Assembly: GCF_000300235.2 (NCBI RefSeq) | Contig: NZ_CP004388.1 | Span: 787,501 to 851,500, forward strand | DNA from: Thalassospira xiamenensis M-5 = DSM 17429 | Lineage (GTDB): Bacteria; Pseudomonadota; Alphaproteobacteria; Rhodospirillales; Thalassospiraceae | Reading direction: 5' to 3' | DNA: 64,000 bases | Part shown: positions 1 through 64,000 of the stretch, in pieces | Numbering within the stretch: position 1 is the first letter of the stretch | Layout: every line of letters begins with the position of its first letter | The notes under the pieces: model-generated | The model's input: the letters and a program-made list of their open reading frames with translations, nothing else | Told to the model about the DNA's origin: nothing | Databases searched by the model: none | Translations under genes and position numbers: made by a program

Positions 1-462
1 TTCAAGTGCACGCGCCAGCAGGTAATGGGAAACGGAAAGTTCAACCAGATTGACGTTTTGCCCCTTGATGGCGGCAAGGTCAGTTGCGTTTTTCAGGATG
101 ATGCCGTCATTGCCGTTGGAATAATCGCCAACAATCAGGGCGGTGGTATCAACGCCGCCACCGGCCGGGATCGAAAGCGCGTCCATATTGGTCATTGAGC
201 AGCCGTCATATTCGCCGACGGTATATTGGTTGATCGATTCAACGTAATCGTTGATCTGCACGATATCGACCGAGATGTCGTATTTGTCGGCCCATTTTTT
301 CATGATGCCGCTATCTTGCAGATACCCCCACGGCATCCAGCCAACATAGATCGACCAGCAGACTTTGAAATCGGACTTTTGTTCGGCGTGGGCGGGTAGG
401 GAAGCCAAAGAGGCAGAAAGGACGGCGGCAAACGAAAGTGTTTTGAAAAACGTCTTTAACAT
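1..462 (-). CDS. ABC transporter periplasmic substrate-binding protein (guanidine/urea type), 3' part outside window
   Basis: This is the N-terminal 154 residues of a NitT/TauT-like periplasmic binding protein; the rest lies left of base 1. The start is ATG at 462-460 with AGGAG about 8 bases upstream. It begins with a Sec signal peptide (MLKTFFKTLSFAAVLSASLA, cleavage near AHA-EQ), then KVCWSIYVGWMPWGY and GIMKKWADKYDI, which I recall as typical of the binding protein annotated as urea carboxylase-associated. Family knowledge: these transporters occur with urea/guanidine carboxylase genes under guanidine riboswitches and are now thought to import guanidine. The riboswitch in its own leader supports guanidine as ligand. 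Permease and ATPase genes should lie outside the window. Confidence 0.85.
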   Translation of the reverse strand, partial: MLKTFFKTLSFAAVLSASLASLPAHAEQKSDFKVCWSIYVGWMPWGYLQDSGIMKKWADKYDISVDIVQINDYVESINQYTVGEYDGCSMTNMDALSIPAGGGVDTTALIVGDYSNGNDGIILKNATDLAAIKGQNVNLVELSVSHYLLARALE

Positions 463-577
463 GTGTGCGCTCCTGCTTGTTTTGCGGATCACTTCGGATC
501 AGTCAATTCAAGAAAGGCTCTTGCACACAAACCGGGAGAAGGCTTGTGCGCGACAAACCTGTGCAGTTGTCTCCCGG
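462..577 (-). promoter_or_regulatory. Predicted translational expression platform of the guanidine riboswitch
   Basis: Three mutually exclusive pairings can be drawn on the minus strand. (1) CCGGGAGA, part of the aptamer core (577-570), can pair with TCTCCCGG (539-532). (2) GCGCACAA (551-544) can pair with TTGTGTGC (530-523), one G-U, which traps TCTCCCGG in the loop. (3) TGTGTGC (529-523) can pair with GCACACA (468-462), lying between the Shine-Dalgarno AGGAG and the A of the start codon. Ligand binding should favour (2) and free the ribosome site; without ligand (1) breaks (2) and allows (3). No U-tract follows, so translational control is more likely than termination. The mechanism is inferred. 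Confidence 0.55.
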
Positions 578-677
578 GATTTTGGCCCGCCGTGTCACCA
601 GCCTGTGAAACTCTGGCTGGCTTGCGCCTCTTGGACCAGCATTCCTTTCGGAACCGGAACCCTAGGCGCGCTGCACA
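560..677 (-). ncRNA. Guanidine-I riboswitch aptamer (ykkC family)
   Basis: On the minus strand, the leader of the binding-protein gene carries the hallmark blocks of the guanidine-I class in order: CTAGGGTTCCG near 665-655, TGGTCCAAGAG at 638-628, ACACGGCGGG at 595-586, then AAAATCCCGGGAGA ending at 570. The whole is closed by a perfect 7-bp P1 stem, TGTGCAG (677-671) with CTGCACA (566-560). The class is recognised from these motifs, not from a covariance-model search. It senses free guanidinium and normally switches on export, degradation or uptake genes, which fits the gene that follows. Confidence 0.93.
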
Positions 678-974
678 CTCAAACAGAAGCAATGCATATG
701 CCAGTCACCTGAAATACGTCTTTGGATGTTGGTAATGCTATGGAAATAAAGGATAATACTAATGTTAGTGACGCTGCCTGTTGCGCGAAATGAATATATG
801 CAGCGCACAAATTTTGATTAAAAAATGACCATAAAAATAAATATGATCAAAAATAATGCATCTTCCGTGCGTGTAATGTGTGCTGGCATCGTGCATTGGC
901 TTTTGGTAAAGAAGCGCCAATATTGACGGGCATGCCCGCACTTTACCCCATGCAAAGACCGGAGAATTCAAGCG

Positions 975-1766
975 ATGAGCGACGTCGCAGACGCGGCTAT
1001 GCCGGATGGCGCAAGACCCGAAACCGGCGGTATCGCCAATCCGCCTGTCATCATCCTGATCGAACCGCAGCTTGGTGACAATATCGGCAAGGCGGCGCGC
1101 GCCATGCTCAATTGCGGTTTGGTTGATTTGCGCCTTGTGCGACCGCGTGATGGCTGGCCCAATGAGCGGGCAACCGCGAATGCGTCGGGGGCTGATATTG
1201 TCATCGACAATACCAAGGTGTTCGAGCGCGAAGAAGATGCGCTCGCGGATCTGAACCGGGTTTATGTGACGACCGCGCGGGCGCGCGACGCGATCAAGCC
1301 GGTTTTTACCCCAAAGGGACTGGCACCTGAAATGCGCGCCAATGTCGCGCAGGGGGAAAAGGTCGGCGTGATGTTCGGGCCGGAACGCACCGGTGTGCGC
1401 AACGAACATATTTCGATGGCCGATGCGGTCGTGACAGTGCCGCTGAACCCGGGCTTCACATCGCTTAACCTTGCGCAGGCTGTGCTGCTGATCGGGTATG
1501 AATGGTGGCAGGCCGGTGTCGATGTGCCCGATTACCAGATGATGATGAACGATACCTTCCCGGCAACCCGGGACGAGTTGGATCGTTTGTTCGAACATCT
1601 CGAGGCGGAACTGGATAATTCCGGTTTCTTCCGGGTCGAGGCAAAACGCCCGAATATGGCACGCAATATCCGCAATATTTTCAACCGCGCTAACCTGACC
1701 CACCAGGAAGTTCAGACACTTCGCGGCATGATCGTCGCGATGCGGGGCGGTAAGCACAAGCCATAG
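975..1766 (+). CDS. trmJ: tRNA (cytidine/uridine-2'-O-)-methyltransferase TrmJ-type, SpoU/TrmH superfamily
   Basis: A 263-residue SPOUT methyltransferase. Residues 25-180 hold the fold: IILIEPQLGDNIGKAARAM (motif 1, with the conserved N and R of the SpoU class), VGVMFGPERTGVRNEHI (motif 2, with the GPExxG loop) and VPLNPGFTSLNLAQAV (motif 3, the knotted SAM site). A C-terminal helical region follows, as in TrmJ, which 2'-O-methylates position 32 of tRNAs. The start at 975 has GGAG 11 bases upstream. It stands alone: the left neighbour is divergent and a strong terminator follows. The length (about 250 usual) and motifs fit TrmJ better than TrmH or TrmL. Confidence 0.88.
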   Translation: MSDVADAAMPDGARPETGGIANPPVIILIEPQLGDNIGKAARAMLNCGLVDLRLVRPRDGWPNERATANASGADIVIDNTKVFEREEDALADLNRVYVTTARARDAIKPVFTPKGLAPEMRANVAQGEKVGVMFGPERTGVRNEHISMADAVVTVPLNPGFTSLNLAQAVLLIGYEWWQAGVDVPDYQMMMNDTFPATRDELDRLFEHLEAELDNSGFFRVEAKRPNMARNIRNIFNRANLTHQEVQTLRGMIVAMRGGKHKP

Positions 1767-1798
1767 CTGCATGTCTGCTTCTGTGCAGATTGGTACAC

Positions 1799-1830
1799 AA
1801 CACCCGCCGATTTTGGCGGGTGTTGTTGTT
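1799..1830 (+). terminator. Rho-independent terminator after trmJ
   Basis: AACACCCGCC (1799-1808), six-base loop, GGCGGGTGTT (1815-1824), then TGTTGTTTGG: a 10-bp stem with a moderately T-rich tail. Confidence 0.8.
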
Positions 1831-1899
1831 TGGGGTGCTTTCAGTATTCGGTCGACAGCTTGGTGCTGCCCCGTGAGTCATGACCGGCTTTATGTGAAT

Positions 1900-1950
1900 T
1901 TTTTTAGACAAATGTAATAATGTAAGGCGATTTGTAATTGTAGTTACAAA
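1900..1950 (+). promoter_or_regulatory. Putative promoter/operator of the chemoreceptor gene
   Basis: An AT-rich stretch contains TTTTTTAGAC-AAAT-GTAATAATG (TAGAC at 1905-1909), which resembles the distal box of the flagellin genes (TAGAC-N4-GTATA). It is followed by a dyad, TTTGTAA (1931-1937), N6, TTACAAA (1944-1950), that looks like an operator. Both lie 130-176 bp upstream of the start at 2081. No regulator is identified. Confidence 0.35.
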
Positions 1951-2080
1951 ATTATCCGTGACATCGCCTGTTTTCCCGACCTATCCTTGAGTCTGGGGTT
2001 CATAACACAATCTTATAAGAGATGGGTCACCCGGACGGGGGTTCAGAGGTTTCTCAAATGTTTGAGCATTGGGGTGGGGT

Positions 2081-4180
2081 ATGAAGGGATTTCTAAATCT
2101 TTCGGTCAAGGTTCAGCTGCTGATTTCGATGGCGGCACTTGCGTTTTCTGCGGTTGCGGTGGTTTTGCTGGTTACGCAATCTTCGTCATTCGATGCCATT
2201 CACAAGGTATCGGTCGAACAGGCGCGCGAACAGGCTTATCGATATGCCAATTCGGTTTCGGAGGAATTGAATATTCCGGCGGAAGCCGTTCGTTCGACAG
2301 CCTCGGCGCTAAAAGGCATGGTTGCGGCAGGTAAGCCTGACCGCGAAGTTGCCGGTGAAATCATTTCCGAATTACTGCGTCAGCATCCCGGGATTGTCGG
2401 CAGTGGAACGGTGTGGGAACCGAACGCCTTTGACGGTGCCGATAGCAGCAACGCCAATGTGGCAGGCAGCGATGATGCCGGTCGGTTTGTGCCCTATTTC
2501 TATCGTGATGCATCGGGCAAGATCGCGTTTGAGCCGCTGATCGGGTTTGAAACGCCGGGGGATGGCGATTGGTGGTTGGTTCCCCGTGACGAACGACGTG
2601 AAACCATTGTCGAACCTTATGTCTATCCCGTGAACAATGTCGACGTGTTAATGACAACCATCAGTGCGCCGGTATTTGAGGGGGAACCGGGCAGTAAGGT
2701 GATTGGCGGCGTAACCGTCGATCTGGCGCTTGAAACGCTGCAGGGCATTATCGACCAGATTGCCTTGCCCGAGAGTGGTATGGCTACCCTGATTTCAGAA
2801 GGGGGCTATGTTGTCGCACACAGTGCCAAGGATCGGGTTGGGCAGAATATCAGCGATATTGATCCGGCACTGGCACCGGTCCTGGAAAGTATTGGCAAAG
2901 GTGAGGCTTTTGGCCGTGAAATGAAGCTCGGTGCCGATAGTGCGTCTTACTATGTGACCTTTACACCGATATCGATTGGCAAAACGGGTACGAACTGGGC
3001 ATTGGGTACGGCGATCCCGATGAAAGCTATTCTGGCAGAGGCAAATAACCAGCTTTATATCGCCCTCGTCGTCGCGGCTGTTGCAGTTCTTGCGGTTGCG
3101 ATTATCGCCTTTTGGCTTGGCGGTGCGTTGGGGCGTCCGGTGTTGCGGATGACCGAACGGATGAATGCGCTGGCGCAGAATGATGTCGATGTCGAGATTC
3201 CCTATACTGATCGTTCGAACGAGTTTGGCCGCATGGCACAGGCCGTTGCGGTGTTTCGGGAAAATGCCGTGCGTGTTCGCAATGCCGAGGCCGAAAAACT
3301 TAAAGCCGATCATGTGGCCGAGGAAAGGCGCCGTGCCCAGTTGAACGAGCTTGCAGACTCGTTTGAAAGTTCTGTTGGAGGAGTGGTCGGCTCGGTGAGC
3401 AATGCTGCGGATCGTTTGTCGTCGTCTTCCGGGGTCATGAACCAGATCGCTGTTGACACGCGATCACAGGCCGCAGCGGTGAATGCAGCCGCCGAAGAAG
3501 CATCCAATAATGTACAGACTGTGGCTTCCGCGACCGAAGAGCTGTCTGCGTCTATCCGTGAAATTTCGTCGCAGGTTGCGCAATCAAACGAGATTGCGGG
3601 CAATGCCGTAGAAGAAGCCAACAGAACAAACCAGTTGATCGGTGGTCTTGCCGATGCGGCGGAAAAGATCGGCGATGTTGTAACCTTGATTCAGGATATT
3701 GCGTCGCAGACAAATCTTCTGGCGCTGAATGCGACAATCGAGGCTGCGCGTGCCGGGGATGCCGGCAAGGGCTTTGCGGTTGTTGCAAATGAGGTCAAGA
3801 ATCTTGCCAGTCAGACCGCGCGTGCAACAGACGATATTTCCGGTCAGATCGGCGGTATTCAGGGGGCAACCAGGGATGCGGTCGAGGCAATCGGCGGGAT
3901 CACTGAAACCATCGGTCGCATCAGCGAAATCGCATCGACGATTGCGGCCGCTGTTGAACAGCAGGGGGCGGCGACCGAAGAAATCGCGCGCAACGTCGGG
4001 CAGGCGGCACAGGGCACGACCGAGGTTACGTCAACGATCGGACAGGTGACGGCATCGACCGGCAAAGTTGGCGAATCTGCAAGTGATGTTGCAAGTGCTG
4101 CTGAGGAACTGACCGGGCAGGCTGCAAGCTTGCGTCAGCAGGTCGAGCAATTCCTGCGAGATATTCGGGCAGGCGTCTGA
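2081..4180 (+). CDS. Methyl-accepting chemotaxis protein with dCache sensor
   Basis: A 699-residue transmembrane chemoreceptor. Segments in order: TM1 at about 8-30; a periplasmic double-Cache-like region about 35-300 (residues such as [19 protein letters not shown] and [20 protein letters not shown] are typical of dCache_1); TM2 about 325-347 ([20 protein letters not shown]); HAMP about 348-400; then the cytoplasmic coiled-coil signalling domain. The hairpin tip [20 protein letters not shown], which binds CheA and CheW, is intact. It ends FLRDIRAGV, with no NWETF-type tether for CheR. ATG 2081 is preferred over an upstream in-frame TTG at 2069. It is monocistronic with its own terminator. 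Many dCache receptors bind amino acids or organic acids, but the ligand here is unknown. Confidence 0.93.
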
Positions 4181-4214
4181 TTTTGCATTGAAAATCGGCT
4201 AAACGGTTATCAGG

Positions 4215-4251
4215 GGCATTCGGGTTGGGAAACCCGGATGCCTTTTCGTTT
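4215..4251 (+). terminator. Terminator after the chemoreceptor gene
   Basis: GGCATTCGGGTT (4215-4226), loop GGGA, AACCCGGATGCC (4231-4242), with one internal mismatch, then TTTTCGTTT. Confidence 0.85.
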
Positions 4252-4334
4252 GACTCTGCGGTCTTGATCTCTATATTGCGCCTCACTTCCGAGAAAGTGG
4301 GGCGAAACAGGTGTTTTCGTCCCCGTTCCTGTTT
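4250..4334 (+). promoter_or_regulatory. rpsD promoter and structured leader
   Basis: A sigma-70-like promoter, TTGACT (4250-4255), 16-bp spacer, TATATT (4272-4277), predicts transcription from about 4281-4286. Two adjacent hairpins follow: a 9-bp stem with one G-T pair, GCCTCACTT (4280-4288) with AAGTGGGGC (4295-4303), and a 7-bp stem, AAACAGG (4305-4311) with CCTGTTT (4328-4334). They lie 60-115 bases before rpsD. S4 represses its own mRNA in other bacteria, so this may be an S4 leader, but I recognise no known leader class. The predicted start falls inside the first stem, which weakens the case for that hairpin. Confidence 0.45.
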
Positions 4335-4396
4335 GGGTTAACCGAAACAAGAAACTATCGGGACAATAAAGTGATCTTAAAAAAGAGAGTTACAAA

Positions 4397-5014
4397 ATGT
4401 CGAAACGTATTGCTGCAAAGCATAAGATTGACCGCCGCCTTGGCGTGAACCTTTGGGGCCGTGCAAAATCGCCGCTGAACAAGCGCGAATATGCACCGGG
4501 CATGCACGGCGCGACCCGCCGTAAAAAGCCGACCGATTACGGCACCCAGCTGTTCGCCAAACAGCAGCTTAAAGGCTATTACGGTTCCATCTCCGAGAAA
4601 CAGTTCCTGCGTTACTACAAAGAAGCATCGCGTCGTCCGGGCGATACTTCCGAAACGCTGGTCGGTATTCTCGAGACCCGTCTCGATGCTGTTATCTACC
4701 GCATGAAATTCGTTCCGACCGTGTTCGCAGCGCGTCAGTTCGTTAACCACGGCCACATTCTTGTCAATGGCAAGAAAGTCACCATTCCTTCTTACCTCGT
4801 TAAAGAAGGCGACGTTGTTGAAGTCAAACCGGCTTCGCGCGAAATCCCGATGGTTATGGAAGCTGCCAACCTGAACGAACGCGACGTTCCGGAATATCTT
4901 GACGTTGACGCGAAGGCCTTCAAAGGCACCTTCGTTCGCGTTCCGAAATTCGCAGAAATCCCGTACCCGGTTCAGATGCAGCCGAACCTGGTCGTTGAAT
5001 TCTACTCGCGTTAA
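4397..5014 (+). CDS. rpsD: 30S ribosomal protein S4
   Basis: A 205-residue S4. It has the N-terminal segment [20 protein letters not shown] and the S4 RNA-binding domain around 95-155 ([35 protein letters not shown]), and it ends VVEFYSR. S4 nucleates assembly of the 30S body on 16S rRNA. The length is normal for alphaproteobacteria. It is a single-gene unit, as usual in this class, with its own promoter, structured leader and a strong terminator. GAGAG lies upstream of the ATG. Confidence 0.99.
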
Positions 5015-5043
5015 TTCTTATCGGATTTCGCGAAGACGAACAC

Positions 5044-5079
5044 AAAACGCCCGCTGGAAACAGCGGGCGTTTTTGTTTT
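5044..5079 (+). terminator. Terminator after rpsD
   Basis: AAAACGCCCGCTG (5044-5056), GAAA tetraloop, CAGCGGGCGTTTT (5061-5073), then TGTTTTG: a perfect 13-bp stem. Confidence 0.95.
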
Positions 5080-5214
5080 GCTGATGCGTTATCTGAGCAG
5101 GTGTTGGTTTACTTCAAGTTGCATTCTACTCTTGAGGGCGGGTTGACACCTTTGCCTGCTTCCTGAATGCTGATCTGTGCTCTTTATGTATATTTTCAGG
5201 TTGAGGATGAAGTC

Positions 5215-5625
5215 ATGAAGATGTTGAAAATGGCAGCGATTGTTGGGCTGTCTGTGCTTGGGTTAACTGGCTGCCAAACAACAAAAGAGGCTGCAAATAT
5301 GGTTGCTTTGGATGTGTCATTCGATTGGCATGGAACTTCCGCCTGCTCCACCAAGCCGCCTGCGTTTGTCATTTCAAACATTCCTGCTGATACAGCATCA
5401 CTCCGCTTTAAAATGGTTGATCTGGACGTTCCAACCTACAATCACGGAGGAGGGACGATCGATTATTCTGGTTCCAGTAAAATTCCTGCAGGTGCCTTTT
5501 CCTATAAAGGACCGTGTCCCCCGAGCGGATCGCATGACTACCGCTTTACCGTCACGGCTTTGAATGCCGATGGCAGCATGATTTTGGGTAAAGGCGAAGA
5601 AACCCAGGCATTTCCACCCAAGTAA
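5215..5625 (+). CDS. Small lipoprotein, PEBP/YbhB-like
   Basis: A 136-residue predicted lipoprotein. The signal peptide MKMLKMAAIVGLSVLGLTGC has lipobox LTGC with Cys20, so it should be lipidated and anchored. The mature part has YKGPCPPSGSHDYRFTVTAL near the C-terminus, resembling the ligand-site region of phosphatidylethanolamine-binding (YbhB/YbcL) proteins, and RFKMVDLDVP earlier, where that family has a DPD-like motif. It is shorter than usual YbhB proteins (about 160-180 residues), so homology is tentative. ATG 5215 has TTGAGGATG upstream and gives a clean signal peptide; an in-frame ATG at 5167 would add an unlikely 16-residue extension. Function unknown. Confidence 0.7.
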   Translation: MKMLKMAAIVGLSVLGLTGCQTTKEAANMVALDVSFDWHGTSACSTKPPAFVISNIPADTASLRFKMVDLDVPTYNHGGGTIDYSGSSKIPAGAFSYKGPCPPSGSHDYRFTVTALNADGSMILGKGEETQAFPPK

Positions 5626-5664
5626 GCCAAATTGTCTTACTTTGGGCATCAAGCTCTGTAATCT

Positions 5665-5700
5665 CGAACTTCCGAGCCATTCGGTTCGGAAGTTCGTTTT
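5665..5700 (+). terminator. Terminator after the lipoprotein gene
   Basis: CGAACTTCCGA (5665-5675), a ten-base loop and TCGGAAGTTCG (5686-5696), followed by TTTT. It lies between convergent genes; a T-run exists only for the plus strand. Confidence 0.8.
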
Positions 5701-5709
5701 GGGAATGGA

Positions 5710-7914
5710 TCAAGCATACGGCTTGTTAACCTGTTCGGATGCCTGCTGGGCAGCGGCGGCAATCGCTTCTTTCTTCTGTTCCGGTGTGGCGTCGTCGGGC
5801 ACATCGACCTTCACATTGCGCGATGCCATGTGGATGCCGTTTTCCTTGAACATCGCCAGAACGCTTTGATAGACGGTTTTGCGGATGGTGAATTGTTCGC
5901 CGGGCTTGGCGGTATATTTAAGCCCGATCACCATGTTGAATTCTTCCATCCGGCGCACGCCCTGAGATTTCAGCGGTTCGATAAAGCTGTCACCGATCAG
6001 CGGATCTTCAAGCAGTTCGGCAGAAAGCTTTTTGACCAGCTTCTTGATCTTGTTGACGTCGGTTTCAAACGGCACACGGAATTCAAGTTTGACGATCACC
6101 CAGTCGCGGCTGTGATTGATGATCGATTTGATTGCGCCAAAGGGCACGGTTTGCAGGGGGCCACGATGATGGCGCAACTGCATCGACCGGATCGAGATAT
6201 TTTCAACCCGTCCGCGCAGATTATCGACTTCGATATATTCGCCAAGCCGGAAGGCATCATCAAGCAGGAAGAAAACCCCTGCGACAACGTCGCGTACGAG
6301 CGCCTGACTGCCAAAGCCGATGGCAAGGCCAACAACGCCAGCACCGGCAATCAGCGGGCCGATATCAACCCCAAGGGCGGACAATGTCACCATCACCACC
6401 ATAATGACGATGACGGTCAGCGCGAAGTTTTTCAAAAGCGGTAACAGGGTTTCAATCCGCGATAACCCGGTGCCGCCCCCTTCGCCGTCGCTATGTCCGC
6501 CGCCCGCGCCGCTTTGGCTCATGCGCTCGTCAAGGAACGCCTTGATCAGGGACCAGACCAGATCGGCGATCAGCAGGATCATGATGATCTCGGTCGAGGC
6601 ATCAAGCGCTCGCGCGATGATCCCGGCATCTTCGGCAAGCGCAAGTCGATCAAATCCCCAGATACGCCAGAAACTGGCAAGAACAAAGACGATGGCCAGA
6701 AGCCGCACACCGCGTTTCAGAACCGGGGTAAAGACCGGAAGGTCCGGCTGAACAGGTTTGAATTCTTCCCCGGCTTCAATTGTCGCTGCTTCGGCGCGGG
6801 CATTGATGGCATCTGCTTTGGCCTCGGCCATTCTGGATTTTTTGCGATGCTGGCTTTCGATGATGTTGCGGAAAATTACATCAAACAGGCAGGCAATGCC
6901 AATCGCCAGCAGGCACTTCATGAAACGGTCTGCCGCCAGAATGGTCGTCGCGCCGAGTGCCATCAGATAGGCGCAAACAATGACGGGCCATAAGCGGGAA
7001 AGCGATACGGGCAGGGCAATCTTTTCAACTGCGCCCGTGAGCCGGTGAGTAGCGAAATAACGCGTCAGCGAAACCGTCGCGATGCAAAACGCCAGAACAC
7101 TGATCACGACCGCGATATCAAAAAGAATGATGTCGCTATGGACCATTGCCGGTGACTGCCGGAAAACCCCGGCCAGTGCAAAGGCAAATAATGACACGCC
7201 GCTTGCGATGGTGATGGTACGTGCCAGTGTCGCTGCGGTCTGCGGATCGACATCGATCATCCGAAGGCCTTCAGCCTGCGGCGCAAACAGGAATTGCAGC
7301 ACGATCATGACAAGACGCAGAACAAAGAACGCGGCGAGCATCGACAGAAGCGCTCCCTTCATCAGGGGCGGCCAGTCAAAAATCATGAAGGCACCGATTG
7401 AGCCGATGGCAAAGACCGTCAAAGACAGTAGCGACAGGACGGATAAAAGCGCCATCTGACGCAGCCGGTCGAAGAAGCGGGTAGGGTGTTGTGCTTCAAG
7501 ATAACTACAGAGCGGGGCAGCAGCCCGGCGATACAGAAATTCGACGATCAATCCTGTACCAACAAAAATCACGGTGAACAGGGCAAGGCGCATCAGCCCT
7601 CTACGGCCGATATCTGATGACAGAAAATCGCCGGTTTGTGCCATTTCATCGGGAAAGGTTTCAAGGCCGGTAATCGTATCTGCAATCTGTTCGCGGGTGC
7701 GTGCCACCCCGGCATCAAGGAAGTCGTAATAGCTGAAGGTCGTTTCAGCCGTATCGGACAAGGCATCATCGGACGGATCGGTTGTTTCCGTGGTCTGTTC
7801 TTCGTTTTGAGCGGCCATTGTAGCCAAGGCAGGCTGTGCATGTGCCCAGTCTGGCATGTCCGCCACAAGCAGCCAGAGGCCGAAACACATCAGGATTTTT
7901 GTTGTGATTTTCAT
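5710..7914 (-). CDS. Large MscS-family mechanosensitive channel
   Basis: A 734-residue inner-membrane channel. The signal peptide MKITTKILMCFGLWLLVADM...AHA is followed by a periplasmic segment of about 80 residues, then about ten hydrophobic segments. The MscS core is near residues 500-680: the pore helix AGAGVVGLAIGFGSQALVRD, the beta domain GEYIEVDNLRGRVENISIRSMQLR, and the C-terminal cage domain. The extra N-terminal helices and periplasmic region make it like the large paralogues (YbdG, YnaI or MscK type) rather than 286-residue MscS. It releases solutes on hypo-osmotic shock. ATG 7914 is chosen because it gives the signal peptide; a further-upstream frame start at 7962 does not. Confidence 0.9.
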   Translation of the reverse strand: MKITTKILMCFGLWLLVADMPDWAHAQPALATMAAQNEEQTTETTDPSDDALSDTAETTFSYYDFLDAGVARTREQIADTITGLETFPDEMAQTGDFLSSDIGRRGLMRLALFTVIFVGTGLIVEFLYRRAAAPLCSYLEAQHPTRFFDRLRQMALLSVLSLLSLTVFAIGSIGAFMIFDWPPLMKGALLSMLAAFFVLRLVMIVLQFLFAPQAEGLRMIDVDPQTAATLARTITIASGVSLFAFALAGVFRQSPAMVHSDIILFDIAVVISVLAFCIATVSLTRYFATHRLTGAVEKIALPVSLSRLWPVIVCAYLMALGATTILAADRFMKCLLAIGIACLFDVIFRNIIESQHRKKSRMAEAKADAINARAEAATIEAGEEFKPVQPDLPVFTPVLKRGVRLLAIVFVLASFWRIWGFDRLALAEDAGIIARALDASTEIIMILLIADLVWSLIKAFLDERMSQSGAGGGHSDGEGGGTGLSRIETLLPLLKNFALTVIVIMVVMVTLSALGVDIGPLIAGAGVVGLAIGFGSQALVRDVVAGVFFLLDDAFRLGEYIEVDNLRGRVENISIRSMQLRHHRGPLQTVPFGAIKSIINHSRDWVIVKLEFRVPFETDVNKIKKLVKKLSAELLEDPLIGDSFIEPLKSQGVRRMEEFNMVIGLKYTAKPGEQFTIRKTVYQSVLAMFKENGIHMASRNVKVDVPDDATPEQKKEAIAAAAQQASEQVNKPYA

Positions 7915-8038
7915 AATGTCCCGCCCAACGTCCTGTTCGTAAAAACGAATTCCTTTTGGCAAGATGATACAGCCAAACAGGGGTATTAAGGAATGGTTTT
8001 ACAGCATCGGCCCATATGCACGCAGGGCTTGGGGCAAT

Positions 8039-8075
8039 AAAAAACGCGCCGGGCATCTGCGCGGCGCGTTTTAAA
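8039..8075 (-). terminator. Terminator after grxD
   Basis: AAAACGCGCCG and CGGCGCGTTTT form an 11-bp stem (8041-8051 with 8062-8072). On the minus strand it ends in TTTTATT, about 45 bp after the grxD stop. Symmetry suggests it works in both directions. Confidence 0.85.
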
Positions 8076-8119
8076 TCATCGGGTGTCAGACCGGTTCGGG
8101 TCTGCGCCATCCGCCTTGA

Positions 8120-8455
8120 TCAGGCAGCGACAGCAACGCCCTTGTCTTTGAGGTGCTGGGCCAGTTCGCCCGAGGCATACATTTCACGAACGATGTCGCA
8201 ACCGCCAACGAATTCGCCTTTGACGTAAAGCTGCGGAATGGTCGGCCAGTTCGAGAAGTCCTTGATGCCCTGACGGATTGCCGGGTCGACCAGAACGTTG
8301 ATGTCCTTGAACGGCGCGCCGAGCTCGGCAAGGACCTGAACGACGGCGGCCGAGAAACCGCATTGCGGGAACATCGAGGTGCCCTTCATGAACAGAACGA
8401 CGTCGTTATCGTTGATGTCTTTCTGGATGCGATCAAAAACCGGATTGTCGGTCAT
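8120..8455 (-). CDS. grxD: Monothiol CGFS glutaredoxin
   Basis: 111 residues with the CGFS active site ([19 protein letters not shown], residues about 22-40), [20 protein letters not shown] with the cis-Pro and the GG glutathione-binding motif, and the usual length for Grx4/GrxD. It binds a [2Fe-2S] cluster through Cys and glutathione and delivers it in Fe-S trafficking, commonly as a heterodimer with BolA proteins. bolA lies 1.2 kb away on the same strand, separated by rarD, which supports that partnership. ATG 8455 is chosen because the longer frame upstream shows no family similarity. Confidence 0.96.
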
Positions 8456-8552
8456 GTTGGTTGTCCTTGGCTGCAAAGGCGGCGATCTCTCTGCCGCGAT
8501 ATTTCGGGTTATGGTTTTATGGCCGAAGATATGGCTGGAAGGGGCGGTTCTG

Positions 8553-9461
8553 TCAACTCTTGCGGCGTAATTGCCGTGCAGTCCGCAGATTATCCCAGGT
8601 GAAAATGCCAAGTCCGATCCAGACCAGCGCGTAAGTTATCATATGCGCCTGGGTAAAAGTTTCGCCGAGCAACAGAACCGCGACAAAGAACTGGATCGTC
8701 GGATTCAGATACTGCATCAGGCCAAGCGCGGAAAATTTCATGTTCCGGGCGGCAAAGGCAAACAGCACCAGCGGAATGGTTGTGACAGCACCCAGCGACA
8801 CCAGCAGGGCATCATGGCCGATTCCCAGATTGGAGAAGGCCATGGTGCCCGATGCATTCAGCCAGACCAGATAGCCAAATGCCATCGGCGACAGCAGCAG
8901 ACATTCGACAAACAGACCGGCAATCGGATCGGCCGGAACAAATTTGCGGATGACGCCATAAAAGCCGAACAGCAACGACAGGCTAAGCGCAATCCACGGC
9001 AGTGATCCGAAAAACACCAGAAGGTTCAGAACCCCGGCAAAGCAGATCAGTACCGAGACGATCTGAATGCGATTAAGCTTTTCGCCAAAGAAGATGCGAC
9101 CAAGGATCAGCATGATCAGCGGCATGATGTAATAGCCAAGGCTGGCTTCAAGCGCATGTCCGATATGGACCGACCAGATATAGATCACCCAGTTCCCGGC
9201 GATCAGCAGGCTGCTTATGAATAACAGTCCCATGGTGCGCCTAGACGACAGCAGGTCCCACAATCGCGCACGACGTTTCAGGACAAAAACCAGTGTCAAT
9301 GTCAGGATCGCCGACCATAGGATGCGATGGGCGAGAATTTCAAACGGGCTCGCGAAATCGATGATTTTGAAATAGAAACCCAGAAAGCCCCAGATGACAA
9401 AGGCACCAAGCCCCGCCAGCGGTCCGGCACCGATCAAAGCCGGTTTTTGGGATGAGGACAT
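8553..9461 (-). CDS. rarD: EamA-family transporter RarD
   Basis: A 302-residue drug/metabolite-transporter protein with ten predicted TM segments. It has the RarD signature near the N-terminus, [32 protein letters not shown] (residues 18-49), and [22 protein letters not shown] in the middle. RarD proteins are named from chloramphenicol-resistance phenotypes; the physiological substrate is not established. ATG 9461 is the best start by family; an in-frame TTG at 9494 is possible. It lies between bolA and grxD, all on the minus strand. Confidence 0.88.
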
Positions 9462-9609
9462 CGTTATTGAACCATGGTCATTTTGTGGGGCCAAACGGCA
9501 GGTGCCCGATGGGCAGAACGATATTCAAGCCTGAACTCGAGCGGAAACCTGGATATTGATCCGGGTTCGAATACGGGTAGTCATTCTGGTCTAGGTCGGG
9601 AATTATCAA

Positions 9610-9633
9610 GGGCACCGAAGCTGATCGGTGCCC
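9610..9633 (-). terminator. Hairpin between bolA and rarD
   Basis: GGGCACCGA (9610-9618), loop AGCTGA, TCGGTGCCC (9625-9633): a perfect 9-bp stem. The tail is TTGATAATT on the minus strand and GTAATTTTC on the plus strand, so termination is probable but not ideal. Confidence 0.6.
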
Positions 9634-9697
9634 GTAATTTTCTGGCGGCCTTGCAAGGATGGTGGTAAACGCAAGGCGGCCCTGTGTGGCAAGGAAC

Positions 9698-9931
9698 TTA
9701 TTCCGGTGCGGAAGTCTGAAGCGCAAGGGCGTGCAGGTCACCGCCCATTTTGCCTTTGAGGGCCGAATAGATCATCTGGTGCTGCATCACGCGGGTTTTA
9801 CCGCGGAAGGACTCGGACACAACGATTGCCGCATAATGATCGCCATCACCGCGAAGGTCCTCGATGCGGACCTGTGCATCGGGAAGGGCTTCCTTGATCA
9901 TCGTTTCGATTTCGTGGGCTTCCATGGCCAT
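9698..9931 (-). CDS. bolA: BolA-family protein (IbaG/BolA2-like)
   Basis: 77 residues with the BolA fold: LPDAQVRIEDLRGDGDHYAAIVVS and FRGKTRVMQHQMIYSALKGKM, containing the invariant His used with a CGFS glutaredoxin to bind an Fe-S cluster. It is short and lacks the N-terminal extension of BolA1, so it belongs with the IbaG/BolA2-like group. AAGGAA lies 8 bases before the ATG at 9931. grxD downstream on the same strand encodes the expected partner. Confidence 0.93.
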   Translation of the reverse strand: MAMEAHEIETMIKEALPDAQVRIEDLRGDGDHYAAIVVSESFRGKTRVMQHQMIYSALKGKMGGDLHALALQTSAPE

Positions 9932-10260
9932 GGCGCTAATTCCTTATAATTGGTCGAATACCCTTGCGCCCTGTTTGGCGCATTCATCCGGGTGCCCGGC
10001 GATATTTGTTAATTCTGGTATATGTTGTCCCTGTAGGGGCTGTCAATTTCTGCAAGCGGTAATGCGCTTCGCGCGGTCAAAGATATGGTGATGCTTGTGT
10101 TTTGCGGCACATTGCGCTACGAAATGCACGGTTGCACACACCGGCCGTTCGCGGGGCTTTGGCTCATGGTAAAGTGATGCAGACGATTTTATCGGTTCCC
10201 CGTCTTCTTGTGACGTCGGACCGGCAATGCGGACACCCGGCCTCCTGTCAGGAGACGAAA
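9932..10260. other. Divergent intergenic region bolA / Glyoxalase_8 gene
   Basis: This 329-bp stretch must hold both divergent promoters. I see no convincing gene, repeat or strong hairpin. An in-frame extension of the right-hand gene back to 10102 exists but has no domain similarity. Confidence 0.4.
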
Positions 10261-10776
10261 ATGACCCAACCCGTTCATAACCCGCCCGAAAAGCCTGAAC
10301 GCACACCTGTCGAGCTTGCCGATTTTGCGAAAATCGCATCGGGCGATCCGGCGGAAATGCTTAAGCAGCAGGCAAAGCGCCTGCGCAAGGCACTGGCCAG
10401 CCGCAAGATGACGGTTTCCCACACCGGAAGCCTGGAGCTTCTGGCGCAAAGCCACGGATTTCGTGACTGGAACACCGCGATTGCCATGACGCGCAAACGC
10501 GAACCGGTCCGGATTGCCGATCTTGGTATCGGCAAACGCTTTGCTGGGTCCTATCTCGGCCATGCGGTGTGCGGCCAAATCCGCGGTGTCACCAGAACCC
10601 CGGTTGGCGGTGTTTACCGGATCGAGGTTCATCTGGATCAGCCTGTTGATGTCGTGACGTCGGAACGTTTTAGTGCCTTGCGACAGCGCATCGCGTCACG
10701 GATCAACGAGGATTGTGAACCCGTGCTTGCCAATGGCACGCGCGGCCCCGGTCTTTCGGTTGATCTGCTGCTGTGA
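10261..10776 (+). CDS. Glyoxalase-related (Glyoxalase_8-type) domain protein
   Basis: A 171-residue soluble protein. Residues 30-80 contain AKRLRKALASRKMTVSHTGSLELLAQSHGFRDWNTAIAM, the hallmark of the small domain named Glyoxalase_8/glyoxalase-related in databases. Its biochemical role is not known despite the name, and no metal-ligand pattern of a real glyoxalase is visible. The rest matches nothing I recognise. CAGGAGACGAAA before the ATG is a good ribosome site. The stop overlaps the start of the GIY-YIG gene (GTGA), so the two are translationally coupled. Confidence 0.75.
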   Translation: MTQPVHNPPEKPERTPVELADFAKIASGDPAEMLKQQAKRLRKALASRKMTVSHTGSLELLAQSHGFRDWNTAIAMTRKREPVRIADLGIGKRFAGSYLGHAVCGQIRGVTRTPVGGVYRIEVHLDQPVDVVTSERFSALRQRIASRINEDCEPVLANGTRGPGLSVDLLL

Positions 10777-11243
10777 CTTTGACGCGGCTTGTTGCTGACA
10801 TAAATGATGAAACCCTCCGGCAGCTTCCCAAAGTTGCCGGAGCCTACATTCTCGTGATTGATCTTTCTGCTGATCTGGTTTTACGGAACAAACGCTTCGC
10901 CGGGGCCATCCTGCGCCGGGGCACTTATCTTTATTGCGGTTCTGCCAACGGATCGGGTGGCATTGCGGCCCGTGTCAAACGTCATTGCCGGACGAAGAAA
11001 AAACAGCATTGGCATGTCGATGAACTGACCAACGGCACCGGGCACGTGGTTGCGATGCTTGTCATGCCCGATGGGTGTGAATGCGATTTGCGTGCTGCTT
11101 TGGGTATGGTGCCGGGCATTTCCATTCCGATTGCCGGGTTTGGCAGTTCGGATTGCGCGCGTTGCCCTGCACATCTGCTGGCGGCGGAAAGCCATGCCGT
11201 TGCGATGACGGCAATCGCGCAGGTCCGAAAGGCGTTCACCTAG
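10773..11243 (+). CDS. GIY-YIG nuclease family protein (DUF123)
   Basis: 156 residues. The DUF123 pattern is present: GAYILVIDL at 23-31, RRGTYLYCGSANGSGGIAARVKRH at 48-71, KKKQHWHVDEL, and a Cys-containing C-terminal part (CECDLRAAL, FGSSDCARCPAHL). This family is distantly related to GIY-YIG endonucleases; some members are fused to endonuclease III, which suggests DNA repair, but no activity is established here. The GTG start overlaps the stop of the preceding gene by 4 bp. It converges on the FAD monooxygenase, overlapping by 4 bp. Confidence 0.82.
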   Translation: MTLTRLVADINDETLRQLPKVAGAYILVIDLSADLVLRNKRFAGAILRRGTYLYCGSANGSGGIAARVKRHCRTKKKQHWHVDELTNGTGHVVAMLVMPDGCECDLRAALGMVPGISIPIAGFGSSDCARCPAHLLAAESHAVAMTAIAQVRKAFT

Positions 11244-12376
11244 TCCTTGCGGTTGCCTGCCGTGCCGTCAATCAGCGGACGGAAGCCCGATGCAACAATC
11301 TTCGAGCCGATCCTGCGCATAAGGGTATTGCGCAACCAGACACCGGTCTTGCCGCGGATTTTGGCGAAACCCATGCGTTGCAGGGATTGTTGCTGGACCC
11401 AGTGTGCTTCGGGCAGTCGGGCGGCCTGCCAGTCGGCAAGCGCGGTTGTGATATCGGATTGCGCGCGAAAGGCATTGGCCAGTGCCAAGCCATCCTTGAT
11501 CGATTGCGTTGCCCCCTGTGCCATGGTCGGAAGGGTGCCATGTGCCGCATCCCCGATCAGGGCCACACGCCCCGCAACCCATTCGGGCATGACCATTTGC
11601 TGAAGACGGCCTTCGTGAATGATGGTGTCCGTTCCGATTGTGCCGAGCATATCGCGCACTGGACCATCAAACCGGGCAAAATGGGCGGCAAGCTCGCTTG
11701 TCGGCAAGTCGTGTATTCTTTCGCCCGGATCATAGGTGCTGGCATAGATATAAAATCGGCTATCCCCCACCGGCATCACCAGAATAACCTGCCCGTGACC
11801 GATGATGAATTTGGGCGCTGTCAGGCCGAAGGGATGATCCGTGATCCAGCGCCAGCAGATATAACCGGTCGGCTGCGGGACATGTTCCGGGCCAAAAACC
11901 AGGCGTCGAACGGCTGAATTGATCCCGTCCGCACCGATCACAAGATCAAAGCTGCCGGTCGTGCCGTCAGTAAAACGAACCTGTGCCTGATCGGGTGCGT
12001 TACTGATGTCGGATACGGAAAGACCAAACCGGATGGTCGGTGTTGTCAGTCTGGCGCACAGGATTTCGTGAAAGTCGCTACGCGTCAGGGCCTGAAATGT
12101 CGGCCAGCCGAGCTGTTCGGTTTCAAGCGCAAACAGTTTCCGGTCACGATGATCGAAATAATCCAGTCGTGGAAAGGCACAGGATTTGTCGGCAACATCC
12201 TGATCAATGCCAAGGTCTCGAAGGGCCGTCACCGCATTGCCGGGCAGGTGCAACCCCGCCCCGGTGGGTTTCCAGCCATCAAGGGTTTCGGCAATCGTAA
12301 TGTCATGTCCGTCGCCTTGCAGGGCAATGGCCGCAGACAAACCGGCGATGCCGCCGCCGACAATCAGAATGTTCAT
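11240..12376 (-). CDS. FAD-dependent aromatic-type monooxygenase
   Basis: A 378-residue group A flavoprotein monooxygenase. It shows the Rossmann GxGxxG (ILIVGGGIAGLSAAIAL, residues 4-20), the DG motif (DLVIGADGINSAVRR, about 155) and the GD motif (RVALIGDAAHGTLPTMAQGA, about 280). Such enzymes use NAD(P)H and O2 to hydroxylate aromatic or related substrates. The sequence resembles the salicylate/6-hydroxynicotinate hydroxylase type, but the substrate cannot be assigned. It lies 35 bp downstream of moaA on the same strand, so it may be cotranscribed, although no functional link is obvious. Confidence 0.87.
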   Translation of the reverse strand: MNILIVGGGIAGLSAAIALQGDGHDITIAETLDGWKPTGAGLHLPGNAVTALRDLGIDQDVADKSCAFPRLDYFDHRDRKLFALETEQLGWPTFQALTRSDFHEILCARLTTPTIRFGLSVSDISNAPDQAQVRFTDGTTGSFDLVIGADGINSAVRRLVFGPEHVPQPTGYICWRWITDHPFGLTAPKFIIGHGQVILVMPVGDSRFYIYASTYDPGERIHDLPTSELAAHFARFDGPVRDMLGTIGTDTIIHEGRLQQMVMPEWVAGRVALIGDAAHGTLPTMAQGATQSIKDGLALANAFRAQSDITTALADWQAARLPEAHWVQQQSLQRMGFAKIRGKTGVWLRNTLMRRIGSKIVASGFRPLIDGTAGNRKD

Positions 12377-12411
12377 TTTATGCCTGTAACTGGAATGGGG
12401 TGATGTTCGGA

Positions 12412-13410
12412 TCAGCCGCCCGTCATGCTCATATGGCGACCGACTGCGGGTTTCTGGCCCTTGCGGTCGATGACGAAATCATGGCCCTTGGGTTTCAGCA
12501 GCATGGCTTCGTCAAGTAGACGATCAAGGGTTTCGGGTGCGCCCGAGCGGAGGGCCGCGCGCAGATCAACGTGGTCTTCCTGACCAAGGCACATGTAAAG
12601 CGTACCGGTACAGGTGACGCGCACGCGGTTGCAGCCCTCACAGAAATTATGGGTAAGCGGTGTTATGAAACCAAGACGCCCGCCGGTTTCGGCCACCGTG
12701 ACATAGCGCGCCGGGCCGGGGGTGACATATTCGGACGGGATCAGAGTATATTCCTGTTCCAGCCGTTCACGAACGGCGGTCAGCGGCAGATATTGATCTG
12801 TGCGATCCCCGTCAATATCGCCAAGCGGCATGGTTTCAATCAGGCAAAGATCAAAGCCTTCCTTGCCGCACCAGGCGACAAGACGGGAAATTTCGTCTTC
12901 GTTGAAATTGCGAAGGGCGACCGTGTTGATCTTGATCTTGAGCCCCGCCTGTTTGGCAGCTTCAAGCCCGCTTAGCACCTGTTCAAGGCGGCCACGGCGG
13001 GTGATTTCGGCGAATTTCTGATGATCAAGACTATCAAGCGAGATGTTGAGCCGTTTGACGCCAAGACGTGCCAGATCATCGGCGTAGGTCGCAAGCTGGC
13101 TGCCATTGGTCGTCATGGTAAGTTCGTCAAGCGCACCGGATTTAAGATGACGCGACAAATCCCTGATCAGGTCCATGATGCCACGGCGCACCAGTGGCTC
13201 GCCCCCGGTCAAGCGCAGTTTGCGTACACCGCGCGCAATGAAGGCCGAACAGAGCTGATCGAGTTCTTCAAGTGTCAGGACTTCGGATTTTGGCAGAAAG
13301 ATCATGCTTTCGGCCATGCAATAGGTGCAGCGGAAGTCACAGCGATCCGTCACCGATACCCGAAGGTACGATACATGGCGGCCATATTTGTCAATCAGCG
13401 GTCTGGTCAT
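12412..13410 (-). CDS. moaA: GTP 3',8-cyclase MoaA
   Basis: A 332-residue radical SAM enzyme for the first step of molybdenum cofactor synthesis, converting GTP to 3',8-cyclo-GTP with MoaC. The N-terminal cluster motif is CDFRCTYC (Cys at about 24, 28 and 31). The C-terminal cluster ligands are in [20 protein letters not shown] (about 258-277). The sequence ends SMTGG, so the C-terminal Gly-Gly needed for activity is present. The length is normal. No other moa gene lies in the window. Confidence 0.97.
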
Positions 13411-13610
13411 GGCGGCGGCGCTTGTTTCTGTTTATTGGTCTGGAAACGCTATGTAATGCGCAAGTTCGACTTTGGCACAGGGGGGATTGATTTGGCCACC
13501 CCGATTTGTGATGAAATCATCACCTTTCCGTCAGATAACATCAGAAAAACCGCGGGAAATATCCGCCGCGATGTTTCTATCTGTCAGGAAATTCAGGCAT
13601 TATCGAATGC

Positions 13611-14444
13611 CTATTCCCAGTTTTCGGCTTCGCGGATGTGGAGGGTCGCGACGTCGCGATCAAGCGATGCCATGACATTGCGTAGCGTCTCGACATTCTC
13701 GCTGCCAAGCTTGGCAACCAGTTCGGCCGAACGTTCCGGCTTGGACAGGGCGGAACGTACATCGCGGAACAGGGCGCGCAGCAATCGTACACAATGTTCC
13801 TCGGTAAAGGTCCATGCATGATCGCCATGTGGCATGTTGTCATTGACCAACTGGATCATCCAGTTTTTACGCCGCTCGTAATCCTTGAAATGCAGGGCCA
13901 TGCGCGAGAAGACCAGATTAAGCCGGTTGGCGACCTGAGGCTCTTCGGCAAGGTGATCCCAGTAATCTGTCGGATCACGCAATTCATCTTCTTCGTCGGC
14001 ATGCTGTTCAATGATGGTCTGTATTTCGCCATCGATTTCCTGCAGCATATCCATGCCAACCATCATGCGGATGACCTTGAAGAAGGGTTGCAGGATTTCG
14101 CGCGACAGTGCCCCATGTTCCAGATCGCCCGCTTCGCGGCCTTCAAGCTGATGGGCAAAACGGCTGACCAGAAGGCGGCCCAGCGGATCGTGGCGGACAG
14201 CGACATTCTGGCGGGTCTTGACGGTATCAAGATCGGCTTCAAGCGTCATCCATGCCGCGTCAAACAGCTTGTTCTGCCCGCGCAAGGTTTCCAGCGCGCT
14301 TGAAATCTGTTCGGCGCTGATGGTGCCGCCATGCGCCTTGGCCTGTTCGATGAGGCCAGCGGCAAATTGTTCGAGTACGGCGAATGCGGCGGAGTGGTGA
14401 CGCTGTTTGAAGCTGTCCCGCGGTGGTTTGACGATTGCAATCAT
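13611..14444 (-). CDS. Conserved-looking protein of unknown function
   Basis: 277 residues, soluble, acidic and mostly alpha-helical by composition, with no signal peptide or TM segment. I do not recognise a domain. Visible features: HHSAAFAVLEQFAAGLIEQA near the N-terminus, an acidic EQHADEEDELRDPTDYWDHL stretch around residue 150, and a C-terminal region rich in RALFRDVRSALSKPERSAEL-type helices. It is not in a clear operon: 200 bp separate it from moaA and 150 bp from the DUF3553 gene, all on the minus strand. Coding is supported by full-length codon structure typical of the neighbours. Confidence 0.65.
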   Translation of the reverse strand: MIAIVKPPRDSFKQRHHSAAFAVLEQFAAGLIEQAKAHGGTISAEQISSALETLRGQNKLFDAAWMTLEADLDTVKTRQNVAVRHDPLGRLLVSRFAHQLEGREAGDLEHGALSREILQPFFKVIRMMVGMDMLQEIDGEIQTIIEQHADEEDELRDPTDYWDHLAEEPQVANRLNLVFSRMALHFKDYERRKNWMIQLVNDNMPHGDHAWTFTEEHCVRLLRALFRDVRSALSKPERSAELVAKLGSENVETLRNVMASLDRDVATLHIREAENWE

Positions 14445-14594
14445 TTACCCGTTCCGACCTTGTTATCATTTAAATCAGATCACCGGATTGATTCGCCCGG
14501 TAGCCGATGGATGCGATCTTGCGTATCAAATTCCGTCAAGACGCCGAATTATTCAATCTTTTCATTTCAGCAAGTTCCGTGCCATCGCAGGCGG

Positions 14595-14780
14595 TTATTC
14601 ATAGCCGACGGCAGCCTCGACAATTTCAAGCACGACATGACGTGGGCGGATGATCTGGCGTCCGGCTTCTTCGAAATTTACGGCGATCCTGTCGCCGTCT
14701 ACCGCCTGAATGCGACCAAGGCCCCAGTCGGGCTGGCCAGGATGGCGGACAATGGTGCCAGGTGTGAGCAGAAAATCCAT
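14595..14780 (-). CDS. DUF3553 protein
   Basis: A 61-residue protein. TPGTIVRHPGQPDWGLGRIQ followed by RIAVNFEEAGRQII is the pattern of the small alphaproteobacterial DUF3553 family, an SH3-like beta fold resembling CarD/UvrD C-terminal tudor domains. The function is unknown; the resemblance suggests RNA-polymerase or nucleic-acid contacts. ATG 14780 gives the family's usual length; the longer frame to 14963 is rejected. Confidence 0.85.
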   Translation of the reverse strand: MDFLLTPGTIVRHPGQPDWGLGRIQAVDGDRIAVNFEEAGRQIIRPRHVVLEIVEAAVGYE

Positions 14781-15096
14781 GATCAAGCTCTTTTGTCTGA
14801 TGTTCGTCTTTTTAATATAGTCAGGCAATAGGCCCGGAACAAATAATGCGCAATGATGACAGTCACATCTTTTGAGGCCCGTCGATGATGGGCAAAATTT
14901 GCCGGTCTGCAAATGCGGCAAAAATCCGCAGGTTAAAGAAGGTTTTAACACATCAGGCTGCAATCTGGGCGCGGTTTACACCGACCGTGATCCGATCATG
15001 TCCCAAATATCGACCGGGCGGCCAGATGTGAGCCACGTATTGTTTTGGGGAAGCAGTGCGGACCTGTTGAACAGAATTCTTGGAGATACCCGTTAC
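14781..15096. other. Divergent intergenic region DUF3553 / chpT
   Basis: 316 bp between divergent genes. The chpT frame is open back to about 14872 with alternative ATGs (for example 14998), so part may be coding. No hairpin or repeat stands out. Confidence 0.35.
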
Positions 15097-15711
15097 ATGG
15101 AACAGGACAGAGCAGTGGAACTGATCCTGATCGAGCTGATCAGCTCGCGCATTTGCCACGACCTTGTCGGGCCTGTGGGGGCTGTGAATGCCGGTGCCGA
15201 GCTGATGGGGGAGGCCGGTGTTGCCGATGACGAGGCACTTGCGCTGATGCGCAAAAGCGGGCTTGAGGCCGCGCGCCGGTTGCAATTGTTCCGTCTGGCA
15301 TTCGGGCGCGCAGGCAACAGCGTTGACACAAAATCGATGCGCGATGCGGTTGCCCAGAGTTTCGAGGCCGAAGGCAAGGTGACCCTTCTGTGGGATCAAA
15401 CTGGAATTGGAATTGATCCAGCTCATGGAAGGCTTGTGCTCAATATGGTGATGTTGGCCCGTGAAGCTTTGCCGTTTGGTGGGGATATTGTTGTTACCTG
15501 CGAATCCGGGGGGCGGATTTCGGTCAATGCAACCGGAAAACGTGCCGCGTTTCGCCCCGATGTGGAAAATGTCATGAAAAATGAAGTGGCCCCGGAACAG
15601 CTTGATCCCCGGACCGTACATGGCTTTTTCCTGCGAAATCTTGCGCATCGGACTGGTGGTGCGCTTTCAGTCTTGCAAGAGGACGGAAATGTTGCATTGA
15701 TCTATGATTAA
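15097..15711 (+). CDS. chpT: Histidine phosphotransferase ChpT
   Basis: About 204 residues. The H-box ELISSRICHDLVGPVGAVNAG (phospho-acceptor His near residue 20) and the degenerate ATPase-like C-terminal part (HGFFLRNLAHRTGGALSV) identify ChpT, the dimeric phosphotransferase that passes phosphate from hybrid kinase CckA to CtrA and CpdR in Caulobacter. ctrA is 7 kb away, on the far side of the che genes. ATG 15097 with TTGGAG upstream is chosen; an ATG at 14998 is possible. It heads the che gene block, 143 bp before cheA. Confidence 0.88.
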   Translation: MEQDRAVELILIELISSRICHDLVGPVGAVNAGAELMGEAGVADDEALALMRKSGLEAARRLQLFRLAFGRAGNSVDTKSMRDAVAQSFEAEGKVTLLWDQTGIGIDPAHGRLVLNMVMLAREALPFGGDIVVTCESGGRISVNATGKRAAFRPDVENVMKNEVAPEQLDPRTVHGFFLRNLAHRTGGALSVLQEDGNVALIYD

Positions 15712-15854
15712 AAAAAACACATGCGGGTCTGGTAATACGGTGTGCTAGGTTCTACGTAAGTAACGGATTGAACGTGTGTTTCGCGCACTGGTCGTGGGGA
15801 TGGGCGTTCCGGTTCCGGCAAACAGTATGATTGTCGGAGATGTGGAGGGGGTTT

Positions 15855-18551
15855 ATGGACGATCTTTTAAGTGAATTTCTGACAGAGACTTCGGAGAGCC
15901 TTTCGACGCTTGACGTCGAGCTGGTCAAACTGGAGCAGAATCCGAACGATCCGGATATTCTGTCGAATATTTTCCGCCTGGTGCATACCATCAAGGGGAC
16001 ATGCGGATTTCTTGGGTTGCCGCGACTGGAAGCAGTTGCGCATGCCGGTGAAAACGTGCTTGGCAAGATCCGTGATGGCGAACTGGTTGTAACACCGGAT
16101 GCGGTGACGCTTGTTCTTGAATCCATTGATACGATCAAATATCTGCTGAGCGAGCTTGAGCAGAATGAAACCGAACCGGATGGCAATGATGCCGATCTGA
16201 TCGCGCGTCTTAACCATTTTGCCGATACCGGTACGATTATGGGCGGAAGCGCCGCACCGGCAGCCGCCGCCCCGGTCGAGGAAGAAGTCGCCGAAGAAGT
16301 GCCGATGACCGATGATGAGCGGTTGCAGGCAATTTTCGATGCAACCGAAGTCGACCCGGATATTCAGGAGCCGGAACCTGCTCCTGCGCCCGAGAAACCC
16401 GCACCGGCAGCCGCCCCGCCCGCAGCAGCAAAGTCGCAGGCAGTTGCCCCGGCCAAGGCCGCTGCGTCCGAGGGGCCAAAGGCCGAAGCGCAGCGTGTCG
16501 AGGCGAAGGAAAGCTCTGTCGCGGCTCAGACGATCCGTGTGAACGTCGAGCTGCTTGAAAACCTTATGACCCTGGTTTCCGAGCTTGTTCTGACCCGTAA
16601 CCAGCTGTTGCAGATGGTTCGCGGCAAGGATGACAGCGAATTTACAGTTCCCTTGCAGCGCCTGTCGCACATCACTACCGACCTTCAGGAAGGTGTGATG
16701 AAAACGCGTATGCAGCCGATTGGCAACGCTTGGGCGAAACTACCGCGTATTGTTCGCGACCTTGCGCTTGAGATGAACAAGAAAATCGATCTGCAGATGA
16801 TCGGTGCCGATACGGAACTTGACCGTCAGGTGCTTGAACTCATCAAGGATCCGCTGACCCACATGGTCCGTAACTCTGCCGACCATGGTCTTGAAGATAT
16901 TCCGGGGCGTCGTGAAGCTGGCAAGCCGGAAACCGGTACGGTTACGCTGAATGCCTATCACGAAGGCGGTCACATCATCATCGAGATTTCCGACGATGGT
17001 CGCGGTCTCAATATCGAACGGATCAAGGCCAAGGCGATTGCCAATGGTCTTGCAACCGAAAGCGATCTTGACGGCATGGCGGATTCGCAAATCCACCAGT
17101 TCATCTTCAAGGCCGGTTTCTCGACCGCCGAAAAGGTGACCTCGGTTTCGGGGCGTGGTGTCGGCATGGACGTGGTCCGTACCAACATCGAAAAAATCGG
17201 TGGTACGGTTGAACTGAAATCGGTCGAAGGCCGTGGTTCGACCTTTATCATCAAAATCCCGCTCACCCTTGCCATCGTTTCGGCACTGATCGTTGAAAGT
17301 GGCGGCGAACGTTTCGCCATTCCGCAGATCAGCGTTCTGGAATTGGTCCGGGCTTCAAGCAATTCCGATCATTCGATCGAACGCATCCACGATACGCCTG
17401 TCCTGCGTCTGCGCAACCGTCTGCTGCCGCTTGTCACGCTCAAGAAAATTCTTGGTCTTGATGACGGCGAAACAACGGTCGATGACGTGGATGAAGAAGC
17501 CTTCATCGTCGTCACCCAGGTTGGGACCTATTCGTTCGGTATCATCGTTGACCGAGTGTTCGACACCGAGGAAATCGTGGTTAAACCGGTCGCACCGATC
17601 CTGCGTGACCTGTCTCTGTTCTCGGGGAACACCATCCTTGGCGACGGTAGCGTGATCATGATCCTGGATCCGAACGGCATTGCGACCCGCACCGGCGAAA
17701 TCACCGTTGGTGGTTCGCAGGGTGTCGAAAGCAAGGCGCGCTCCGATACCGGTGATCGCGAAACGACGTCCATGCTGGTCTTCCGGGCTGGCGGTGCAGA
17801 AGTTCGTGCCGTACCGCTGGCACTGGTTGCCCGCCTCGAAGAAATCGATGTCGAAAACATCGAATATTCGAACGGTCGTCCGCTGGTTCAGTATCGTGGC
17901 AAGCTGATGCCGCTGGTCTTCATTGATGGTTCCTATCAGATGAAAGCCGAAGGCCGTCAGCCGACCCTGGTCTTCCAGGATCGCGAACGGACCATGGGCC
18001 TTGTGGTTGACGAAATTGTCGATATCGTCGATGACGTCCTTAATGTCGAACTGACAGCCGATCAGGATGGTCTGGTCGGGTCTGCGGTGATCGACGGCAA
18101 GGCAACCGATCTGATTGATGCTGGCTACTATCTTGAACTGGCGTTCTCGGACTGGTTTGGTCATGAGGATACCGGCGGTGAGAAAAAGCGTGTGCTTCTG
18201 GTCGATGACAGCCCGTTCTTCCGTAACCTTCTCACACCGATGCTGTCGGTGTCCGGTTTCCGTGTCATTGCGGTCGAGAATGCCGAGCAGGCGCTTGATC
18301 TTAAAAATCGCGGTGAAATGTTCGACGCGATCATCAGTGATATCGAAATGCCGGGCATGAACGGCTTCGAATTTGCCGAAAGCCTGCAGAATGATGAACA
18401 TTGGGGGGATACCCCGATCATCGCGCTGTCCTCACACACCAGCGAGGAAGACTTCGAACGGGGTCGTCAGGTTGGCTTTAGCGACTATGTCGCGAAATTC
18501 GATCGAGATGCGCTGGTATCAACGCTGATCCAGACGCTGAGCGCAGTGTAA
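15855..18551 (+). CDS. cheA: Chemotaxis histidine kinase CheA, hybrid with receiver domain
   Basis: 898 residues. Order: Hpt domain 1-105 (RLVHTIKGTCGFLG, phospho-His44); an Ala/Pro-rich linker of about 120 residues with no recognisable P2 (CheY-binding) domain; dimerisation 220-290; HATPase about 295-480 (HMVRNSADHGLE N-box, DDGRGL G1, SGRGVGMDVV G2); a first CheW-like domain about 485-620; a second CheW-like region about 640-770; and a C-terminal receiver about 778-898 (LLVDDSP, DIEMPGMNG with the phospho-Asp). Receptor arrays control its autophosphorylation. The start at 15855 follows GTGGAGGGGG. The attached receiver may serve as phosphate sink or intramolecular response element. Confidence 0.97.
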   Translation: MDDLLSEFLTETSESLSTLDVELVKLEQNPNDPDILSNIFRLVHTIKGTCGFLGLPRLEAVAHAGENVLGKIRDGELVVTPDAVTLVLESIDTIKYLLSELEQNETEPDGNDADLIARLNHFADTGTIMGGSAAPAAAAPVEEEVAEEVPMTDDERLQAIFDATEVDPDIQEPEPAPAPEKPAPAAAPPAAAKSQAVAPAKAAASEGPKAEAQRVEAKESSVAAQTIRVNVELLENLMTLVSELVLTRNQLLQMVRGKDDSEFTVPLQRLSHITTDLQEGVMKTRMQPIGNAWAKLPRIVRDLALEMNKKIDLQMIGADTELDRQVLELIKDPLTHMVRNSADHGLEDIPGRREAGKPETGTVTLNAYHEGGHIIIEISDDGRGLNIERIKAKAIANGLATESDLDGMADSQIHQFIFKAGFSTAEKVTSVSGRGVGMDVVRTNIEKIGGTVELKSVEGRGSTFIIKIPLTLAIVSALIVESGGERFAIPQISVLELVRASSNSDHSIERIHDTPVLRLRNRLLPLVTLKKILGLDDGETTVDDVDEEAFIVVTQVGTYSFGIIVDRVFDTEEIVVKPVAPILRDLSLFSGNTILGDGSVIMILDPNGIATRTGEITVGGSQGVESKARSDTGDRETTSMLVFRAGGAEVRAVPLALVARLEEIDVENIEYSNGRPLVQYRGKLMPLVFIDGSYQMKAEGRQPTLVFQDRERTMGLVVDEIVDIVDDVLNVELTADQDGLVGSAVIDGKATDLIDAGYYLELAFSDWFGHEDTGGEKKRVLLVDDSPFFRNLLTPMLSVSGFRVIAVENAEQALDLKNRGEMFDAIISDIEMPGMNGFEFAESLQNDEHWGDTPIIALSSHTSEEDFERGRQVGFSDYVAKFDRDALVSTLIQTLSAV

Positions 18552-18567
18552 ATCGGGGAAAAGTCCA

Positions 18568-19074
18568 ATGAGCGATAAAAAGGCACTCGTCCCGAGCAAA
18601 GAACAGAGCACGGCCCTTGACCTTGGCGGGGCGACGAAGGATTTCGTTACCGCCTATATCGGCAAGCAGTTGTTCGGTATTCCGGTTCTGACGGTTCAGG
18701 ATGTTCTTGGTCCGCAGCGCATCACGCGCATTCCGCTGGCTCCGCCCGAAGTGGCAGGGTCGCTGAACCTGCGTGGGCGCATTGTTACGGCGATTGATGT
18801 TCGCAAACGTCTAGGGCTTCGTGAACGCGAAGACGACGTGCCGGGCATGAGCATAGTGGTCGATCAGGGTGGTGAACTATACAGCCTGATGGTCGATCAG
18901 GTCGGAGAAGTTCTGAGCGTTCCGCAAAAAGCGTTCGAGCAGAACCCTGCAACGCTCGATCCGCGCTGGCGCGAATTTTCCGATGGCATTTTCCGGCTCG
19001 ACAAGAAGCTTCTTGTCATTCTGGATGTGACCCGTCTGCTTGATTTCACGGTTTCTGTGAAACAGGCTGGCTAG
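18568..19074 (+). CDS. cheW: Chemotaxis coupling protein CheW
   Basis: 168 residues forming one CheW domain from about residue 28 (FVTAYIGKQLFGIPVLTVQDV, GSLNLRGRIVTAIDVRKRLGL, VDQVGEVL). It couples receptors to CheA in the array. The gene starts 16 bp after cheA in the same operon. The extra N-terminal 25 residues are polar and probably disordered. Confidence 0.96.
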   Translation: MSDKKALVPSKEQSTALDLGGATKDFVTAYIGKQLFGIPVLTVQDVLGPQRITRIPLAPPEVAGSLNLRGRIVTAIDVRKRLGLREREDDVPGMSIVVDQGGELYSLMVDQVGEVLSVPQKAFEQNPATLDPRWREFSDGIFRLDKKLLVILDVTRLLDFTVSVKQAG

Positions 19075-19086
19075 CTATGTTAGTCT

Positions 19087-19113
19087 GTACCGGGTGCAAA
19101 ATGCATCCGGTAC
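19087..19113 (+). other. Strong intercistronic hairpin between cheW and cheY
   Basis: GTACCGGGTGCA (19087-19098), loop AAA, TGCATCCGGTAC (19102-19113): a 12-bp stem with one G-T pair, 13 bases after the cheW stop and 46 bases before cheY. No clear T-run follows (AATGCCGGTTTTGG), so it looks like an mRNA-processing, stabilising or partial-attenuation element rather than a full terminator. Confidence 0.7.
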
Positions 19114-19158
19114 AATGCCGGTTTTGGCTTAACGATCTAATTTGCGAGAAGGAAGTCG

Positions 19159-19524
19159 ATGAAGAGTTGTCTCGTCGTCGATGATTCGAAAGTCATCAGA
19201 ATGGTGGCACGCCGTATCCTGGAAGAAATAGGATTTGCGGTCATTGAGGCTGTGGATGGGCAGGAGGCAATTGATCGATGCCTTGAAGCCATGCCAGATG
19301 CGGTGTTGCTTGATTGGAACATGCCGGTGAAAAGCGGGATTGATTTCCTGCGGGAACTGCGCGCAGCCCCTGGTGGTGATGAGCCCGTCGTCGTGTTCTG
19401 CACTACAGAAAACGATCTCGAGCATATCCAGGAGGCCATCACGGCCGGTGCGAACGAGTACATCATGAAACCGTTCGACAGCGAGATCATCCAGGCAAAA
19501 TTTGAGCAGGTGGGTCTGATTTAA
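19159..19524 (+). CDS. cheY: Chemotaxis response regulator CheY
   Basis: 121 residues, a single receiver. Acidic pair D8-D9, phospho-acceptor D52 (VLLDWNMP), Thr82-Thr83 and Lys104 (IMKPF) are all present. Phospho-CheY binds FliM/FliN at the switch. It is preceded by AGAAGG 5 bases from the ATG, after the intercistronic hairpin. Confidence 0.96.
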   Translation: MKSCLVVDDSKVIRMVARRILEEIGFAVIEAVDGQEAIDRCLEAMPDAVLLDWNMPVKSGIDFLRELRAAPGGDEPVVVFCTTENDLEHIQEAITAGANEYIMKPFDSEIIQAKFEQVGLI

Positions 19525-19594
19525 GGTTCCTGTCAGCGTCGCTGTGCATTTGCCTTGGTTTTTGGTCCGGTTGCTCTAACGGGAACGTCGGTAC

Positions 19595-21316
19595 GTGGAA
19601 GACACGCCAATTCATCCACCCTATAAAGTCCTGATTGTCGACGATTCCGCAATCGTGCGTGGTCTGGTAACCCGCATGTTGCAGGAAGACGACGATATCG
19701 AGGTCGTCGGTTCTGTTGCCAATGGCGAAGACGCGCTTGGCGTCATGCGTCAGGAGATTGGTATCGAAGCGGTCGTTCTCGACATTGAAATGCCCGTCAT
19801 GGATGGTCTGACGGCATTGCCCAAGCTGCTTGAAATCGATCCGACGGTTCGCGTGATCATGGCATCGACCCTGACCAAGCGAAACGCCGATATCAGTTTC
19901 CAGGCCATGACACTGGGTGCTGTGGACTACATTCCCAAACCGTCCTCGGCCAAGGACCTTAATGTTGGCGAAGGCTTCCGGGCCGAGTTGCTCGACAAGG
20001 TCAAGGCCTGGGCTGAACAGCGTCGCAAGATGCTGGGGGCGGATCAGGCACGGCTTGAAGAAATCCATGAAGAACAGGTCGTCGTTGACGATGTGGATAC
20101 CGCCGAACGGCATGAAGAGTTGCCGGAATCTGCTGCACCGGAAGATGACGCCTCCGCAACAGAAAAGCCCGCTGGCGATGCTCCGGCACCGTTCCGGGCC
20201 GAACTGTCGGCGGAGCATCAGATATTGCAAAAGCCCGGCCGGGTTCAGCGCAAACGGTTCACCGCTGAACTGCGTCCGCGTCCGACGCACCAGCCCGGTC
20301 GTCTTGGCCCGATGTCGACCCGCCCGATGCCTCAGCCCCAACATCCTCAGCACGTGCAGCCGGTATCCCCGGCACAGGGGCAGGGCAAAGAAGGCGGGGC
20401 CACGACCATTAACCGTGATGCGGCTACACAAACAACCAACATGCCTGCGCGCGATCCGGGTCGTCTGATCCGCGAGGCGGCAATTGCAGCCGGTGATGCC
20501 AAGGCGACAGGCGCGAATGTCAAACCGTCAACCCGCCAGACATCGGGAGGTGCTGTTGGTGGTGGGGCAGTGGCGCGAAATGCGCCGGTCAAACAGGCAC
20601 CACAACGTGCCGCCCCGGCCGCACGCAGTCCAGCCGCCGCGGCGGCAGCGCGTGCCAAGGCGCCGACCGGTGCCGCTGCACCGGCGCCGGCAAAACGGGT
20701 GATCACGGGCGGACAGATCAGTCTGCTTCCCGAAAAACGGCTTAATGTTGAAGCGATTGCAATCGGAAGTTCGACCGGTGGTCCGCAGGCCCTGTTCGAG
20801 GTTCTGCGTGGTCTTGCCGGTGTGCGTCAGCCGATTTTTATTACCCAGCATATGCCTGCGACTTTTACCACGATCCTTGCCGAACACATCACCCGCCTGA
20901 CCGGGCTTAAATGTCAGGAAGGCCAGACGGGCATGCAAATTCAGGGCGGACAGGTTTACCTTGCCCCCGGTGATTACCACATGGTGATAGAGGGCCGTGG
21001 CAACAGCAGGAAAATTGTTCTGAACCAGAACCCGCCAGAAAACTTCTGTCGTCCGTCGGTTGATCCGATGCTCCGCAGCCTTGTGGAAAGCTACGGTGGT
21101 AATATACTCACGGCTATCCTTACAGGTATGGGACAGGATGGTATGCTGGGTGGGCGTGCTGTCGTGGGTGCCGGGGGGATGGTTGTTGCACAGGACGAAC
21201 AGACAAGCGTTGTATGGGGAATGCCCGGTGCCGCGGCACATGCAGGCATTTGTTCGGCGGTTCTCCCCGTAGGTGGCATCGCGGCCTATATCAAAAAATT
21301 TGCAGGGGGTCGTTAA
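19595..21316 (+). CDS. cheB: Chemoreceptor glutamate methylesterase/deamidase CheB with long linker
   Basis: 573 residues against about 350 usual. Receiver at 10-135 (IVDDSA; phospho-D63 in VLDIEMP; IPKPSS). Then about 235 residues of Pro/Ala/Gln-rich low-complexity linker. The catalytic domain runs from about 380: the Ser nucleophile in GSSTGGPQA, His in ITQHMPATF and Asp in TGMGQDGMLG are all intact. It demethylates and deamidates receptors. It starts at GTG 19595 and ends 7 bp before cheR. The expanded linker is unusual and likely disordered. Confidence 0.95.
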   Translation: MEDTPIHPPYKVLIVDDSAIVRGLVTRMLQEDDDIEVVGSVANGEDALGVMRQEIGIEAVVLDIEMPVMDGLTALPKLLEIDPTVRVIMASTLTKRNADISFQAMTLGAVDYIPKPSSAKDLNVGEGFRAELLDKVKAWAEQRRKMLGADQARLEEIHEEQVVVDDVDTAERHEELPESAAPEDDASATEKPAGDAPAPFRAELSAEHQILQKPGRVQRKRFTAELRPRPTHQPGRLGPMSTRPMPQPQHPQHVQPVSPAQGQGKEGGATTINRDAATQTTNMPARDPGRLIREAAIAAGDAKATGANVKPSTRQTSGGAVGGGAVARNAPVKQAPQRAAPAARSPAAAAAARAKAPTGAAAPAPAKRVITGGQISLLPEKRLNVEAIAIGSSTGGPQALFEVLRGLAGVRQPIFITQHMPATFTTILAEHITRLTGLKCQEGQTGMQIQGGQVYLAPGDYHMVIEGRGNSRKIVLNQNPPENFCRPSVDPMLRSLVESYGGNILTAILTGMGQDGMLGGRAVVGAGGMVVAQDEQTSVVWGMPGAAAHAGICSAVLPVGGIAAYIKKFAGGR

Positions 21317-21322
21317 GCCGAG

Positions 21323-22648
21323 ATGATGAGGCCGGAAGACTTCGATTTCGTCAGCAGACTTATAAAGTCAAAATCCGGGCTCGTTCTGAGTCAGGATAAG
21401 ACATATCTGCTCGAAAGCCGGCTGATGCCGATTGCACGCAAGCGCGGGCTTAAGGACCTGACCGAGCTGATCGCGGCATTGCGCGGCGGTGACCGCGTGC
21501 TTGTCGAGGAAGTCGTCGATGCGATGACAACCAATGAAAGTTTCTTCTTCCGCGATACCAAGCCGTTTGACCAGTTCCGGCATGTCGTTCTGCCGCACAT
21601 GATCAAAGAGCGCGCGTCAAAGCGCCATCTGCGCATCTGGTGTGCGGCGGCGTCTTCGGGGCAGGAACCCTATTCGCTTGCGATGATCCTTGAAGATTTC
21701 AAATCCCAGCTTTCCGGCTGGCGGGTTGAAATTATCGGAACAGACATTTCGCGCGAAATCCTGACCAAGGCGCGTGCTGGTTTGTATTCCCAGTTTGAAG
21801 TTCAAAGGGGACTTCCGATCCAGCTTCTGGTCAAATATTTCCAGAAGAAAGAAGACCAGTGGCAAATCTCGCAGGAAATCCGCTCCAAGGTTCAATACAA
21901 GGAATTCAACCTGCTTGAGGATTTCCGGCCGCTGGGTCAGTTCGATATCGTCTATTGCCGCAACGTTCTGATTTATTTTGATCAGCCAACCAAGACAGAT
22001 GTGCTGGCGCGTATATCGGCATTGATGCCCGATGATGGCTTCCTGTTCCTTGGCGGGGCGGAAACGGTTCTTGGGATTTCCGACAAGTTCAAACCGCTTG
22101 CGCGTCAACGCGGCATCTATCAGTTGAACCGTCCGGGGGCACCGGATGTCGATGTTTCAGCACTTGAGAAAATTCAGGCGGGTGCCAGTGCGGCGGCTGG
22201 GGCGGCGAGTGGTACCGCGACAGGCGGTTTTGCGTTTCCCAAGCCGAAACATATGCAAACCACCACTGGTGGTACGACCGCCAGTGTAGGTGCCGGAACC
22301 ACAACCCCGCCACGTCCCGGGCTTTCGACCGGAACCACGGCACGCCCCACGACCCCAACGGGCACCGGCACAACAGCCCGTCCGTCAATAACGGGAACAA
22401 CCGGTACTTCCGGCAGCACATATTCACGTCCTTCAACCGGCACTACCGGGACGGCGGGATCAACTGGGACTGCTGGATCGACATATCGCCGTCCACTGGG
22501 CACAACAGGCACCGCCGGTTCAAGCGGCACGGGCAGCACTCCGCCCGCAAGGCCGTCAACCGGAACCGGCAGCACGGGCAGCGGAACAACCCGCCCGTCC
22601 ACGACCTTTGATCGGTCGCGCTTTGGCAAGCCGGAAGACAAGAAATAG
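21323..22648 (+). CDS. cheR: Chemoreceptor methyltransferase CheR with Thr/Gly-rich tail
   Basis: 441 residues. The N-terminal CheR domain (1-70) and SAM-methyltransferase domain (75-275) show TTNESFFFRD, RIWCAAASSGQEPYS, EIIGTDIS and IVYCRNVLIYF, all typical of CheR, which methylates receptor glutamates with SAM. From about 285 the protein becomes a tail of about 155 residues made of Thr, Gly, Ser, Pro and Ala with irregular repeats such as GTTGTAGS, TTARPT and STYSRPS. No TPR is present. The tail resembles no array-targeting pentapeptide binder that I know. Last gene of the che operon. Confidence 0.95.
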   Translation: MMRPEDFDFVSRLIKSKSGLVLSQDKTYLLESRLMPIARKRGLKDLTELIAALRGGDRVLVEEVVDAMTTNESFFFRDTKPFDQFRHVVLPHMIKERASKRHLRIWCAAASSGQEPYSLAMILEDFKSQLSGWRVEIIGTDISREILTKARAGLYSQFEVQRGLPIQLLVKYFQKKEDQWQISQEIRSKVQYKEFNLLEDFRPLGQFDIVYCRNVLIYFDQPTKTDVLARISALMPDDGFLFLGGAETVLGISDKFKPLARQRGIYQLNRPGAPDVDVSALEKIQAGASAAAGAASGTATGGFAFPKPKHMQTTTGGTTASVGAGTTTPPRPGLSTGTTARPTTPTGTGTTARPSITGTTGTSGSTYSRPSTGTTGTAGSTGTAGSTYRRPLGTTGTAGSSGTGSTPPARPSTGTGSTGSGTTRPSTTFDRSRFGKPEDKK

Positions 22649-22689
22649 AAATCAGGATGGTTGCCGTGTAACGCGGACCCGCCAAAAGC

Positions 22690-22721
22690 AAAACGCCCCG
22701 ACGATCCATCGGGGCGTTTTT
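22690..22721 (+). terminator. Bidirectional terminator between cheR and ctrA
   Basis: AAAACGCCCCGA (22690-22701), 7-base loop, TCGGGGCGTTTT (22709-22720): a perfect 12-bp stem with A/T runs on both sides, between convergent genes. Confidence 0.95.
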
Positions 22722-22760
22722 GACTTCGTGCGCAGCGGAACGCGATAAAGTTCGTTGCGT

Positions 22761-23459
22761 TCAGGCGGCAGCACTACTGTTTACATCCGGATCGCGCAGG
22801 ACATAGCCCCGGCCCCAGACTGTATGGATGTAATTGTCGCCCTTGGTGGCAGACTGGATTTTCTTGCGCAGCTTGCACACGAAAACGTCGATGATCTTGA
22901 GCTCCGGCTCGTCCATACCGCCATAGAGATGGTTCAGGAACATTTCCTTGGTCAATGTCGTGCCCTTGCGCAGCGACAGCAATTCAAGGATGCCATATTC
23001 CTTGCCGGTCAGATGCAGCGGCGATCCATCAACATCAACCGTGCGCGCATCAAGGTTCACATTCAGTCTGCCGGTGGCAATCATCGATTGTGCGTGGCCG
23101 CGCGACCGACGAACGATCGCCTGAATGCGTGCCAGCAGTTCAACCTTGTCAAACGGCTTGGTCAGATAGTCATCCGCGCCAAAACCAAGGCCTTTGACCT
23201 TGTCTTCGGTTTCGGTCAACCCCGACAGGATAAGCACCGGGGTTTCAACGCGTGCGTCGCGCAAACGTCTGAGAACTTCATAGCCGTCGATGTCCGGCAG
23301 CATGAGATCCAGAAGAATAATATCGTAGTCATACAATTTACCGATCTCGAGGCCATCTTCCCCAAGATCCGTGGTGTCGACAACCATGCCCTCCGATTTC
23401 AGCATCAACTCGATGCTGTCAGCAGTGGCGTTGTCATCTTCGACAAGCAGCACCCGCAT
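22761..23459 (-). CDS. ctrA: Cell-cycle response regulator CtrA
   Basis: 232 residues of OmpR/PhoB type. Receiver 1-120 with D8-D9, phospho-acceptor D51 ([15 protein letters not shown]) and KPF. Winged helix about 125-225 ([34 protein letters not shown]), nearly identical to Caulobacter CtrA. The C-terminus is SSAAA; a terminal AA is the kind of signal ClpXP reads in Caulobacter CtrA. In Rhodospirillales CtrA mainly controls motility rather than viability. The start is ATG 23459; a 9-residue extension to 23486 is less likely. Confidence 0.96.
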
Positions 23460-23860
23460 GTTCCGCTCCGTTACCGTGTTCCGCAAAAAATCCGTGTTAA
23501 TCCGGCTAATTTCGACAAGCGCCCCAACGATTGCCGTGTGGAATTTTATTCCATTCCGTTAACGATACGTTGCTTTGCGACTCGTGGCAAGCAGGCGAGT
23601 CGCATGTTGTTAACTTTTTTTCATCGATAAAGGCAGATGGTGCGGGGAATGTGAAGTTTCCCAACGGTTTGCGCCGTTAACGACCATGACTGCCGATACC
23701 GGATTTTTAATGGCAATTCCGCATATACGGGTTTTTAATACCGTTTATGCCACTTATATCTGGTGCGACGCGGTCGAATTTGCCACCCTTTGACATGGGA
23801 CTGCGATAAAATTCCTGATCGCATCACATATCGGAACCCATCAAACAGAAAAGCGCAAAC
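23460..23860. promoter_or_regulatory. ctrA/fliI divergent control region with GANTC palindrome
   Basis: 401 bp between ctrA and fliI. TGCGACTCG (23576-23584), N11, CGAGTCGCA (23596-23604) is a perfect 9-bp inverted repeat; each arm contains one GANTC, the CcrM methylation site. Three GTTAAC palindromes (23558, 23609 and 23676) contain the TTAAC half-site recognised by CtrA in relatives, but no full TTAA-N7-TTAA box is visible. The part nearer fliI (23690-23860) is AT-rich, with GTTTTTAATACCG-type stretches. Confidence 0.5.
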
Positions 23861-25360
23861 GTGTTCCAGATTGGCCGAAATATTGTCGCCGAACTTCGCC
23901 GCATTCCAGATTACCGGACTGTCGGGCGGGTAACGGCTGTTCTTGGCCTGCTGGTTGAAATTGGCGGGGTCGAAGGGGCGCTTTCGGTGGGGGATCGTTG
24001 CAAGGTCAAACGCCGTGATGGTGTGGCCGTAATTTGCGAAGTGGTCGGTTTCCGGAATGAACGAGCACTTTTGATGCCGTTCGGGATGCTTGATGGCATC
24101 GGGATTGGCTGTGAAGTCGAACTGGCAGACACCCAACCACAGGTCTATCCCGATGAAAGCTGGCTGGGGCGTGTGGTCAATGCGTTCGGCCAGCCGGTCG
24201 ATGGCAAGGGCCCATTGACCGAAGGACCGACACCATACCCGATCCGCAATGCACCGCCATCGGCCCATTCGCGCCAGCGTGTGGCGGGGAAGATTGATCT
24301 GGGTGTGCGGGCGATGAATACCTTTCTCACCTGCTGCCGGGGGCAGCGTATGGGCATCTTTGCCGGGTCCGGGGTTGGTAAATCCAGTTTGCTGTCGATG
24401 ATGACCCGCCATACGACATCCGATGTTTCGGTTGTCGGCCTGATCGGTGAACGTGGCCGCGAAGCCCGCGAATTCATCGAAGACGATCTGGGCGAAGAAG
24501 GCCTTCGCAGGTCTGTTGTCGTGGTTGCCACGTCGGACGAGCCACCACTGATGCGACGTCAGGCTGCCTATATGACCATGGCGCTGTCGGAATTCTTCCG
24601 CGATACCGGGCGTGACGTGCTGTGCATGATGGATTCTGTGACCCGTTTTGCCATGGCGCAACGCGAAATCAGCCTTTCGGTCGGCGAACCACCCGCGTCA
24701 AAGGGCTATACTCCGACGGTGTTTGCCGAATTGCCGCGCCTTCTGGAACGTGCCGGGCCGGGCGGGCCGGGGCAGGGATCGGTGACCGGCCTGTTTACCG
24801 TTCTGGTCGACGGGGATGATCATAACGAACCGATTTCCGATGCGGTGCGTGGTATTCTTGATGGCCACGTCGTGCTGGACCGCGCAATCGCCGAACAGGG
24901 TCGGTATCCGGCGATCAATATCCTGCGCAGTGTTTCGCGTACCATGCCCGGATGTAATAGCGAGTATGAAAACCAGATCGTTTCGCGCGCCCGTCAGCTG
25001 CTGGCAACCTATGAAGACATGGCGGAACTGATCCGTCTGGGGGCCTATCGTCTGGGGACGGATCCCAAGGTGGACGAAGCCATTCATTACTTCCCGCTGA
25101 TCGAGGAATTCCTCAAACAGCGTAAAACCGAATGTACCCGGCTGGCCGATGGTTATGCCGAATTGGCACGTCGTCTTGATCTGGCACCCGCCCAACAGGA
25201 AGTCCCGGATGCAGGTGGCCAACCGGCAGCCAACCCGCAGGGCGCAACCGTTATGGAACGCAACCGGCTTCGCCCGCAGGTCAATAGCCGTTCAACCGCG
25301 ACGAATGCGGTTAATGATTTGAATGCGGCCAAACGGGCGCTTCGCCGCGATCAGCAGTAA
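23861..25360 (+). CDS. fliI: Flagellum-specific ATPase FliI
   Basis: 499 residues, F1-beta-like export ATPase. Walker [17 protein letters not shown] (about 165-180), Walker [20 protein letters not shown] (about 252), and [20 protein letters not shown] as in all FliI/SctN proteins. The last 50 residues are polar and extend beyond the usual end (about 440-450). It energises export substrates with FliH and FliJ. GTG 23861 start. Divergent from ctrA; fliJ follows after 52 bp. fliH lies 16 kb away in another operon. Confidence 0.96.
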
Positions 25361-25412
25361 TCACATGATCATGCTGATGCCGCGTCCGCCATATTTCAGG
25401 TAACTGACCACG

Positions 25413-25841
25413 ATGGCCAAGGATTTCAAAACACTGATCCGCATGCGCAAATGGGCGCTGGATGATAAACGCCGCGAACTTGGCGAAATGCTGGGCATAC
25501 TGACCAATCTTCTGGCGGAAAAGGATGCGCTGGAAAAGGCCGTGATAGCCGAGCAGAAGGTTGCCGCCGAAAATCCCGAACTGGCCGGTTTTGCCTATGG
25601 CCCCTTTGCCAGTGCCGTCGTGTTCGAGCGCGAAGCACTGGTAAAGCGGATCGCAGAACAGGAAGCCAAAATCGACGCGTTCCGCGATGAGGTCGCGGAT
25701 GCGTTCAAGGCCGTCAAGACCGCGGAAATCGCTGAACGCAACCGTGTTGAAGCAGAACGCGCCGAAGAAGATCGCAAGGAACAGGCCGAACTTGATGAAA
25801 TCGGTGCACGTTCGGCAACGCGTGATGACGGTCTGATCTAA
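25413..25841 (+). CDS. fliJ: Flagellar export protein FliJ-like
   Basis: 142 residues, almost wholly coiled coil (FKTLIRMRKWALDDKRRELGEM, then Glu/Lys/Ala heptads to the end). Size, composition and position directly after fliI identify it as the FliJ stalk protein, which is poorly conserved in sequence. It links FliI to the FlhA export gate. Ends 6 bp before the convergent ybaK. Confidence 0.82.
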   Translation: MAKDFKTLIRMRKWALDDKRRELGEMLGILTNLLAEKDALEKAVIAEQKVAAENPELAGFAYGPFASAVVFEREALVKRIAEQEAKIDAFRDEVADAFKAVKTAEIAERNRVEAERAEEDRKEQAELDEIGARSATRDDGLI

Positions 25842-25847
25842 GCCTGA

Positions 25848-26327
25848 TCAGGCCGAAATATCCACACCCGTGTCAACACCCGTCACCGCGCGAAGTTCAT
25901 CTGGCATCAGGGAAAACACGGTTTTGGGTGTGCCCGCGGCCAGCCAGATTATCTTTTTCGCAAGCAGCTTTTCATCAATCAGGGTCTCGACCGGGCCGAC
26001 ATGTCCAAAGGGCGGAACACCGCCGATGGTGTAACCGGTATGGGTGCGGACTTCGTTGGCATCTGCCTTGCGGATATCAAGGCCAAGCAGATGGGCAACC
26101 TTGGTTTCATCTACCCGGTCGGCACCGTTCATGATGATCAGTACCGGTTTGTTGCCTTCGGTCATGAAAACCAGTGATTTGCCGATATCACTGACATCGC
26201 AACCAATGGCCGCCGCGGCATCCGCGGCCGACCGTGTGCCATCAGGGAATTCGAGAACCTTGACATGGCCTAGGTGGTGATTGTTGAAGGCGTTCTGGAG
26301 GCACGAGGGCGGTGAAACCTGTTTCAT
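25848..26327 (-). CDS. YbaK/EbsC-type aminoacyl-tRNA deacylase
   Basis: 159 residues in the YbaK/ProX fold: IGCDVSDIGKSLVFMTEGNKPVLIIMNGADRVD with the conserved Lys, and TIGGVPPFGHVGP, the family's G-x-PPxGH loop. Such proteins hydrolyse mischarged tRNAs in trans, for example Cys-tRNA-Pro. The amino-acid specificity cannot be read. Its ATG overlaps the terC stop by 4 bp (ATGA), so the two are coupled. It converges on fliJ. Confidence 0.9.
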   Translation of the reverse strand: MKQVSPPSCLQNAFNNHHLGHVKVLEFPDGTRSAADAAAAIGCDVSDIGKSLVFMTEGNKPVLIIMNGADRVDETKVAHLLGLDIRKADANEVRTHTGYTIGGVPPFGHVGPVETLIDEKLLAKKIIWLAAGTPKTVFSLMPDELRAVTGVDTGVDISA

Positions 26328-27061
26328 TTGGTTGCTCCCAGCTCTTTGGCTTTGCGTTTACGTTTCTGATTGATCAGATTAAGCGTCTCGACACCCAGGC
26401 TGAATGCCATGGCGAAGTAAATGTAACCTTTTGGAACATGGATTTCGACACCGTCAAGCAGCAGGACAAACCCGACCAGAATCAGGAAGGCCAGCGCCAG
26501 CATTTTGACCGACGGGTGCTTTTCGACAAAATCGCTGATGGTGCCGGCTGCTGCCAGCATGACGAGAACCGACAGGACAACCGCGATCATCATGATCGAA
26601 AGATGATCAACCAGTCCAACCGCCGTAATCACGCTGTCGAGCGAGAATATCATATCAAGCAGCATGATCTGGGTGATGGTCATCGCAAAACTCGACATGA
26701 TCTTGCCTGGGCCGTGTTCTTCTGGTTCGTCAATTGTATGGTGAATTTCCTTGGACGCCTTGGCGATCAGGAACAGGCCACCGATAATCAGAATAAGGTC
26801 ACGTCCGCTGACTTCCTGCCCGAAGGCGGCAAACAGCGGGGCGGTCAATTCCATTACCCAGGCGATACAGGCCAGAAGCAAAAGCCGCATGCCCATCGCC
26901 CCGATAAGGCCGATGCGCCGAGCCGATTTCTGTTGATTTTTCGGGAGTTTGGAAACAATCACCGACAGGAAAACGATGTTATCGATGCCCAGTACGATCT
27001 CAAGCGCGGTCAAAGTCGCAAGCCCCATCCACATATGCGGATCTGTGACCCATTCAAACAT
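26324..27061 (-). CDS. TerC-family integral membrane protein
   Basis: 245 residues with about seven TM helices. The TerC signature EIVLGIDNIVFLSVIVSKLP at 20-39 and MIFSLDSVITAVGLVDH at about 138 carry the acidic residues thought to bind metal. Members are called TerC or YgdQ/YoaE-type; some export Mn2+ in other bacteria, but the role here is unknown. Operon with ybaK. Confidence 0.88.
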   Translation of the reverse strand: MFEWVTDPHMWMGLATLTALEIVLGIDNIVFLSVIVSKLPKNQQKSARRIGLIGAMGMRLLLLACIAWVMELTAPLFAAFGQEVSGRDLILIIGGLFLIAKASKEIHHTIDEPEEHGPGKIMSSFAMTITQIMLLDMIFSLDSVITAVGLVDHLSIMMIAVVLSVLVMLAAAGTISDFVEKHPSVKMLALAFLILVGFVLLLDGVEIHVPKGYIYFAMAFSLGVETLNLINQKRKRKAKELGATK

Positions 27062-27267
27062 GATCTTTTCGTTCCTATGTCACGGGTGCCAAAACCATCG
27101 GCAGAGATTAAGCCCAGACACCTGCCATCTAACGCAAGCGTGAATTGATTTTAGACTGCCAAGATTGGAAAAATGATGGCAACAAAAACAGACAGGTATC
27201 GCCGATGGTGCCAGATTGCTTCAATCAGGTAGTGTTGACCGGCCCTTCAGCAACAAGGATTTCAAGT

Positions 27268-28497
27268 ATGCGCGCTTTTTTCGCCGGTCTGAGCATCGTC
27301 ACAGGCCTTGCAATGGCCATGGTATCGATGCCCGCAAAAGCCGACCCGGCCCCCGATATCGGCAATTGGCAGTCGGTTCTTGATCAGGCGCGCGGCCAGA
27401 CCGTGTATTTTCATGCCTGGGGTGGGGAGCCGCGCATCAATGATTATATCGCGTGGGCGGGTGCCCAGGTGCAGGAACGATACGGTGTGAATGTCGTACA
27501 GGTGAAACTTTCCGACACGGCCGATGCAGTGGCCAAGGTGTTGTCGGAAAAGACGGCTGGCGTCGATGATGGCGGGGCGGTCGATATGATCTGGCTAAAT
27601 GGTGAAAACTTTGCCGCCATGAAACGCAATGACCTTCTGTTTGGGCCGTGGGCCGAACAGACGCCGAATTTTGCCTATGTCGATGTCGAAGGCAAGCCAA
27701 CCGTAATCAACGATTTCACGGTTCCGACCATGGGCCTTGAAGCGCCGTGGGGTATGGCGCAGGTCAGTTTCTATTATGATACCGCACGCCTTGATAGCGT
27801 ACCGAAGTCAGCCCAAGCCTTGCTGGAATGGCTGGTCAAACATCCGGGGCGCTTCACCTATCCCCAGCCGCCGAATTATATGGGCTCGACCTTTCTGAAA
27901 CAAATCCTGACCGAGCTGGTTGAGGATCCGAAAGTTCTGCAACAGCCCGCCAATGAAACGGACGCCAAAAAGGTTCTGGCACCTCTTTGGGGATATCTCG
28001 AAGACTTGCAACCGCTATTGTGGCGCAACGGGCAGGCCTATCCACAAAATGGTGCCTCGCTACGTACGATGATGGCCGATAACCAGATCGACATCGCGTT
28101 TTCGTTTAGCTCGGGCGAAGTCTCATCGGCAATCGAGGTGATGGAACTGCCCGATACAGTCCGATCCTATGTGTTTGACAAGGGGACGCTTGGCAACACC
28201 AACTTCGTTGCCATCCCTTATAACGCATCGGCCAAGGCCGGGGCGGTCGTGCTGGCCGATTTCCTGATGTCACCCGAAGCCCAATTGCGCAAACAGGACC
28301 CGCAATACTGGGGAGCCGATACGGTACTTGCGATGGATAAGTTGCCAGAAGACATGCAAAAGGCCTTTGCCGATCTGGATCTTGGCATTGCGTCTCTGTC
28401 GCCTTCCGAACGTGGCACGGTTCTGCCGGAACCGCATCCAAGCTGGATGGAACTGGTTGAAACAGAATGGCAGAAGCGCTACGGCGTGGTGCAATAA
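27268..28497 (+). CDS. ynjB: ABC transporter substrate-binding protein, YnjB type
   Basis: 409 residues. Signal peptide MRAFFAGLSIVTGLAMAMVSMPAKA. The mature protein starts with NWQSVLDQARGQTVYFHAWGGEPRINDYI and contains WLNGENFAAMKRNDLLFGPW and MGLEAPWGMAQVSFYYDT, the YnjB pattern (thiamine/iron-type periplasmic fold). The E. coli YnjBCD substrate is not known; thiamine has been suggested from similarity, but no TPP riboswitch precedes the gene here. ATG 27268 with AAGGAT upstream is chosen over longer frames because it gives the signal peptide. First of a three-gene operon. Confidence 0.9.
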   Translation: MRAFFAGLSIVTGLAMAMVSMPAKADPAPDIGNWQSVLDQARGQTVYFHAWGGEPRINDYIAWAGAQVQERYGVNVVQVKLSDTADAVAKVLSEKTAGVDDGGAVDMIWLNGENFAAMKRNDLLFGPWAEQTPNFAYVDVEGKPTVINDFTVPTMGLEAPWGMAQVSFYYDTARLDSVPKSAQALLEWLVKHPGRFTYPQPPNYMGSTFLKQILTELVEDPKVLQQPANETDAKKVLAPLWGYLEDLQPLLWRNGQAYPQNGASLRTMMADNQIDIAFSFSSGEVSSAIEVMELPDTVRSYVFDKGTLGNTNFVAIPYNASAKAGAVVLADFLMSPEAQLRKQDPQYWGADTVLAMDKLPEDMQKAFADLDLGIASLSPSERGTVLPEPHPSWMELVETEWQKRYGVVQ

Positions 28498-28503
28498 GCC
28501 CAA

Positions 28504-30189
28504 ATGCTCCGGCTTTTCCCGGCTTTTACGCTTATCCTGATGATCGGCCCGGTCTGTGCCGGGCTGATCGGGACGATATTACCGGGATTCGGGTATCTTC
28601 CGGCGCTTGGCGGCGATGTAATATCGATTGATCCTTGGCGGGATTTGATCAATCAGCCGGGGCTTGGCATTTCGATCCGGCTGTCTTTGATCAATGGTTT
28701 GATCGCAACACTGATCTCGTTTCTGGTTGTCATACTATTTTGCGCCGCATGGCAGGGAACGCGGATTTTTGGCGTCATGCAACGCCTGCTGTCCCCGATC
28801 CTCTCAGTGCCACATGCAGCCGCGGCCTTTGGGTTGGCTTTTCTGATTGCACCAACCGGCTGGATCGTTCGGGCGGTCGCGCCGCTTGCCGGATGGGAAC
28901 GTCCACCGGATATTGTGACCTTGCAGGACCCGTTGGGGATTGCCCTGATTGCCGGGCTGGTTGCCAAGGAAATTCCGTTTTTATTGTTGATGACGCTGGC
29001 GGCCCTGCCGCAGGCAGATGCCAACCGGACGCGCCATGTGGCCTTGACACTTGGATATGGTCGCGTGGTTGGCTGGCTTAAAGCCGTTCTGCCACGGGTC
29101 TATCCGCAAATCCGTTTGCCGATATTGGCGGTGCTGGCCTATTCGACCTCGGTCGTTGATGTCGCGATGATCCTTGGCCCAACAACACCCGCACCGCTGG
29201 CGGTGCGTATTCTTGGTTGGCTATCCGATCCGGACCTGTCGCGTCGTTTTCTGGCCTCTGCCGGGGCCATTTTGCAATTTGTCCTTGTAATGATCGCGAT
29301 GGCGATCTGGTGGGGAGGGGAAAAGCTTGTGGCGTGGTGGGGGCATGTCTGGGCCGAAGGCGGCATGCGCGGGCGACGCGATGATACCGTTCGAAGCTTT
29401 GCCGCCGGGACGGCAATCCTCTCGGCGGCTGCCGTGTTTCTGGGTTTGGCAAGTCTTCTGGTCTGGAGCTTTGCCGGGTACTGGTCCTTTCCGGAGTTTC
29501 TGCCGCGCAGTTTCAGTCTGCGTCTTTGGATGCGCGAATACGACATGTTAGGTGCGGCACTTTGGACCACACTGATGATTGCGGTTCTCTCGGTCGGGGT
29601 TGCGATTACCCTGGTTCTGGGATGTCTTGAAAATGAAACCCGCCGGTTTCAAAAACCGGGACAGGGGGCGATGTTATTGATTTATCTGCCGCTTTTGATG
29701 CCGCAAATCAGCTTCATGTTCGGGCTTCAGGTGTTTTTTACCGGTATCGGGCTGGAACGAACGTTGATTTCCGTGGTGATCGTTCATCTGATCTTTGTTC
29801 TGCCCTATATCTTTCTATCGCTTGCCGATCCGTTTCGCGCCCTTGATCCGCGATATTTGCAAACTGCCTTATGCCTTGGTGCATCACCGGCACGGTTATT
29901 CTGGTTGGTGCGCCTACCATTATTGACCCGCGCGGTTCTGACCGCCTTTGCGGTCGGCATTGCGGTCAGTGTCGGGCAGTATCTGCCAACCCTTCTGATC
30001 GGGGCTGGGCGGTTTGCCACCGTCACGACCGAGGCGGTGGCACTGGCATCGGGCGGCGACCGACGGATGATCGGAATTTACGGGCTGTTGCAAATGATCC
30101 TGCCCTTTGCCGGTTTTGCCCTCGCCCTTCTGATCCCGGCGGTTTTATTCCGCCACCGGCGCGGCATGGGAAACCGAAACAGGATATGA
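28504..30189 (+). CDS. ynjC: ABC transporter permease, YnjC type (two fused permease units)
   Basis: 561 residues with about 12 TM segments in two homologous halves, each with a permease EAA-like loop (about 165-200, ALTLGYGRVVGWLKAVLPRV; and about 455-490, ALCLGASPARLFWLVRLPLL). This is the architecture of YnjC, where a single chain replaces a permease dimer. It forms the membrane channel for the YnjB-bound solute. Seven bp after ynjB, 7 bp before ynjD. Confidence 0.9.
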   Translation: MLRLFPAFTLILMIGPVCAGLIGTILPGFGYLPALGGDVISIDPWRDLINQPGLGISIRLSLINGLIATLISFLVVILFCAAWQGTRIFGVMQRLLSPILSVPHAAAAFGLAFLIAPTGWIVRAVAPLAGWERPPDIVTLQDPLGIALIAGLVAKEIPFLLLMTLAALPQADANRTRHVALTLGYGRVVGWLKAVLPRVYPQIRLPILAVLAYSTSVVDVAMILGPTTPAPLAVRILGWLSDPDLSRRFLASAGAILQFVLVMIAMAIWWGGEKLVAWWGHVWAEGGMRGRRDDTVRSFAAGTAILSAAAVFLGLASLLVWSFAGYWSFPEFLPRSFSLRLWMREYDMLGAALWTTLMIAVLSVGVAITLVLGCLENETRRFQKPGQGAMLLIYLPLLMPQISFMFGLQVFFTGIGLERTLISVVIVHLIFVLPYIFLSLADPFRALDPRYLQTALCLGASPARLFWLVRLPLLTRAVLTAFAVGIAVSVGQYLPTLLIGAGRFATVTTEAVALASGGDRRMIGIYGLLQMILPFAGFALALLIPAVLFRHRRGMGNRNRI

Positions 30190-30196
30190 TCAGCCG

Positions 30197-30886
30197 ATGA
30201 ACAGCACACAAACCAATAACAGCACCCTCGCCCCCGCCACTGCCAAAGGTCTTGAATTACGCCGGGTTTCCATTCGCCTCAATGGGCGTGTGCTGGTTGA
30301 TATCGATACCATCATCAAATCGGGCGAGATCGTGACGCTGATGGGGCCGAGCGGCTCGGGAAAATCCAGTCTGCTGGCCTATATTTGCGGAACCTTGCCG
30401 GTGGGCGGAACCGCCGGATTTGAGGTCAGCGGGCAGGTTGTCCTGAATGGCCGGGGGCTGGATGGTTTGGCACCACAGGATCGCCATGTCGGTATCCTGT
30501 TTCAGGATGATCTTCTGTTTCCGCATTTATCGGTTGGCGGCAATCTGGCGTTTGCCCTGCCATCAAGTGTTCGGGGGCGGTTAGAACGCAGAACGCGTAT
30601 CGAGGACGCGCTGGAAAGTGCGGGGCTTGGTGGTTTTGCCAACCGTGATCCGGCGACATTGTCCGGCGGGCAGCGTGCGCGTGTCGCCCTGATGCGGGTG
30701 TTGCTGTCCGAGCCCGGCGCACTTTTGCTCGATGAACCTTTTTCAAAGCTTGATACCGAGTTACGGGATCAGATCAGGACATTTGTTTTTGAACAGGCGC
30801 GGTTGCGTGGTTTGCCAACTCTGATGGTGACCCATGATCCCGATGACGGGGCGGCAGCCGACGGCAGGATCGTAAATCCGGTATAG
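30197..30886 (+). CDS. ynjD: ABC transporter ATP-binding protein, YnjD type
   Basis: 229 residues. Walker A MGPSGSGKSSLL (about 51-62), Q-loop FQDDLLFPH, signature LSGGQRARVAL, Walker B ALLLDEPFSKLD and switch His in MVTHDPDD. The sequence matches YnjD and completes the importer. It ends shortly after the H-loop, as usual for this short subfamily. Last gene of the operon; no clear terminator was seen in the following 135 bp. Confidence 0.92.
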   Translation: MNSTQTNNSTLAPATAKGLELRRVSIRLNGRVLVDIDTIIKSGEIVTLMGPSGSGKSSLLAYICGTLPVGGTAGFEVSGQVVLNGRGLDGLAPQDRHVGILFQDDLLFPHLSVGGNLAFALPSSVRGRLERRTRIEDALESAGLGGFANRDPATLSGGQRARVALMRVLLSEPGALLLDEPFSKLDTELRDQIRTFVFEQARLRGLPTLMVTHDPDDGAAADGRIVNPV

Positions 30887-31021
30887 CATGCACGCGGTTC
30901 TTGCATGATTTTCGCGCTGGTCAATCGGTGCGTTTGGTCCTAAGAGAAGCGCACCGCAAAGAATTGTCTTGGGCCCGAAACACGAAATCAAAGGCCCATG
31001 CGGCATTGGAGAATGTCGTGA

Positions 31022-31576
31022 ATGTTTCCAGAAGAAATGTATGCGATCGTCCCGGATGCGCTTGATCGTGCAACCTGTGATCGACTGATTGACGGATTTT
31101 CGCAAAAACTTGACGATGGTGGCCTTGTTCAGGGCCAGTCGGCAAGCCATATCCGCCGGTCACAGATCACCTGGTTTAACGAGACCCAGGAACCGGCCGT
31201 CATGCGCCGGATCGTTGACATGGTTGCGGATGTAAACCGCAATGTGTTTGATTTTTCTTTGTCGGAATTCGCCGAAGATGCACAGATTGCCTGCTATGCT
31301 GGGGATCAGCGCGGTCACTATGACTGGCACAGCGACGTTGGCGCATCCGATATTGCACGCCGTCGCAAACTGACCATGGTGATCCAGCTATCCGAACCCG
31401 ACCAGTATGAAGGCGGTTTGTTGCAGCTAAACCCGGCGGGGCATGTTTTTGATGCGCCGATGGAACGTGGCACGGCGATCTTTTTCCCGAGCTTCGTTCT
31501 GCACCGCGTCGCCCCGACGACAGCGGGCCTGCGTTATTCCCTTACCCAATGGGTGCATGGAACGCCGTTTCGTTAA
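31022..31576 (+). CDS. 2-oxoglutarate/Fe(II) oxygenase, prolyl-4-hydroxylase-like
   Basis: 184 residues. The double-stranded beta-helix iron site is visible: HYDWHSDVG (HxD, about 100-105), the distal His in FFPSFVLHRVAP and the 2OG-binding Arg in GLRYSLTQWVHG. The segment YEGGLLQL lies between them. This matches the P4Hc/PKHD-type small oxygenases (PiuC-like). Substrate unknown. Flanked by unrelated genes, so probably a single-gene unit. Confidence 0.88.
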   Translation: MFPEEMYAIVPDALDRATCDRLIDGFSQKLDDGGLVQGQSASHIRRSQITWFNETQEPAVMRRIVDMVADVNRNVFDFSLSEFAEDAQIACYAGDQRGHYDWHSDVGASDIARRRKLTMVIQLSEPDQYEGGLLQLNPAGHVFDAPMERGTAIFFPSFVLHRVAPTTAGLRYSLTQWVHGTPFR

Positions 31577-31623
31577 GGCCACAAAAATAGGCTTTCCCGA
31601 AGTTCTTGCATGGCATCCGATTG

Positions 31624-32142
31624 TTATTCGGGCGGTATTGTTATTTCAGGCCAGTCCTGGGTGACTTCTGCCTGTATCGTGCGTTCCAGATATGTAGATA
31701 AAACCACATAGCTGCGCGTGGTTTTAACTCCTCGAAGAATATAAAGCTGTGAAAGTAAAACCTCCAGTGCATGGGCGTCTGTAGTGCGCACTTTCAAGAT
31801 CACGCTGGTATCGCCCGCAACGGAATGAATTTCTTCAACTTCCGGGAAGTTGGCTATTTTCATCATCCGCTCGCTTTTTCCCCAGCCATCGGTATCTACA
31901 TGTACAAAGGAAACCATAGGTTTGCCGATGGCCGGGCCGTTTAAAATTGCCGACATACGCTCAATGATGCCGTGACGGCGGAGGCGTTTGACCCGTTCAT
32001 GCACAGCAGGAGCCGATAAGCCGACGATTCGTCCTAGTTCGGCATAGGTTTGTGACGAGTCTTCGACAAGCGCGCCTAATATTCTTCGGTCAAATGTATC
32101 GAGCTGCTGCCCCGGTAAATTATTTTGCTGAAGATTATTCAT
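31624..32142 (-). CDS. Lrp/AsnC-family transcriptional regulator
   Basis: 172 residues. N-terminal winged HTH (LDTFDRRILGALVEDSSQTYAELGRIVGLSAPAVHERVKRLRRHGII, about 12-60) and C-terminal RAM ligand-binding domain (about 75-150, EVEEIHSVAGDTSVILKVRT). It probably binds an amino acid and controls the divergent RidA-like gene across an AT-rich 86-bp gap. ATG 32142; an upstream alternative at 32178 would overlap the promoter. Confidence 0.92.
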   Translation of the reverse strand: MNNLQQNNLPGQQLDTFDRRILGALVEDSSQTYAELGRIVGLSAPAVHERVKRLRRHGIIERMSAILNGPAIGKPMVSFVHVDTDGWGKSERMMKIANFPEVEEIHSVAGDTSVILKVRTTDAHALEVLLSQLYILRGVKTTRSYVVLSTYLERTIQAEVTQDWPEITIPPE

Positions 32143-32228
32143 AATTAACCATGTTCCGTAATTTGTCTCTTTTGCCAAATTAAATACTGCATATTCTTCA
32201 ATTTCTGAACATTAGAAAGGACAAGCAA

Positions 32229-32615
32229 ATGCAGATGCAACAGTGTAACCCGTCGGGGAAAATTTATCCGGCAACATCAGATTATGTTCATGCGATGAAG
32301 ATTAACGGACTGAACAGTATTTTGTTTGTCAGTGGAACAATGGGGCTTCGTCTTGATGGCGTGCCCGGCGCTGATATCGACGAGCAACTCGTTCTAGTAT
32401 GGAAAAATATCAAGGCTATTCTCGCCGATGCGGGAATGTCGATTAATAATGTTGTAAGAACGACCAGCTATCTGCGTGATCCTGCTTATACGCATGCCAA
32501 TCAGGAGGCACGCGTCAAGGCCCTTAACGGTCGTGTTGTTCCAACCACAACAATCGTAGCACAAACATTAAGTGCGGGCTGGTTGGTGGAAATTGAGGTG
32601 ATCGCCTGTGTGTGA
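32229..32615 (+). CDS. RidA/YjgF-family protein lacking the usual catalytic Arg
   Basis: 128 residues with the Rid fold: LFVSGTMGLRLDG, QLVLVWKNIKAILADAGMSINNVVRTTSYLRD and WLVEIEVIA at the end. In RidA proper, the Arg of PARSCVEVA (R105) forms a salt bridge with the substrate carboxylate in imine/enamine hydrolysis. Here the aligned segment is PTTTIVAQT, so the Arg appears to be Thr, placing it with the non-RidA Rid subgroups. The activity is therefore uncertain. Divergent from the Lrp gene. GAAAGGA precedes the ATG. Confidence 0.88.
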   Translation: MQMQQCNPSGKIYPATSDYVHAMKINGLNSILFVSGTMGLRLDGVPGADIDEQLVLVWKNIKAILADAGMSINNVVRTTSYLRDPAYTHANQEARVKALNGRVVPTTTIVAQTLSAGWLVEIEVIACV

Positions 32616-32623
32616 AGTCTGGA

Positions 32624-33025
32624 TCAATACCGTTCCAACCGGTCCAGAAGGCGTGGGTTGTGCCATTTCGGCTGCCGGTCTTCGAGTGCTGCTTCGTGGT
32701 GCTGGACGCTGGCATTGTCGGCCTTTTGCTTGTCAAGTCGCAGATTGATCCAGCGCGGAATGATTTCGTTGTTGAAATCTTCCATGAGAAGCACGGCTGC
32801 GGTTTCGAAATTATCAAACGGGATACGCGCGATTTCGGCGAAATATTCCGCAAGGCAATCGGGTTTTATGATCAGGCGGTCCGGGACATAACGCAGGGTC
32901 ATACGGGCCGGAAACACGGTTTCGCATCCGCTCAGTTCGCTTTGCAACGTCACGACATAATCAAGCTGAGCACCGGGATTATGTTCTGTCAGCAACAGGT
33001 TTCGACGTTCAAATATTTCCAGCAT
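32624..33025 (-). CDS. Uncharacterised protein resembling QueF (T-fold)
   Basis: 133 residues. The stretch LDYVVTLQSELSGCET, then MTLRYVPDRLIIKPDCLAEYF and LMEDFNNEIIPRWINLRL, follows the order of QueF (preQ0 reductase): DY-FVKF, the active-site Cys segment, ISYIPDEK...SLKLYL, and NDLIELMDPRYIEV. A Cys lies where the QueF catalytic Cys is expected, but the neighbouring Asp and the FRNHG-type motif are missing. This is a by-eye alignment, so the call is tentative. Convergent with the RidA-like gene (8-bp gap). Confidence 0.5.
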   Translation of the reverse strand: MLEIFERRNLLLTEHNPGAQLDYVVTLQSELSGCETVFPARMTLRYVPDRLIIKPDCLAEYFAEIARIPFDNFETAAVLLMEDFNNEIIPRWINLRLDKQKADNASVQHHEAALEDRQPKWHNPRLLDRLERY

Positions 33026-33123
33026 CAGGCCTACCTGCGTTTATTCGTTTGATAATCAAGATTACCCCCGCCTTTCGGGAACGAAAAGGCTTCTTTTCCG
33101 GGTCAGGTGGGGCGAATGGCCGC

Positions 33124-34734
33124 TTATGCGTCAATCCCGCGATGCCGGTTGACAACTGCTTCGTTGACCGGCGGGGCAATTTCAACAAAGCGCGAGCCAT
33201 CCTGAAAAATCAGATGCCCCTTGTAGCCGGAGATTTGCAAAGCCTCGCGGAAGATGCCGCGAATATCGTCGCGATTATCAGATTGCAGTGGATTTTCAGT
33301 GCGCACGATCAAATCGAACTTGCTGTCTTCGCCTTTGACCAGACCGTCAAGCTGGGTGTGGCCGACTTCGCTGAAAGACAGGTCGAGCAGAAAGCGCGTG
33401 CCGGGTTCTTCCCTTTCGCCTTTCTCGTTTTCGTCGTCGCCATGTCGCCATGCCAGACGAACCTGTTCGATGCGTTCCCCCATCTGAAATGGCATCGGCA
33501 TCACACGCCAGCCATCCGGGCGTTCGTCGGCGGCCATGCCCCGCAATCTGCTGAAATCGCCTTCGAGCTTTTTAAGGATATCGTCGCCGTTCCCGTCAAT
33601 CGATGACAGGCTGTTGCTGGCGCGATCCCCCAACCAGCCGCGTGCTGTTCCCCCGGGGCCGGTCATGGCGGCAAAAAAGAACATCATCGTGGTGGTCAGT
33701 TTCGGTCCGGCCTGCGGAATATTGTTCAGAAGCGCCGCCGCCGCGCCCGGATCGTGTTGTGCCAGTGCGGTCACCGCCTGCTGCAAACTGCCCCAGTCAC
33801 GTGACAGGGCTGCGTTCTGCCCGCGTGCAATCAATTCTGCCTCTGTCATCGGAGGGGCTTGAGTGCCGCGTCCGGCGGCGGTATTGGCATCGACACTAAA
33901 CGACAGGGTCGCACCAACCGGGGCTGGAACCGGCAATTTGATGCCGACAACACCGGCAGATGTGCGAAGGGCGGTAAAGCCGTTCGGCAACATCCGGGCT
34001 TCGGCGCTATCGGGTGGCAGAACCGTCCCGGTCAGCACCAGCGGGGTTGCTGTTCCGGCCGCACCTGTACCGCCTGCGACAACCTGACCTGAGATACCCG
34101 CACCCGATGGCGTTCCCAGCGCGCCGCCGGTTGTTATAGCGGGCGGCATGGTACCGGTTGCATTCATGTTGGCAATCTGGGCGGCCTTGCCGGCACTGAC
34201 GGCACCCTGACCGACAAAGATAACCTGTGTCTGGCTTCCGGCGGGTAACTGACTGCCATTGGGCAGGGTCAGGTTGCTTGTTGTGATGGCGTTAAAGGCC
34301 TGGCCGGGGATCAGAACGTTGCCATTGATCCCGGTGGTCGGCAATCCGCCGCCAGTTCCGGTTGTGCCCGGTGTCAGCGTTTGCGGCAGCACCTGAAGGC
34401 GAAGGGCGGCTGCGGGGTCGCTGCCCTGCTGCGGCTGTCCCTGGGGCATGATCCGCACCCAAAGAAAGTCCCCCAGATTGGCCGGAAGGGGTGTTGGCAG
34501 TTTTATATTAACCTGCCCCAGACTGGTCAGAAGGGTAAGTTCATTACCCGAACGCGACTGAACAGACGCCTGAAGCAGGCTTTCGACCGGCAGTTTTGCA
34601 ATGGCATTGGCGACCTGCTGGGCAGCACTGACCTGAGAAGGCGGCTGTGGACTACCCGATGCCCCGCCGGCCGTCGCACCGCCCTGACCGCCAACGGCAG
34701 TGCCTGGTGTTACGGCTTGTGGCGGGAGAGTCAT
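33124..34734 (-). CDS. FliK-like protein, second hook-length-control-type gene
   Basis: 536 residues. A Gly/Thr/Pro-rich disordered N-terminal part (1-55), then LPVESLLQASVQSRSGNELTLLTS and a long variable middle. The C-terminal 110 residues contain FLLDLSFSEVGHTQLDGLVK and ISGYKGHLIFQDG, which follow the FliK C-terminal (hook-switch) pattern of beta strands plus a late helix. It is the last gene of the fliF operon, 4 bp after flhG, so it is a flagellar protein. A more typical FliK is encoded at 47361-48863. Its role could be length control of another substructure or an unrelated soluble assembly factor. Confidence 0.6.
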   Translation of the reverse strand: MTLPPQAVTPGTAVGGQGGATAGGASGSPQPPSQVSAAQQVANAIAKLPVESLLQASVQSRSGNELTLLTSLGQVNIKLPTPLPANLGDFLWVRIMPQGQPQQGSDPAAALRLQVLPQTLTPGTTGTGGGLPTTGINGNVLIPGQAFNAITTSNLTLPNGSQLPAGSQTQVIFVGQGAVSAGKAAQIANMNATGTMPPAITTGGALGTPSGAGISGQVVAGGTGAAGTATPLVLTGTVLPPDSAEARMLPNGFTALRTSAGVVGIKLPVPAPVGATLSFSVDANTAAGRGTQAPPMTEAELIARGQNAALSRDWGSLQQAVTALAQHDPGAAAALLNNIPQAGPKLTTTMMFFFAAMTGPGGTARGWLGDRASNSLSSIDGNGDDILKKLEGDFSRLRGMAADERPDGWRVMPMPFQMGERIEQVRLAWRHGDDENEKGEREEPGTRFLLDLSFSEVGHTQLDGLVKGEDSKFDLIVRTENPLQSDNRDDIRGIFREALQISGYKGHLIFQDGSRFVEIAPPVNEAVVNRHRGIDA

Positions 34735-34738
34735 GGCG

Positions 34739-35527
34739 TCAGCCCTCCAGCAGCTTTTGCGTGATCGCTTCCATATCGTGGGCGGCATCGCAATTGGGAT
34801 GGCGCATCAGAAGCGGGGTCTGTGACCGAATGCATTCGGAAACACGCGGATCGGCACGTACAACACCCAGAAGTGGCGGGCTGATTTTCAGGAAACCTTC
34901 GCAGGCTTTAAGAAGCTTGTTGTAGATCGCCTCGCCTTCCTTGCGGTCCTTGGCCATATTGACCACCACCCGGATATCCGTTTTGGGCCGCGCCATATGT
35001 GTGACTTTGATAAAGGCATAGGCATCGGTTAGCGATGTCGGATCACCGTTGGTGATGACAATCACCGTATTGGCAAGGCTGGTCATCTGACGCACACCCT
35101 GATCAACACCCGCACCAAGGTCGATCAGGACCTTGTCGTAACTTTTACCGGTCTGGATCAAATCATCGGATAGGGCCTGAAGACGGGTCACGGGCAGATT
35201 GGCAAGACTGCCCGATCCGCTGCGCCCGGCAATGATGTCAAAGCCGCCATCGGGGAAGGGGGTTACGGCATCGCGCAAACCGATCCGTCCGGAAATCACC
35301 CCGCCCAGATCATGTTTGGGCATCAGGCCAAGCTGGATGTCGATGTTGGCAAGGCCAAGATCACCATCAAACAACAGGACTTTTTTGCCTTCGCGCACCA
35401 GCGAATGGGTCAGGGTAATGGCAAACCAGGTCTTGCCCACGCCCCCCTTGCCAGATGCGATGGCAAGGACGTTGCGGCCTTTGGCGCGCGGAGCAGTTTT
35501 GGATACTTCATCAGACTTGGCAGTCAT
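34739..35527 (-). CDS. flhG: Flagellar number regulator FlhG/FleN (MinD-like ATPase)
   Basis: 262 residues of the ParA/MinD family. Deviant Walker A ASGKGGVGKTWFAI (about 23-36), LLFDGDLGLANIDIQLGL as in FlhG, LIDLGAGVD and VVNMAKD. It partners with the GTPase FlhF to set flagellar number and pole. Its ATG overlaps the flhF stop (ATGA). The N-terminal 20 residues are polar; a DQAxxLR-type FlhF-activating motif is not obvious. Confidence 0.92.
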   Translation of the reverse strand: MTAKSDEVSKTAPRAKGRNVLAIASGKGGVGKTWFAITLTHSLVREGKKVLLFDGDLGLANIDIQLGLMPKHDLGGVISGRIGLRDAVTPFPDGGFDIIAGRSGSGSLANLPVTRLQALSDDLIQTGKSYDKVLIDLGAGVDQGVRQMTSLANTVIVITNGDPTSLTDAYAFIKVTHMARPKTDIRVVVNMAKDRKEGEAIYNKLLKACEGFLKISPPLLGVVRADPRVSECIRSQTPLLMRHPNCDAAHDMEAITQKLLEG

Positions 35528-36510
35528 TTCACGACCTCGGAGAAACTCGGTTTCGCGTTCTCGGCGCGATGGGACGGTATCAGAAGTTTGGCCAGGGCGA
35601 CGGGGCTTATTGCGGTTAGACCGTCTGCGACCTGGGCCGTCATACTGACATTGCAAAGGGAAAGATTTCCTGAATCTGCACCGTATAACGCGCCGCCAAG
35701 GCGCGATGCAACATCCAGTCGGGAAATCACCATGCGCGCAACGCCGCAATCGGCAAAGGCATTGGCGATATCGGCACATTCGTCGGCATCAATCCCGGCG
35801 GGATTGACCAGTACGGGTTCGCTTGGCACAACGGACATGAAATCGCCCAGTGCCTTGATGTCGGCATCGACATAGGGATTGCAGCTTGCCGTGTCGACCA
35901 GAACCATGTCGGCATCCCGCATACGGGCAAACTGGGCTTTGAATTCTTCGGGTGTTTTGACCAGTGACAGATTGATGTTCAGGATACGGGTGAATGCCTC
36001 AAGCTGGGCCACACCGCCTGCGCGTTTGTAATCGGTGGTCAGAACCGCGACTTTTCGCTTTTTCATCACTGCACGGGCAGCAGTTTTGGCAACCGCCAGC
36101 GTTTTGCCGCAACCGGGCGGGCCGACAAAGGCCAAGGCACGCGGCGTGTTTTTTTCCGGCAACGGCGAAAAATCAAAAATCTCGTCCAGTGCCGATGCCA
36201 GTAATTGCTGTGCGGTAGTGGCACCGCTTTCGCGGCCCATAAGATCACAAAGCCGCAAACGCAGCCGTTCGGGCAGATTATGACGGAGAAGGGCTTCTTG
36301 TGCGTGATCAAACAGTTCCTGATGACCCGGAGGGCCTTGATCCGCGATATCGAAATCCAGATCCGGATCACGATCAAGGGCCGCGGTCAGCCGCACGCCC
36401 GTGCCCGGAATATCCTGGGTCGATACGATAATGGCATCCGATCCCATATGCTCTTTGACCAGTGCCATCGCCTCGGTCATGGTCGGGGCGCTGAACGTCT
36501 TAAGGCGCAT
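35524..36510 (-). CDS. flhF: Flagellar SRP-type GTPase FlhF
   Basis: 328 residues. N-terminal FlhF segment MRLKTFSAPTMTEAMALVKEHMGSDAIIVSTQ, then the NG GTPase: G1 AFVGPPGCGKTLAVAKTA (about 127), VLTTDYKRAGGVAQLEAFTRIL, DTASCNP at G3 (usually DTAG) and a C-terminal helix. It places the flagellum at the pole. The linker is short compared with Vibrio FlhF (about 500 residues). Between flhA and flhG, with translational overlap to flhG. Confidence 0.92.
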   Translation of the reverse strand: MRLKTFSAPTMTEAMALVKEHMGSDAIIVSTQDIPGTGVRLTAALDRDPDLDFDIADQGPPGHQELFDHAQEALLRHNLPERLRLRLCDLMGRESGATTAQQLLASALDEIFDFSPLPEKNTPRALAFVGPPGCGKTLAVAKTAARAVMKKRKVAVLTTDYKRAGGVAQLEAFTRILNINLSLVKTPEEFKAQFARMRDADMVLVDTASCNPYVDADIKALGDFMSVVPSEPVLVNPAGIDADECADIANAFADCGVARMVISRLDVASRLGGALYGADSGNLSLCNVSMTAQVADGLTAISPVALAKLLIPSHRAENAKPSFSEVVK

Positions 36511-36534
36511 ATGCTGTCCCCTCGCAACGGATCA

Positions 36535-38691
36535 TCATATCTGCCCCATGGTTTTGAGTTGGGCCTTGGGATGAATTTCATTTTGCGACATGACAACCGT
36601 GGTGGGCCGGAATCGTTCGACAATGGATCGGACATAGGGACGAATGCCGGGACTGGTCAAAAGAACCGGGCTTTCGCCCATCATGCCAAGTCGCTCGAAC
36701 GTGGTGCGAACCTTGTTGATAAATTCCTGAAGCTGGCTTGGCGGGATCGAAAGTTGCTTTTCCTCGCCAGAGCCGACCAGACTTTCGGCAAATATCTGTT
36801 CCCACTGCGGTGACAGGGTCACCAGCGGGATCACGCCATCATGGTTGGTATTCACATCCGACAACTGTCGTGCCAGGCGGGAACGCACATGTTCGGTCAT
36901 GAAGGTCGGATTACGCGTAAAGGCGGTGGATTCCGCAATTCCTTCAAGAATGGTCGGCAGATCGCGGATCGATATGCGTTCGGTCAGAAGGTTTTGCAGA
37001 ACGCGCTGAACCCCGCCAACGGAAACCTGACCCGGTACGATGTCTTCGACCAGTTTTTTCTGGTCGTCGTCGAGCTCGTCCAGAAGCTTCTGGGTTTCGG
37101 CATAGGACAGAAGTTCGGGCATGTGGTCCTTGATCACCTCGGTAATATGGGTGGTGATCACGGTTTGCGGATCAACAACGGTATAGCCACGGAACATGGC
37201 CTCTTCCTTCATGCCCTGTTCGATCCACATGGCTGGCAGGTTGAAGGTCGGTTCCATGGTTTTTTCACCGGCAAGGGTGATTTCCTCGCCGCGCGGATCC
37301 ATGACCAGCAGCATGTTGGGGCGAAGGTCGCCACGGCCGGCCTCGATTTCCTTGACGCGCAGTACATAGGTGTTGGCGGGAAGCTGCATATTGTCTTGAA
37401 TACGCACACTGGGCATGACAAAGCCCATATCGGTCGCCAACTGACGGCGTAGCGCCTTGATCTGATCGGTCAGTTTCTGGCCGCGTTCGGTGCTGATCAG
37501 CGACAGCAGGCCATATCCCAGTTCAAGCCGCACATAATCCATGCGAAGCGCATTGGCGATCGGTTCTTCGGGTGGCGGGCCTGCGGCATCCGCGGCGGTC
37601 TGGGCTTCTTCCATCTGGGCGTTGGCGGCGGCTTCTTTCTGTTTTCGGCCCAAATGCCACGCAAGGTAGCCCAGCACAATCGCCAGACCAAGGAACCAGA
37701 CCATCGGAATACCTGGCAAAAGCGACATGCCGGCCATCATCGCCGAGGCAACACCAAGAGCTGCGGGGTAATTGCTTACCTGTCCGAAAACGGCCTTTTC
37801 AGTTGCGCCGTCAAGGCCGCCCTTGGTGACCAGAAGGCCAGCGGCCGTCGAGACGATCAGGGCGGGAATCTGCGACACCAGACCATCGCCAACAGTCAGG
37901 ATCGTGTAGGTTTCAGTGGCTTCGGCCAGTGATAGGCCCATCTGGGCGGTGCCGATAATAATGCCGCCGATCACGTTGATGAAGGTAATCAGGATACCAG
38001 CAACCGCATCACCGCGGACGAATTTGGATGCACCATCCATGGAACCGAAGAACGAGCTTTCGTCTTCCAGTTCCTTGCGGCGAGCCTTGGCCTGCGCTTC
38101 ATTGATCAGACCCGATGACAGATCGGCGTCAATCGCCATCTGTTTACCGGGCATGGCATCAAGGGTGAAGCGTGCAGCGACTTCGGCGATACGACCGGAA
38201 CCCTTGGTGATAACCACAAAGTTGATGATCACAAGGATGGCAAAAACAATAATCCCGATCACGAAATTGCCCGAGATCAGGAAACTGCCGAATGCCTCGA
38301 TCACCGCACCGGCAGCATGGGTGCCTTCGTGTCCGTGGCCCAGAATCAGACGCGTGGTTGCAATGTTTAGCGCCAGTCGAAGCGACGTCGCGACCAGCAG
38401 GATCATCGGGAAAGAGTTGAATTCCAAAGGTTTCTGGATGAATAGCGACGTCATCAGGATCAGCACCGAGAAGCTGATCGACAGGGCGAGCAGGAAGTCG
38501 AGTAGCCAGGGCGGCATCGGGAACATCATGACCACAAGGATCAGGATGAAGCCAAGCGCCATGGCGATATCGCCACGTTTCATGGCCGACCGGACGCGTG
38601 ACTGGATACCAGCCATATTCAGGCCGCCCGCACTTTGGGGGCCTTGTGACCCGTCAGATCCTGCCGGTGTGATGTCTCGACCGTCGGCCAT
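36535..38691 (-). CDS. flhA: Flagellar export gate protein FlhA
   Basis: 718 residues. Eight TM helices in the first 350 residues, with the conserved cytoplasmic loop TKGSGRIAEVAARFTLDAMPGKQMAIDADLSSG (FHIPEP region, about 170-215), and the cytoplasmic ring domain 375-718 (VRIQDNMQLPANTYVLRVKEIEAG, VVDPQTVITTHITEVI). It forms the nonameric export gate and docks substrate-chaperone complexes such as FliS-flagellin. Length normal (about 690-700). Confidence 0.98.
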   Translation of the reverse strand: MADGRDITPAGSDGSQGPQSAGGLNMAGIQSRVRSAMKRGDIAMALGFILILVVMMFPMPPWLLDFLLALSISFSVLILMTSLFIQKPLEFNSFPMILLVATSLRLALNIATTRLILGHGHEGTHAAGAVIEAFGSFLISGNFVIGIIVFAILVIINFVVITKGSGRIAEVAARFTLDAMPGKQMAIDADLSSGLINEAQAKARRKELEDESSFFGSMDGASKFVRGDAVAGILITFINVIGGIIIGTAQMGLSLAEATETYTILTVGDGLVSQIPALIVSTAAGLLVTKGGLDGATEKAVFGQVSNYPAALGVASAMMAGMSLLPGIPMVWFLGLAIVLGYLAWHLGRKQKEAAANAQMEEAQTAADAAGPPPEEPIANALRMDYVRLELGYGLLSLISTERGQKLTDQIKALRRQLATDMGFVMPSVRIQDNMQLPANTYVLRVKEIEAGRGDLRPNMLLVMDPRGEEITLAGEKTMEPTFNLPAMWIEQGMKEEAMFRGYTVVDPQTVITTHITEVIKDHMPELLSYAETQKLLDELDDDQKKLVEDIVPGQVSVGGVQRVLQNLLTERISIRDLPTILEGIAESTAFTRNPTFMTEHVRSRLARQLSDVNTNHDGVIPLVTLSPQWEQIFAESLVGSGEEKQLSIPPSQLQEFINKVRTTFERLGMMGESPVLLTSPGIRPYVRSIVERFRPTTVVMSQNEIHPKAQLKTMGQI

Positions 38692-38776
38692 GTTGACTTC
38701 TGGTTACCCTATGTTGCGCGATCCCGGGAATGCATCCCTTGTTCTGATATGGGGTGCACCGGTCGTTTTGTAATAA

Positions 38777-40360
38777 TCAGTCCTGACCATTGCCAGGTTG
38801 CGGCACGGCAAGGCCTTCGTCGGTATATTGACGAAGCTTGTTGCGCAGTGTGCGGATCGAAATGCCGAGAATGTTTGCCGCATGGGTGCGGTTGCCAAAG
38901 CAATGTTTCAGCGTATCGATGATCAGATCGCGTTCGACATCTGCAACCGTGCGACCGACCAGGGCTGCCGTGACCGATGAATCCGCGTTGGTTTGATCGG
39001 CGCTATCCGCATCATGGTCGATCGGTGCTGCCGGGCAGGGTGCTGCATAATCGTCGTGATGATCAGGCAGCGGGGCAGGTGCGTATGGTGCCTGCTGTGC
39101 CGGGGGAACCGGACGATAGGCCGCACCACCATAAGCCGCATTGGCATTGGCATAGGCCGAACTTGCGCGGGACGGCGCACTGGGGGCTGGCTGCGAAGGA
39201 GCCGGGGCAGGTGCCGCTGTTTCGGGGGGCGGAGCAGACTGCCAGCCCGGTTCGCTACTTCCGGCACCCGAAAGCATGATGGCTTCAGGGCCGATTTCCG
39301 TCGGACCGGCAATCAGGACGGCGCGGTGCATGGTATTTTCAAGTTCGCGAACATTGCCACGCCAATGATGGCTACGCAAACGCGTGATTGCCAGCGGACT
39401 GATCGGGCGGATCGGTACATCGTTGGCTTCGGAATATTTTTTAACAAAAAATTCCGCCAGAACTGGAATATCGTCAGGCCGTTCGCGCAACGAAGGAATA
39501 TCGAGATTGACGACGTTCAGGCGGAAATAAAGATCTTCACGGAAGTTGCCCGCATTGACTTCGGCCTCAAGATTGCGGTTCGAGGTCGCAAGAATACGGA
39601 CATCAACCTTGACCGGGCTTTTACCGCCCAGACGGTCGATTTCCTTTTCCTGAATGGCGCGCAGCAGCTTTGCCTGAAGGCGGACATCCATTTCGCTGAT
39701 TTCATCAAGCAAAAGGGTACCGCCATTGGCTTCTTCAAACTTTCCGATGCGTCGGGCCTGTGCGCCGGTAAATGCACCTTTTTCATGGCCAAACAGTTCG
39801 GATTCAAGAAGGTTGTCGGGAATCGCGGCACAGTTCACGGCAACGAATGGTTTGTCCGCCCGGTTGGATTTACGATGAACAAAGCGCGAGATGATTTCCT
39901 TGCCGGTACCGCTTTCGCCCGTAATCAGGATGGAGGCGGAACTGTTGGCGACCTGGGTTGCGAGACGAAGGGTTTCCGCCATGCGGGCATCGCGATGGAT
40001 CAGGGCATGGCTTTCTTCGGTGACGGCCTCGAAGATGGCGGCAATCAGGTCGGCTTCGGGGGGCAGGGGGATGAATTCCTGGGCACCGGCCTTGATGGCA
40101 TTGACCGCACCATTGACGTCATTGCCGATGCCACACGCGACAACCGGGACATTGATCCGTTCACGATGCATGGCTTCGATCAAGGCTGCAACATCAAGGG
40201 TGATGTCAGCCATGACAAGATCGATCCGGTTGCCTGCGCGCAGGATATTCAGCGATGTCGTGACACTTTCGGCCAACTGGACTGTTGCGCCGCGTGCCAT
40301 CGCGATCTTGCTGGCTGCGCCGATCTGACCGCCCAGTCCACCAACGATCAATACCTGCAT
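38777..40360 (-). CDS. flbD: Sigma-54-dependent flagellar activator FlbD
   Basis: 527 residues. The N-terminal pseudo-receiver (1-120) closely resembles Caulobacter FlbD: the acidic pair is replaced by Gly-Gly (VGGLGGQ) while D52 remains (VMADITLD). AAA+ domain 135-370: Walker A GESGTGKE, the sigma-54 contact loop GAFTGA in [10 protein letters not shown], Walker [12 protein letters not shown] Pro/Ala-rich linker of about 90 residues follows, then a Fis-type HTH ([20 protein letters not shown]). It activates sigma-54 promoters of late flagellar genes; three candidate targets lie in this window. Between motA and flhA. Confidence 0.96.
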
Positions 40361-40418
40361 AGTCTCATCTCTTTCCGCTTCGTTCCCAATGGCAATTTCA
40401 ATTGGTGGGTTTCACCGA

Positions 40419-41213
40419 TCAATCGAAATAGCTGACCCGTTTTGACGGGGGCAGGATGGAGTTGATCAGCATTTCCAGACGACGGGGGTTTTCCTGTCGC
40501 CCGATGGAGACGGCCCCCACCATATAGACCGAATTCAAAAGTTCTTCTTCGCCCGAGTTGCGTTCAAGTTTGGCAGCAAGCGGCATAAAAACCATGTTTG
40601 CCAGAACAGCACCATAGAAAGTCGTCAGAAGGGCAACTGCCATGGACGGCCCGATCGAGGACGGGTCATCAAGGTTGCCAAGCATCTGCACCAGACCGAT
40701 CAGTGTCCCGATCAGCCCCATGGCCGGTGCGATATCGCCAGCCTTTTTCATGATGTTCGCACCTTTCTGGTGGCGACCGATGGTGGCGTTCATGTCCTTG
40801 CGCATGATGGCTTCGACTTCTTCGGGTGGTGTGCCATCGACGACAAGCGACAGTCCCTTCCAAAGATATTCCTCGCTTTGCAGACTGTCGAGATGCCCCT
40901 GAAGCGATAGGACCCCGCCTTTGCGGGCGATTTCAGCCAGTTGCAGGATTTGCAGGGCAGCATCGGCAGGGTTGCGCGATTTGTGGAAAATCGTGCGCAT
41001 CAGAACCTTGCCAGCCCCCAGGAATTCGCCCAGCGCAAAACACACAGCGGTAATCGCAGCCGTGCCGCCGATCACGATCAGAACGGATGGAATATCAATA
41101 AATGCCCCGGGCGATCCCCCCAATACGATCGCCGCGATAATAAGCGCGAAGCCAATAGCCAGCCCCGCAACCGTCGCGATATCAAACGACGTTTTAGTCC
41201 CCCCGTCCGCCAT
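40419..41213 (-). CDS. motA: Flagellar stator protein MotA/PomA type
   Basis: 264 residues with four TM helices. FDIATVAGLAIGFALIIAAIVLGGSPGAFIDIPSVLIVIGG is TM1-2; GDIAPAMGLIGTLIGLVQML and LLTTFYGAVLANMVFMPLAAKL are TM3-4, with the conserved Pro residues that flank the ion path. The cytoplasmic loop carries the charged residues for torque (RKGGVLSLQ). The PomA/MotP-like form suggests possible Na+ use, but that depends on the MotB partner, which is not in the window. Embedded in the fliF operon. Confidence 0.93.
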   Translation of the reverse strand: MADGGTKTSFDIATVAGLAIGFALIIAAIVLGGSPGAFIDIPSVLIVIGGTAAITAVCFALGEFLGAGKVLMRTIFHKSRNPADAALQILQLAEIARKGGVLSLQGHLDSLQSEEYLWKGLSLVVDGTPPEEVEAIMRKDMNATIGRHQKGANIMKKAGDIAPAMGLIGTLIGLVQMLGNLDDPSSIGPSMAVALLTTFYGAVLANMVFMPLAAKLERNSGEEELLNSVYMVGAVSIGRQENPRRLEMLINSILPPSKRVSYFD

Positions 41214-41235
41214 ACCCGCTCATCCTCTCAAAAGA

Positions 41236-41598
41236 CTAGTTTTTCTCGGACTTGATGATTTCCGTCATGGTTACCCCCAGACGGTCTTCGACAACCACCA
41301 CTTCGCCGCGTGCGACCAGACGGTTGTTTACATAAATATCAATAGCTTCCCCAACCTTGCGGTCAAGCTCTACCACTGCGCCACGCCCCAGTTTTAGCAG
41401 CTGGCTTACCTGCATGGTTGCTTTTCCAAGGACTGCCGAAACCTGAACGGGAATGTCGTAAACCGCTTCGAGATCCTTGGAGGTCTTCATGGCATCGCTG
41501 CCGATCTCGGCGGCGGCCAGAAGTTCGGTACCTTCGCCCTCTAGCTCGATATCATCATTATCGAGTTCCGAGAGTTCAAGATCGTCATCATCGGCCAT
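41236..41598 (-). CDS. fliN: Flagellar switch protein FliN
   Basis: 120 residues. Acidic N-terminal tail (DDDLELSELDNDDIELEGEG), then the SpoA domain: DIPVQVSAVLGKATMQVSQLLKLGRGAVVELDRKVGEAIDIYVNNRLVARGEVVVVEDRLGV. It forms the lower C-ring and the FliH docking site. Its start overlaps the end of fliH by 11 bp. It converges with no other gene; motA follows after 22 bp. Confidence 0.97.
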   Translation of the reverse strand: MADDDDLELSELDNDDIELEGEGTELLAAAEIGSDAMKTSKDLEAVYDIPVQVSAVLGKATMQVSQLLKLGRGAVVELDRKVGEAIDIYVNNRLVARGEVVVVEDRLGVTMTEIIKSEKN

Positions 41599-42778
41599 TT
41601 TCGTCTCCTGATCCTTGAGCTTCCTGCGTCACATCGGCTTCTGTTTCGTTCCGGGTATCGGGTTTGCGATCTTCCTGCAACGGGTTCCCATCCTGTTGTC
41701 GCGGATCGCTTTTCTCCTCATCCCGGATCTGAGTGTGCGACGCATCATCCTTGGGGGATGTTGGCATATTAACCTGTTCTGTGCCATGACCTTCTTCGAT
41801 CTGGCCTGTCGGTTGACCGGCTTGGTGTGATCCGGTTCCACCATCCCTGATATAATTATCACCTGTCGGGGTGGCCTGCATTTCGGAAGTATCAGGTTCT
41901 GTCGCATAGGTTGGTGTCAAATCATGCCCCGAAACGGTTGTTTCCGGTTTCGCCGACGGGGTTTCTGGACTTGCCGGGCGGGGGGCGGGCGGAAGGTCAG
42001 CAAGCCGGGTGTTCTGGACATCAGGATCGCCCATGTCATTTTCTTCAAACTCGTGCTCCTCGCTATGATTTTGAAGGACACGTTCGACGATATCGTTGAT
42101 TTCGGCCCAGATGCGTTTGGTTTCCCGCACAGCCGTTCCGTCACCCCACGATACATGGCAGTCACCCAGATCAATATCGGGCTCGCCAACAACCGCGACC
42201 TTACCCGAAAAACCCCGCGACTGTGCGATTTTTTCAACACTTTCGGAAACCATGTCGCTGATATCGGGGTGGACCTGAACGATCACCTTGGGAACATCGA
42301 ACAGATTGGCAAGGCACTGACGGACTATGCTTTCGATTTCAGTCAGTTCGAACTGTTTTGACCAGGCCGGGGCGATTTTGCGCATGATGCCGACGGCAAC
42401 ATGAATGGCATCCTCGTTGATGCGGGCATTGGCACGTTTCTGCTGTTCGTCAATTTGCGCAAGTTTTTCGGCAAGTCGTGCGGACGTATCTGTCAAAGCC
42501 TGTTGCAGGGATGACTGGATTTCCGCGCGGCCTTGCTCGACACCGCGCGCAAAGCCTTCTGCGTCGGCTGCCTCGCGCGCAGCTGCCTCGGCCTCTGCAA
42601 TCATCTGGGCGGCCTGTTCTTCGGTATAAACCGCTGGAGGCGGAGGCGGGGCTTCGTCCTCTTTCTTCTTTTTCTTTTTGCCCAGAGAATAATGTTCATC
42701 ATCCGAACCGGACGAACGAATGACGTTATCGGCATCATCGAAACTGAGCGAGAATTTGAATTTTTCAATGGCCGTCAT
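41588..42778 (-). CDS. fliH: Flagellar export apparatus stator FliH, with long C-terminal tail
   Basis: 396 residues. FliH-like core about 60-230: an Ala/Glu coiled coil, then INEDAIHVAVGIMRKIAPAWSKQFELTEIESIVRQCLANL and GDCHVSWGDGTA, the V-ATPase-E-like C-terminal fold that binds FliI. About 150 more residues follow, acidic and rich in Thr, Pro, Gln and Asp, with no visible fold; ordinary FliH is about 235 residues. The start at 42778 (MTAIEKFKF) is preferred over an upstream in-frame codon at 42808. Overlaps fliN. Confidence 0.9.
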   Translation of the reverse strand: MTAIEKFKFSLSFDDADNVIRSSGSDDEHYSLGKKKKKKEDEAPPPPPAVYTEEQAAQMIAEAEAAAREAADAEGFARGVEQGRAEIQSSLQQALTDTSARLAEKLAQIDEQQKRANARINEDAIHVAVGIMRKIAPAWSKQFELTEIESIVRQCLANLFDVPKVIVQVHPDISDMVSESVEKIAQSRGFSGKVAVVGEPDIDLGDCHVSWGDGTAVRETKRIWAEINDIVERVLQNHSEEHEFEENDMGDPDVQNTRLADLPPAPRPASPETPSAKPETTVSGHDLTPTYATEPDTSEMQATPTGDNYIRDGGTGSHQAGQPTGQIEEGHGTEQVNMPTSPKDDASHTQIRDEEKSDPRQQDGNPLQEDRKPDTRNETEADVTQEAQGSGDENGR

Positions 42779-42859
42779 ATCGAACCGCTGGTTTGATTTG
42801 TGCGACAAGCAGGCCGGCGGCCTTATGCCAACCTGCCCGTGAATGAACCGTCAGGCATA

Positions 42860-44542
42860 TCAGGTTTCCTGATAAAGCCAGTTGCGAATGATCGCCAAAG
42901 CTTCTTCCGGGTGCTTTTCGACAATTTCACCAATTTTCTTGACCGAAGATGCTTTAACCCGGCCCTCGACCATCGAAAGGTTGATCAGTTCTTCGCCTTC
43001 ATCACTCATCCCCGGCGCCATTGGAACCGGTGATGGGCCCGCAAGAGCTGGTGTTCCGTCGGCGGTCATTTCGTCGGCTAACAGCTGATTTTGTGCCATA
43101 TCGGCTGCATTTGGCAGGGTTTCGAAGGCACGGGTCAGAAGCGGGCGAACCACCAGCAGGATAACTAGGATCGCAACGATGGCCAGGACCAGCATTTCCG
43201 CGATGCGGAAGATTTCGGCCTTATCAAGACCAAGGAACGTTTCGACATCTTCGTCCGGGAACAAGTCTGCCGCGTCGGCAAACTGCATGTTGATCACTTC
43301 GACCTGGTCGCTGCGCGCAGGATCATAGCCGATTGCGCTGCGTACCAGCGCCGCTATTTTTTCCAAATCTTCCGGTGATCGCTCTTGGTAGACGCGTTCA
43401 CCATTTTCATCTGTTGTGTAGGTGCCATCGACCAGAACCGCCACTGTAACTCGCGAAATTTCGCCGATTTCCTTGACCTTGGTCGTGGTCGTTTTTGAAA
43501 TCTCATAGTTGACGGTTTCTTCCGAGCGGTTCTCCTGGCTGCTGGTTCCAGAACCTTGACCGCCATTAAGATTAGGGTCAGGAAGGTTGTTCTGAAGTGT
43601 AACCGGATCTGCGCCGTCTGTTTCAGTATTGGTCGAGTTCTCGTCAATGGTCTGGCTGGACCGCACCACCCGTTCGTCGGGATTAAATCGCTCGTCCGCT
43701 GTCGTCACCTTGTTGAAGTCCATTTCGACCGACACCTCGGCACGAACTTCGCCATAACCAAGGGACCGGGAAAGAAGATCTTCGATCGTGTTGCGCAGAC
43801 GCGTTTCGTTGCGGATGCGCATCTCGTCTGCGGTCTGGGTCAGGAAGGTTGAAGATTGTTCTTCACCCTGACCACGCGCCAGAAGACGGCCGCGTTCATC
43901 AATGATGGAAACCTTGCTTGGTGTCAGCTGGGGAATAGCCGCAGCAACAAGATGCTGGATCGCTATAACCTGTTCGGGTTTAAGTTCCCCGCCGGCCATT
44001 TTAACTGCAATTGATGCGCTGGCTTCCTGGGTCTCGCGCGAGAACATCTGACGTTTGGGCAAAACCAGATGTACACGGGCCTGTTGAACGGACTGTATGG
44101 AGGCTATGGTACGGGCCAATTCGCCCTCAAGGGCGCGAACATGGTTAATGTTCTGTTCGAAACTTGTTGCACCAAGGCCGCTGCCACTATCGAACACTTC
44201 GTACCCGACGGAGCCGCCGGTCGGCAACCCGCTTTCCGCCATTGACAGGCGCATACGATTGACCTGATCGGCGGGAACAAGAATTTCGGTGCCGTTATTC
44301 AGAAGCTGGTAGGAAACCTGCTGTTCTTCGAGACGGTTGACGATCTGGCTTGCATCCGCCGGGTTCAGATCACGGTAGAGCAACTCCATATTCGGTGCCG
44401 AAACACGCAGAATAAGGAATGCAAAAAACACAAGCAGCAACACCCCGACGCCACTGATGGCCATCAGGCGTGTCGGTCCAAGACCTTTAAGCGTTTGCAA
44501 TAAACCGCCCACGTTCGACTGCTCCGGATCGATTGTTACCAC
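42860..44542 (-). CDS. fliF: Flagellar MS-ring protein FliF
   Basis: 560 residues. TM1 about 27-48 (MAISGVGVLLLVFFAFLILRV), ring-building domains 50-230 (LYRDLNPADASQIVNRLEEQQ, GYEVFDSGSGLGATSFEQNINHVRALEGELARTI), a variable loop about 290-360, TM2 about 440-462, and a C-terminal FliG-binding end (EEALAIIRNWLYQ). It has the normal FliF architecture. GTG 44542 follows TTGGGGACA; an in-frame TTG at 44572 is the alternative. First gene of a nine-gene operon. Confidence 0.96.
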   Translation of the reverse strand: MVTIDPEQSNVGGLLQTLKGLGPTRLMAISGVGVLLLVFFAFLILRVSAPNMELLYRDLNPADASQIVNRLEEQQVSYQLLNNGTEILVPADQVNRMRLSMAESGLPTGGSVGYEVFDSGSGLGATSFEQNINHVRALEGELARTIASIQSVQQARVHLVLPKRQMFSRETQEASASIAVKMAGGELKPEQVIAIQHLVAAAIPQLTPSKVSIIDERGRLLARGQGEEQSSTFLTQTADEMRIRNETRLRNTIEDLLSRSLGYGEVRAEVSVEMDFNKVTTADERFNPDERVVRSSQTIDENSTNTETDGADPVTLQNNLPDPNLNGGQGSGTSSQENRSEETVNYEISKTTTTKVKEIGEISRVTVAVLVDGTYTTDENGERVYQERSPEDLEKIAALVRSAIGYDPARSDQVEVINMQFADAADLFPDEDVETFLGLDKAEIFRIAEMLVLAIVAILVILLVVRPLLTRAFETLPNAADMAQNQLLADEMTADGTPALAGPSPVPMAPGMSDEGEELINLSMVEGRVKASSVKKIGEIVEKHPEEALAIIRNWLYQET

Positions 44543-44820
44543 TGTCCCCAATACCGGCAGATGTCCGCACAATAGCTACCGGTATCATCAACGAATAGAA
44601 GCGCATATTGAAGAACAGGTTAACGACCGGCAATTATTGCCCAGTAATGTGTTCAAAATTCGCCAGCGATTTGAATCGCTTGTATCTTTGTAAAGATCAA
44701 TATGCCTAAAGATATATAGGTAGTTTGAGCGCCAAAAAGAAGCCCGGCGCTGAGGCCGGGCGAGTCTCTATCACATGCAGCAGTTCCAAAGAGTATAAAA
44801 TTACCCTTTTTCGGCATCAA
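44543..44820. other. Intergenic region between flgE and fliF
   Basis: 278 bp that contains the flgE terminator near its left end and must hold the fliF promoter. A weak -24/-12-like GG-N10-GC on the minus strand (about 44582-44567) has poor consensus. GGCAATTATTGCC (44629-44641) is a perfect small palindrome, possibly an operator. Confidence 0.35.
44733..44761 (-). terminator. Terminator after flgE
   Basis: Minus strand: GCCCGGC (44761-44755), six-base loop, GCCGGGC (44748-44742), then TTCTTTTTGG, about 60 bp after the flgE stop. Confidence 0.85.
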
Positions 44821-46527
44821 TTACCGTTTGACGCGGATCAGTTCGTCGAGCATTTCGTCGGTCGTGGTGATCGTCTTGGTGTTCGCTGAATAGGCGCGCT
44901 GGGTGACGATCATATTGGTGAATTCTTCAGCAAGGTCTACGTTAGAACCCTCAAGTGCGGAAGCAACCACTTTACCGGCACCATCTATGCCTGGTTCACG
45001 CAGAACATAGTCACCGGAATCACGCGTCTGACGGTATACGTTGCCACTTTCAGCACCGAGTTCGTCGGGCGCTTCAAACGTTGCAATGGCCAGCTTGAAC
45101 ATCGGACGTTTAACACCGTTGGCAAACTGAACTTCAAGGAAGCCGTCGCTGGAGAAGCCATAGCCAACTTGGCTACCTGCACCCGCACCATCCTGATTGA
45201 TAAAGTCCGTCGAATAGGAAACCAGGTTGCCGTTTGCGTCAACACCACCACCTTTCTGGGTAATGCCGTTACCGACGCCGGGATTACCCAGATCAAGGGT
45301 TATTTCCGATGCGTTGGAGCCATTGGTATAGGTGATGCTGAGCGGTTGATCGATCAAACTTGCACCGGTGGAATCGGTAAATGAGGAAATCACGCCGTCA
45401 CCGTCGAAATTCAGGTAACCGGACTGAATAAGACCATTCGGGTGTGCCGATGGATCAAGGTTTCCTGCCGTTGTTTGGCCTGTAAGTTCAAATGCCCAGC
45501 GGTTCTGTGATACTTTGAGGAAGCGCAGGTTAACGGTATGCGCAGACCCCAGAGAGTCATAAACAGTGATCGGCATTGTGGTGTTTTCATCGACAGTCCC
45601 TGCGGCAATGCTACCCGGTGTGTAGGTTGCGGCCAGTGTCGCCGGGAATGGCCCCGCAAAACCAAGAGCAGTCAGCGGTGTGTTGTTATTGTTTGTCACA
45701 GTAACGTTTTGATCACCTGGGCCTGTGATCGTCAATGTGTCGTCAGTACCTGTCGACGTCGCCGATGCATTCACTCCCGGTATCGCACTGATTTTTGCTG
45801 CGATATCGTTCAGGGTATCTGTACCAGTAATCGTAATTGTCGTCGTGTTGCCATTAACCGTAATGTCAAAGCTGTCACCAGCGGCGATGCCCGCTTGTCC
45901 AGCAAGTGCTGTGGTCCCATTGATACCCAGAGTTGTCGAGGTATCGGTACCCCCGGCAAATGGTGTTTCGTCGGCGTCAAGGTTACCGCCAATGCTGATG
46001 TTACGGGTATCGGCAGAGGCACGCAGGATGCGGTTTACGTCAATAACTTGAAGGTCGCCTACGGCCGCGCTGTTCGAAGACGTTGTATTGCCTAGTTGAT
46101 CAAGAAGGTTTCCGTCTCGGTCAGTCGCCCAGCCCTGTACAAAGAAGCCGGCTGTATTTTTCAGATACCCGTCATCGTCAGGTCTGAAGTCGCCCGCACG
46201 GGTAAAGAATACTTCGTCATTCGCATTTGGCGTTGCTGTGTCGCGTACGACAAAGAAACCATCTCCCGAGATCGCCGCAGAGGTTGCCGAGGAAGAGGAT
46301 TGCAGCAATCCCTGCTTGCTGATCATCGCTGTTGGATGAAAGCGAACACCGCCAGGAGTGTAACGGGTCGGAGTGGCGGATTCCGTTACAAGTGTCGAGA
46401 ACCGGCCGAGAGTCCTTTTATAGCCGATCGTATTCATGTTGGAGATGTTATCGGAAATCACACCAAGATTCTGGCTCTGAGCGTTCAAACCGGAAACACC
46501 GGAAATCATTGCACCGAAAAGGCTCAT
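44821..46527 (-). CDS. flgE: Flagellar hook protein FlgE
   Basis: 568 residues. N-terminal rod/hook helix SLFGAMISGVSGLNAQSQNLGVISDNISNMNTIGYKR with the conserved ANxxTxGYKR-like end. D1/D2 domains follow (DGFFVVRDTA, VQGWATDRDG). A large Thr/Gly-rich inserted region at about 195-310 is unlike short enteric FlgE (about 400). The C-terminal helix is SNVDLAEEFTNMIVTQRAYSANTKTITTTDEMLDELIRVKR. Last gene of the fliK-flgD-flgE operon. Confidence 0.97.
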   Translation of the reverse strand: MSLFGAMISGVSGLNAQSQNLGVISDNISNMNTIGYKRTLGRFSTLVTESATPTRYTPGGVRFHPTAMISKQGLLQSSSSATSAAISGDGFFVVRDTATPNANDEVFFTRAGDFRPDDDGYLKNTAGFFVQGWATDRDGNLLDQLGNTTSSNSAAVGDLQVIDVNRILRASADTRNISIGGNLDADETPFAGGTDTSTTLGINGTTALAGQAGIAAGDSFDITVNGNTTTITITGTDTLNDIAAKISAIPGVNASATSTGTDDTLTITGPGDQNVTVTNNNNTPLTALGFAGPFPATLAATYTPGSIAAGTVDENTTMPITVYDSLGSAHTVNLRFLKVSQNRWAFELTGQTTAGNLDPSAHPNGLIQSGYLNFDGDGVISSFTDSTGASLIDQPLSITYTNGSNASEITLDLGNPGVGNGITQKGGGVDANGNLVSYSTDFINQDGAGAGSQVGYGFSSDGFLEVQFANGVKRPMFKLAIATFEAPDELGAESGNVYRQTRDSGDYVLREPGIDGAGKVVASALEGSNVDLAEEFTNMIVTQRAYSANTKTITTTDEMLDELIRVKR

Positions 46528-46578
46528 TTTCTTTCTCCTGCACTTACAGGCTGTTAATTACAATACCGTGTCTGAGCG

Positions 46579-47340
46579 TCAGGCCGCTTGGTCCTGCTCT
46601 TCATCATCGGTTGGAGTTTCGTTTGTAGGAGTTCCATTTGCGCCAAGCTTGACATTGGTCAGTGTCTCAAACGGAACAGACACTCCACCGATACGCAGGT
46701 AAATGCCGTCATCGGCAATATCGACACTTTCGACGATTCCTGAAATTCCGATATAGACCTCTGCTGGTTTGCCGGATTTATCAGCATACGTGTTCCCGCT
46801 GCCATCCTTGGGTTTGACCACAAGGGTGTAGGCACCTTCTGGCTGGGCGACGCCGCTATTGCTTTTCCCATCCCAGCTGAAATCTTGAAGGCCGGATTTG
46901 TCGGATACAGTTTTGGAATAAACGGTATCTCCATCCTGATTAACAATCTGAAGCTCCACTTGCGGAACGTCAGCTGGCGAAACGTTGTATTTGAAATCGA
47001 TGCTGCCGTCTTTTTCCAGCCAGCTCGTATCACCAACAGCTTCAATCCGGGCTCCGACATAAGATAGAGCGGACAGTTGGCGCTGCTGTTCCTGCATTGA
47101 AAGCAGATCTTCCAGATTTTGGTTGGTCTGAATGCCTTGCTCGACCTGTGCAAACTGGCTTAGCTGATCCGTAAATTTGTCCGTCTCCATAGGAGAGGTT
47201 GGATCCTGGTTTTTCAGCTGCGTCGTCAGAAGCGTCAAAAACGTATCCAGATTGGCTGCAAGTTGCTGCGACGACGCGCCGGAAGTCGCGTTCTTGTCGG
47301 CTTGAGAAAGGCCAATGTTTGATAGGGAGGATACAGTCAT
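46579..47340 (-). CDS. flgD: Hook assembly scaffold FlgD
   Basis: 253 residues. The N-terminal cap motif is LDTFLTLLTTQLKNQDPTSPMETDKFTDQLSQFAQVEQGIQTNQNL (31-75). FlgD-type tudor/Fn3 C-terminal domain: ARIEAVGDTSWLEKDGSIDFKYNVS and SWDGKSNSGVAQPEGAYTLVV. It caps the growing hook and is later discarded. The C-terminal 25 residues are Thr/Glu/Asp-rich and extra. Between fliK and flgE, as in many bacteria. Confidence 0.96.
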   Translation of the reverse strand: MTVSSLSNIGLSQADKNATSGASSQQLAANLDTFLTLLTTQLKNQDPTSPMETDKFTDQLSQFAQVEQGIQTNQNLEDLLSMQEQQRQLSALSYVGARIEAVGDTSWLEKDGSIDFKYNVSPADVPQVELQIVNQDGDTVYSKTVSDKSGLQDFSWDGKSNSGVAQPEGAYTLVVKPKDGSGNTYADKSGKPAEVYIGISGIVESVDIADDGIYLRIGGVSVPFETLTNVKLGANGTPTNETPTDDEEQDQAA

Positions 47341-47360
47341 AACTTCATTCCCCTATTTCG

Positions 47361-48863
47361 CTAAATTCGAATATCGACAAGGCCATTGGGATTGATCCCA
47401 TAGCCAATGGCGACATGTTCTGCGAGCTCGGCTCCGCTTAAAATATCGCCGTCATTAGGGCTTGATGCAGAATTGCTTCCAACCCGTTGCTGACCTTGGT
47501 TGTCCCGACCATTGTCACCTTCATTACGATGTTCAAAGGTGAAACTTTGACTGTCTGCATTCAGGCCAGCGTCTTTCAGCGCTTGCTGCAATGAACGCGC
47601 ATCTTGTCTCAGAAGATCCAACGTTTCACGGGTGTCTGCTTGAATAACACCCTGCACCCTGCCGTCATGGGAAATTTCAAGTTTCACATCAACACGCCCG
47701 AGATGTTCCGGGCGAAGCTGAACCGAAATCTTTTCAACGCCATCATTTGCGGCGTTTCGAATATGCACGGCAACCTGTTGCTGCACTTGCTGGGCCGGGG
47801 TTTGTCGTGCGTTTGCCGTAGTGTGTCCGCTTTGCAAATTGCTGTTCACGCTGTTCGATGAAACGCTGCCTGCATTGTTTGCTGTCGGCGACGCGCTTCC
47901 TTCAACGGACGAAGTGTTTACCGTTTTCGCGGGGGCTGCGGTTTGGCCGTTTTGCGGCGTTGTCTGTTGTGGGATGGCTGTAGCAGCTGCCATCTGTTGT
48001 GATGCAGTATTGTTTACCGCAGAATTTGCCGTGGTCGTGCTTGTCGTGCTGCTTGTTGGATTATTGCCGCTGCTTGCATTTGAATTGTTGTTGGTGGTGG
48101 AAGTCGTATCACCCTGTTTGGCCGATTTGGCGACACCATCACCGGACATATCGTCCAGGAGGCTTGCCAGGAAATCATTTTTCCCATTTAGAGGGGATTT
48201 TTTATTCTCTGCGCCGGTTACGCTAGCCGCCATTGCGCTTTGTGACATGATCGCAGCGTCACTGGCCGACTTGCCTGTCGACATGCTCGGCGCATTGGAT
48301 AACGCGGTAGACCCCATCAACTCAGACGTGGCGGTCTCCGGGGACTGAACCAAATTCGTCCCTTCTCCAACCTTTTGGTTGGGGTGGACCGTCTCGGCCA
48401 AAACCGTAATTATTGTTGCTTCGTCACCACTCGTTGCCTTTGGATCCGTGTTATCTTCGGTTGCAACTTCTTTTTGGGTGGGATTGCCCGTCTCGTCTCC
48501 AGAATTAGCTTCGGATGAGGGCTTCTGCTCTACTTCGGTACCTTCGGTACCTTCAGCTTTAACAGCTTCCTGCTGATCCGGCTCTTCATCACGTTGAGCT
48601 GAGTCTTTTTGCTTTACGTCCTCGCGCGGGGTGACGTCTTTTTTCTCGTCGCGGGGCACATCTGTTTTGTCTTTTACCGACTGCTCGGCAAATTTTACCT
48701 CGTGTTGGGGATGTCTCGTATCACTCAGCGGCCGGTCGTTGCGATCGCTAGCCTTCATCGCATCCATCACTTGCCCGAACGCCATATTGCTCTCGCCAGC
48801 CAGTCGTGGGGCTGCGGCGCTTGCTACGGCAGTGGTGCGAAAATTGATTTCAGAACTAATCAT
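47361..48863 (-). CDS. fliK: Flagellar hook-length control protein FliK
   Basis: 500 residues. The first 370 residues are a low-complexity ruler region rich in Ser, Thr, Asn, Gln and Ala. The FliK C-terminal domain is at about 375-445: VEKISVQLRPEHLGRVDVKLEISHDGRVQGVIQADTRETLDLLRQDARSLQQALKDAGL. The protein is exported intermittently, measures hook length and switches FlhB specificity. A sigma-54 promoter with correct spacing lies 35-52 bp upstream. First gene of fliK-flgD-flgE. Confidence 0.95.
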   Translation of the reverse strand: MISSEINFRTTAVASAAAPRLAGESNMAFGQVMDAMKASDRNDRPLSDTRHPQHEVKFAEQSVKDKTDVPRDEKKDVTPREDVKQKDSAQRDEEPDQQEAVKAEGTEGTEVEQKPSSEANSGDETGNPTQKEVATEDNTDPKATSGDEATIITVLAETVHPNQKVGEGTNLVQSPETATSELMGSTALSNAPSMSTGKSASDAAIMSQSAMAASVTGAENKKSPLNGKNDFLASLLDDMSGDGVAKSAKQGDTTSTTNNNSNASSGNNPTSSTTSTTTANSAVNNTASQQMAAATAIPQQTTPQNGQTAAPAKTVNTSSVEGSASPTANNAGSVSSNSVNSNLQSGHTTANARQTPAQQVQQQVAVHIRNAANDGVEKISVQLRPEHLGRVDVKLEISHDGRVQGVIQADTRETLDLLRQDARSLQQALKDAGLNADSQSFTFEHRNEGDNGRDNQGQQRVGSNSASSPNDGDILSGAELAEHVAIGYGINPNGLVDIRI

Positions 48864-48897
48864 GACAGAGGTCCCTTTAAAGACAGTGCAATGATTA

Positions 48898-48915
48898 GAG
48901 CAAAAGGCGGGCCAG
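48898..48915 (-). promoter_or_regulatory. Sigma-54 promoter of fliK-flgD-flgE
   Basis: Minus strand reads CTGGCCCGCCTTTTGCTC: GG and GC are separated by exactly 10 bases and TTTTGC matches the -12 consensus. Transcription would start about 20 bases before the fliK ATG. Confidence 0.78.
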
Positions 48916-49044
48916 TTTCACCAATGTGGTTAAGTCACTAGAAAATCACTGATTTAATAGAGAGGTTGGTTTGAGGTGAGGCTTTCAATGATGCATGTCT
49001 TGCCCAAAGGGCAAAAATTGCCTGTCTTTTCACGGTGTGCATAC

Positions 49045-49076
49045 GAAAACACCGCCCTGCAAGACAGAGCGGTGTG
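49045..49076 (-). terminator. Terminator after fliS
   Basis: Minus strand: ACACCGC (49075-49069), 13-base loop, GCGGTGT (49055-49049), then TTTCG. It lies 35 bp after the fliS stop. Confidence 0.7.
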
Positions 49077-49109
49077 TTACTGCGCAACGAATACACGTAG
49101 AGGCGGGCA

Positions 49110-49652
49110 TTAAATGGACACAGAAATACCTGTCCGTGGTGGAACAGATTCCTGTTCCTGGCTGTAGGACGTATTCTGCTGTGGTGCGGGTTGATAAGCA
49201 TTGCCGGAGAAACCAGTATTCCCCAAAGCTTGATTAAGCTGAGAAGTGTGCGCTTTTCGCATCTCAATACGAAGTTCTTCGGAACTTTTTTCTGCAAGCT
49301 GTTTCCAGCTTTCCCGGAGGGGAATAAGCAGGTCGATGACATCCTGAGCGGGTTGTGTTTTGCCCACAATATCAATTGAGACCAGATGATTGATGCAGAA
49401 TCGGTACAGCTTGTCCATTCTGCCCGCAAAGTCCGGCGCAGCTTCATGGTCCAACGCGTCCATCAGCTGGAAGATGATTTCCTGCGCCAGACAGTTGGAT
49501 TCACACCGGCCCATTACATCTTTTGATTCGCCTTTGGCAATCACGTCACGCAAGTGGATAATCGCTTTTTCATACAACATGAAAACGATCTGCGCCGGGT
49601 TGGCGCTATTCACCTGCTGCGCTTTATAAGCCAGGGCTGCATTCCCGTTCAT
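49110..49652 (-). CDS. fliS: Flagellin export chaperone FliS
   Basis: 180 residues; the FliS helical bundle is at 1-125 (ALAYKAQQVNSANPAQIVFMLYEKAIIHLRDVIAKGE, with the LYE/AI segment of the family). It binds the C-terminal helix of flagellin and delivers it to FlhA. The C-terminal 55 residues are a Gln/Ser/Pro-rich disordered tail absent from typical 130-residue FliS. Cotranscribed with fliD (65-bp gap). Confidence 0.92.
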   Translation of the reverse strand: MNGNAALAYKAQQVNSANPAQIVFMLYEKAIIHLRDVIAKGESKDVMGRCESNCLAQEIIFQLMDALDHEAAPDFAGRMDKLYRFCINHLVSIDIVGKTQPAQDVIDLLIPLRESWKQLAEKSSEELRIEMRKAHTSQLNQALGNTGFSGNAYQPAPQQNTSYSQEQESVPPRTGISVSI

Positions 49653-49717
49653 GTCATACTCCTATTGATTTCCACCATGTTTAATCAGACAGAATAGCTA
49701 CTGATAAAAACGGGTAC

Positions 49718-51517
49718 TTATTGGTCTTTCTGCGAAGCAGCCATCATTTCGGTCAAAGACTGCTGGATCGTTTTCATCTGCGCGAGAGCTTCTTCCATCT
49801 TGATAAACTGGGTAAGAAGACTGTCCTTCTGGATAGCCAACCGGTCATCAATCTTGGTCACTTTTTCACTATACGACCCATTCTGAGTCTGGAGCTTGTC
49901 AATTTCTTGTGAAAGGATGCCATCACTCTCGTCAAGAAGCTTTTCCAGGCCGAAGAAAAGCTGAGCTCCAACACCGACGGAGACAGTAACATTAGCCGTA
50001 ATCGTTGCGTCATCGGGACCATTATACAACAAAACCAATCCATTTGCATTGGTTGCGTCGGTCGCCGAAACGCTGTTCGAGCCGAGTGTTTCTGTCGATC
50101 CTGCTACACCGTCTACATCTGATCCGGTGATGGCGCCTGCGGTGGACGTGATATTGAACGCGTACGTGCCAGCCTGCACTTTTCCGCTGAAGCCAGTAAC
50201 CGTCACGTTAGGGTTATCAGTTGTCGTTTTTAACCCAAACAGTTCGATGACTTCTTGTGGTTCAGAAAGAAGAGCCTGATTGAGCTTGGTTTCATCAAGT
50301 TCAAGCGTGCCCTTCAGATAGGGATCTGTTTGCAGAGGTGACACTGTTGATATGCCAATGTCGGCCAAAAGCGAATAATCTTCTTCATCCGGACCACGAT
50401 TGGTAACACCTTCAGCTTGCGACGACACCATCGTTTTCAACTGCTGCTGAATGCTTCGAACGGTTGGATTACCAACCAGATAAGCATCTTCACCAGCTTC
50501 GCCAGTTACCGGATCGACATAGGTCTGTTCGTTGATGAAGGTTTGCAAGGCGTTGTATGCCTCGACGACATCGAGGATGGCTGTTTTGGCCGTGTTGAGG
50601 TCACGCTCAACTTCAATCCGCACTGTTGTTCCGGGTTCAGCATCATACAAATTGATACTGGCACCAGTAATGATATCGTTGATATCGTTGCTAGAGCGCG
50701 TGATCGTCACACCATCAACTACCAGAGTCGCATCTGATGCCACTTGTGACTGATGTGCAAGTTGCAAAGGATTTTCTGGATCAGAAATTCCGCCGTCAAA
50801 CACGCCAAGAGAAGACAAAACAGAACCCGTCGTATCTTCAAATGTGGTCACAGCATTTGCCGTACCTTCGTCAACAGACGAAAAAACAAGGGTGCTTTGC
50901 GTGTCGCTGACTTTGACAACACTTGCACGAATTCCCGTCGTTCCGGAGGCAGCATTCACCTTGTCGCGGATATCAATCATCGAATCGCCCGCTTCGACCG
51001 AAATCGTTGTGGAGCCTTTGGCTGTTCCCAAAGTGAAGGTGCCCGTTCCGGTCACGGCTGTCAGGTCGGCGGACGTGGTGATGTTCTGTGTTGCTGTCGA
51101 GAATTTCTGACGCTGAGCTACGGACTGAACCTCCAGCTCGTAAATCCCTTCCGGTGTCGCATTTGATGCCGTTACGCCAACAAGTTGAGCCGCCGGAGTT
51201 GCGGTTCCCGAACTGCTGGATGATGTTAGATAGACACCTTTGGCTTCAAACGCATCCTTGGAATTGTCGAAGCTCATCGCACCATAGAGGGTGGAAAGAG
51301 CGTTCTTGAGCTCGGTCGTCAGCGACTTTATTGTATTAAGAGAGGTTAGAGCATTCTTATTAACATCTATCTTGTCTTCCAGATTCTTGGCGGGAATCCG
51401 GCGCGCTTCAATCATCTTGTCAACAATGTTGACAAAGTCGATGTTCGAGCTGCCGCCAGACAGTTGAACCCTGCCGTTTGCTCCGACGTAGATATTGTCG
51501 AGATTAATACCGCTCAT
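49718..51517 (-). CDS. fliD: Flagellar filament cap protein FliD
   Basis: 599 residues. N-terminal FliD domain (SSNIDFVNIVDKMIEARRIPAKNLEDKID at 23-51), a central region with QLVGVTASNATPEGIYELEVQSVAQ, and C-terminal FliD coiled coil (IDKLQTQNGSYSEKVTKIDDRLAIQKDSLLTQFIKMEEALAQMKTIQQSL). It caps the filament and folds incoming flagellin. Longer than enteric FliD (about 470) through Thr/Ser/Gly-rich insertions. A sigma-54 promoter precedes it. Confidence 0.95.
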   Translation of the reverse strand: MSGINLDNIYVGANGRVQLSGGSSNIDFVNIVDKMIEARRIPAKNLEDKIDVNKNALTSLNTIKSLTTELKNALSTLYGAMSFDNSKDAFEAKGVYLTSSSSSGTATPAAQLVGVTASNATPEGIYELEVQSVAQRQKFSTATQNITTSADLTAVTGTGTFTLGTAKGSTTISVEAGDSMIDIRDKVNAASGTTGIRASVVKVSDTQSTLVFSSVDEGTANAVTTFEDTTGSVLSSLGVFDGGISDPENPLQLAHQSQVASDATLVVDGVTITRSSNDINDIITGASINLYDAEPGTTVRIEVERDLNTAKTAILDVVEAYNALQTFINEQTYVDPVTGEAGEDAYLVGNPTVRSIQQQLKTMVSSQAEGVTNRGPDEEDYSLLADIGISTVSPLQTDPYLKGTLELDETKLNQALLSEPQEVIELFGLKTTTDNPNVTVTGFSGKVQAGTYAFNITSTAGAITGSDVDGVAGSTETLGSNSVSATDATNANGLVLLYNGPDDATITANVTVSVGVGAQLFFGLEKLLDESDGILSQEIDKLQTQNGSYSEKVTKIDDRLAIQKDSLLTQFIKMEEALAQMKTIQQSLTEMMAASQKDQ

Positions 51518-51605
51518 AACCTTACTCCGGAATTCGGAATGTGTGCTTGTCCCGGCAAATCAAGATTTTTGCGAGACATGGGCATTACAGAATGTTCCTC
51601 GAACG

Positions 51606-51623
51606 AAGCAATCTGTGTGCCAT
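51606..51623 (-). promoter_or_regulatory. Sigma-54 promoter of fliD-fliS
   Basis: Minus strand reads ATGGCACACAGATTGCTT: TGGCAC at -24 and TTGC at -12 with GG-N10-GC spacing, close to ideal. It is about 90-105 bp upstream of the fliD ATG and just inside/after the end of flaG. Confidence 0.9.
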
Positions 51624-51644
51624 TAAACAGGCGGAAAATGTTGC

Positions 51645-52019
51645 CTACACTTCGACGTCGATCAGTGGGCCTAAAGAATCGCGCAATCTGGCGATCAATG
51701 TCTGCATGCTTTCAGATGGAATCTGACGCAAGACTTCTCCACCTGCATCGCGTACGACCGCAATGACGCGTCCGGTATCTTCGCTGTAGCTCAACTGGAC
51801 ATCCAGATTGTCTATACCTAGCTCGGAAGAAACATTTCGCGCAATTTCCTGACTAAGCGCTTGAGTAAAACCGCTTACGTCATTGCCTTGATTTAGACTG
51901 GCTGCGGATCCGGTAATAGATGCGCTTGCAGAAGACGTGTTCTGCACATTGCGCAAAGACGAAGCAACTACCGGGCCTCCAACCTGCTGCGTCGAACTCT
52001 GTAATTTAACGGCTTCCAT
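51645..52019 (-). CDS. flaG: FlaG-family protein
   Basis: 124 residues. The C-terminal half matches FlaG: ELGIDNLDVQLSYSEDTGRVIAVVRDAGGEVLRQIPSESMQTLIARL, whose QIP and VVVRDA-type elements are diagnostic. The N-terminal 60 residues are Ser/Ala-rich. FlaG affects filament length or capping in other bacteria, but the mechanism is unclear. Between fla1 and fliD, the usual position. Confidence 0.9.
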   Translation of the reverse strand: MEAVKLQSSTQQVGGPVVASSLRNVQNTSSASASITGSAASLNQGNDVSGFTQALSQEIARNVSSELGIDNLDVQLSYSEDTGRVIAVVRDAGGEVLRQIPSESMQTLIARLRDSLGPLIDVEV

Positions 52020-52060
52020 TTTCCGGGCTCCAATACCTGCGCGGCATTTTAACCAGTTGA

Positions 52061-52094
52061 TATCACGGGGGGGAGTTTGCCTACCCCCGTGATA
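52061..52094 (-). other. Strong hairpin downstream of fla1, without T-run
   Basis: TATCACGGGGG (52061-52071) pairs with CCCCCGTGATA (52084-52094), an 11-bp stem 12 bp after the fla1 stop. It is followed on the minus strand by TCAACTGG, not a T-run, so it may act as an mRNA 3'-stabiliser or a Rho-linked end rather than an intrinsic terminator. Confidence 0.65.
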
Positions 52095-52106
52095 ATAATC
52101 AACCGG

Positions 52107-52946
52107 TTACTGCAGCAGACGCAGAAGGTTCTGCGGCATCTGGTTCGCCTGACCAAGCATCGCGATACCCGACTGCATCAGGACCTGTTTTGACGAGAAA
52201 GCTGCCATCTCAGAAGCGACGTCAAGGTCGATCAGGACCGAGCGGGCATTCTCGCTGTTTTCCGAGACAGTCCGCAGGTTCTGAGCTGCAAATTCCAAAC
52301 GGTTCTGGTTCACACCAACACTTGCGCGTGCAGTCTGAAGTGCGTTAATCGCCGCATCGATCAGGGGGATCGCCGTGTTTGCGTTCGTCGCGTCGGCACC
52401 GCTAAGGTCAACCGCTGCAAGGTTAAGACCAGCCGCAGCTGTTGTGACGTTGACCAGCGTAAATGCCAGATCGTCCTCAGCGGCAGTTGCGCCCGTACCG
52501 ACCTTGAAGTTGAGTGTCACGGTTGCATCATTCAGAACATTGACACCGTTGAATTCGGTGTCGTTTGCTATACGAGTGACCTCACCAAGCAGCGACTGCG
52601 CTTCATTGTTGATGTAGCCGCGTTCAGTGGTGCCGAGGTTTTCAGAACCTGCCTGCACTGCAAGCTGTTTTACGCGCACGAGAATGTCGTTGATCGTGCT
52701 CATGCCACCATCCATAACCTGCAGGAGTGCACCTGCCTGGCTGGCGTTGGTGGTGGCAACCTTCAATGCGCCGACTTCCGCGTTTAAACGTGCGCCGATG
52801 GCCATCGAGGCAGCATCGTCACGCGCATTCATCACGCGCTTACCGGACGACAGTTTTGAAAGGGAATTTGTTGCCGACGCGTCAGACGCAACCAGATTGC
52901 GATGAGCGACGTTTGCGGCGTAGTTGGAAATAACACCAAGACCCAT
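52107..52946 (-). CDS. Flagellin (fla1)
   Basis: 279 residues. Conserved D0/D1 N-terminal part (GLGVISNYAANVAHRNLVASDASATNSLSKLSSGKRVMNARDDAASMAIGARL, to about 140) and C-terminal part (VNQNRLEFAAQNLRTVSENSENARSVLIDLDVASEMAAFSSKQVLMQSG, about 215 on). The middle 75 residues are variable and there is no D2/D3. ATG 52946 with TAGGAG 8 bases upstream gives the canonical start. First in sequence order of five paralogues, and next to flaG-fliD-fliS. Confidence 0.97.
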   Translation of the reverse strand: MGLGVISNYAANVAHRNLVASDASATNSLSKLSSGKRVMNARDDAASMAIGARLNAEVGALKVATTNASQAGALLQVMDGGMSTINDILVRVKQLAVQAGSENLGTTERGYINNEAQSLLGEVTRIANDTEFNGVNVLNDATVTLNFKVGTGATAAEDDLAFTLVNVTTAAAGLNLAAVDLSGADATNANTAIPLIDAAINALQTARASVGVNQNRLEFAAQNLRTVSENSENARSVLIDLDVASEMAAFSSKQVLMQSGIAMLGQANQMPQNLLRLLQ

Positions 52947-53100
52947 GGTCTTTACTCCTACTTGGACTAATATAAATCGGCTTCTTGCCAATCCTGCAGC
53001 GCATCTCGTCCTGAAATGCTCACAGATGCGTGAAGTTTTATTTCATTAAACCTCACGGTGATAAAATAGGGTATATTTATACAGGAGTCTAGTAAAAAAA
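52947..53100 (-). promoter_or_regulatory. fla1 leader and promoter region
   Basis: Next to the ATG, 52 bp (52947-52998) are almost identical to fla2 and fla3 and contain a small hairpin (ATTGGC, AAGAA, GCCGAT) before TAGGAG. Distally, minus-strand CTAGAC (53092-53087), TCCTG, TATAAATA (53081-53074) forms a box exactly 141 bp from the start. The middle section is unlike the other leaders. Confidence 0.65.
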
Positions 53101-53228
53101 TGTTGAAGCGTCTTTTTTAACAGTTATCGCGCGTTCACGCTGCCTGACGTTCTGGTTGTTCATCAATGGACAAAAATCGGGGCGGATCTGATTTGCTTTT
53201 GAGGTGCGACAGGGCGGGTGAGATAAAT

Positions 53229-53260
53229 AAAAAAAGGCTGGCCAAAATGGCCAGCCTTTT
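53229..53260 (-). terminator. Terminator after fla2
   Basis: GGCTGGCCA, loop AAA, TGGCCAGCC (53236-53256), 9-bp stem with T5 on the minus strand, 20 bp after the fla2 stop. It shares its GGCTGGC stem with the fla3 and fla4 terminators. Confidence 0.9.
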
Positions 53261-53277
53261 GCTGAAAGCTGTTTTGA

Positions 53278-54108
53278 TTACTGTAGCAGACGCAGAAGGT
53301 TCTGCGGCATCTGGTTCGCCTGACCCAGCATCGCGATACCCGACTGCATCAGGACCTGTTTCGACGAGAAAGAAGCCATTTCAGAAGCAACATCAAGATC
53401 GATCAGGACTGACCGGGCGTTCTCGCTGTTTTCAGAAATAGTGCGCAGGTTCTGTGCTGCGAACTCCAAGCGGTTCTGGTTCACACCAACGCCTGCACGT
53501 GCAGTTTGCAGAGTGTTGATTGCGGTGTCGATCAGGCCGCTGGCGGTGTCGGCATCTGCCTTCGTCGTCAGGTCAATCGTCGTTGCATCAATACCAAGAG
53601 TCGTTGCAGTCACATCAGAGGTTGTGAAGGTCAGGTCATCTTCAGCTGCAGTTGCACCGCTACCAATTTTGAAGTTGAGAGCGGTTGCCGAGTTCAAAAC
53701 TTTCACACCGTTGAATTCGGTGTCATCAGCAATACGTTCAATCTCGTTTGCAAGCGCTGTTGCTTCGTTGTCGATATAACCGCGCTCAGTGGCACCCAGG
53801 TTGTCCGAACCCGCCTGAACCGCAAGCTGTTTCATGCGAACGAGAATGTCGTTGATGGTGTTCATACCGCCATCCATCACTTGCAGGAGCGCGCCTGCCT
53901 GGCTGGCGTTGGTGGTGGCAACTTTCAGTGCGCCGACTTCTGCGTTCAAGCGTGCGCCGATGGCCATAGAGGCAGCATCGTCACGTGCATTCATCACGCG
54001 TTTACCAGACGACAGTTTTGCAAGGGAGTTCGTTGCCGAAGCGTCAGATGCAACAAGGTTGCGGTGAGCGACGTTTGCGGCATAGTTGGAAATAACACCA
54101 AGACCCAT
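53278..54108 (-). CDS. Flagellin (fla2)
   Basis: 276 residues with terminal regions nearly identical to fla1, fla3 and fla4. The variable segment (about 140-205) reads ATALNFKIGSGATAAEDDLTF followed by a stretch including TLGIDATTIDLTTKADAD. ATG 54108 is preceded by the same TAGGAGTAAAGACC as fla1. No large outer domain, so a thin filament subunit. Confidence 0.97.
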   Translation of the reverse strand: MGLGVISNYAANVAHRNLVASDASATNSLAKLSSGKRVMNARDDAASMAIGARLNAEVGALKVATTNASQAGALLQVMDGGMNTINDILVRMKQLAVQAGSDNLGATERGYIDNEATALANEIERIADDTEFNGVKVLNSATALNFKIGSGATAAEDDLTFTTSDVTATTLGIDATTIDLTTKADADTASGLIDTAINTLQTARAGVGVNQNRLEFAAQNLRTISENSENARSVLIDLDVASEMASFSSKQVLMQSGIAMLGQANQMPQNLLRLLQ

Positions 54109-54262
54109 GGTCTTTACTCCTACTTGGATTAATGTAAATCGGCTTCTTGCCAATCCTGCCGTGCATTTCATCCTGAATTGCTAGCAGATCGAATTGTCTC
54201 ATCTTGTTGAGACTTACATATGTGAACTTAGAGGATATCTATACCAGAGTCTAGAAAAAATG
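54109..54262 (-). promoter_or_regulatory. fla2 leader and promoter region
   Basis: The proximal 52 bp match fla1 and fla3. GTCTCA-N6-TGAGAC (54196-54213) is a local hairpin. The distal box CTAGAC (54254-54249), TCTGG, TATAGATA (54243-54236) sits 141 bp from the start, exactly as in fla1. Confidence 0.65.
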
Positions 54263-54351
54263 TTCAAAAGCGTTTTTAAATAGATATGACAAACTTGTCT
54301 AAATGGCGTCCTGATTGGCTTTTAAGGTGTGATGGAGCAGGTAAGACAAAT

Positions 54352-54382
54352 AAAAAAGGCTGGCCAAAATAGCCAGCCTTTT
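54352..54382 (-). terminator. Terminator after fla3
   Basis: GGCTGGC (54358-54364), 7-base loop, GCCAGCC (54372-54378), with T6 on the minus strand, about 20 bp after the fla3 stop. Confidence 0.9.
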
Positions 54383-54400
54383 GGCGAAAGCTGTTTTTGA

Positions 54401-55228
54401 TTACTGCAACAGACGCAGAAGGTTCTGCGGCATCTGGTTAGCCTGACCAAGCATCGCGATACCCGACTGCATCAGGACCTGTTTCGAAGAGAAGGACGCC
54501 ATTTCAGAGGCGACGTCAAGGTCGATAAGCACTGACCGGGCGTTTTCGCTGTTTTCAGAAATGGTGCGCAGGTTCTGTGCCGCGAACTCCAAGCGGTTCT
54601 GGTTCACACCGACGGCTGCACGGTTGGTCTGCAGGTTATTGATGGCTGTGTCAATGGACGCGCTTGCGATATCTGCAGCAGCCTTTGTTCCCATTGCGGT
54701 GGCACCGCCGCCCGTGAGAGTCGCGAGAGTGTTGTCAGAAGTCGTGAAGGAGAGGTCATCCTCGGCTGCAGTGGCACCGCTACCAATTTTGAAGGCAAGG
54801 GCGGTTGCAGAGTTGAGGACGTTAACACCGTTGAACTCGGTGTCGGCGGCAATACGGTTGATCTCGTTTCCGAGGGCCGTTGCTTCGTTGTTGATATAAC
54901 CACGCTCAGTGGCTCCCAAGTTTTCTGAACCCGCCTGCACTGCAAGCTGTTTCATGCGAACGAGGATGTCATTGATGGTGTTCATACCACCGTCCATGAC
55001 CTGCAGCAGAGCACCTGCCTGGCTGGCGTTGGTGGTGGCAACTTTCAAGGCACCGACTTCCGCGTTCAAACGTGCGCCGATGGCCATGGAGGCAGCATCG
55101 TCACGCGCATTCATCACGCGCTTACCGGATGACAGTTTGGAAAGAGAATTGGTTGCCGATGCGTCAGACGCAACAAGGTTACGGTGAGCGACGTTTGCGG
55201 CATAGTTGGAAACAACACCAAGACCCAT
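54401..55228 (-). CDS. Flagellin (fla3)
   Basis: 275 residues, same architecture as fla1 and fla2. The variable region contains SDNTLATLTGGGATAMG, shared almost exactly with fla4 on the other side of the IS, whereas its 5' leader matches fla1 and fla2. This mosaic pattern points to gene conversion among paralogues. It starts MGLGVVSNYAAN; ATG 55228 with TAGGAG upstream. Confidence 0.97.
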   Translation of the reverse strand: MGLGVVSNYAANVAHRNLVASDASATNSLSKLSSGKRVMNARDDAASMAIGARLNAEVGALKVATTNASQAGALLQVMDGGMNTINDILVRMKQLAVQAGSENLGATERGYINNEATALGNEINRIAADTEFNGVNVLNSATALAFKIGSGATAAEDDLSFTTSDNTLATLTGGGATAMGTKAAADIASASIDTAINNLQTNRAAVGVNQNRLEFAAQNLRTISENSENARSVLIDLDVASEMASFSSKQVLMQSGIAMLGQANQMPQNLLRLLQ

Positions 55229-55375
55229 GGTCTTTACTCCTACTTGGATTAATATAAATCGGCTTCTTGCCAATCCCGTAGCGCGCCATCTTGGCGCTGC
55301 CTACGGATTTGTAAGGTCTAATACCAGACAACTTACAATCACTTTAGTACTGTATTTCTATACGGGTGTCTAGTG
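55229..55375 (-). promoter_or_regulatory. fla3 leader and promoter region
   Basis: The proximal 52 bp match fla1 and fla2. A strong bulged 12-bp hairpin (CCGTAG/CTACGG outer stem, GCGCCA/TGGCGC inner stem, 55276-55306) lies just upstream. The distal box CTAGAC (55373-55368), ACCCG, TATAGAAATA (55362-55353) is 140 bp from the start codon. Confidence 0.65.
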
Positions 55376-55463
55376 CAAAATGCGTGTTGATTGATTTTTT
55401 TTAATATAGAAAAGCTCAGGGTTTCGTGGTGGTTTTAAGGTGCTGTTTCAATGGCGTAAAAAA

Positions 55464-55484
55464 GGCTGGCAACAAGTGCCAGCC
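55464..55484. repeat. Left 21-bp target duplication of the IS (terminator hairpin)
   Basis: GGCTGGC-N7-GCCAGCC, identical over 21 bp to 56990-57010 across the IS. It is itself a terminator-type hairpin. It is flanked on its left by AAAAAA, the T-run of the original minus-strand fla4 terminator. Confidence 0.92.
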
Positions 55485-55499
55485 CAGACCGCTGACAAA
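55485..55499. repeat. IS left terminal inverted repeat
   Basis: CAGACCGCTGACAAA matches the right end with 14 of 15 bases. Confidence 0.9.
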
Positions 55500-55568
55500 C
55501 CCCGTCATATTTTGGCGGGGTTTTTCTTTTAGAGGTGTTTGAAAGCTGGCTTGAGTGTGCCGAGGGGA

Positions 55569-56936
55569 TTATCCCTCAGCGATTGGCCCCTTGGGGCCCA
55601 AAGCCAGGGCTATTTTCTTGATGTTTTGGGCGGCGGCGGCCAGCAGACATTGGCATTTGACATTGATCAGTCCCCGGAACCTTGCATATCGATGACCGTG
55701 AAGCTGTTTGGCATCTGCAAAAGAGCGTTCGACCGTCTCTTTTCGGCGCTTGTAAACCCGCTTACCCCACTCTGTCAGACGATAGGCGTCAGCCCGGTCT
55801 CTGGCGTCTTGCCAGACATGGCGCGTGACAGTTTTTCAGTGATGGGCGTTGGCGGTACAGGAAGCCAGCACAGGGCATGTGCGGCATTTTTCCGGCTCGC
55901 TTTGATAATGGCGATATCCATTTCGGTCGGTTGTCGCATAAGACAGAAGCTGACCTTCGGGGCAGCGATAAGCATCACGTTCAGGGTCATAAACGTATTT
56001 GCGTTTGGGGATGTAGCCTTCCCGAAGGTTCGGGCGGCGATAGCCCGTCACGCCAAGGATGTCACGATCTTCAAGGCCTTTGGCAATCGCGGCGGTCGCA
56101 TAGCCCGCATCCAGTCCGACGGCGATAACATCAAGGTCAAAACGCTGCCTTTGTCGGTCAAGACGGTCGAGATAGGGAATGCTGTCATGCAGATTGGCCG
56201 GGGTGGCGTAACTGTCGGTAATGATCCCAAGCTTGCCATCGACCGTGCGGTGATCGAGATAGAAAAAGCCCTTGGGCTTGCCGTCGCGCACCATATATCC
56301 GCTGTCGGGATCGGTTCGGCTGATCTTGGTTTCTTTCTCAACCGGCTGGCGTTCCTTGGCTTTGAGCGGCTTTTTCGCATGAGCCGCCCGGTCTTCCTCA
56401 ATCGCCAGATCCAGATCATCCCAATAGGCCGCGCGCGATTTGGCAACCACTTCGCGGTCCCATTTGTTCTTGTTGGCATCGGCCTTCAAATGCGTGCTGT
56501 CGGTATAGAGAACCTTACCATCCACCAGCCCGTGCCTGATCGCCTGCTCGACGATCTCGTCAAAAATATCCTGCGCAACACTGGCATCATGATATCGACG
56601 CCGCCGGTTCTGCGACAGGGTCGAGGCATCAAAGACCTTGTCGGTCAGCTTGAGTTGCAAAAACCAGCGATAGGCGACATTGACCTCAATCTCGCGCACA
56701 AGCTGGCGCTCCGAGCGCACGCCAAACAGATAGCCAATGAACAGCGCCTTAAACATCATCACCGGATCAAGGGCGGGACGGCCATTGTTCGCGCAGTACA
56801 AATCGGCCACGCGCGCATGGATAAAACTGAAATCGATCACGGCATCGATCTTACGAAGCAAATGATCGCTGGGGACCAAACTGTCGAGTGTCACCATCTC
56901 AAGTTCGGTTTGATGTGGGCTGGGTTTCTTAAGCAT
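55569..56936 (-). pseudogene. IS1182-family transposase with internal stop
   Basis: The reading frame runs from MLKKPSPHQ at 56936 to TAA at 55571-55569, interrupted by one in-frame TGA at 55838-55836. The first 366 residues hold the N-terminal domain and two acidic catalytic residues (LYTDSTHLKADA; VGLDAGYATA). After the TGA, the same frame continues KTVTRHVWQDARDRADAYRL and KETVERSFADAKQLHG, the conserved C-terminal block with the third catalytic residue, Glu. A single CGA-to-TGA change would explain it. The product is therefore probably inactive unless the stop is read through. Total length without the stop is about 455 residues, normal for the family. Confidence 0.9.
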
Positions 56937-56974
56937 TCCCCATTGAATCAAAAGTCCCCGCCAATGGCGAGGAC

Positions 56975-56989
56975 TTTGTCAGCAGTCTG
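56975..56989. repeat. IS right terminal inverted repeat
   Basis: TTTGTCAGCAGTCTG, reverse complement of the left end with one mismatch. Confidence 0.9.
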
Positions 56990-57010
56990 GGCTGGCAACA
57001 AGTGCCAGCC
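56990..57010. repeat. Right 21-bp target duplication; terminator hairpin of fla4
   Basis: Identical to 55464-55484. Lies 22 bp after the fla4 stop, where the fla2 and fla3 terminators also lie. For fla4 transcription (minus strand), the hairpin is now followed by the IS end instead of a T-run. On the plus strand TTTTT follows, so it still terminates transcription leaving the IS rightwards. Confidence 0.9.
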
Positions 57011-57032
57011 TTTTTGCGAAATTGGACGGCAG

Positions 57033-57860
57033 TTACTGGAGCAGACGCATAAGGTTCTGAGGCATCTGGTTTGCCTGACCGAGCATCGCAATGCCCGACT
57101 GCATCAATACCTGTTTCGACGAGAACGCTGCCATTTCAGAAGCAACATCCAGATCGACCAGAACCGACCGGGCGTTTTCACTGTTTTCAGAAATTGTACG
57201 CAGGTTTTGAGCTGCGAACTCCAAGCGGTTCTGGTTCACACCGACGGCTGCGCGGTTGGTTTGCAACGTATTGATGGCAGTATCAATGGATGCGCTTGCC
57301 GTGTCGGCATCAGCCTTGGTGGCCATTGTTGTTGCCCCACCACCTGTGAGTGTCGCAAGCGTGTTGTCTGACGTTGTGAAGGTCAGGTCATCTTCTGCTG
57401 CAACTGCACCACTGCCGATTTTGAAATTCAGACCTGTTGCCGAGTTCAAAACTTTGACGCCGTTGAACTCTGTATCGGTAGCAATACGGTCGATCTCGGC
57501 GGCGAGCGCTGTTGCCTCGTTATTGATGTAACCGCGTTCAGTTGCGCCGAGGTTGTCCGAACCCGCCTGAACGGAAAGCTGTTTCATGCGAACAAGAATG
57601 TCGTTGATGGTGTTCATACCACCATCCATCACCTGAAGCAGGGCGCCTGCCTGGCTTGCGTTGGTGGTGGCGGTTTTCAATGCGCCGACTTCTGCGTTCA
57701 AACGTGCGCCGATGGCCATAGAGGCCGCATCGTCACGCGCATTCATTACGCGTTTACCGGATGACAGTTTTGCAAGTGAGTTTGTTGCCGAAGCGTCAGA
57801 CGCAACAAGGTTGCGGTGAGCGACGTTTGCGGCATAGTTGGAAATAACACCAAGACCCAT
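57033..57860 (-). CDS. Flagellin (fla4)
   Basis: 275 residues, nearly the same as fla3 including the SDNTLATLTGGGATTM segment. ATG 57860 with TAGGAGTTAAAGACC upstream; its leader matches fla1-fla3 only for the first 30 or so bases, and the distal CTAGAC-TATA box is not found. Its terminator was split by the IS insertion, so transcription may now run into the transposase, which lies on the same strand. Confidence 0.97.
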   Translation of the reverse strand: MGLGVISNYAANVAHRNLVASDASATNSLAKLSSGKRVMNARDDAASMAIGARLNAEVGALKTATTNASQAGALLQVMDGGMNTINDILVRMKQLSVQAGSDNLGATERGYINNEATALAAEIDRIATDTEFNGVKVLNSATGLNFKIGSGAVAAEDDLTFTTSDNTLATLTGGGATTMATKADADTASASIDTAINTLQTNRAAVGVNQNRLEFAAQNLRTISENSENARSVLVDLDVASEMAAFSSKQVLMQSGIAMLGQANQMPQNLMRLLQ

Positions 57861-58043
57861 GGTCTTTAACTCCTACGTGGATTGTAATTGTTCAGCGTAA
57901 TGCCGAATTTTTGAGATACCTTCCTAGTATCCCTGCCTCTTCTGCGTGCATTAATCTGCATTTAGAAGATTTTTTGCGTGTAAGTGGTTCCACGTAAGAC
58001 GTAAAGTAAATAATTGTTTATGTTGCGAAATTTTATGAAAATA
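57861..58043. other. fla4 upstream region
   Basis: AT-rich promoter region of fla4 without the shared distal box and without a sigma-54 match at correct spacing. A weak CTAGGAAGGTATCT on the minus strand (about 57945-57932) is only partly similar to the fla1-fla3 box and lies much closer to the start. Confidence 0.3.
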
Positions 58044-58077
58044 GAAAAAGCCCCGCAGATTTCTCCTGGGGCTTTTC
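58044..58077 (-). terminator. Terminator after fla5
   Basis: AAAAGCCCC pairs with GGGGCTTTT (58047-58055 with 58067-58075), with T5 on the minus strand, 26 bp after the fla5 stop. Confidence 0.88.
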
Positions 58078-58102
58078 TCGTATAGGTTTAATTTGGGGCG
58101 CT

Positions 58103-58939
58103 TTAACCTTGCAGCAGGCGCAGAAGGTTCTGAGGCATCTGATTCGCCTGACCAAGCATTGCGATACCGGACTGCATCAGGACCTGTTTCGACGAGAAAG
58201 CAGCCATTTCAGCGGCAACGTCCAGGTCGACCAGGACAGATCGGGCGTTTTCGCTATTTTCAGTGATCGTCCGGAGGTTTTGTGCGGCAAATTCGAGGCG
58301 GTTCTGGTTGACGCCAATTGACGCACGCGCGGTCTGCAAGGAGTTGATCGCTGTATCAACCAGACCAATACCTGTGTCGGCGTTTGCTTTGGTGGTAAGG
58401 TCAAGAGCTGCAATGTTAAGGCCAGCAGCACCGGAAACCACGTTTACAAGCGTAAAGGTCAGGTCGTCTTCTGCCGCAACGGCGCCGGTACCAACTTTGA
58501 AGCCCAGCGATGCCACAGAACCGTTAAGGACCTTCACGCCATTAAATTCAGTATCTTGTGCGATACGTTCGATTTCGGCGACAAGCTGTGTTGCTTCACC
58601 ATTGATGAAACCGCGTTCTGCCGCGCCCAAGTTTTCAGATGCGGCCTGCACTGCAAGTTGTTTCATACGTACAAGAATCGAGTCAATCGTTGTGACAGCA
58701 CCATCCATGACTTGCAGGAGTGCGCCCGCCTGAGTGGCGTTGGTGGTTGCAACTTTCAAAGCTGCAACTTCTGCATTCAGGCGCGAACCGATGGCCATGG
58801 ATGCTGCGTCGTCCCTTGCATTCATAACACGCTTGCCCGAAGACAGCTTTGCTAGGGAATTTGTTGCCGAGTTATCTGAGTCGACCAAGTTGCGGTGCGC
58901 AACATTGGCTGCGTAGTTCGAGATTACGTTAAGAGCCAT
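58103..58939 (-). CDS. Flagellin (fla5), divergent paralogue
   Basis: 278 residues. Same terminal helices but begins MALNVISNYAANVAHRNLVDSDNSATNSLAKL and differs at many positions from fla1-fla4 (for example RMKQLAVQAASENLGAAERG). The variable segment includes LVNVVSGAAGLNIAALDLTTKAN, closer to fla1 than to fla3/fla4. It ends LLRLLQG. A near-ideal sigma-54 promoter lies about 180-196 bp upstream. It may be a minor or basal filament subunit, by analogy with multi-flagellin alphaproteobacteria. Confidence 0.95.
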   Translation of the reverse strand: MALNVISNYAANVAHRNLVDSDNSATNSLAKLSSGKRVMNARDDAASMAIGSRLNAEVAALKVATTNATQAGALLQVMDGAVTTIDSILVRMKQLAVQAASENLGAAERGFINGEATQLVAEIERIAQDTEFNGVKVLNGSVASLGFKVGTGAVAAEDDLTFTLVNVVSGAAGLNIAALDLTTKANADTGIGLVDTAINSLQTARASIGVNQNRLEFAAQNLRTITENSENARSVLVDLDVAAEMAAFSSKQVLMQSGIAMLGQANQMPQNLLRLLQG

Positions 58940-59118
58940 GAGTGCCCCCTAAACTGGATCAATACATATCCCATTATCGGGTCTGTTTGAACGGTCGGTG
59001 ACCATTCGCGATGCCTGAGCTATCAGGCGGTTCGGGTGAGCACGCAGATTCTTTCTGGATCCGGCCTGCTCGTGAATTCTTACTTTCGAGGTCTTTGTGC
59101 AAAAGTTTCCATCATCTA

Positions 59119-59135
59119 TGCAGGAGGTGTGCCAG
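59119..59135 (-). promoter_or_regulatory. Sigma-54 promoter of fla5
   Basis: Minus strand CTGGCACACCTCCTGCA: TGGCAC at -24, TGCA at -12, GG-N10-GC spacing. Predicted start about 170 bases before the fla5 ATG, leaving a long leader. Confidence 0.85.
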
Positions 59136-59334
59136 TTTTTGAGTATCTGACTAGTTGTTTGTTTTTATTCATTTATTTTGGGGGCAGGTAGGGAGCCGGG
59201 CGACCGGGACTCTGTTCGAAAGGAGCGGCTTATGATCTGGCTAGGAATATTATTATCCCATTTGCGCCATGCGCTATTGGACCCGGCAAAAAATGCCTCT
59301 GCAATTTCAAGTAGGGGATGATTGTGATGGGCTG

Positions 59335-59364
59335 AAAAAAAAACGCCGCCAATATGGCAGCGTT
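59335..59364 (-). terminator. Terminator after fliW
   Basis: Minus strand: AACGCTGCCA, short loop, TGGCGGCGTT with one mismatch, followed by an uninterrupted T-run of about nine, about 60 bp after the fliW stop. Confidence 0.93.
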
Positions 59365-59425
59365 TCACAACTTTTTAGCTTTAACTTCTCGTCCCGAAAT
59401 CTCATCGGGATCGCGAAGGGGATAT

Positions 59426-59890
59426 TTAAAGAGCAAAATCAACCGGATACTTGTTGTGCGGAAAGACATGCTGCCACGCGGTTTGTTTGGCAGTATCTAT
59501 GATGATGGGCGCTTGCAGGTTAACACTTAAAGACAGTTTTCCATCTTCGTGTTTGTCAATTTTGACAACAAATACAGCAGCCACGTCTTCTGGTGTTACC
59601 CCGTGCTGGATTGCCGCGTCCTGAATTTCCTGAAAATCAACAATTTCGTTGCCCGTCATGTAGGGATAGACGATGAATGAAACGTTTTCGTTGTCGTAGC
59701 TCTGCCAAAGTTTGTATGGCAACTGGGCATTTCCGGGAATATCAATCAAACCAAAATGACTGCTGTCCGAAAAGCCCAGCATTTTCGCGTTCATGCTGAT
59801 AGCCTTGCTTCGGTCAAGCGTCAGCTGTCCAAACCGCGTATTCAATTCGACGCTGTTGGCCTGCTCATCGAGCGGCTGGCTTGCGGCCAT
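59426..59890 (-). CDS. fliW: Flagellar assembly factor FliW
   Basis: 154 residues. FliW pattern: SVELNTRFGQLTLDRSKAISMNAKMLGFSDSSHFGLIDIPG (12-52), YKLWQSYDNENVSFIVYP and a C-terminal LQAPIIIDTAKQTAWQHVFPHNKYPV, as in the LQAPI...GRQVVL end of the family. FliW binds flagellin and antagonises CsrA, coupling flagellin level to hag translation in Bacillus and others. GGAG lies 9 bases before ATG 59890; an ATG at 59911 is possible. Last gene of flgN-flgK-flgL-fliW. Confidence 0.9.
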   Translation of the reverse strand: MAASQPLDEQANSVELNTRFGQLTLDRSKAISMNAKMLGFSDSSHFGLIDIPGNAQLPYKLWQSYDNENVSFIVYPYMTGNEIVDFQEIQDAAIQHGVTPEDVAAVFVVKIDKHEDGKLSLSVNLQAPIIIDTAKQTAWQHVFPHNKYPVDFAL

Positions 59891-59956
59891 AATGTTGGTC
59901 TCCAGAATCATCTGATTTCTCAATTATTTTGAATATGGCGTTTTTTACCCACTGCT

Positions 59957-61150
59957 TCAACGAAGATAATCCGTAAGGGAGAGTTGTGTGCTCTTATTGA
60001 GGACCATATAGCTCGCTTGCAGCGAAGTTTCGTACTGCGCAAGAATGGCAATTGTCGAAGGGATGTCAGCAGCTTCGAAGCTTGTAACCGCTTCCTCGTA
60101 AAACAGTTTCAGATCAGTGTTCTGCGATTGAACATTTTCCGTATTGTGTAAGTCGACCCCGATACTTGTTTGAACATCCGTCAGGGATTTAATTGCGTTT
60201 TTTACATGCCCCAAAGCAACGTTGAGAGACGCAGGGTTTCCTGTTTCCGCAGCGATTTTCAATCCGCGGATCAATTCCTCAAACGCGCTTTCGTCAGCGT
60301 TGATCCCATATTCAATGGTAAACTCCTCGTTCAACCGTGCAGAGAGTTTTTGCTGGTTTCCCTCGTAATACGCATAGTCCGCAGCCGGGTTCGGGGCGCT
60401 AACCATTGATAATGATGTTTGCAGGTTGCCGATATCGGCAATTGCCAGCGGCCCGCCGCCGGTTGCTTCAATCACCAGCTTTACCTCGCCGCCTTCGGGA
60501 TCCTGGCGCAATGTCGCCGTTGCTCCAGCGCCGGCAGCATTGATGTCATTCACCAAAGTTTGCACGTCTTGAGCATCGGTATAGGGAATAAGGGTTCCGT
60601 TGATATCAAGTGTTCCGCCCGGAGCCGTCACGCCGAGGCTTGCCAGTGTTGCTGTACCATCACCAACAGATCGTTCGGACATTTGTGTTTCAGGCAGGAC
60701 TATATTATCAAAATTAACCGCACTGCTTCCGGTGTCCGAGCCACCAAACAGGTAGCGGCCATCAAGTTTTGTATTAAGCAAGACCTCAAGCTGTTCAAGA
60801 GCTGATCTCGCTGATATATTTATCGCGGCTTCGTCTGCTTGATCAGCATTTGTTGCACTCAGAATCTGGGTTTGCATATCCGTTGCAAGTTCCAGAATAT
60901 TGCTCACTGCTGTTTCCATACTCTTCAGGCGCAAAGAGGTTTGCACACCATTACGATTATATTGTTCCAGGCGATTTAGATTGTTTTCGAAGCTCAAAAG
61001 ACCCTGTGCTTCGGAAGCAATACCCGCGTAATCACGCGACTTGTAGCCGCTTGATGCCTGGTTCCGTAAATCGACAATATTAGATGCTTGGCCGAGCGCC
61101 TGATTGGTCAGCAAATTGTGATTGGTGAAAGTGGCAACTCTTCCGATCAT
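59957..61150 (-). CDS. flgL: Hook-filament junction protein FlgL
   Basis: 397 residues. Flagellin-like N-terminal helix (LGQASNIVDLRNQASSGYKSRDYAGIASEAQGLLSFENNLNRLEQY, 18-63) and C-terminal helix (YEEAVTSFEAADIPSTIAILAQYETSLQASYMVLNKSTQLSLTDYLR). The middle contains LNTKLDGRYLFGGSDT, typical of FlgL. It joins FlgK to the filament. Between flgK and fliW in the same operon. Confidence 0.95.
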   Translation of the reverse strand: MIGRVATFTNHNLLTNQALGQASNIVDLRNQASSGYKSRDYAGIASEAQGLLSFENNLNRLEQYNRNGVQTSLRLKSMETAVSNILELATDMQTQILSATNADQADEAAINISARSALEQLEVLLNTKLDGRYLFGGSDTGSSAVNFDNIVLPETQMSERSVGDGTATLASLGVTAPGGTLDINGTLIPYTDAQDVQTLVNDINAAGAGATATLRQDPEGGEVKLVIEATGGGPLAIADIGNLQTSLSMVSAPNPAADYAYYEGNQQKLSARLNEEFTIEYGINADESAFEELIRGLKIAAETGNPASLNVALGHVKNAIKSLTDVQTSIGVDLHNTENVQSQNTDLKLFYEEAVTSFEAADIPSTIAILAQYETSLQASYMVLNKSTQLSLTDYLR

Positions 61151-61179
61151 GATAGATATCCTCTTCGCTACGCGAGGCT

Positions 61180-63540
61180 TTAAATGACGTTCATGAGGCT
61201 GTCGAACAACTCGTCAACCGTTGTGAAAACTTTTGCCGAAGCCGAGTATGCGCGCTGCAAAATGATCAAGTCTGACATTTCTTCATCCAGGTTTACCCCA
61301 GCAATATTTTGCAGCCTGTTATTGAGGTCGGCAGTTTGAGTCGCGCTAAAATCTGCCTGACTTTTGGCTGTTGATGCTTTGGCGGAATTTGTCGAAATCA
61401 AATAGGCCGCATAGCCGGTAAAGCTGGTTTTCTGGTTTGGCAGTCCACCTGCTGCATCAAAATCGATACCATCAGAGTCAAACAGGTCTGCCATTGCGAG
61501 TGCCGCGCTATTGTCACCGGAACTCAGCCCTGTTGTGATATCGAGGTTGATGGCGGTGATCAGGTTGCCGCCTCCGGCATCTTCTAGTCCCAGAGAATCT
61601 TTGTTTGAATCATTGATCATCAAGACATAGCCGCCAACACCGCTATCAAAGCGAACTTCTGCTGTCACATTCGCAGCAGTTAGCGTTGCATTGTTGTTGA
61701 TCAAATTTGCAATGTCGTCCAGCGACGCGCCAGCCGGATAAGTCAAGGTCACGGCAGTTGTTGAGCCGAACTCGCCGCGAAGGACCAAGTCTCCGCCGGT
61801 GAGACCGGTAATTGCATCCGTGCCTGTTGCTTGTCCTGTTGAGGACGCATAGCTTGAAGCGTTCATCGTTCCGCGAATAATTCGTCCCGGATCGTCGGAG
61901 ATCGAGCTATTTACGGTCAAACCCAGCGCTGTTGACGGTGAGTTTTCTGAAAGTCCGAGTTTGGATACGAGACTTCCTGTGTCGGAATAAGAGATGTTGG
62001 CGCCACTATCGGAGGTGATTTTCAGTCGACCTCTGCTTCCATCTTCCATGACGGTTGCCGACAGGCCCGGAATAGCGTTAATCGTCGCCGCCAAATCGGC
62101 CATGCTGTCTGAAGTGGTGTAGGGAACATTGATCCCGTTAATCGTCAATGTTCCAACTACAGAAAGCGCTGCATCGGGGTTGCTTACAGGGGATGAATAG
62201 AGGGTTGCGCCGGTTTCGTCGCTGGCAAAGAAATCATTCAGCCCAAAGTAGTGTGAGAAGCCTCTGGTTTCGATGCCATTTACGTCAATCGCGCTATCCA
62301 TTTCGTTGATCGCGACTTTATTTTCACCGATGCCTTCGATTATGAGTTTTCCGCTCGGCGAGGGTTCCAGGCGCGCTTGAACTCGTCCCGCGAGACCCGG
62401 TGCACTGTTGATCTGATTGATGATTTCATTAACCGTTGGCGGTGTCAGCCCGGCAAGGTCAAGGTCAAGATAGCTGGCCCCGGCCGCGAGCGAGCCGTCG
62501 GCATTCAGGGCCGCAATACGAACAGTGTTGCTTGGGCCGGCAGCCGATATTGTATCGCCCAGGTTGACAAGACGCGTTCCGCTGAGGTTTGCGGGGGGCG
62601 GAAATGCTGTGCCTTTATTATGAATTGCATTAAGTTCGTTACGCAGGTTCTGAGCAAGTTCATTTATCTGATCCTGCATTTCCGGCAGCTCTGTATCACG
62701 CATATCAAATAGGGCGCGTAGTGTGCCGGATTTGAGTTCGTCAGTGATGTCTTCACCATTCAGCGACAATCCGTCACCACCGTAGCCTGCCGAAAAGCTC
62801 GACGTTTCATTAAAGGTCAGCTGTTCAACATTACGGTCAAGCAGCACACGATTACCGGTGCCCGTCATGACAACGATTGAACCGTCACCACGTGTAAATG
62901 AGTTGATATTCATAATTTTGGACAGCTCGGTCAGCGCGTTGTCTCGTTTATCGAGCAAGTCGGCAGTTGCCTGTCCCAGATTTTTCAGTTGTACAATAGA
63001 GCTGTTTAGCTGGCCGATTTCGGACAAAAGCTGATTGGCACGACGAACGTCTGCACCGATTTGGTCGTCAGCTTCAGCACGCAGACTTTGTAACCGGTCA
63101 GACATTGTCGCGAACGATTTCACAACTTGTTCGGCCGCCTCGACAACCTCGATTTTTGGGGCATTCTGTTCGGGAGAGGTTGCGACTTGATCCATCGCGT
63201 TAGCAAGTTCGCTTATGCGCTGGCTAATCGCGGAGTTAGACTCAGGTGAGCCAAACATTTGCTGCAGGCTCTGATAAAAATTGAGACGAACTTCCGTGCG
63301 CCCTGCGTCAGCCATTTCGGCGCGCAGGGTTTTCATCAAGCCCTCGTCGATGTTCCGCGATATGCTTGAGACAGTCGAGCCCGCGCCAGTTCCGTTAAGG
63401 GTGATAGTTTCCTGCTGGGAAATCTTTCTCGAATAGCCGATGGTATTTACGTTCGAGATATTTGATGACGTCACAGCAATGCGCGCTTGTGCGGTATTCA
63501 AACCAGAAACAGCGCTGTTCAGTGCAGAGGTCAACGACAT
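61180..63540 (-). CDS. flgK: Hook-filament junction protein FlgK
   Basis: 786 residues; enteric FlgK is about 550, so the central domains carry insertions (for example 440-690, Gly/Ser/Thr-rich repeats of beta strands). N-terminal SLTSALNSAVSGLNTAQARIAVTSSNISNVNTIGYSRK and C-terminal VNLDEEMSDLIILQRAYSASAKVFTTVDELFDSLMNVI are canonical. It is exported with FlgN as chaperone, encoded just upstream (14-bp gap). Confidence 0.96.
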   Translation of the reverse strand: MSLTSALNSAVSGLNTAQARIAVTSSNISNVNTIGYSRKISQQETITLNGTGAGSTVSSISRNIDEGLMKTLRAEMADAGRTEVRLNFYQSLQQMFGSPESNSAISQRISELANAMDQVATSPEQNAPKIEVVEAAEQVVKSFATMSDRLQSLRAEADDQIGADVRRANQLLSEIGQLNSSIVQLKNLGQATADLLDKRDNALTELSKIMNINSFTRGDGSIVVMTGTGNRVLLDRNVEQLTFNETSSFSAGYGGDGLSLNGEDITDELKSGTLRALFDMRDTELPEMQDQINELAQNLRNELNAIHNKGTAFPPPANLSGTRLVNLGDTISAAGPSNTVRIAALNADGSLAAGASYLDLDLAGLTPPTVNEIINQINSAPGLAGRVQARLEPSPSGKLIIEGIGENKVAINEMDSAIDVNGIETRGFSHYFGLNDFFASDETGATLYSSPVSNPDAALSVVGTLTINGINVPYTTSDSMADLAATINAIPGLSATVMEDGSRGRLKITSDSGANISYSDTGSLVSKLGLSENSPSTALGLTVNSSISDDPGRIIRGTMNASSYASSTGQATGTDAITGLTGGDLVLRGEFGSTTAVTLTYPAGASLDDIANLINNNATLTAANVTAEVRFDSGVGGYVLMINDSNKDSLGLEDAGGGNLITAINLDITTGLSSGDNSAALAMADLFDSDGIDFDAAGGLPNQKTSFTGYAAYLISTNSAKASTAKSQADFSATQTADLNNRLQNIAGVNLDEEMSDLIILQRAYSASAKVFTTVDELFDSLMNVI

Positions 63541-63554
63541 AACAAAATACCTCG

Positions 63555-64000
63555 TTAAAGGGTTTTATTCAGTGAAACCGAGAGAGACTTTTTCTGTTGC
63601 GGTTTCGAATAGCTGCTGATTGGTGCGGACGCTGCGTTTCCATATTTGTCATATGGACTGAAGTCGCTTGCCGCCTGCTTTTTTATCGAGTCGACTATTG
63701 TCTTTACGATGTGATCTGTGGTGCGCCGCATTGCCAAAAGAACTATTCGGTTTTTGTCGGCAACGTCATGAAAGCGTTCTTGCAGTTCTCTTAGCTCTGC
63801 GCGGATTTCTGTAGGTAGCTTTTTCAGCTCGTCCCCATGTTTGCGAAGGGTTGTTACCAACTGCTCATACCGCATGCAAAGCGCTGTTTTATCATTGATA
63901 AAACGTTCATATTCTTGCATTGGAATGGCCCGCATCCCCTGATTTTCACGCTCCAGCAGGGAAATCAGGTCATAAGTGACGCTTTTGAGTTCGATAACCA
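63555..64000 (-). CDS. flgN: FlgN-like export chaperone, 5' end at window edge
   Basis: The frame is open to the edge: it reads VIELKSVTYDLISLLERENQ then GMRAIPMQEYERFINDKTALCMRYEQLV, about 147 residues in view. Helical and Glu/Lys/Arg-rich, with FlgN-like N-terminal LLxxEN pattern and position directly before flgK. The last two bases visible before the Val codon are TG, so the ATG may straddle the edge. It chaperones FlgK and FlgL. Confidence 0.8.
   Translation of the reverse strand, partial: VIELKSVTYDLISLLERENQGMRAIPMQEYERFINDKTALCMRYEQLVTTLRKHGDELKKLPTEIRAELRELQERFHDVADKNRIVLLAMRRTTDHIVKTIVDSIKKQAASDFSPYDKYGNAASAPISSYSKPQQKKSLSVSLNKTL

Follow-up and report, generated by a model that had tools for sequence, protein, structure and literature searches.

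According to two reports, guanidine-I riboswitches (ykkC subtype 1, Rfam RF00442) usually act on transcription (PMC12186494; PMC11410670); guanidine-driven translational ON control is there ascribed to guanidine-II and guanidine-III, whose aptamers are different ones (PMC12186494). In PRPP/ppGpp riboswitches (ykkC subtype 2), the ends of the PRPP aptamer form a closing helix, P0, which is tied to the expression platform and, as a feature of that aptamer, also recognises part of the ligand; the same work states that P0 is absent from guanidine-I (PMC6031431). A guanidine riboswitch accompanied by guanidinase and ABC-transporter genes is described for the Synechocystis sll1077 operon, a group that includes hypA and hypB, and guanidinase activity is reported there for Sll1077 (PMC8390497).

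Here, we analysed a 64,000-nucleotide stretch of the Thalassospira xiamenensis M-5 genome (hereafter the window), for which a preliminary description had proposed a guanidine-I riboswitch with a translational ON switch. On the evidence of its sequence and that of its relatives, the locus reads as a well-supported variant of a known riboswitch class. It shares with other guanidine-I RNAs an aptamer score above the cut-off and downstream genes for guanidine transport and breakdown, and it differs from the usual description in probably acting on translation and in carrying a covarying P0. Its P0 recalls the PRPP/ppGpp riboswitches, from which its guanidine-type genes and guanidine-I model match set it apart.

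A guanidine-I aptamer upstream of a putative guanidine importer operon

Unless noted otherwise, positions are those of the window and features lie on its minus strand. An Rfam scan of the whole window placed RF00442 at 676-569 (76.4 bits against a gathering cut-off of 63 bits, E 8e-12, model positions 1-107), and this was the sole family above its cut-off, which also separates the RNA from guanidine-II and guanidine-III. The covariance-model match thus bears out the class assignment of the preliminary description, which had proposed this very check. In the 4.77-Mb host genome the aptamer is the single guanidine-I match at E ≤ 0.001; the class is present in 6 of the 29 genus genomes searched, and 33 of 297 genomes of the host's order gave matches, 25 of them above the cut-off. 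By model score and by gene context (importer genes and a ureohydrolase downstream), the window RNA is, at the level of sequence, a true guanidine-I member, and its aptamer would be expected to bind guanidinium.

The gene that follows (1-462, continuing beyond the window and complete on the adjoining stretch L007 at 11892-12962) starts with an ATG at 462-460, preceded by the Shine-Dalgarno (SD) sequence AGGAG at 474-470. It encodes an ABC-transporter substrate-binding protein that matches TIGR03427, 'putative urea ABC transporter substrate-binding protein', with 542.8 bits against a cut-off of 333.9. On L007 it is followed by genes for a permease, an ATPase, a ureohydrolase and a small His-rich protein. 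The ureohydrolase scores under the NCBIfam agmatinase cut-offs. Among PDB entries it matches 7esr/7oi1, 'probable agmatinase 2', most strongly (349 residues, 537 bits) and 9fek next (526 bits); we take these to be the Synechocystis guanidinase Sll1077/GdmH and a Nitrospira guanidinase, respectively. Because a guanidinase-like ureohydrolase lies in the operon and the switch belongs to a guanidine class, the annotated 'urea' is best read as guanidine, and the 'urea' binding protein of the preliminary description is more plausibly a guanidine importer subunit.

Among the relatives listed, 72 of 80 loci carry the ureohydrolase gene and 71 of 80 that for the His-rich protein, some of the misses being due to short contigs. 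The latter protein (L007, 8281-8790, minus strand), encoded next to the ureohydrolase gene, has histidines at both ends and found no match in Pfam, NCBIfam or PDB; a role in nickel delivery is a guess. In this respect the operon, with a His-rich protein of no matched family after the ureohydrolase, differs from the sll1077 group with its hypA and hypB. A urease alpha subunit gene lies elsewhere in the host genome, and urease could degrade the urea released from guanidine.

A predicted sigma-54 type promoter whose transcript would begin with P0

Comparative data came from at least 80 loci related by the binding protein, 78 of 80 with the aptamer core upstream; L004-L006 and, from a search of the order that recovered loci from 30 of 33 matching genomes, another 22 of 24 loci bring the set to 103. 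L048, L084, L028 and L030 were left out for want of the core motif, and L001-L003 as copies of L040, L032 and L033. L048 encodes the binding protein and the ureohydrolase, yet no guanidine-I core can be recognised ahead of these genes.

Upstream of the aptamer lies a sigma-54 type −24/−12 motif, TGGCATATGCATTGCT (GG-N10-GC, 703-688), which agrees with the consensus at 10 of 12 positions. The transcription start that it predicts, at 677, is the first base of P0; counted from the C of the −12 GC (689), it lies 12 nt downstream. Motifs agreeing at 9 or more of the 12 positions occur at 71/103 loci vs 8/926 control windows, and those agreeing at 10 or more at 67/103 vs 1/926; for the bare GG-N10-GC the counts are 77/103 and 216/926. 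At 42 loci the predicted starts gather 12 nt upstream of the aptamer core, and loci with names of the Rhodobacteraceae type or of Gammaproteobacteria mostly do not have the motif. Transcription of the leader may therefore depend on sigma-54. Sigma-54 promoters often serve nitrogen-stress genes, and the predicted promoter suggests nitrogen control of the operon. The start of a guanidine-I leader in Magnetospirillum gryphiswaldense, mapped 2 nt inside the Rfam match (PMC9549626), is compatible in position with the predicted +1. A stretch at about 879-895 (minus strand), TGCACGATGCCAGCACA, lies 230 nt upstream of the core and differs at two positions from an NtrC-like palindrome; such sites, at two mismatches or fewer, occur at 25/103 loci and in 40/515 letter-shuffled controls.

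In P0, UGUGCAG at 677-671 pairs with CUGCACA at 566-560. The stem described earlier as a 'perfect P1' is probably this helix, since the interval reported for it begins at 677. Across 100 loci (L027, L029 and L031, which have no P3 pattern, were dropped), P0 pairs at 5 or more of 6 positions in 73 when shifts of 0, 2 or 3 are allowed. The mean of 5.19 compares with 4.00 (maximum 4.36) in 1000 trials with 3′ strands swapped among loci, the locus-wise choice among three registers favouring the observed value over the swaps. We rely on this near-fixed register test; with a free register the values were 6.11 against 5.61 (maximum 5.86 of 200 swaps, 99 rows). L050 scores low in the former, yet its helix is present in the latter, and the score of 5 at L011 is probably chance. 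The pair GUGCAG/CUGCAC occurs in 50 loci, and both sides are changed in AUGCAG/CUGCAU (2), GUGCGG/CCGCAC (2), GCGCAG/CUGCGU (2) and CAGCGC/GCGCUG (1). Scores below 5 characterise 18 of the 19 loci from the order outside Thalassospira and all five loci with gammaproteobacterial names (L093, L098, L101, L106 and L107). As a covarying closing helix in the relatives of the window RNA, P0 is well supported by sequence comparison. The Rfam consensus leaves these aptamer ends unpaired, and the window RNA, with a covarying P0, departs from the published account of guanidine-I as lacking it (PMC6031431); we treat the RNA as a variant because the absence of P0 is a description of the class and not its defining feature.

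Mutually exclusive helices that would gate the ribosome-binding site

Downstream of the aptamer, two alternative folds can be drawn. In the OFF fold, the 3′ arm of aptamer helix P3 (577-570) is reused as the 5′ strand of helix B, whose 3′ strand is UCUCCCGG (539-532), and helix E joins AGGUUUGU (560-553) to ACAAGCCU (547-540). The ON fold contains helix C, an 11-pair hairpin with the loop UUCUCCC, in which an anti-anti-RBS strand (551-541) pairs with 533-523. The last seven bases of the latter, UGUGUGC (529-523), are the anti-RBS, which in the OFF fold forms helix D with GCACACA (468-462), between the SD and the start codon: the target lies directly 3′ of AGGAG and takes in the A of the ATG. 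P3 and C are incompatible with B and E, and D is incompatible with C. The competing helices proposed in the preliminary description hold up, and its TGTGTGC and GCACACA words are present where it had put them; comparative data from relatives favour a translational switch. In 5000 shuffles of the 14-nt anti-RBS stretch of the window, a D of equal strength arose in 0.46%.

We read this architecture as most likely a guanidine-I riboswitch that works as a translational ON switch, and consider this reading probable, because the leader is complementary to its own ribosome-binding site (RBS) and most relatives are missing a T-run. In this model, transcription would start at 677 from the sigma-54 type promoter. 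With guanidinium bound, the aptamer, P0 and P3 would hold together and UCUCCCGG would stay in and beside the loop of hairpin C, which would sequester the anti-RBS and make the ribosome site cheaper to open. Without ligand, UCUCCCGG would capture the P3 3′ arm to form B, with E stacked on B, so that C could not form; the anti-RBS would then pair with GCACACA over the start codon as D and block initiation on the importer and guanidinase operon. Both the effect of the ligand on translation and this order of folding are those that the modelled helices imply.

Conservation of the platform among relatives

The platform is common to many relatives. For 25 aligned leaders, picked by eye from 32 for the common platform, a choice that favours the structure (L005, L006, L045, L063, L064, L068 and L085 are not among them), the ON structure was paired in 95.2% of cells, compared with 25-40% when slid. 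Its covariation score of 0.218 exceeded that of shuffled alignments (0.112; 0/500 reach it). Helix C alone was 91.2% paired and scored 0.174 vs 0.124 in shuffles (0/500 reach it), although two-sided changes in its pairs were no commoner than in shuffles (318/500 reach). The OFF helices B and E were 90.7% paired (47/500 shuffles reach) with little covariation: their score lay above shuffles (1/500 reach), and 495/500 shuffles reached their two-sided changes. Helix B is without covariation of its own because hardly any variation occurs in the one of its strands that lies beyond the aptamer.

For helix D, complementarity averaged 14.35 vs 12.76 when targets were swapped (0/300 reach) over the 58 of 72 leaders that could be scored, the remainder having no B-strand pattern; within a 30-sequence family, 2/300 swaps reached the observed value. 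Its partners change between clades with pairing kept, from UGUGUGC/GCACACA in the window to UAUGUGC/GCACAUA (L040), GUGCGC/GCGCAC (most Roseibium-type loci), CGUGCGC/GCGCACG (L053), UUUGUGC/GUACAAA (L055) and CUCGGC/GCCGAG (L068). The 14-nt span used in this test misses a 7-pair GCTCGGT/ACCGAGC, seen by eye in L057. Mesorhizobium loci mostly have a short, 4-pair D in the form found here. In a related platform of the Mesorhizobium loci L065-L090, GAACCCC could, as judged by eye, pair directly with the SD AGGGGU.

Computed access to the ribosome-binding site

When the leader was folded from 677 to 430 with helices forced, opening 475-460 cost 9.7 kcal/mol with B and E and 3.3 kcal/mol with aptamer, P0 and C; with other 3′ ends the costs were 9.9 vs 3.8 and 11.9 vs 5.0 kcal/mol. 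Forcing fewer pairs and scoring the region from −13 to +2 gave 9.9 kcal/mol in the OFF fold and 3.8 kcal/mol in the ON fold of the window. The two forced folds of the window lie 0.4 kcal/mol apart (−86.3 and −85.9 kcal/mol), near-equal energies being what is expected of a poised switch in such a model. By computation, then, a helix that blocks the RBS is excluded by the ligand fold, as in a translational ON switch. In either fold the SD takes part in a weak local hairpin, which in the ON fold costs 2.4 kcal/mol to open. Because this hairpin persists in the ON fold, the earlier proposal that ligand frees the ribosome site is better worded as ligand lowering its opening cost.

Across the 25 leaders, the OFF−ON difference in RBS opening exceeds 0.5 kcal/mol in 24 and averages 4.7, with small values in L040 (0.8), L055 (−0.3) and L056 (0.6 kcal/mol). 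When clades exchange their RBS ends, the mean falls from 4.7 only to 4.0, so that the energy test is weakly specific.

We folded the leader from 677 because GCUUCUGUUUG is not in the RNA if the predicted +1 is right; this choice depends on the promoter prediction and works in favour of the translational reading. From 690, with the same helices forced, the contrast is only 12.4 vs 10.8 kcal/mol. In folds from 690, GCUUCUGUUUG (690-680, minus strand) is paired to the SD region, CAAGCAGGAGC, and transcripts that start at or upstream of 690 could form this pairing. Whole-leader equilibrium folding was set aside as a direct switch test, its outcome varying with the assumed 5′ end. With the 5′ end placed some 10-13 nt ahead of the predicted +1, forcing the aptamer rather than leaving it free gave a difference of 0.0 for the window, above +0.5 in 11/25 leaders and below −0.5 in 3/25.

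Alternative outputs of the switch

If the long, bulged B/E hairpin of the OFF fold, followed by UUUGUGU, acted as an intrinsic terminator, RNA polymerase itself would stop in the absence of ligand. This would fit the usual transcriptional description of the class (PMC12186494; PMC11410670), and in the window T makes up 5 of the 8 bases that follow UCUCCCGG. Relatives that keep the same helices do not keep the T-rich stretch, however: the twelve Roseibium-type relatives have 1 T of 8 after helix B, and a count of 5 of 8 is confined, among the 25 leaders, to the window and L032. A simple ungapped scan for a stem plus T-run, blind to bulged hairpins such as B/E, returned 0/91 leaders, 19 of which (from the order search) were represented by a stretch of set length, at most 160 nt, and not by the exact leader; with shuffles averaging 1.45, this zero does not stand out strongly from chance. 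The sole terminator-like site on the window strand between 400 and 1000 lies upstream of the aptamer. We regard termination as an unlikely main output, and slightly less likely still is one in which Rho-dependent termination or mRNA decay follows blocked translation: a review's figure legend mentions Rho alongside translational OFF switches (PMC7266159), but complementarity facing the RBS would still put translation first. That the aptamer stands alone, with C and D as chance products of GU/CA-rich sequence, is very improbable: the anti-RBS and its target are indeed simple GT/CA-type words and the energy swap control is weak, but the shuffle and target-swap results for D speak against chance, and clades with different words still pair.

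A possible AND gate on guanidine use

Translational control by guanidine is thus the reading that we carry forward. Slightly favoured, in our judgement, is a wider proposal, that alphaproteobacterial guanidine-I RNAs form a variant in which a sigma-54 transcript uses its first bases to close the aptamer as P0, and guanidine gates translation. The importer and guanidinase operon would then be an AND gate, reading nitrogen status at the promoter and guanidine at the RNA. Titles and abstract openings in an open library, outside which most subscription papers fall, yielded no guanidine-I switch of the translational kind and no link to sigma-54, nor a P0 or sigma-54 start for guanidine-I. If the proposal is true, a widespread guanidine riboswitch class is more than a terminator device, the helix said to set PRPP/ppGpp apart from guanidine aptamers occurs in guanidine-I as well, and many Alphaproteobacteria treat free guanidine as a nitrogen source whose use is subject to nitrogen control.

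We also observed that the ureohydrolase of the host genome (on L007) is 96.6% identical to that of Roseibium L034, compared with 84% for the binding protein, reflecting either strong constraint or transfer.
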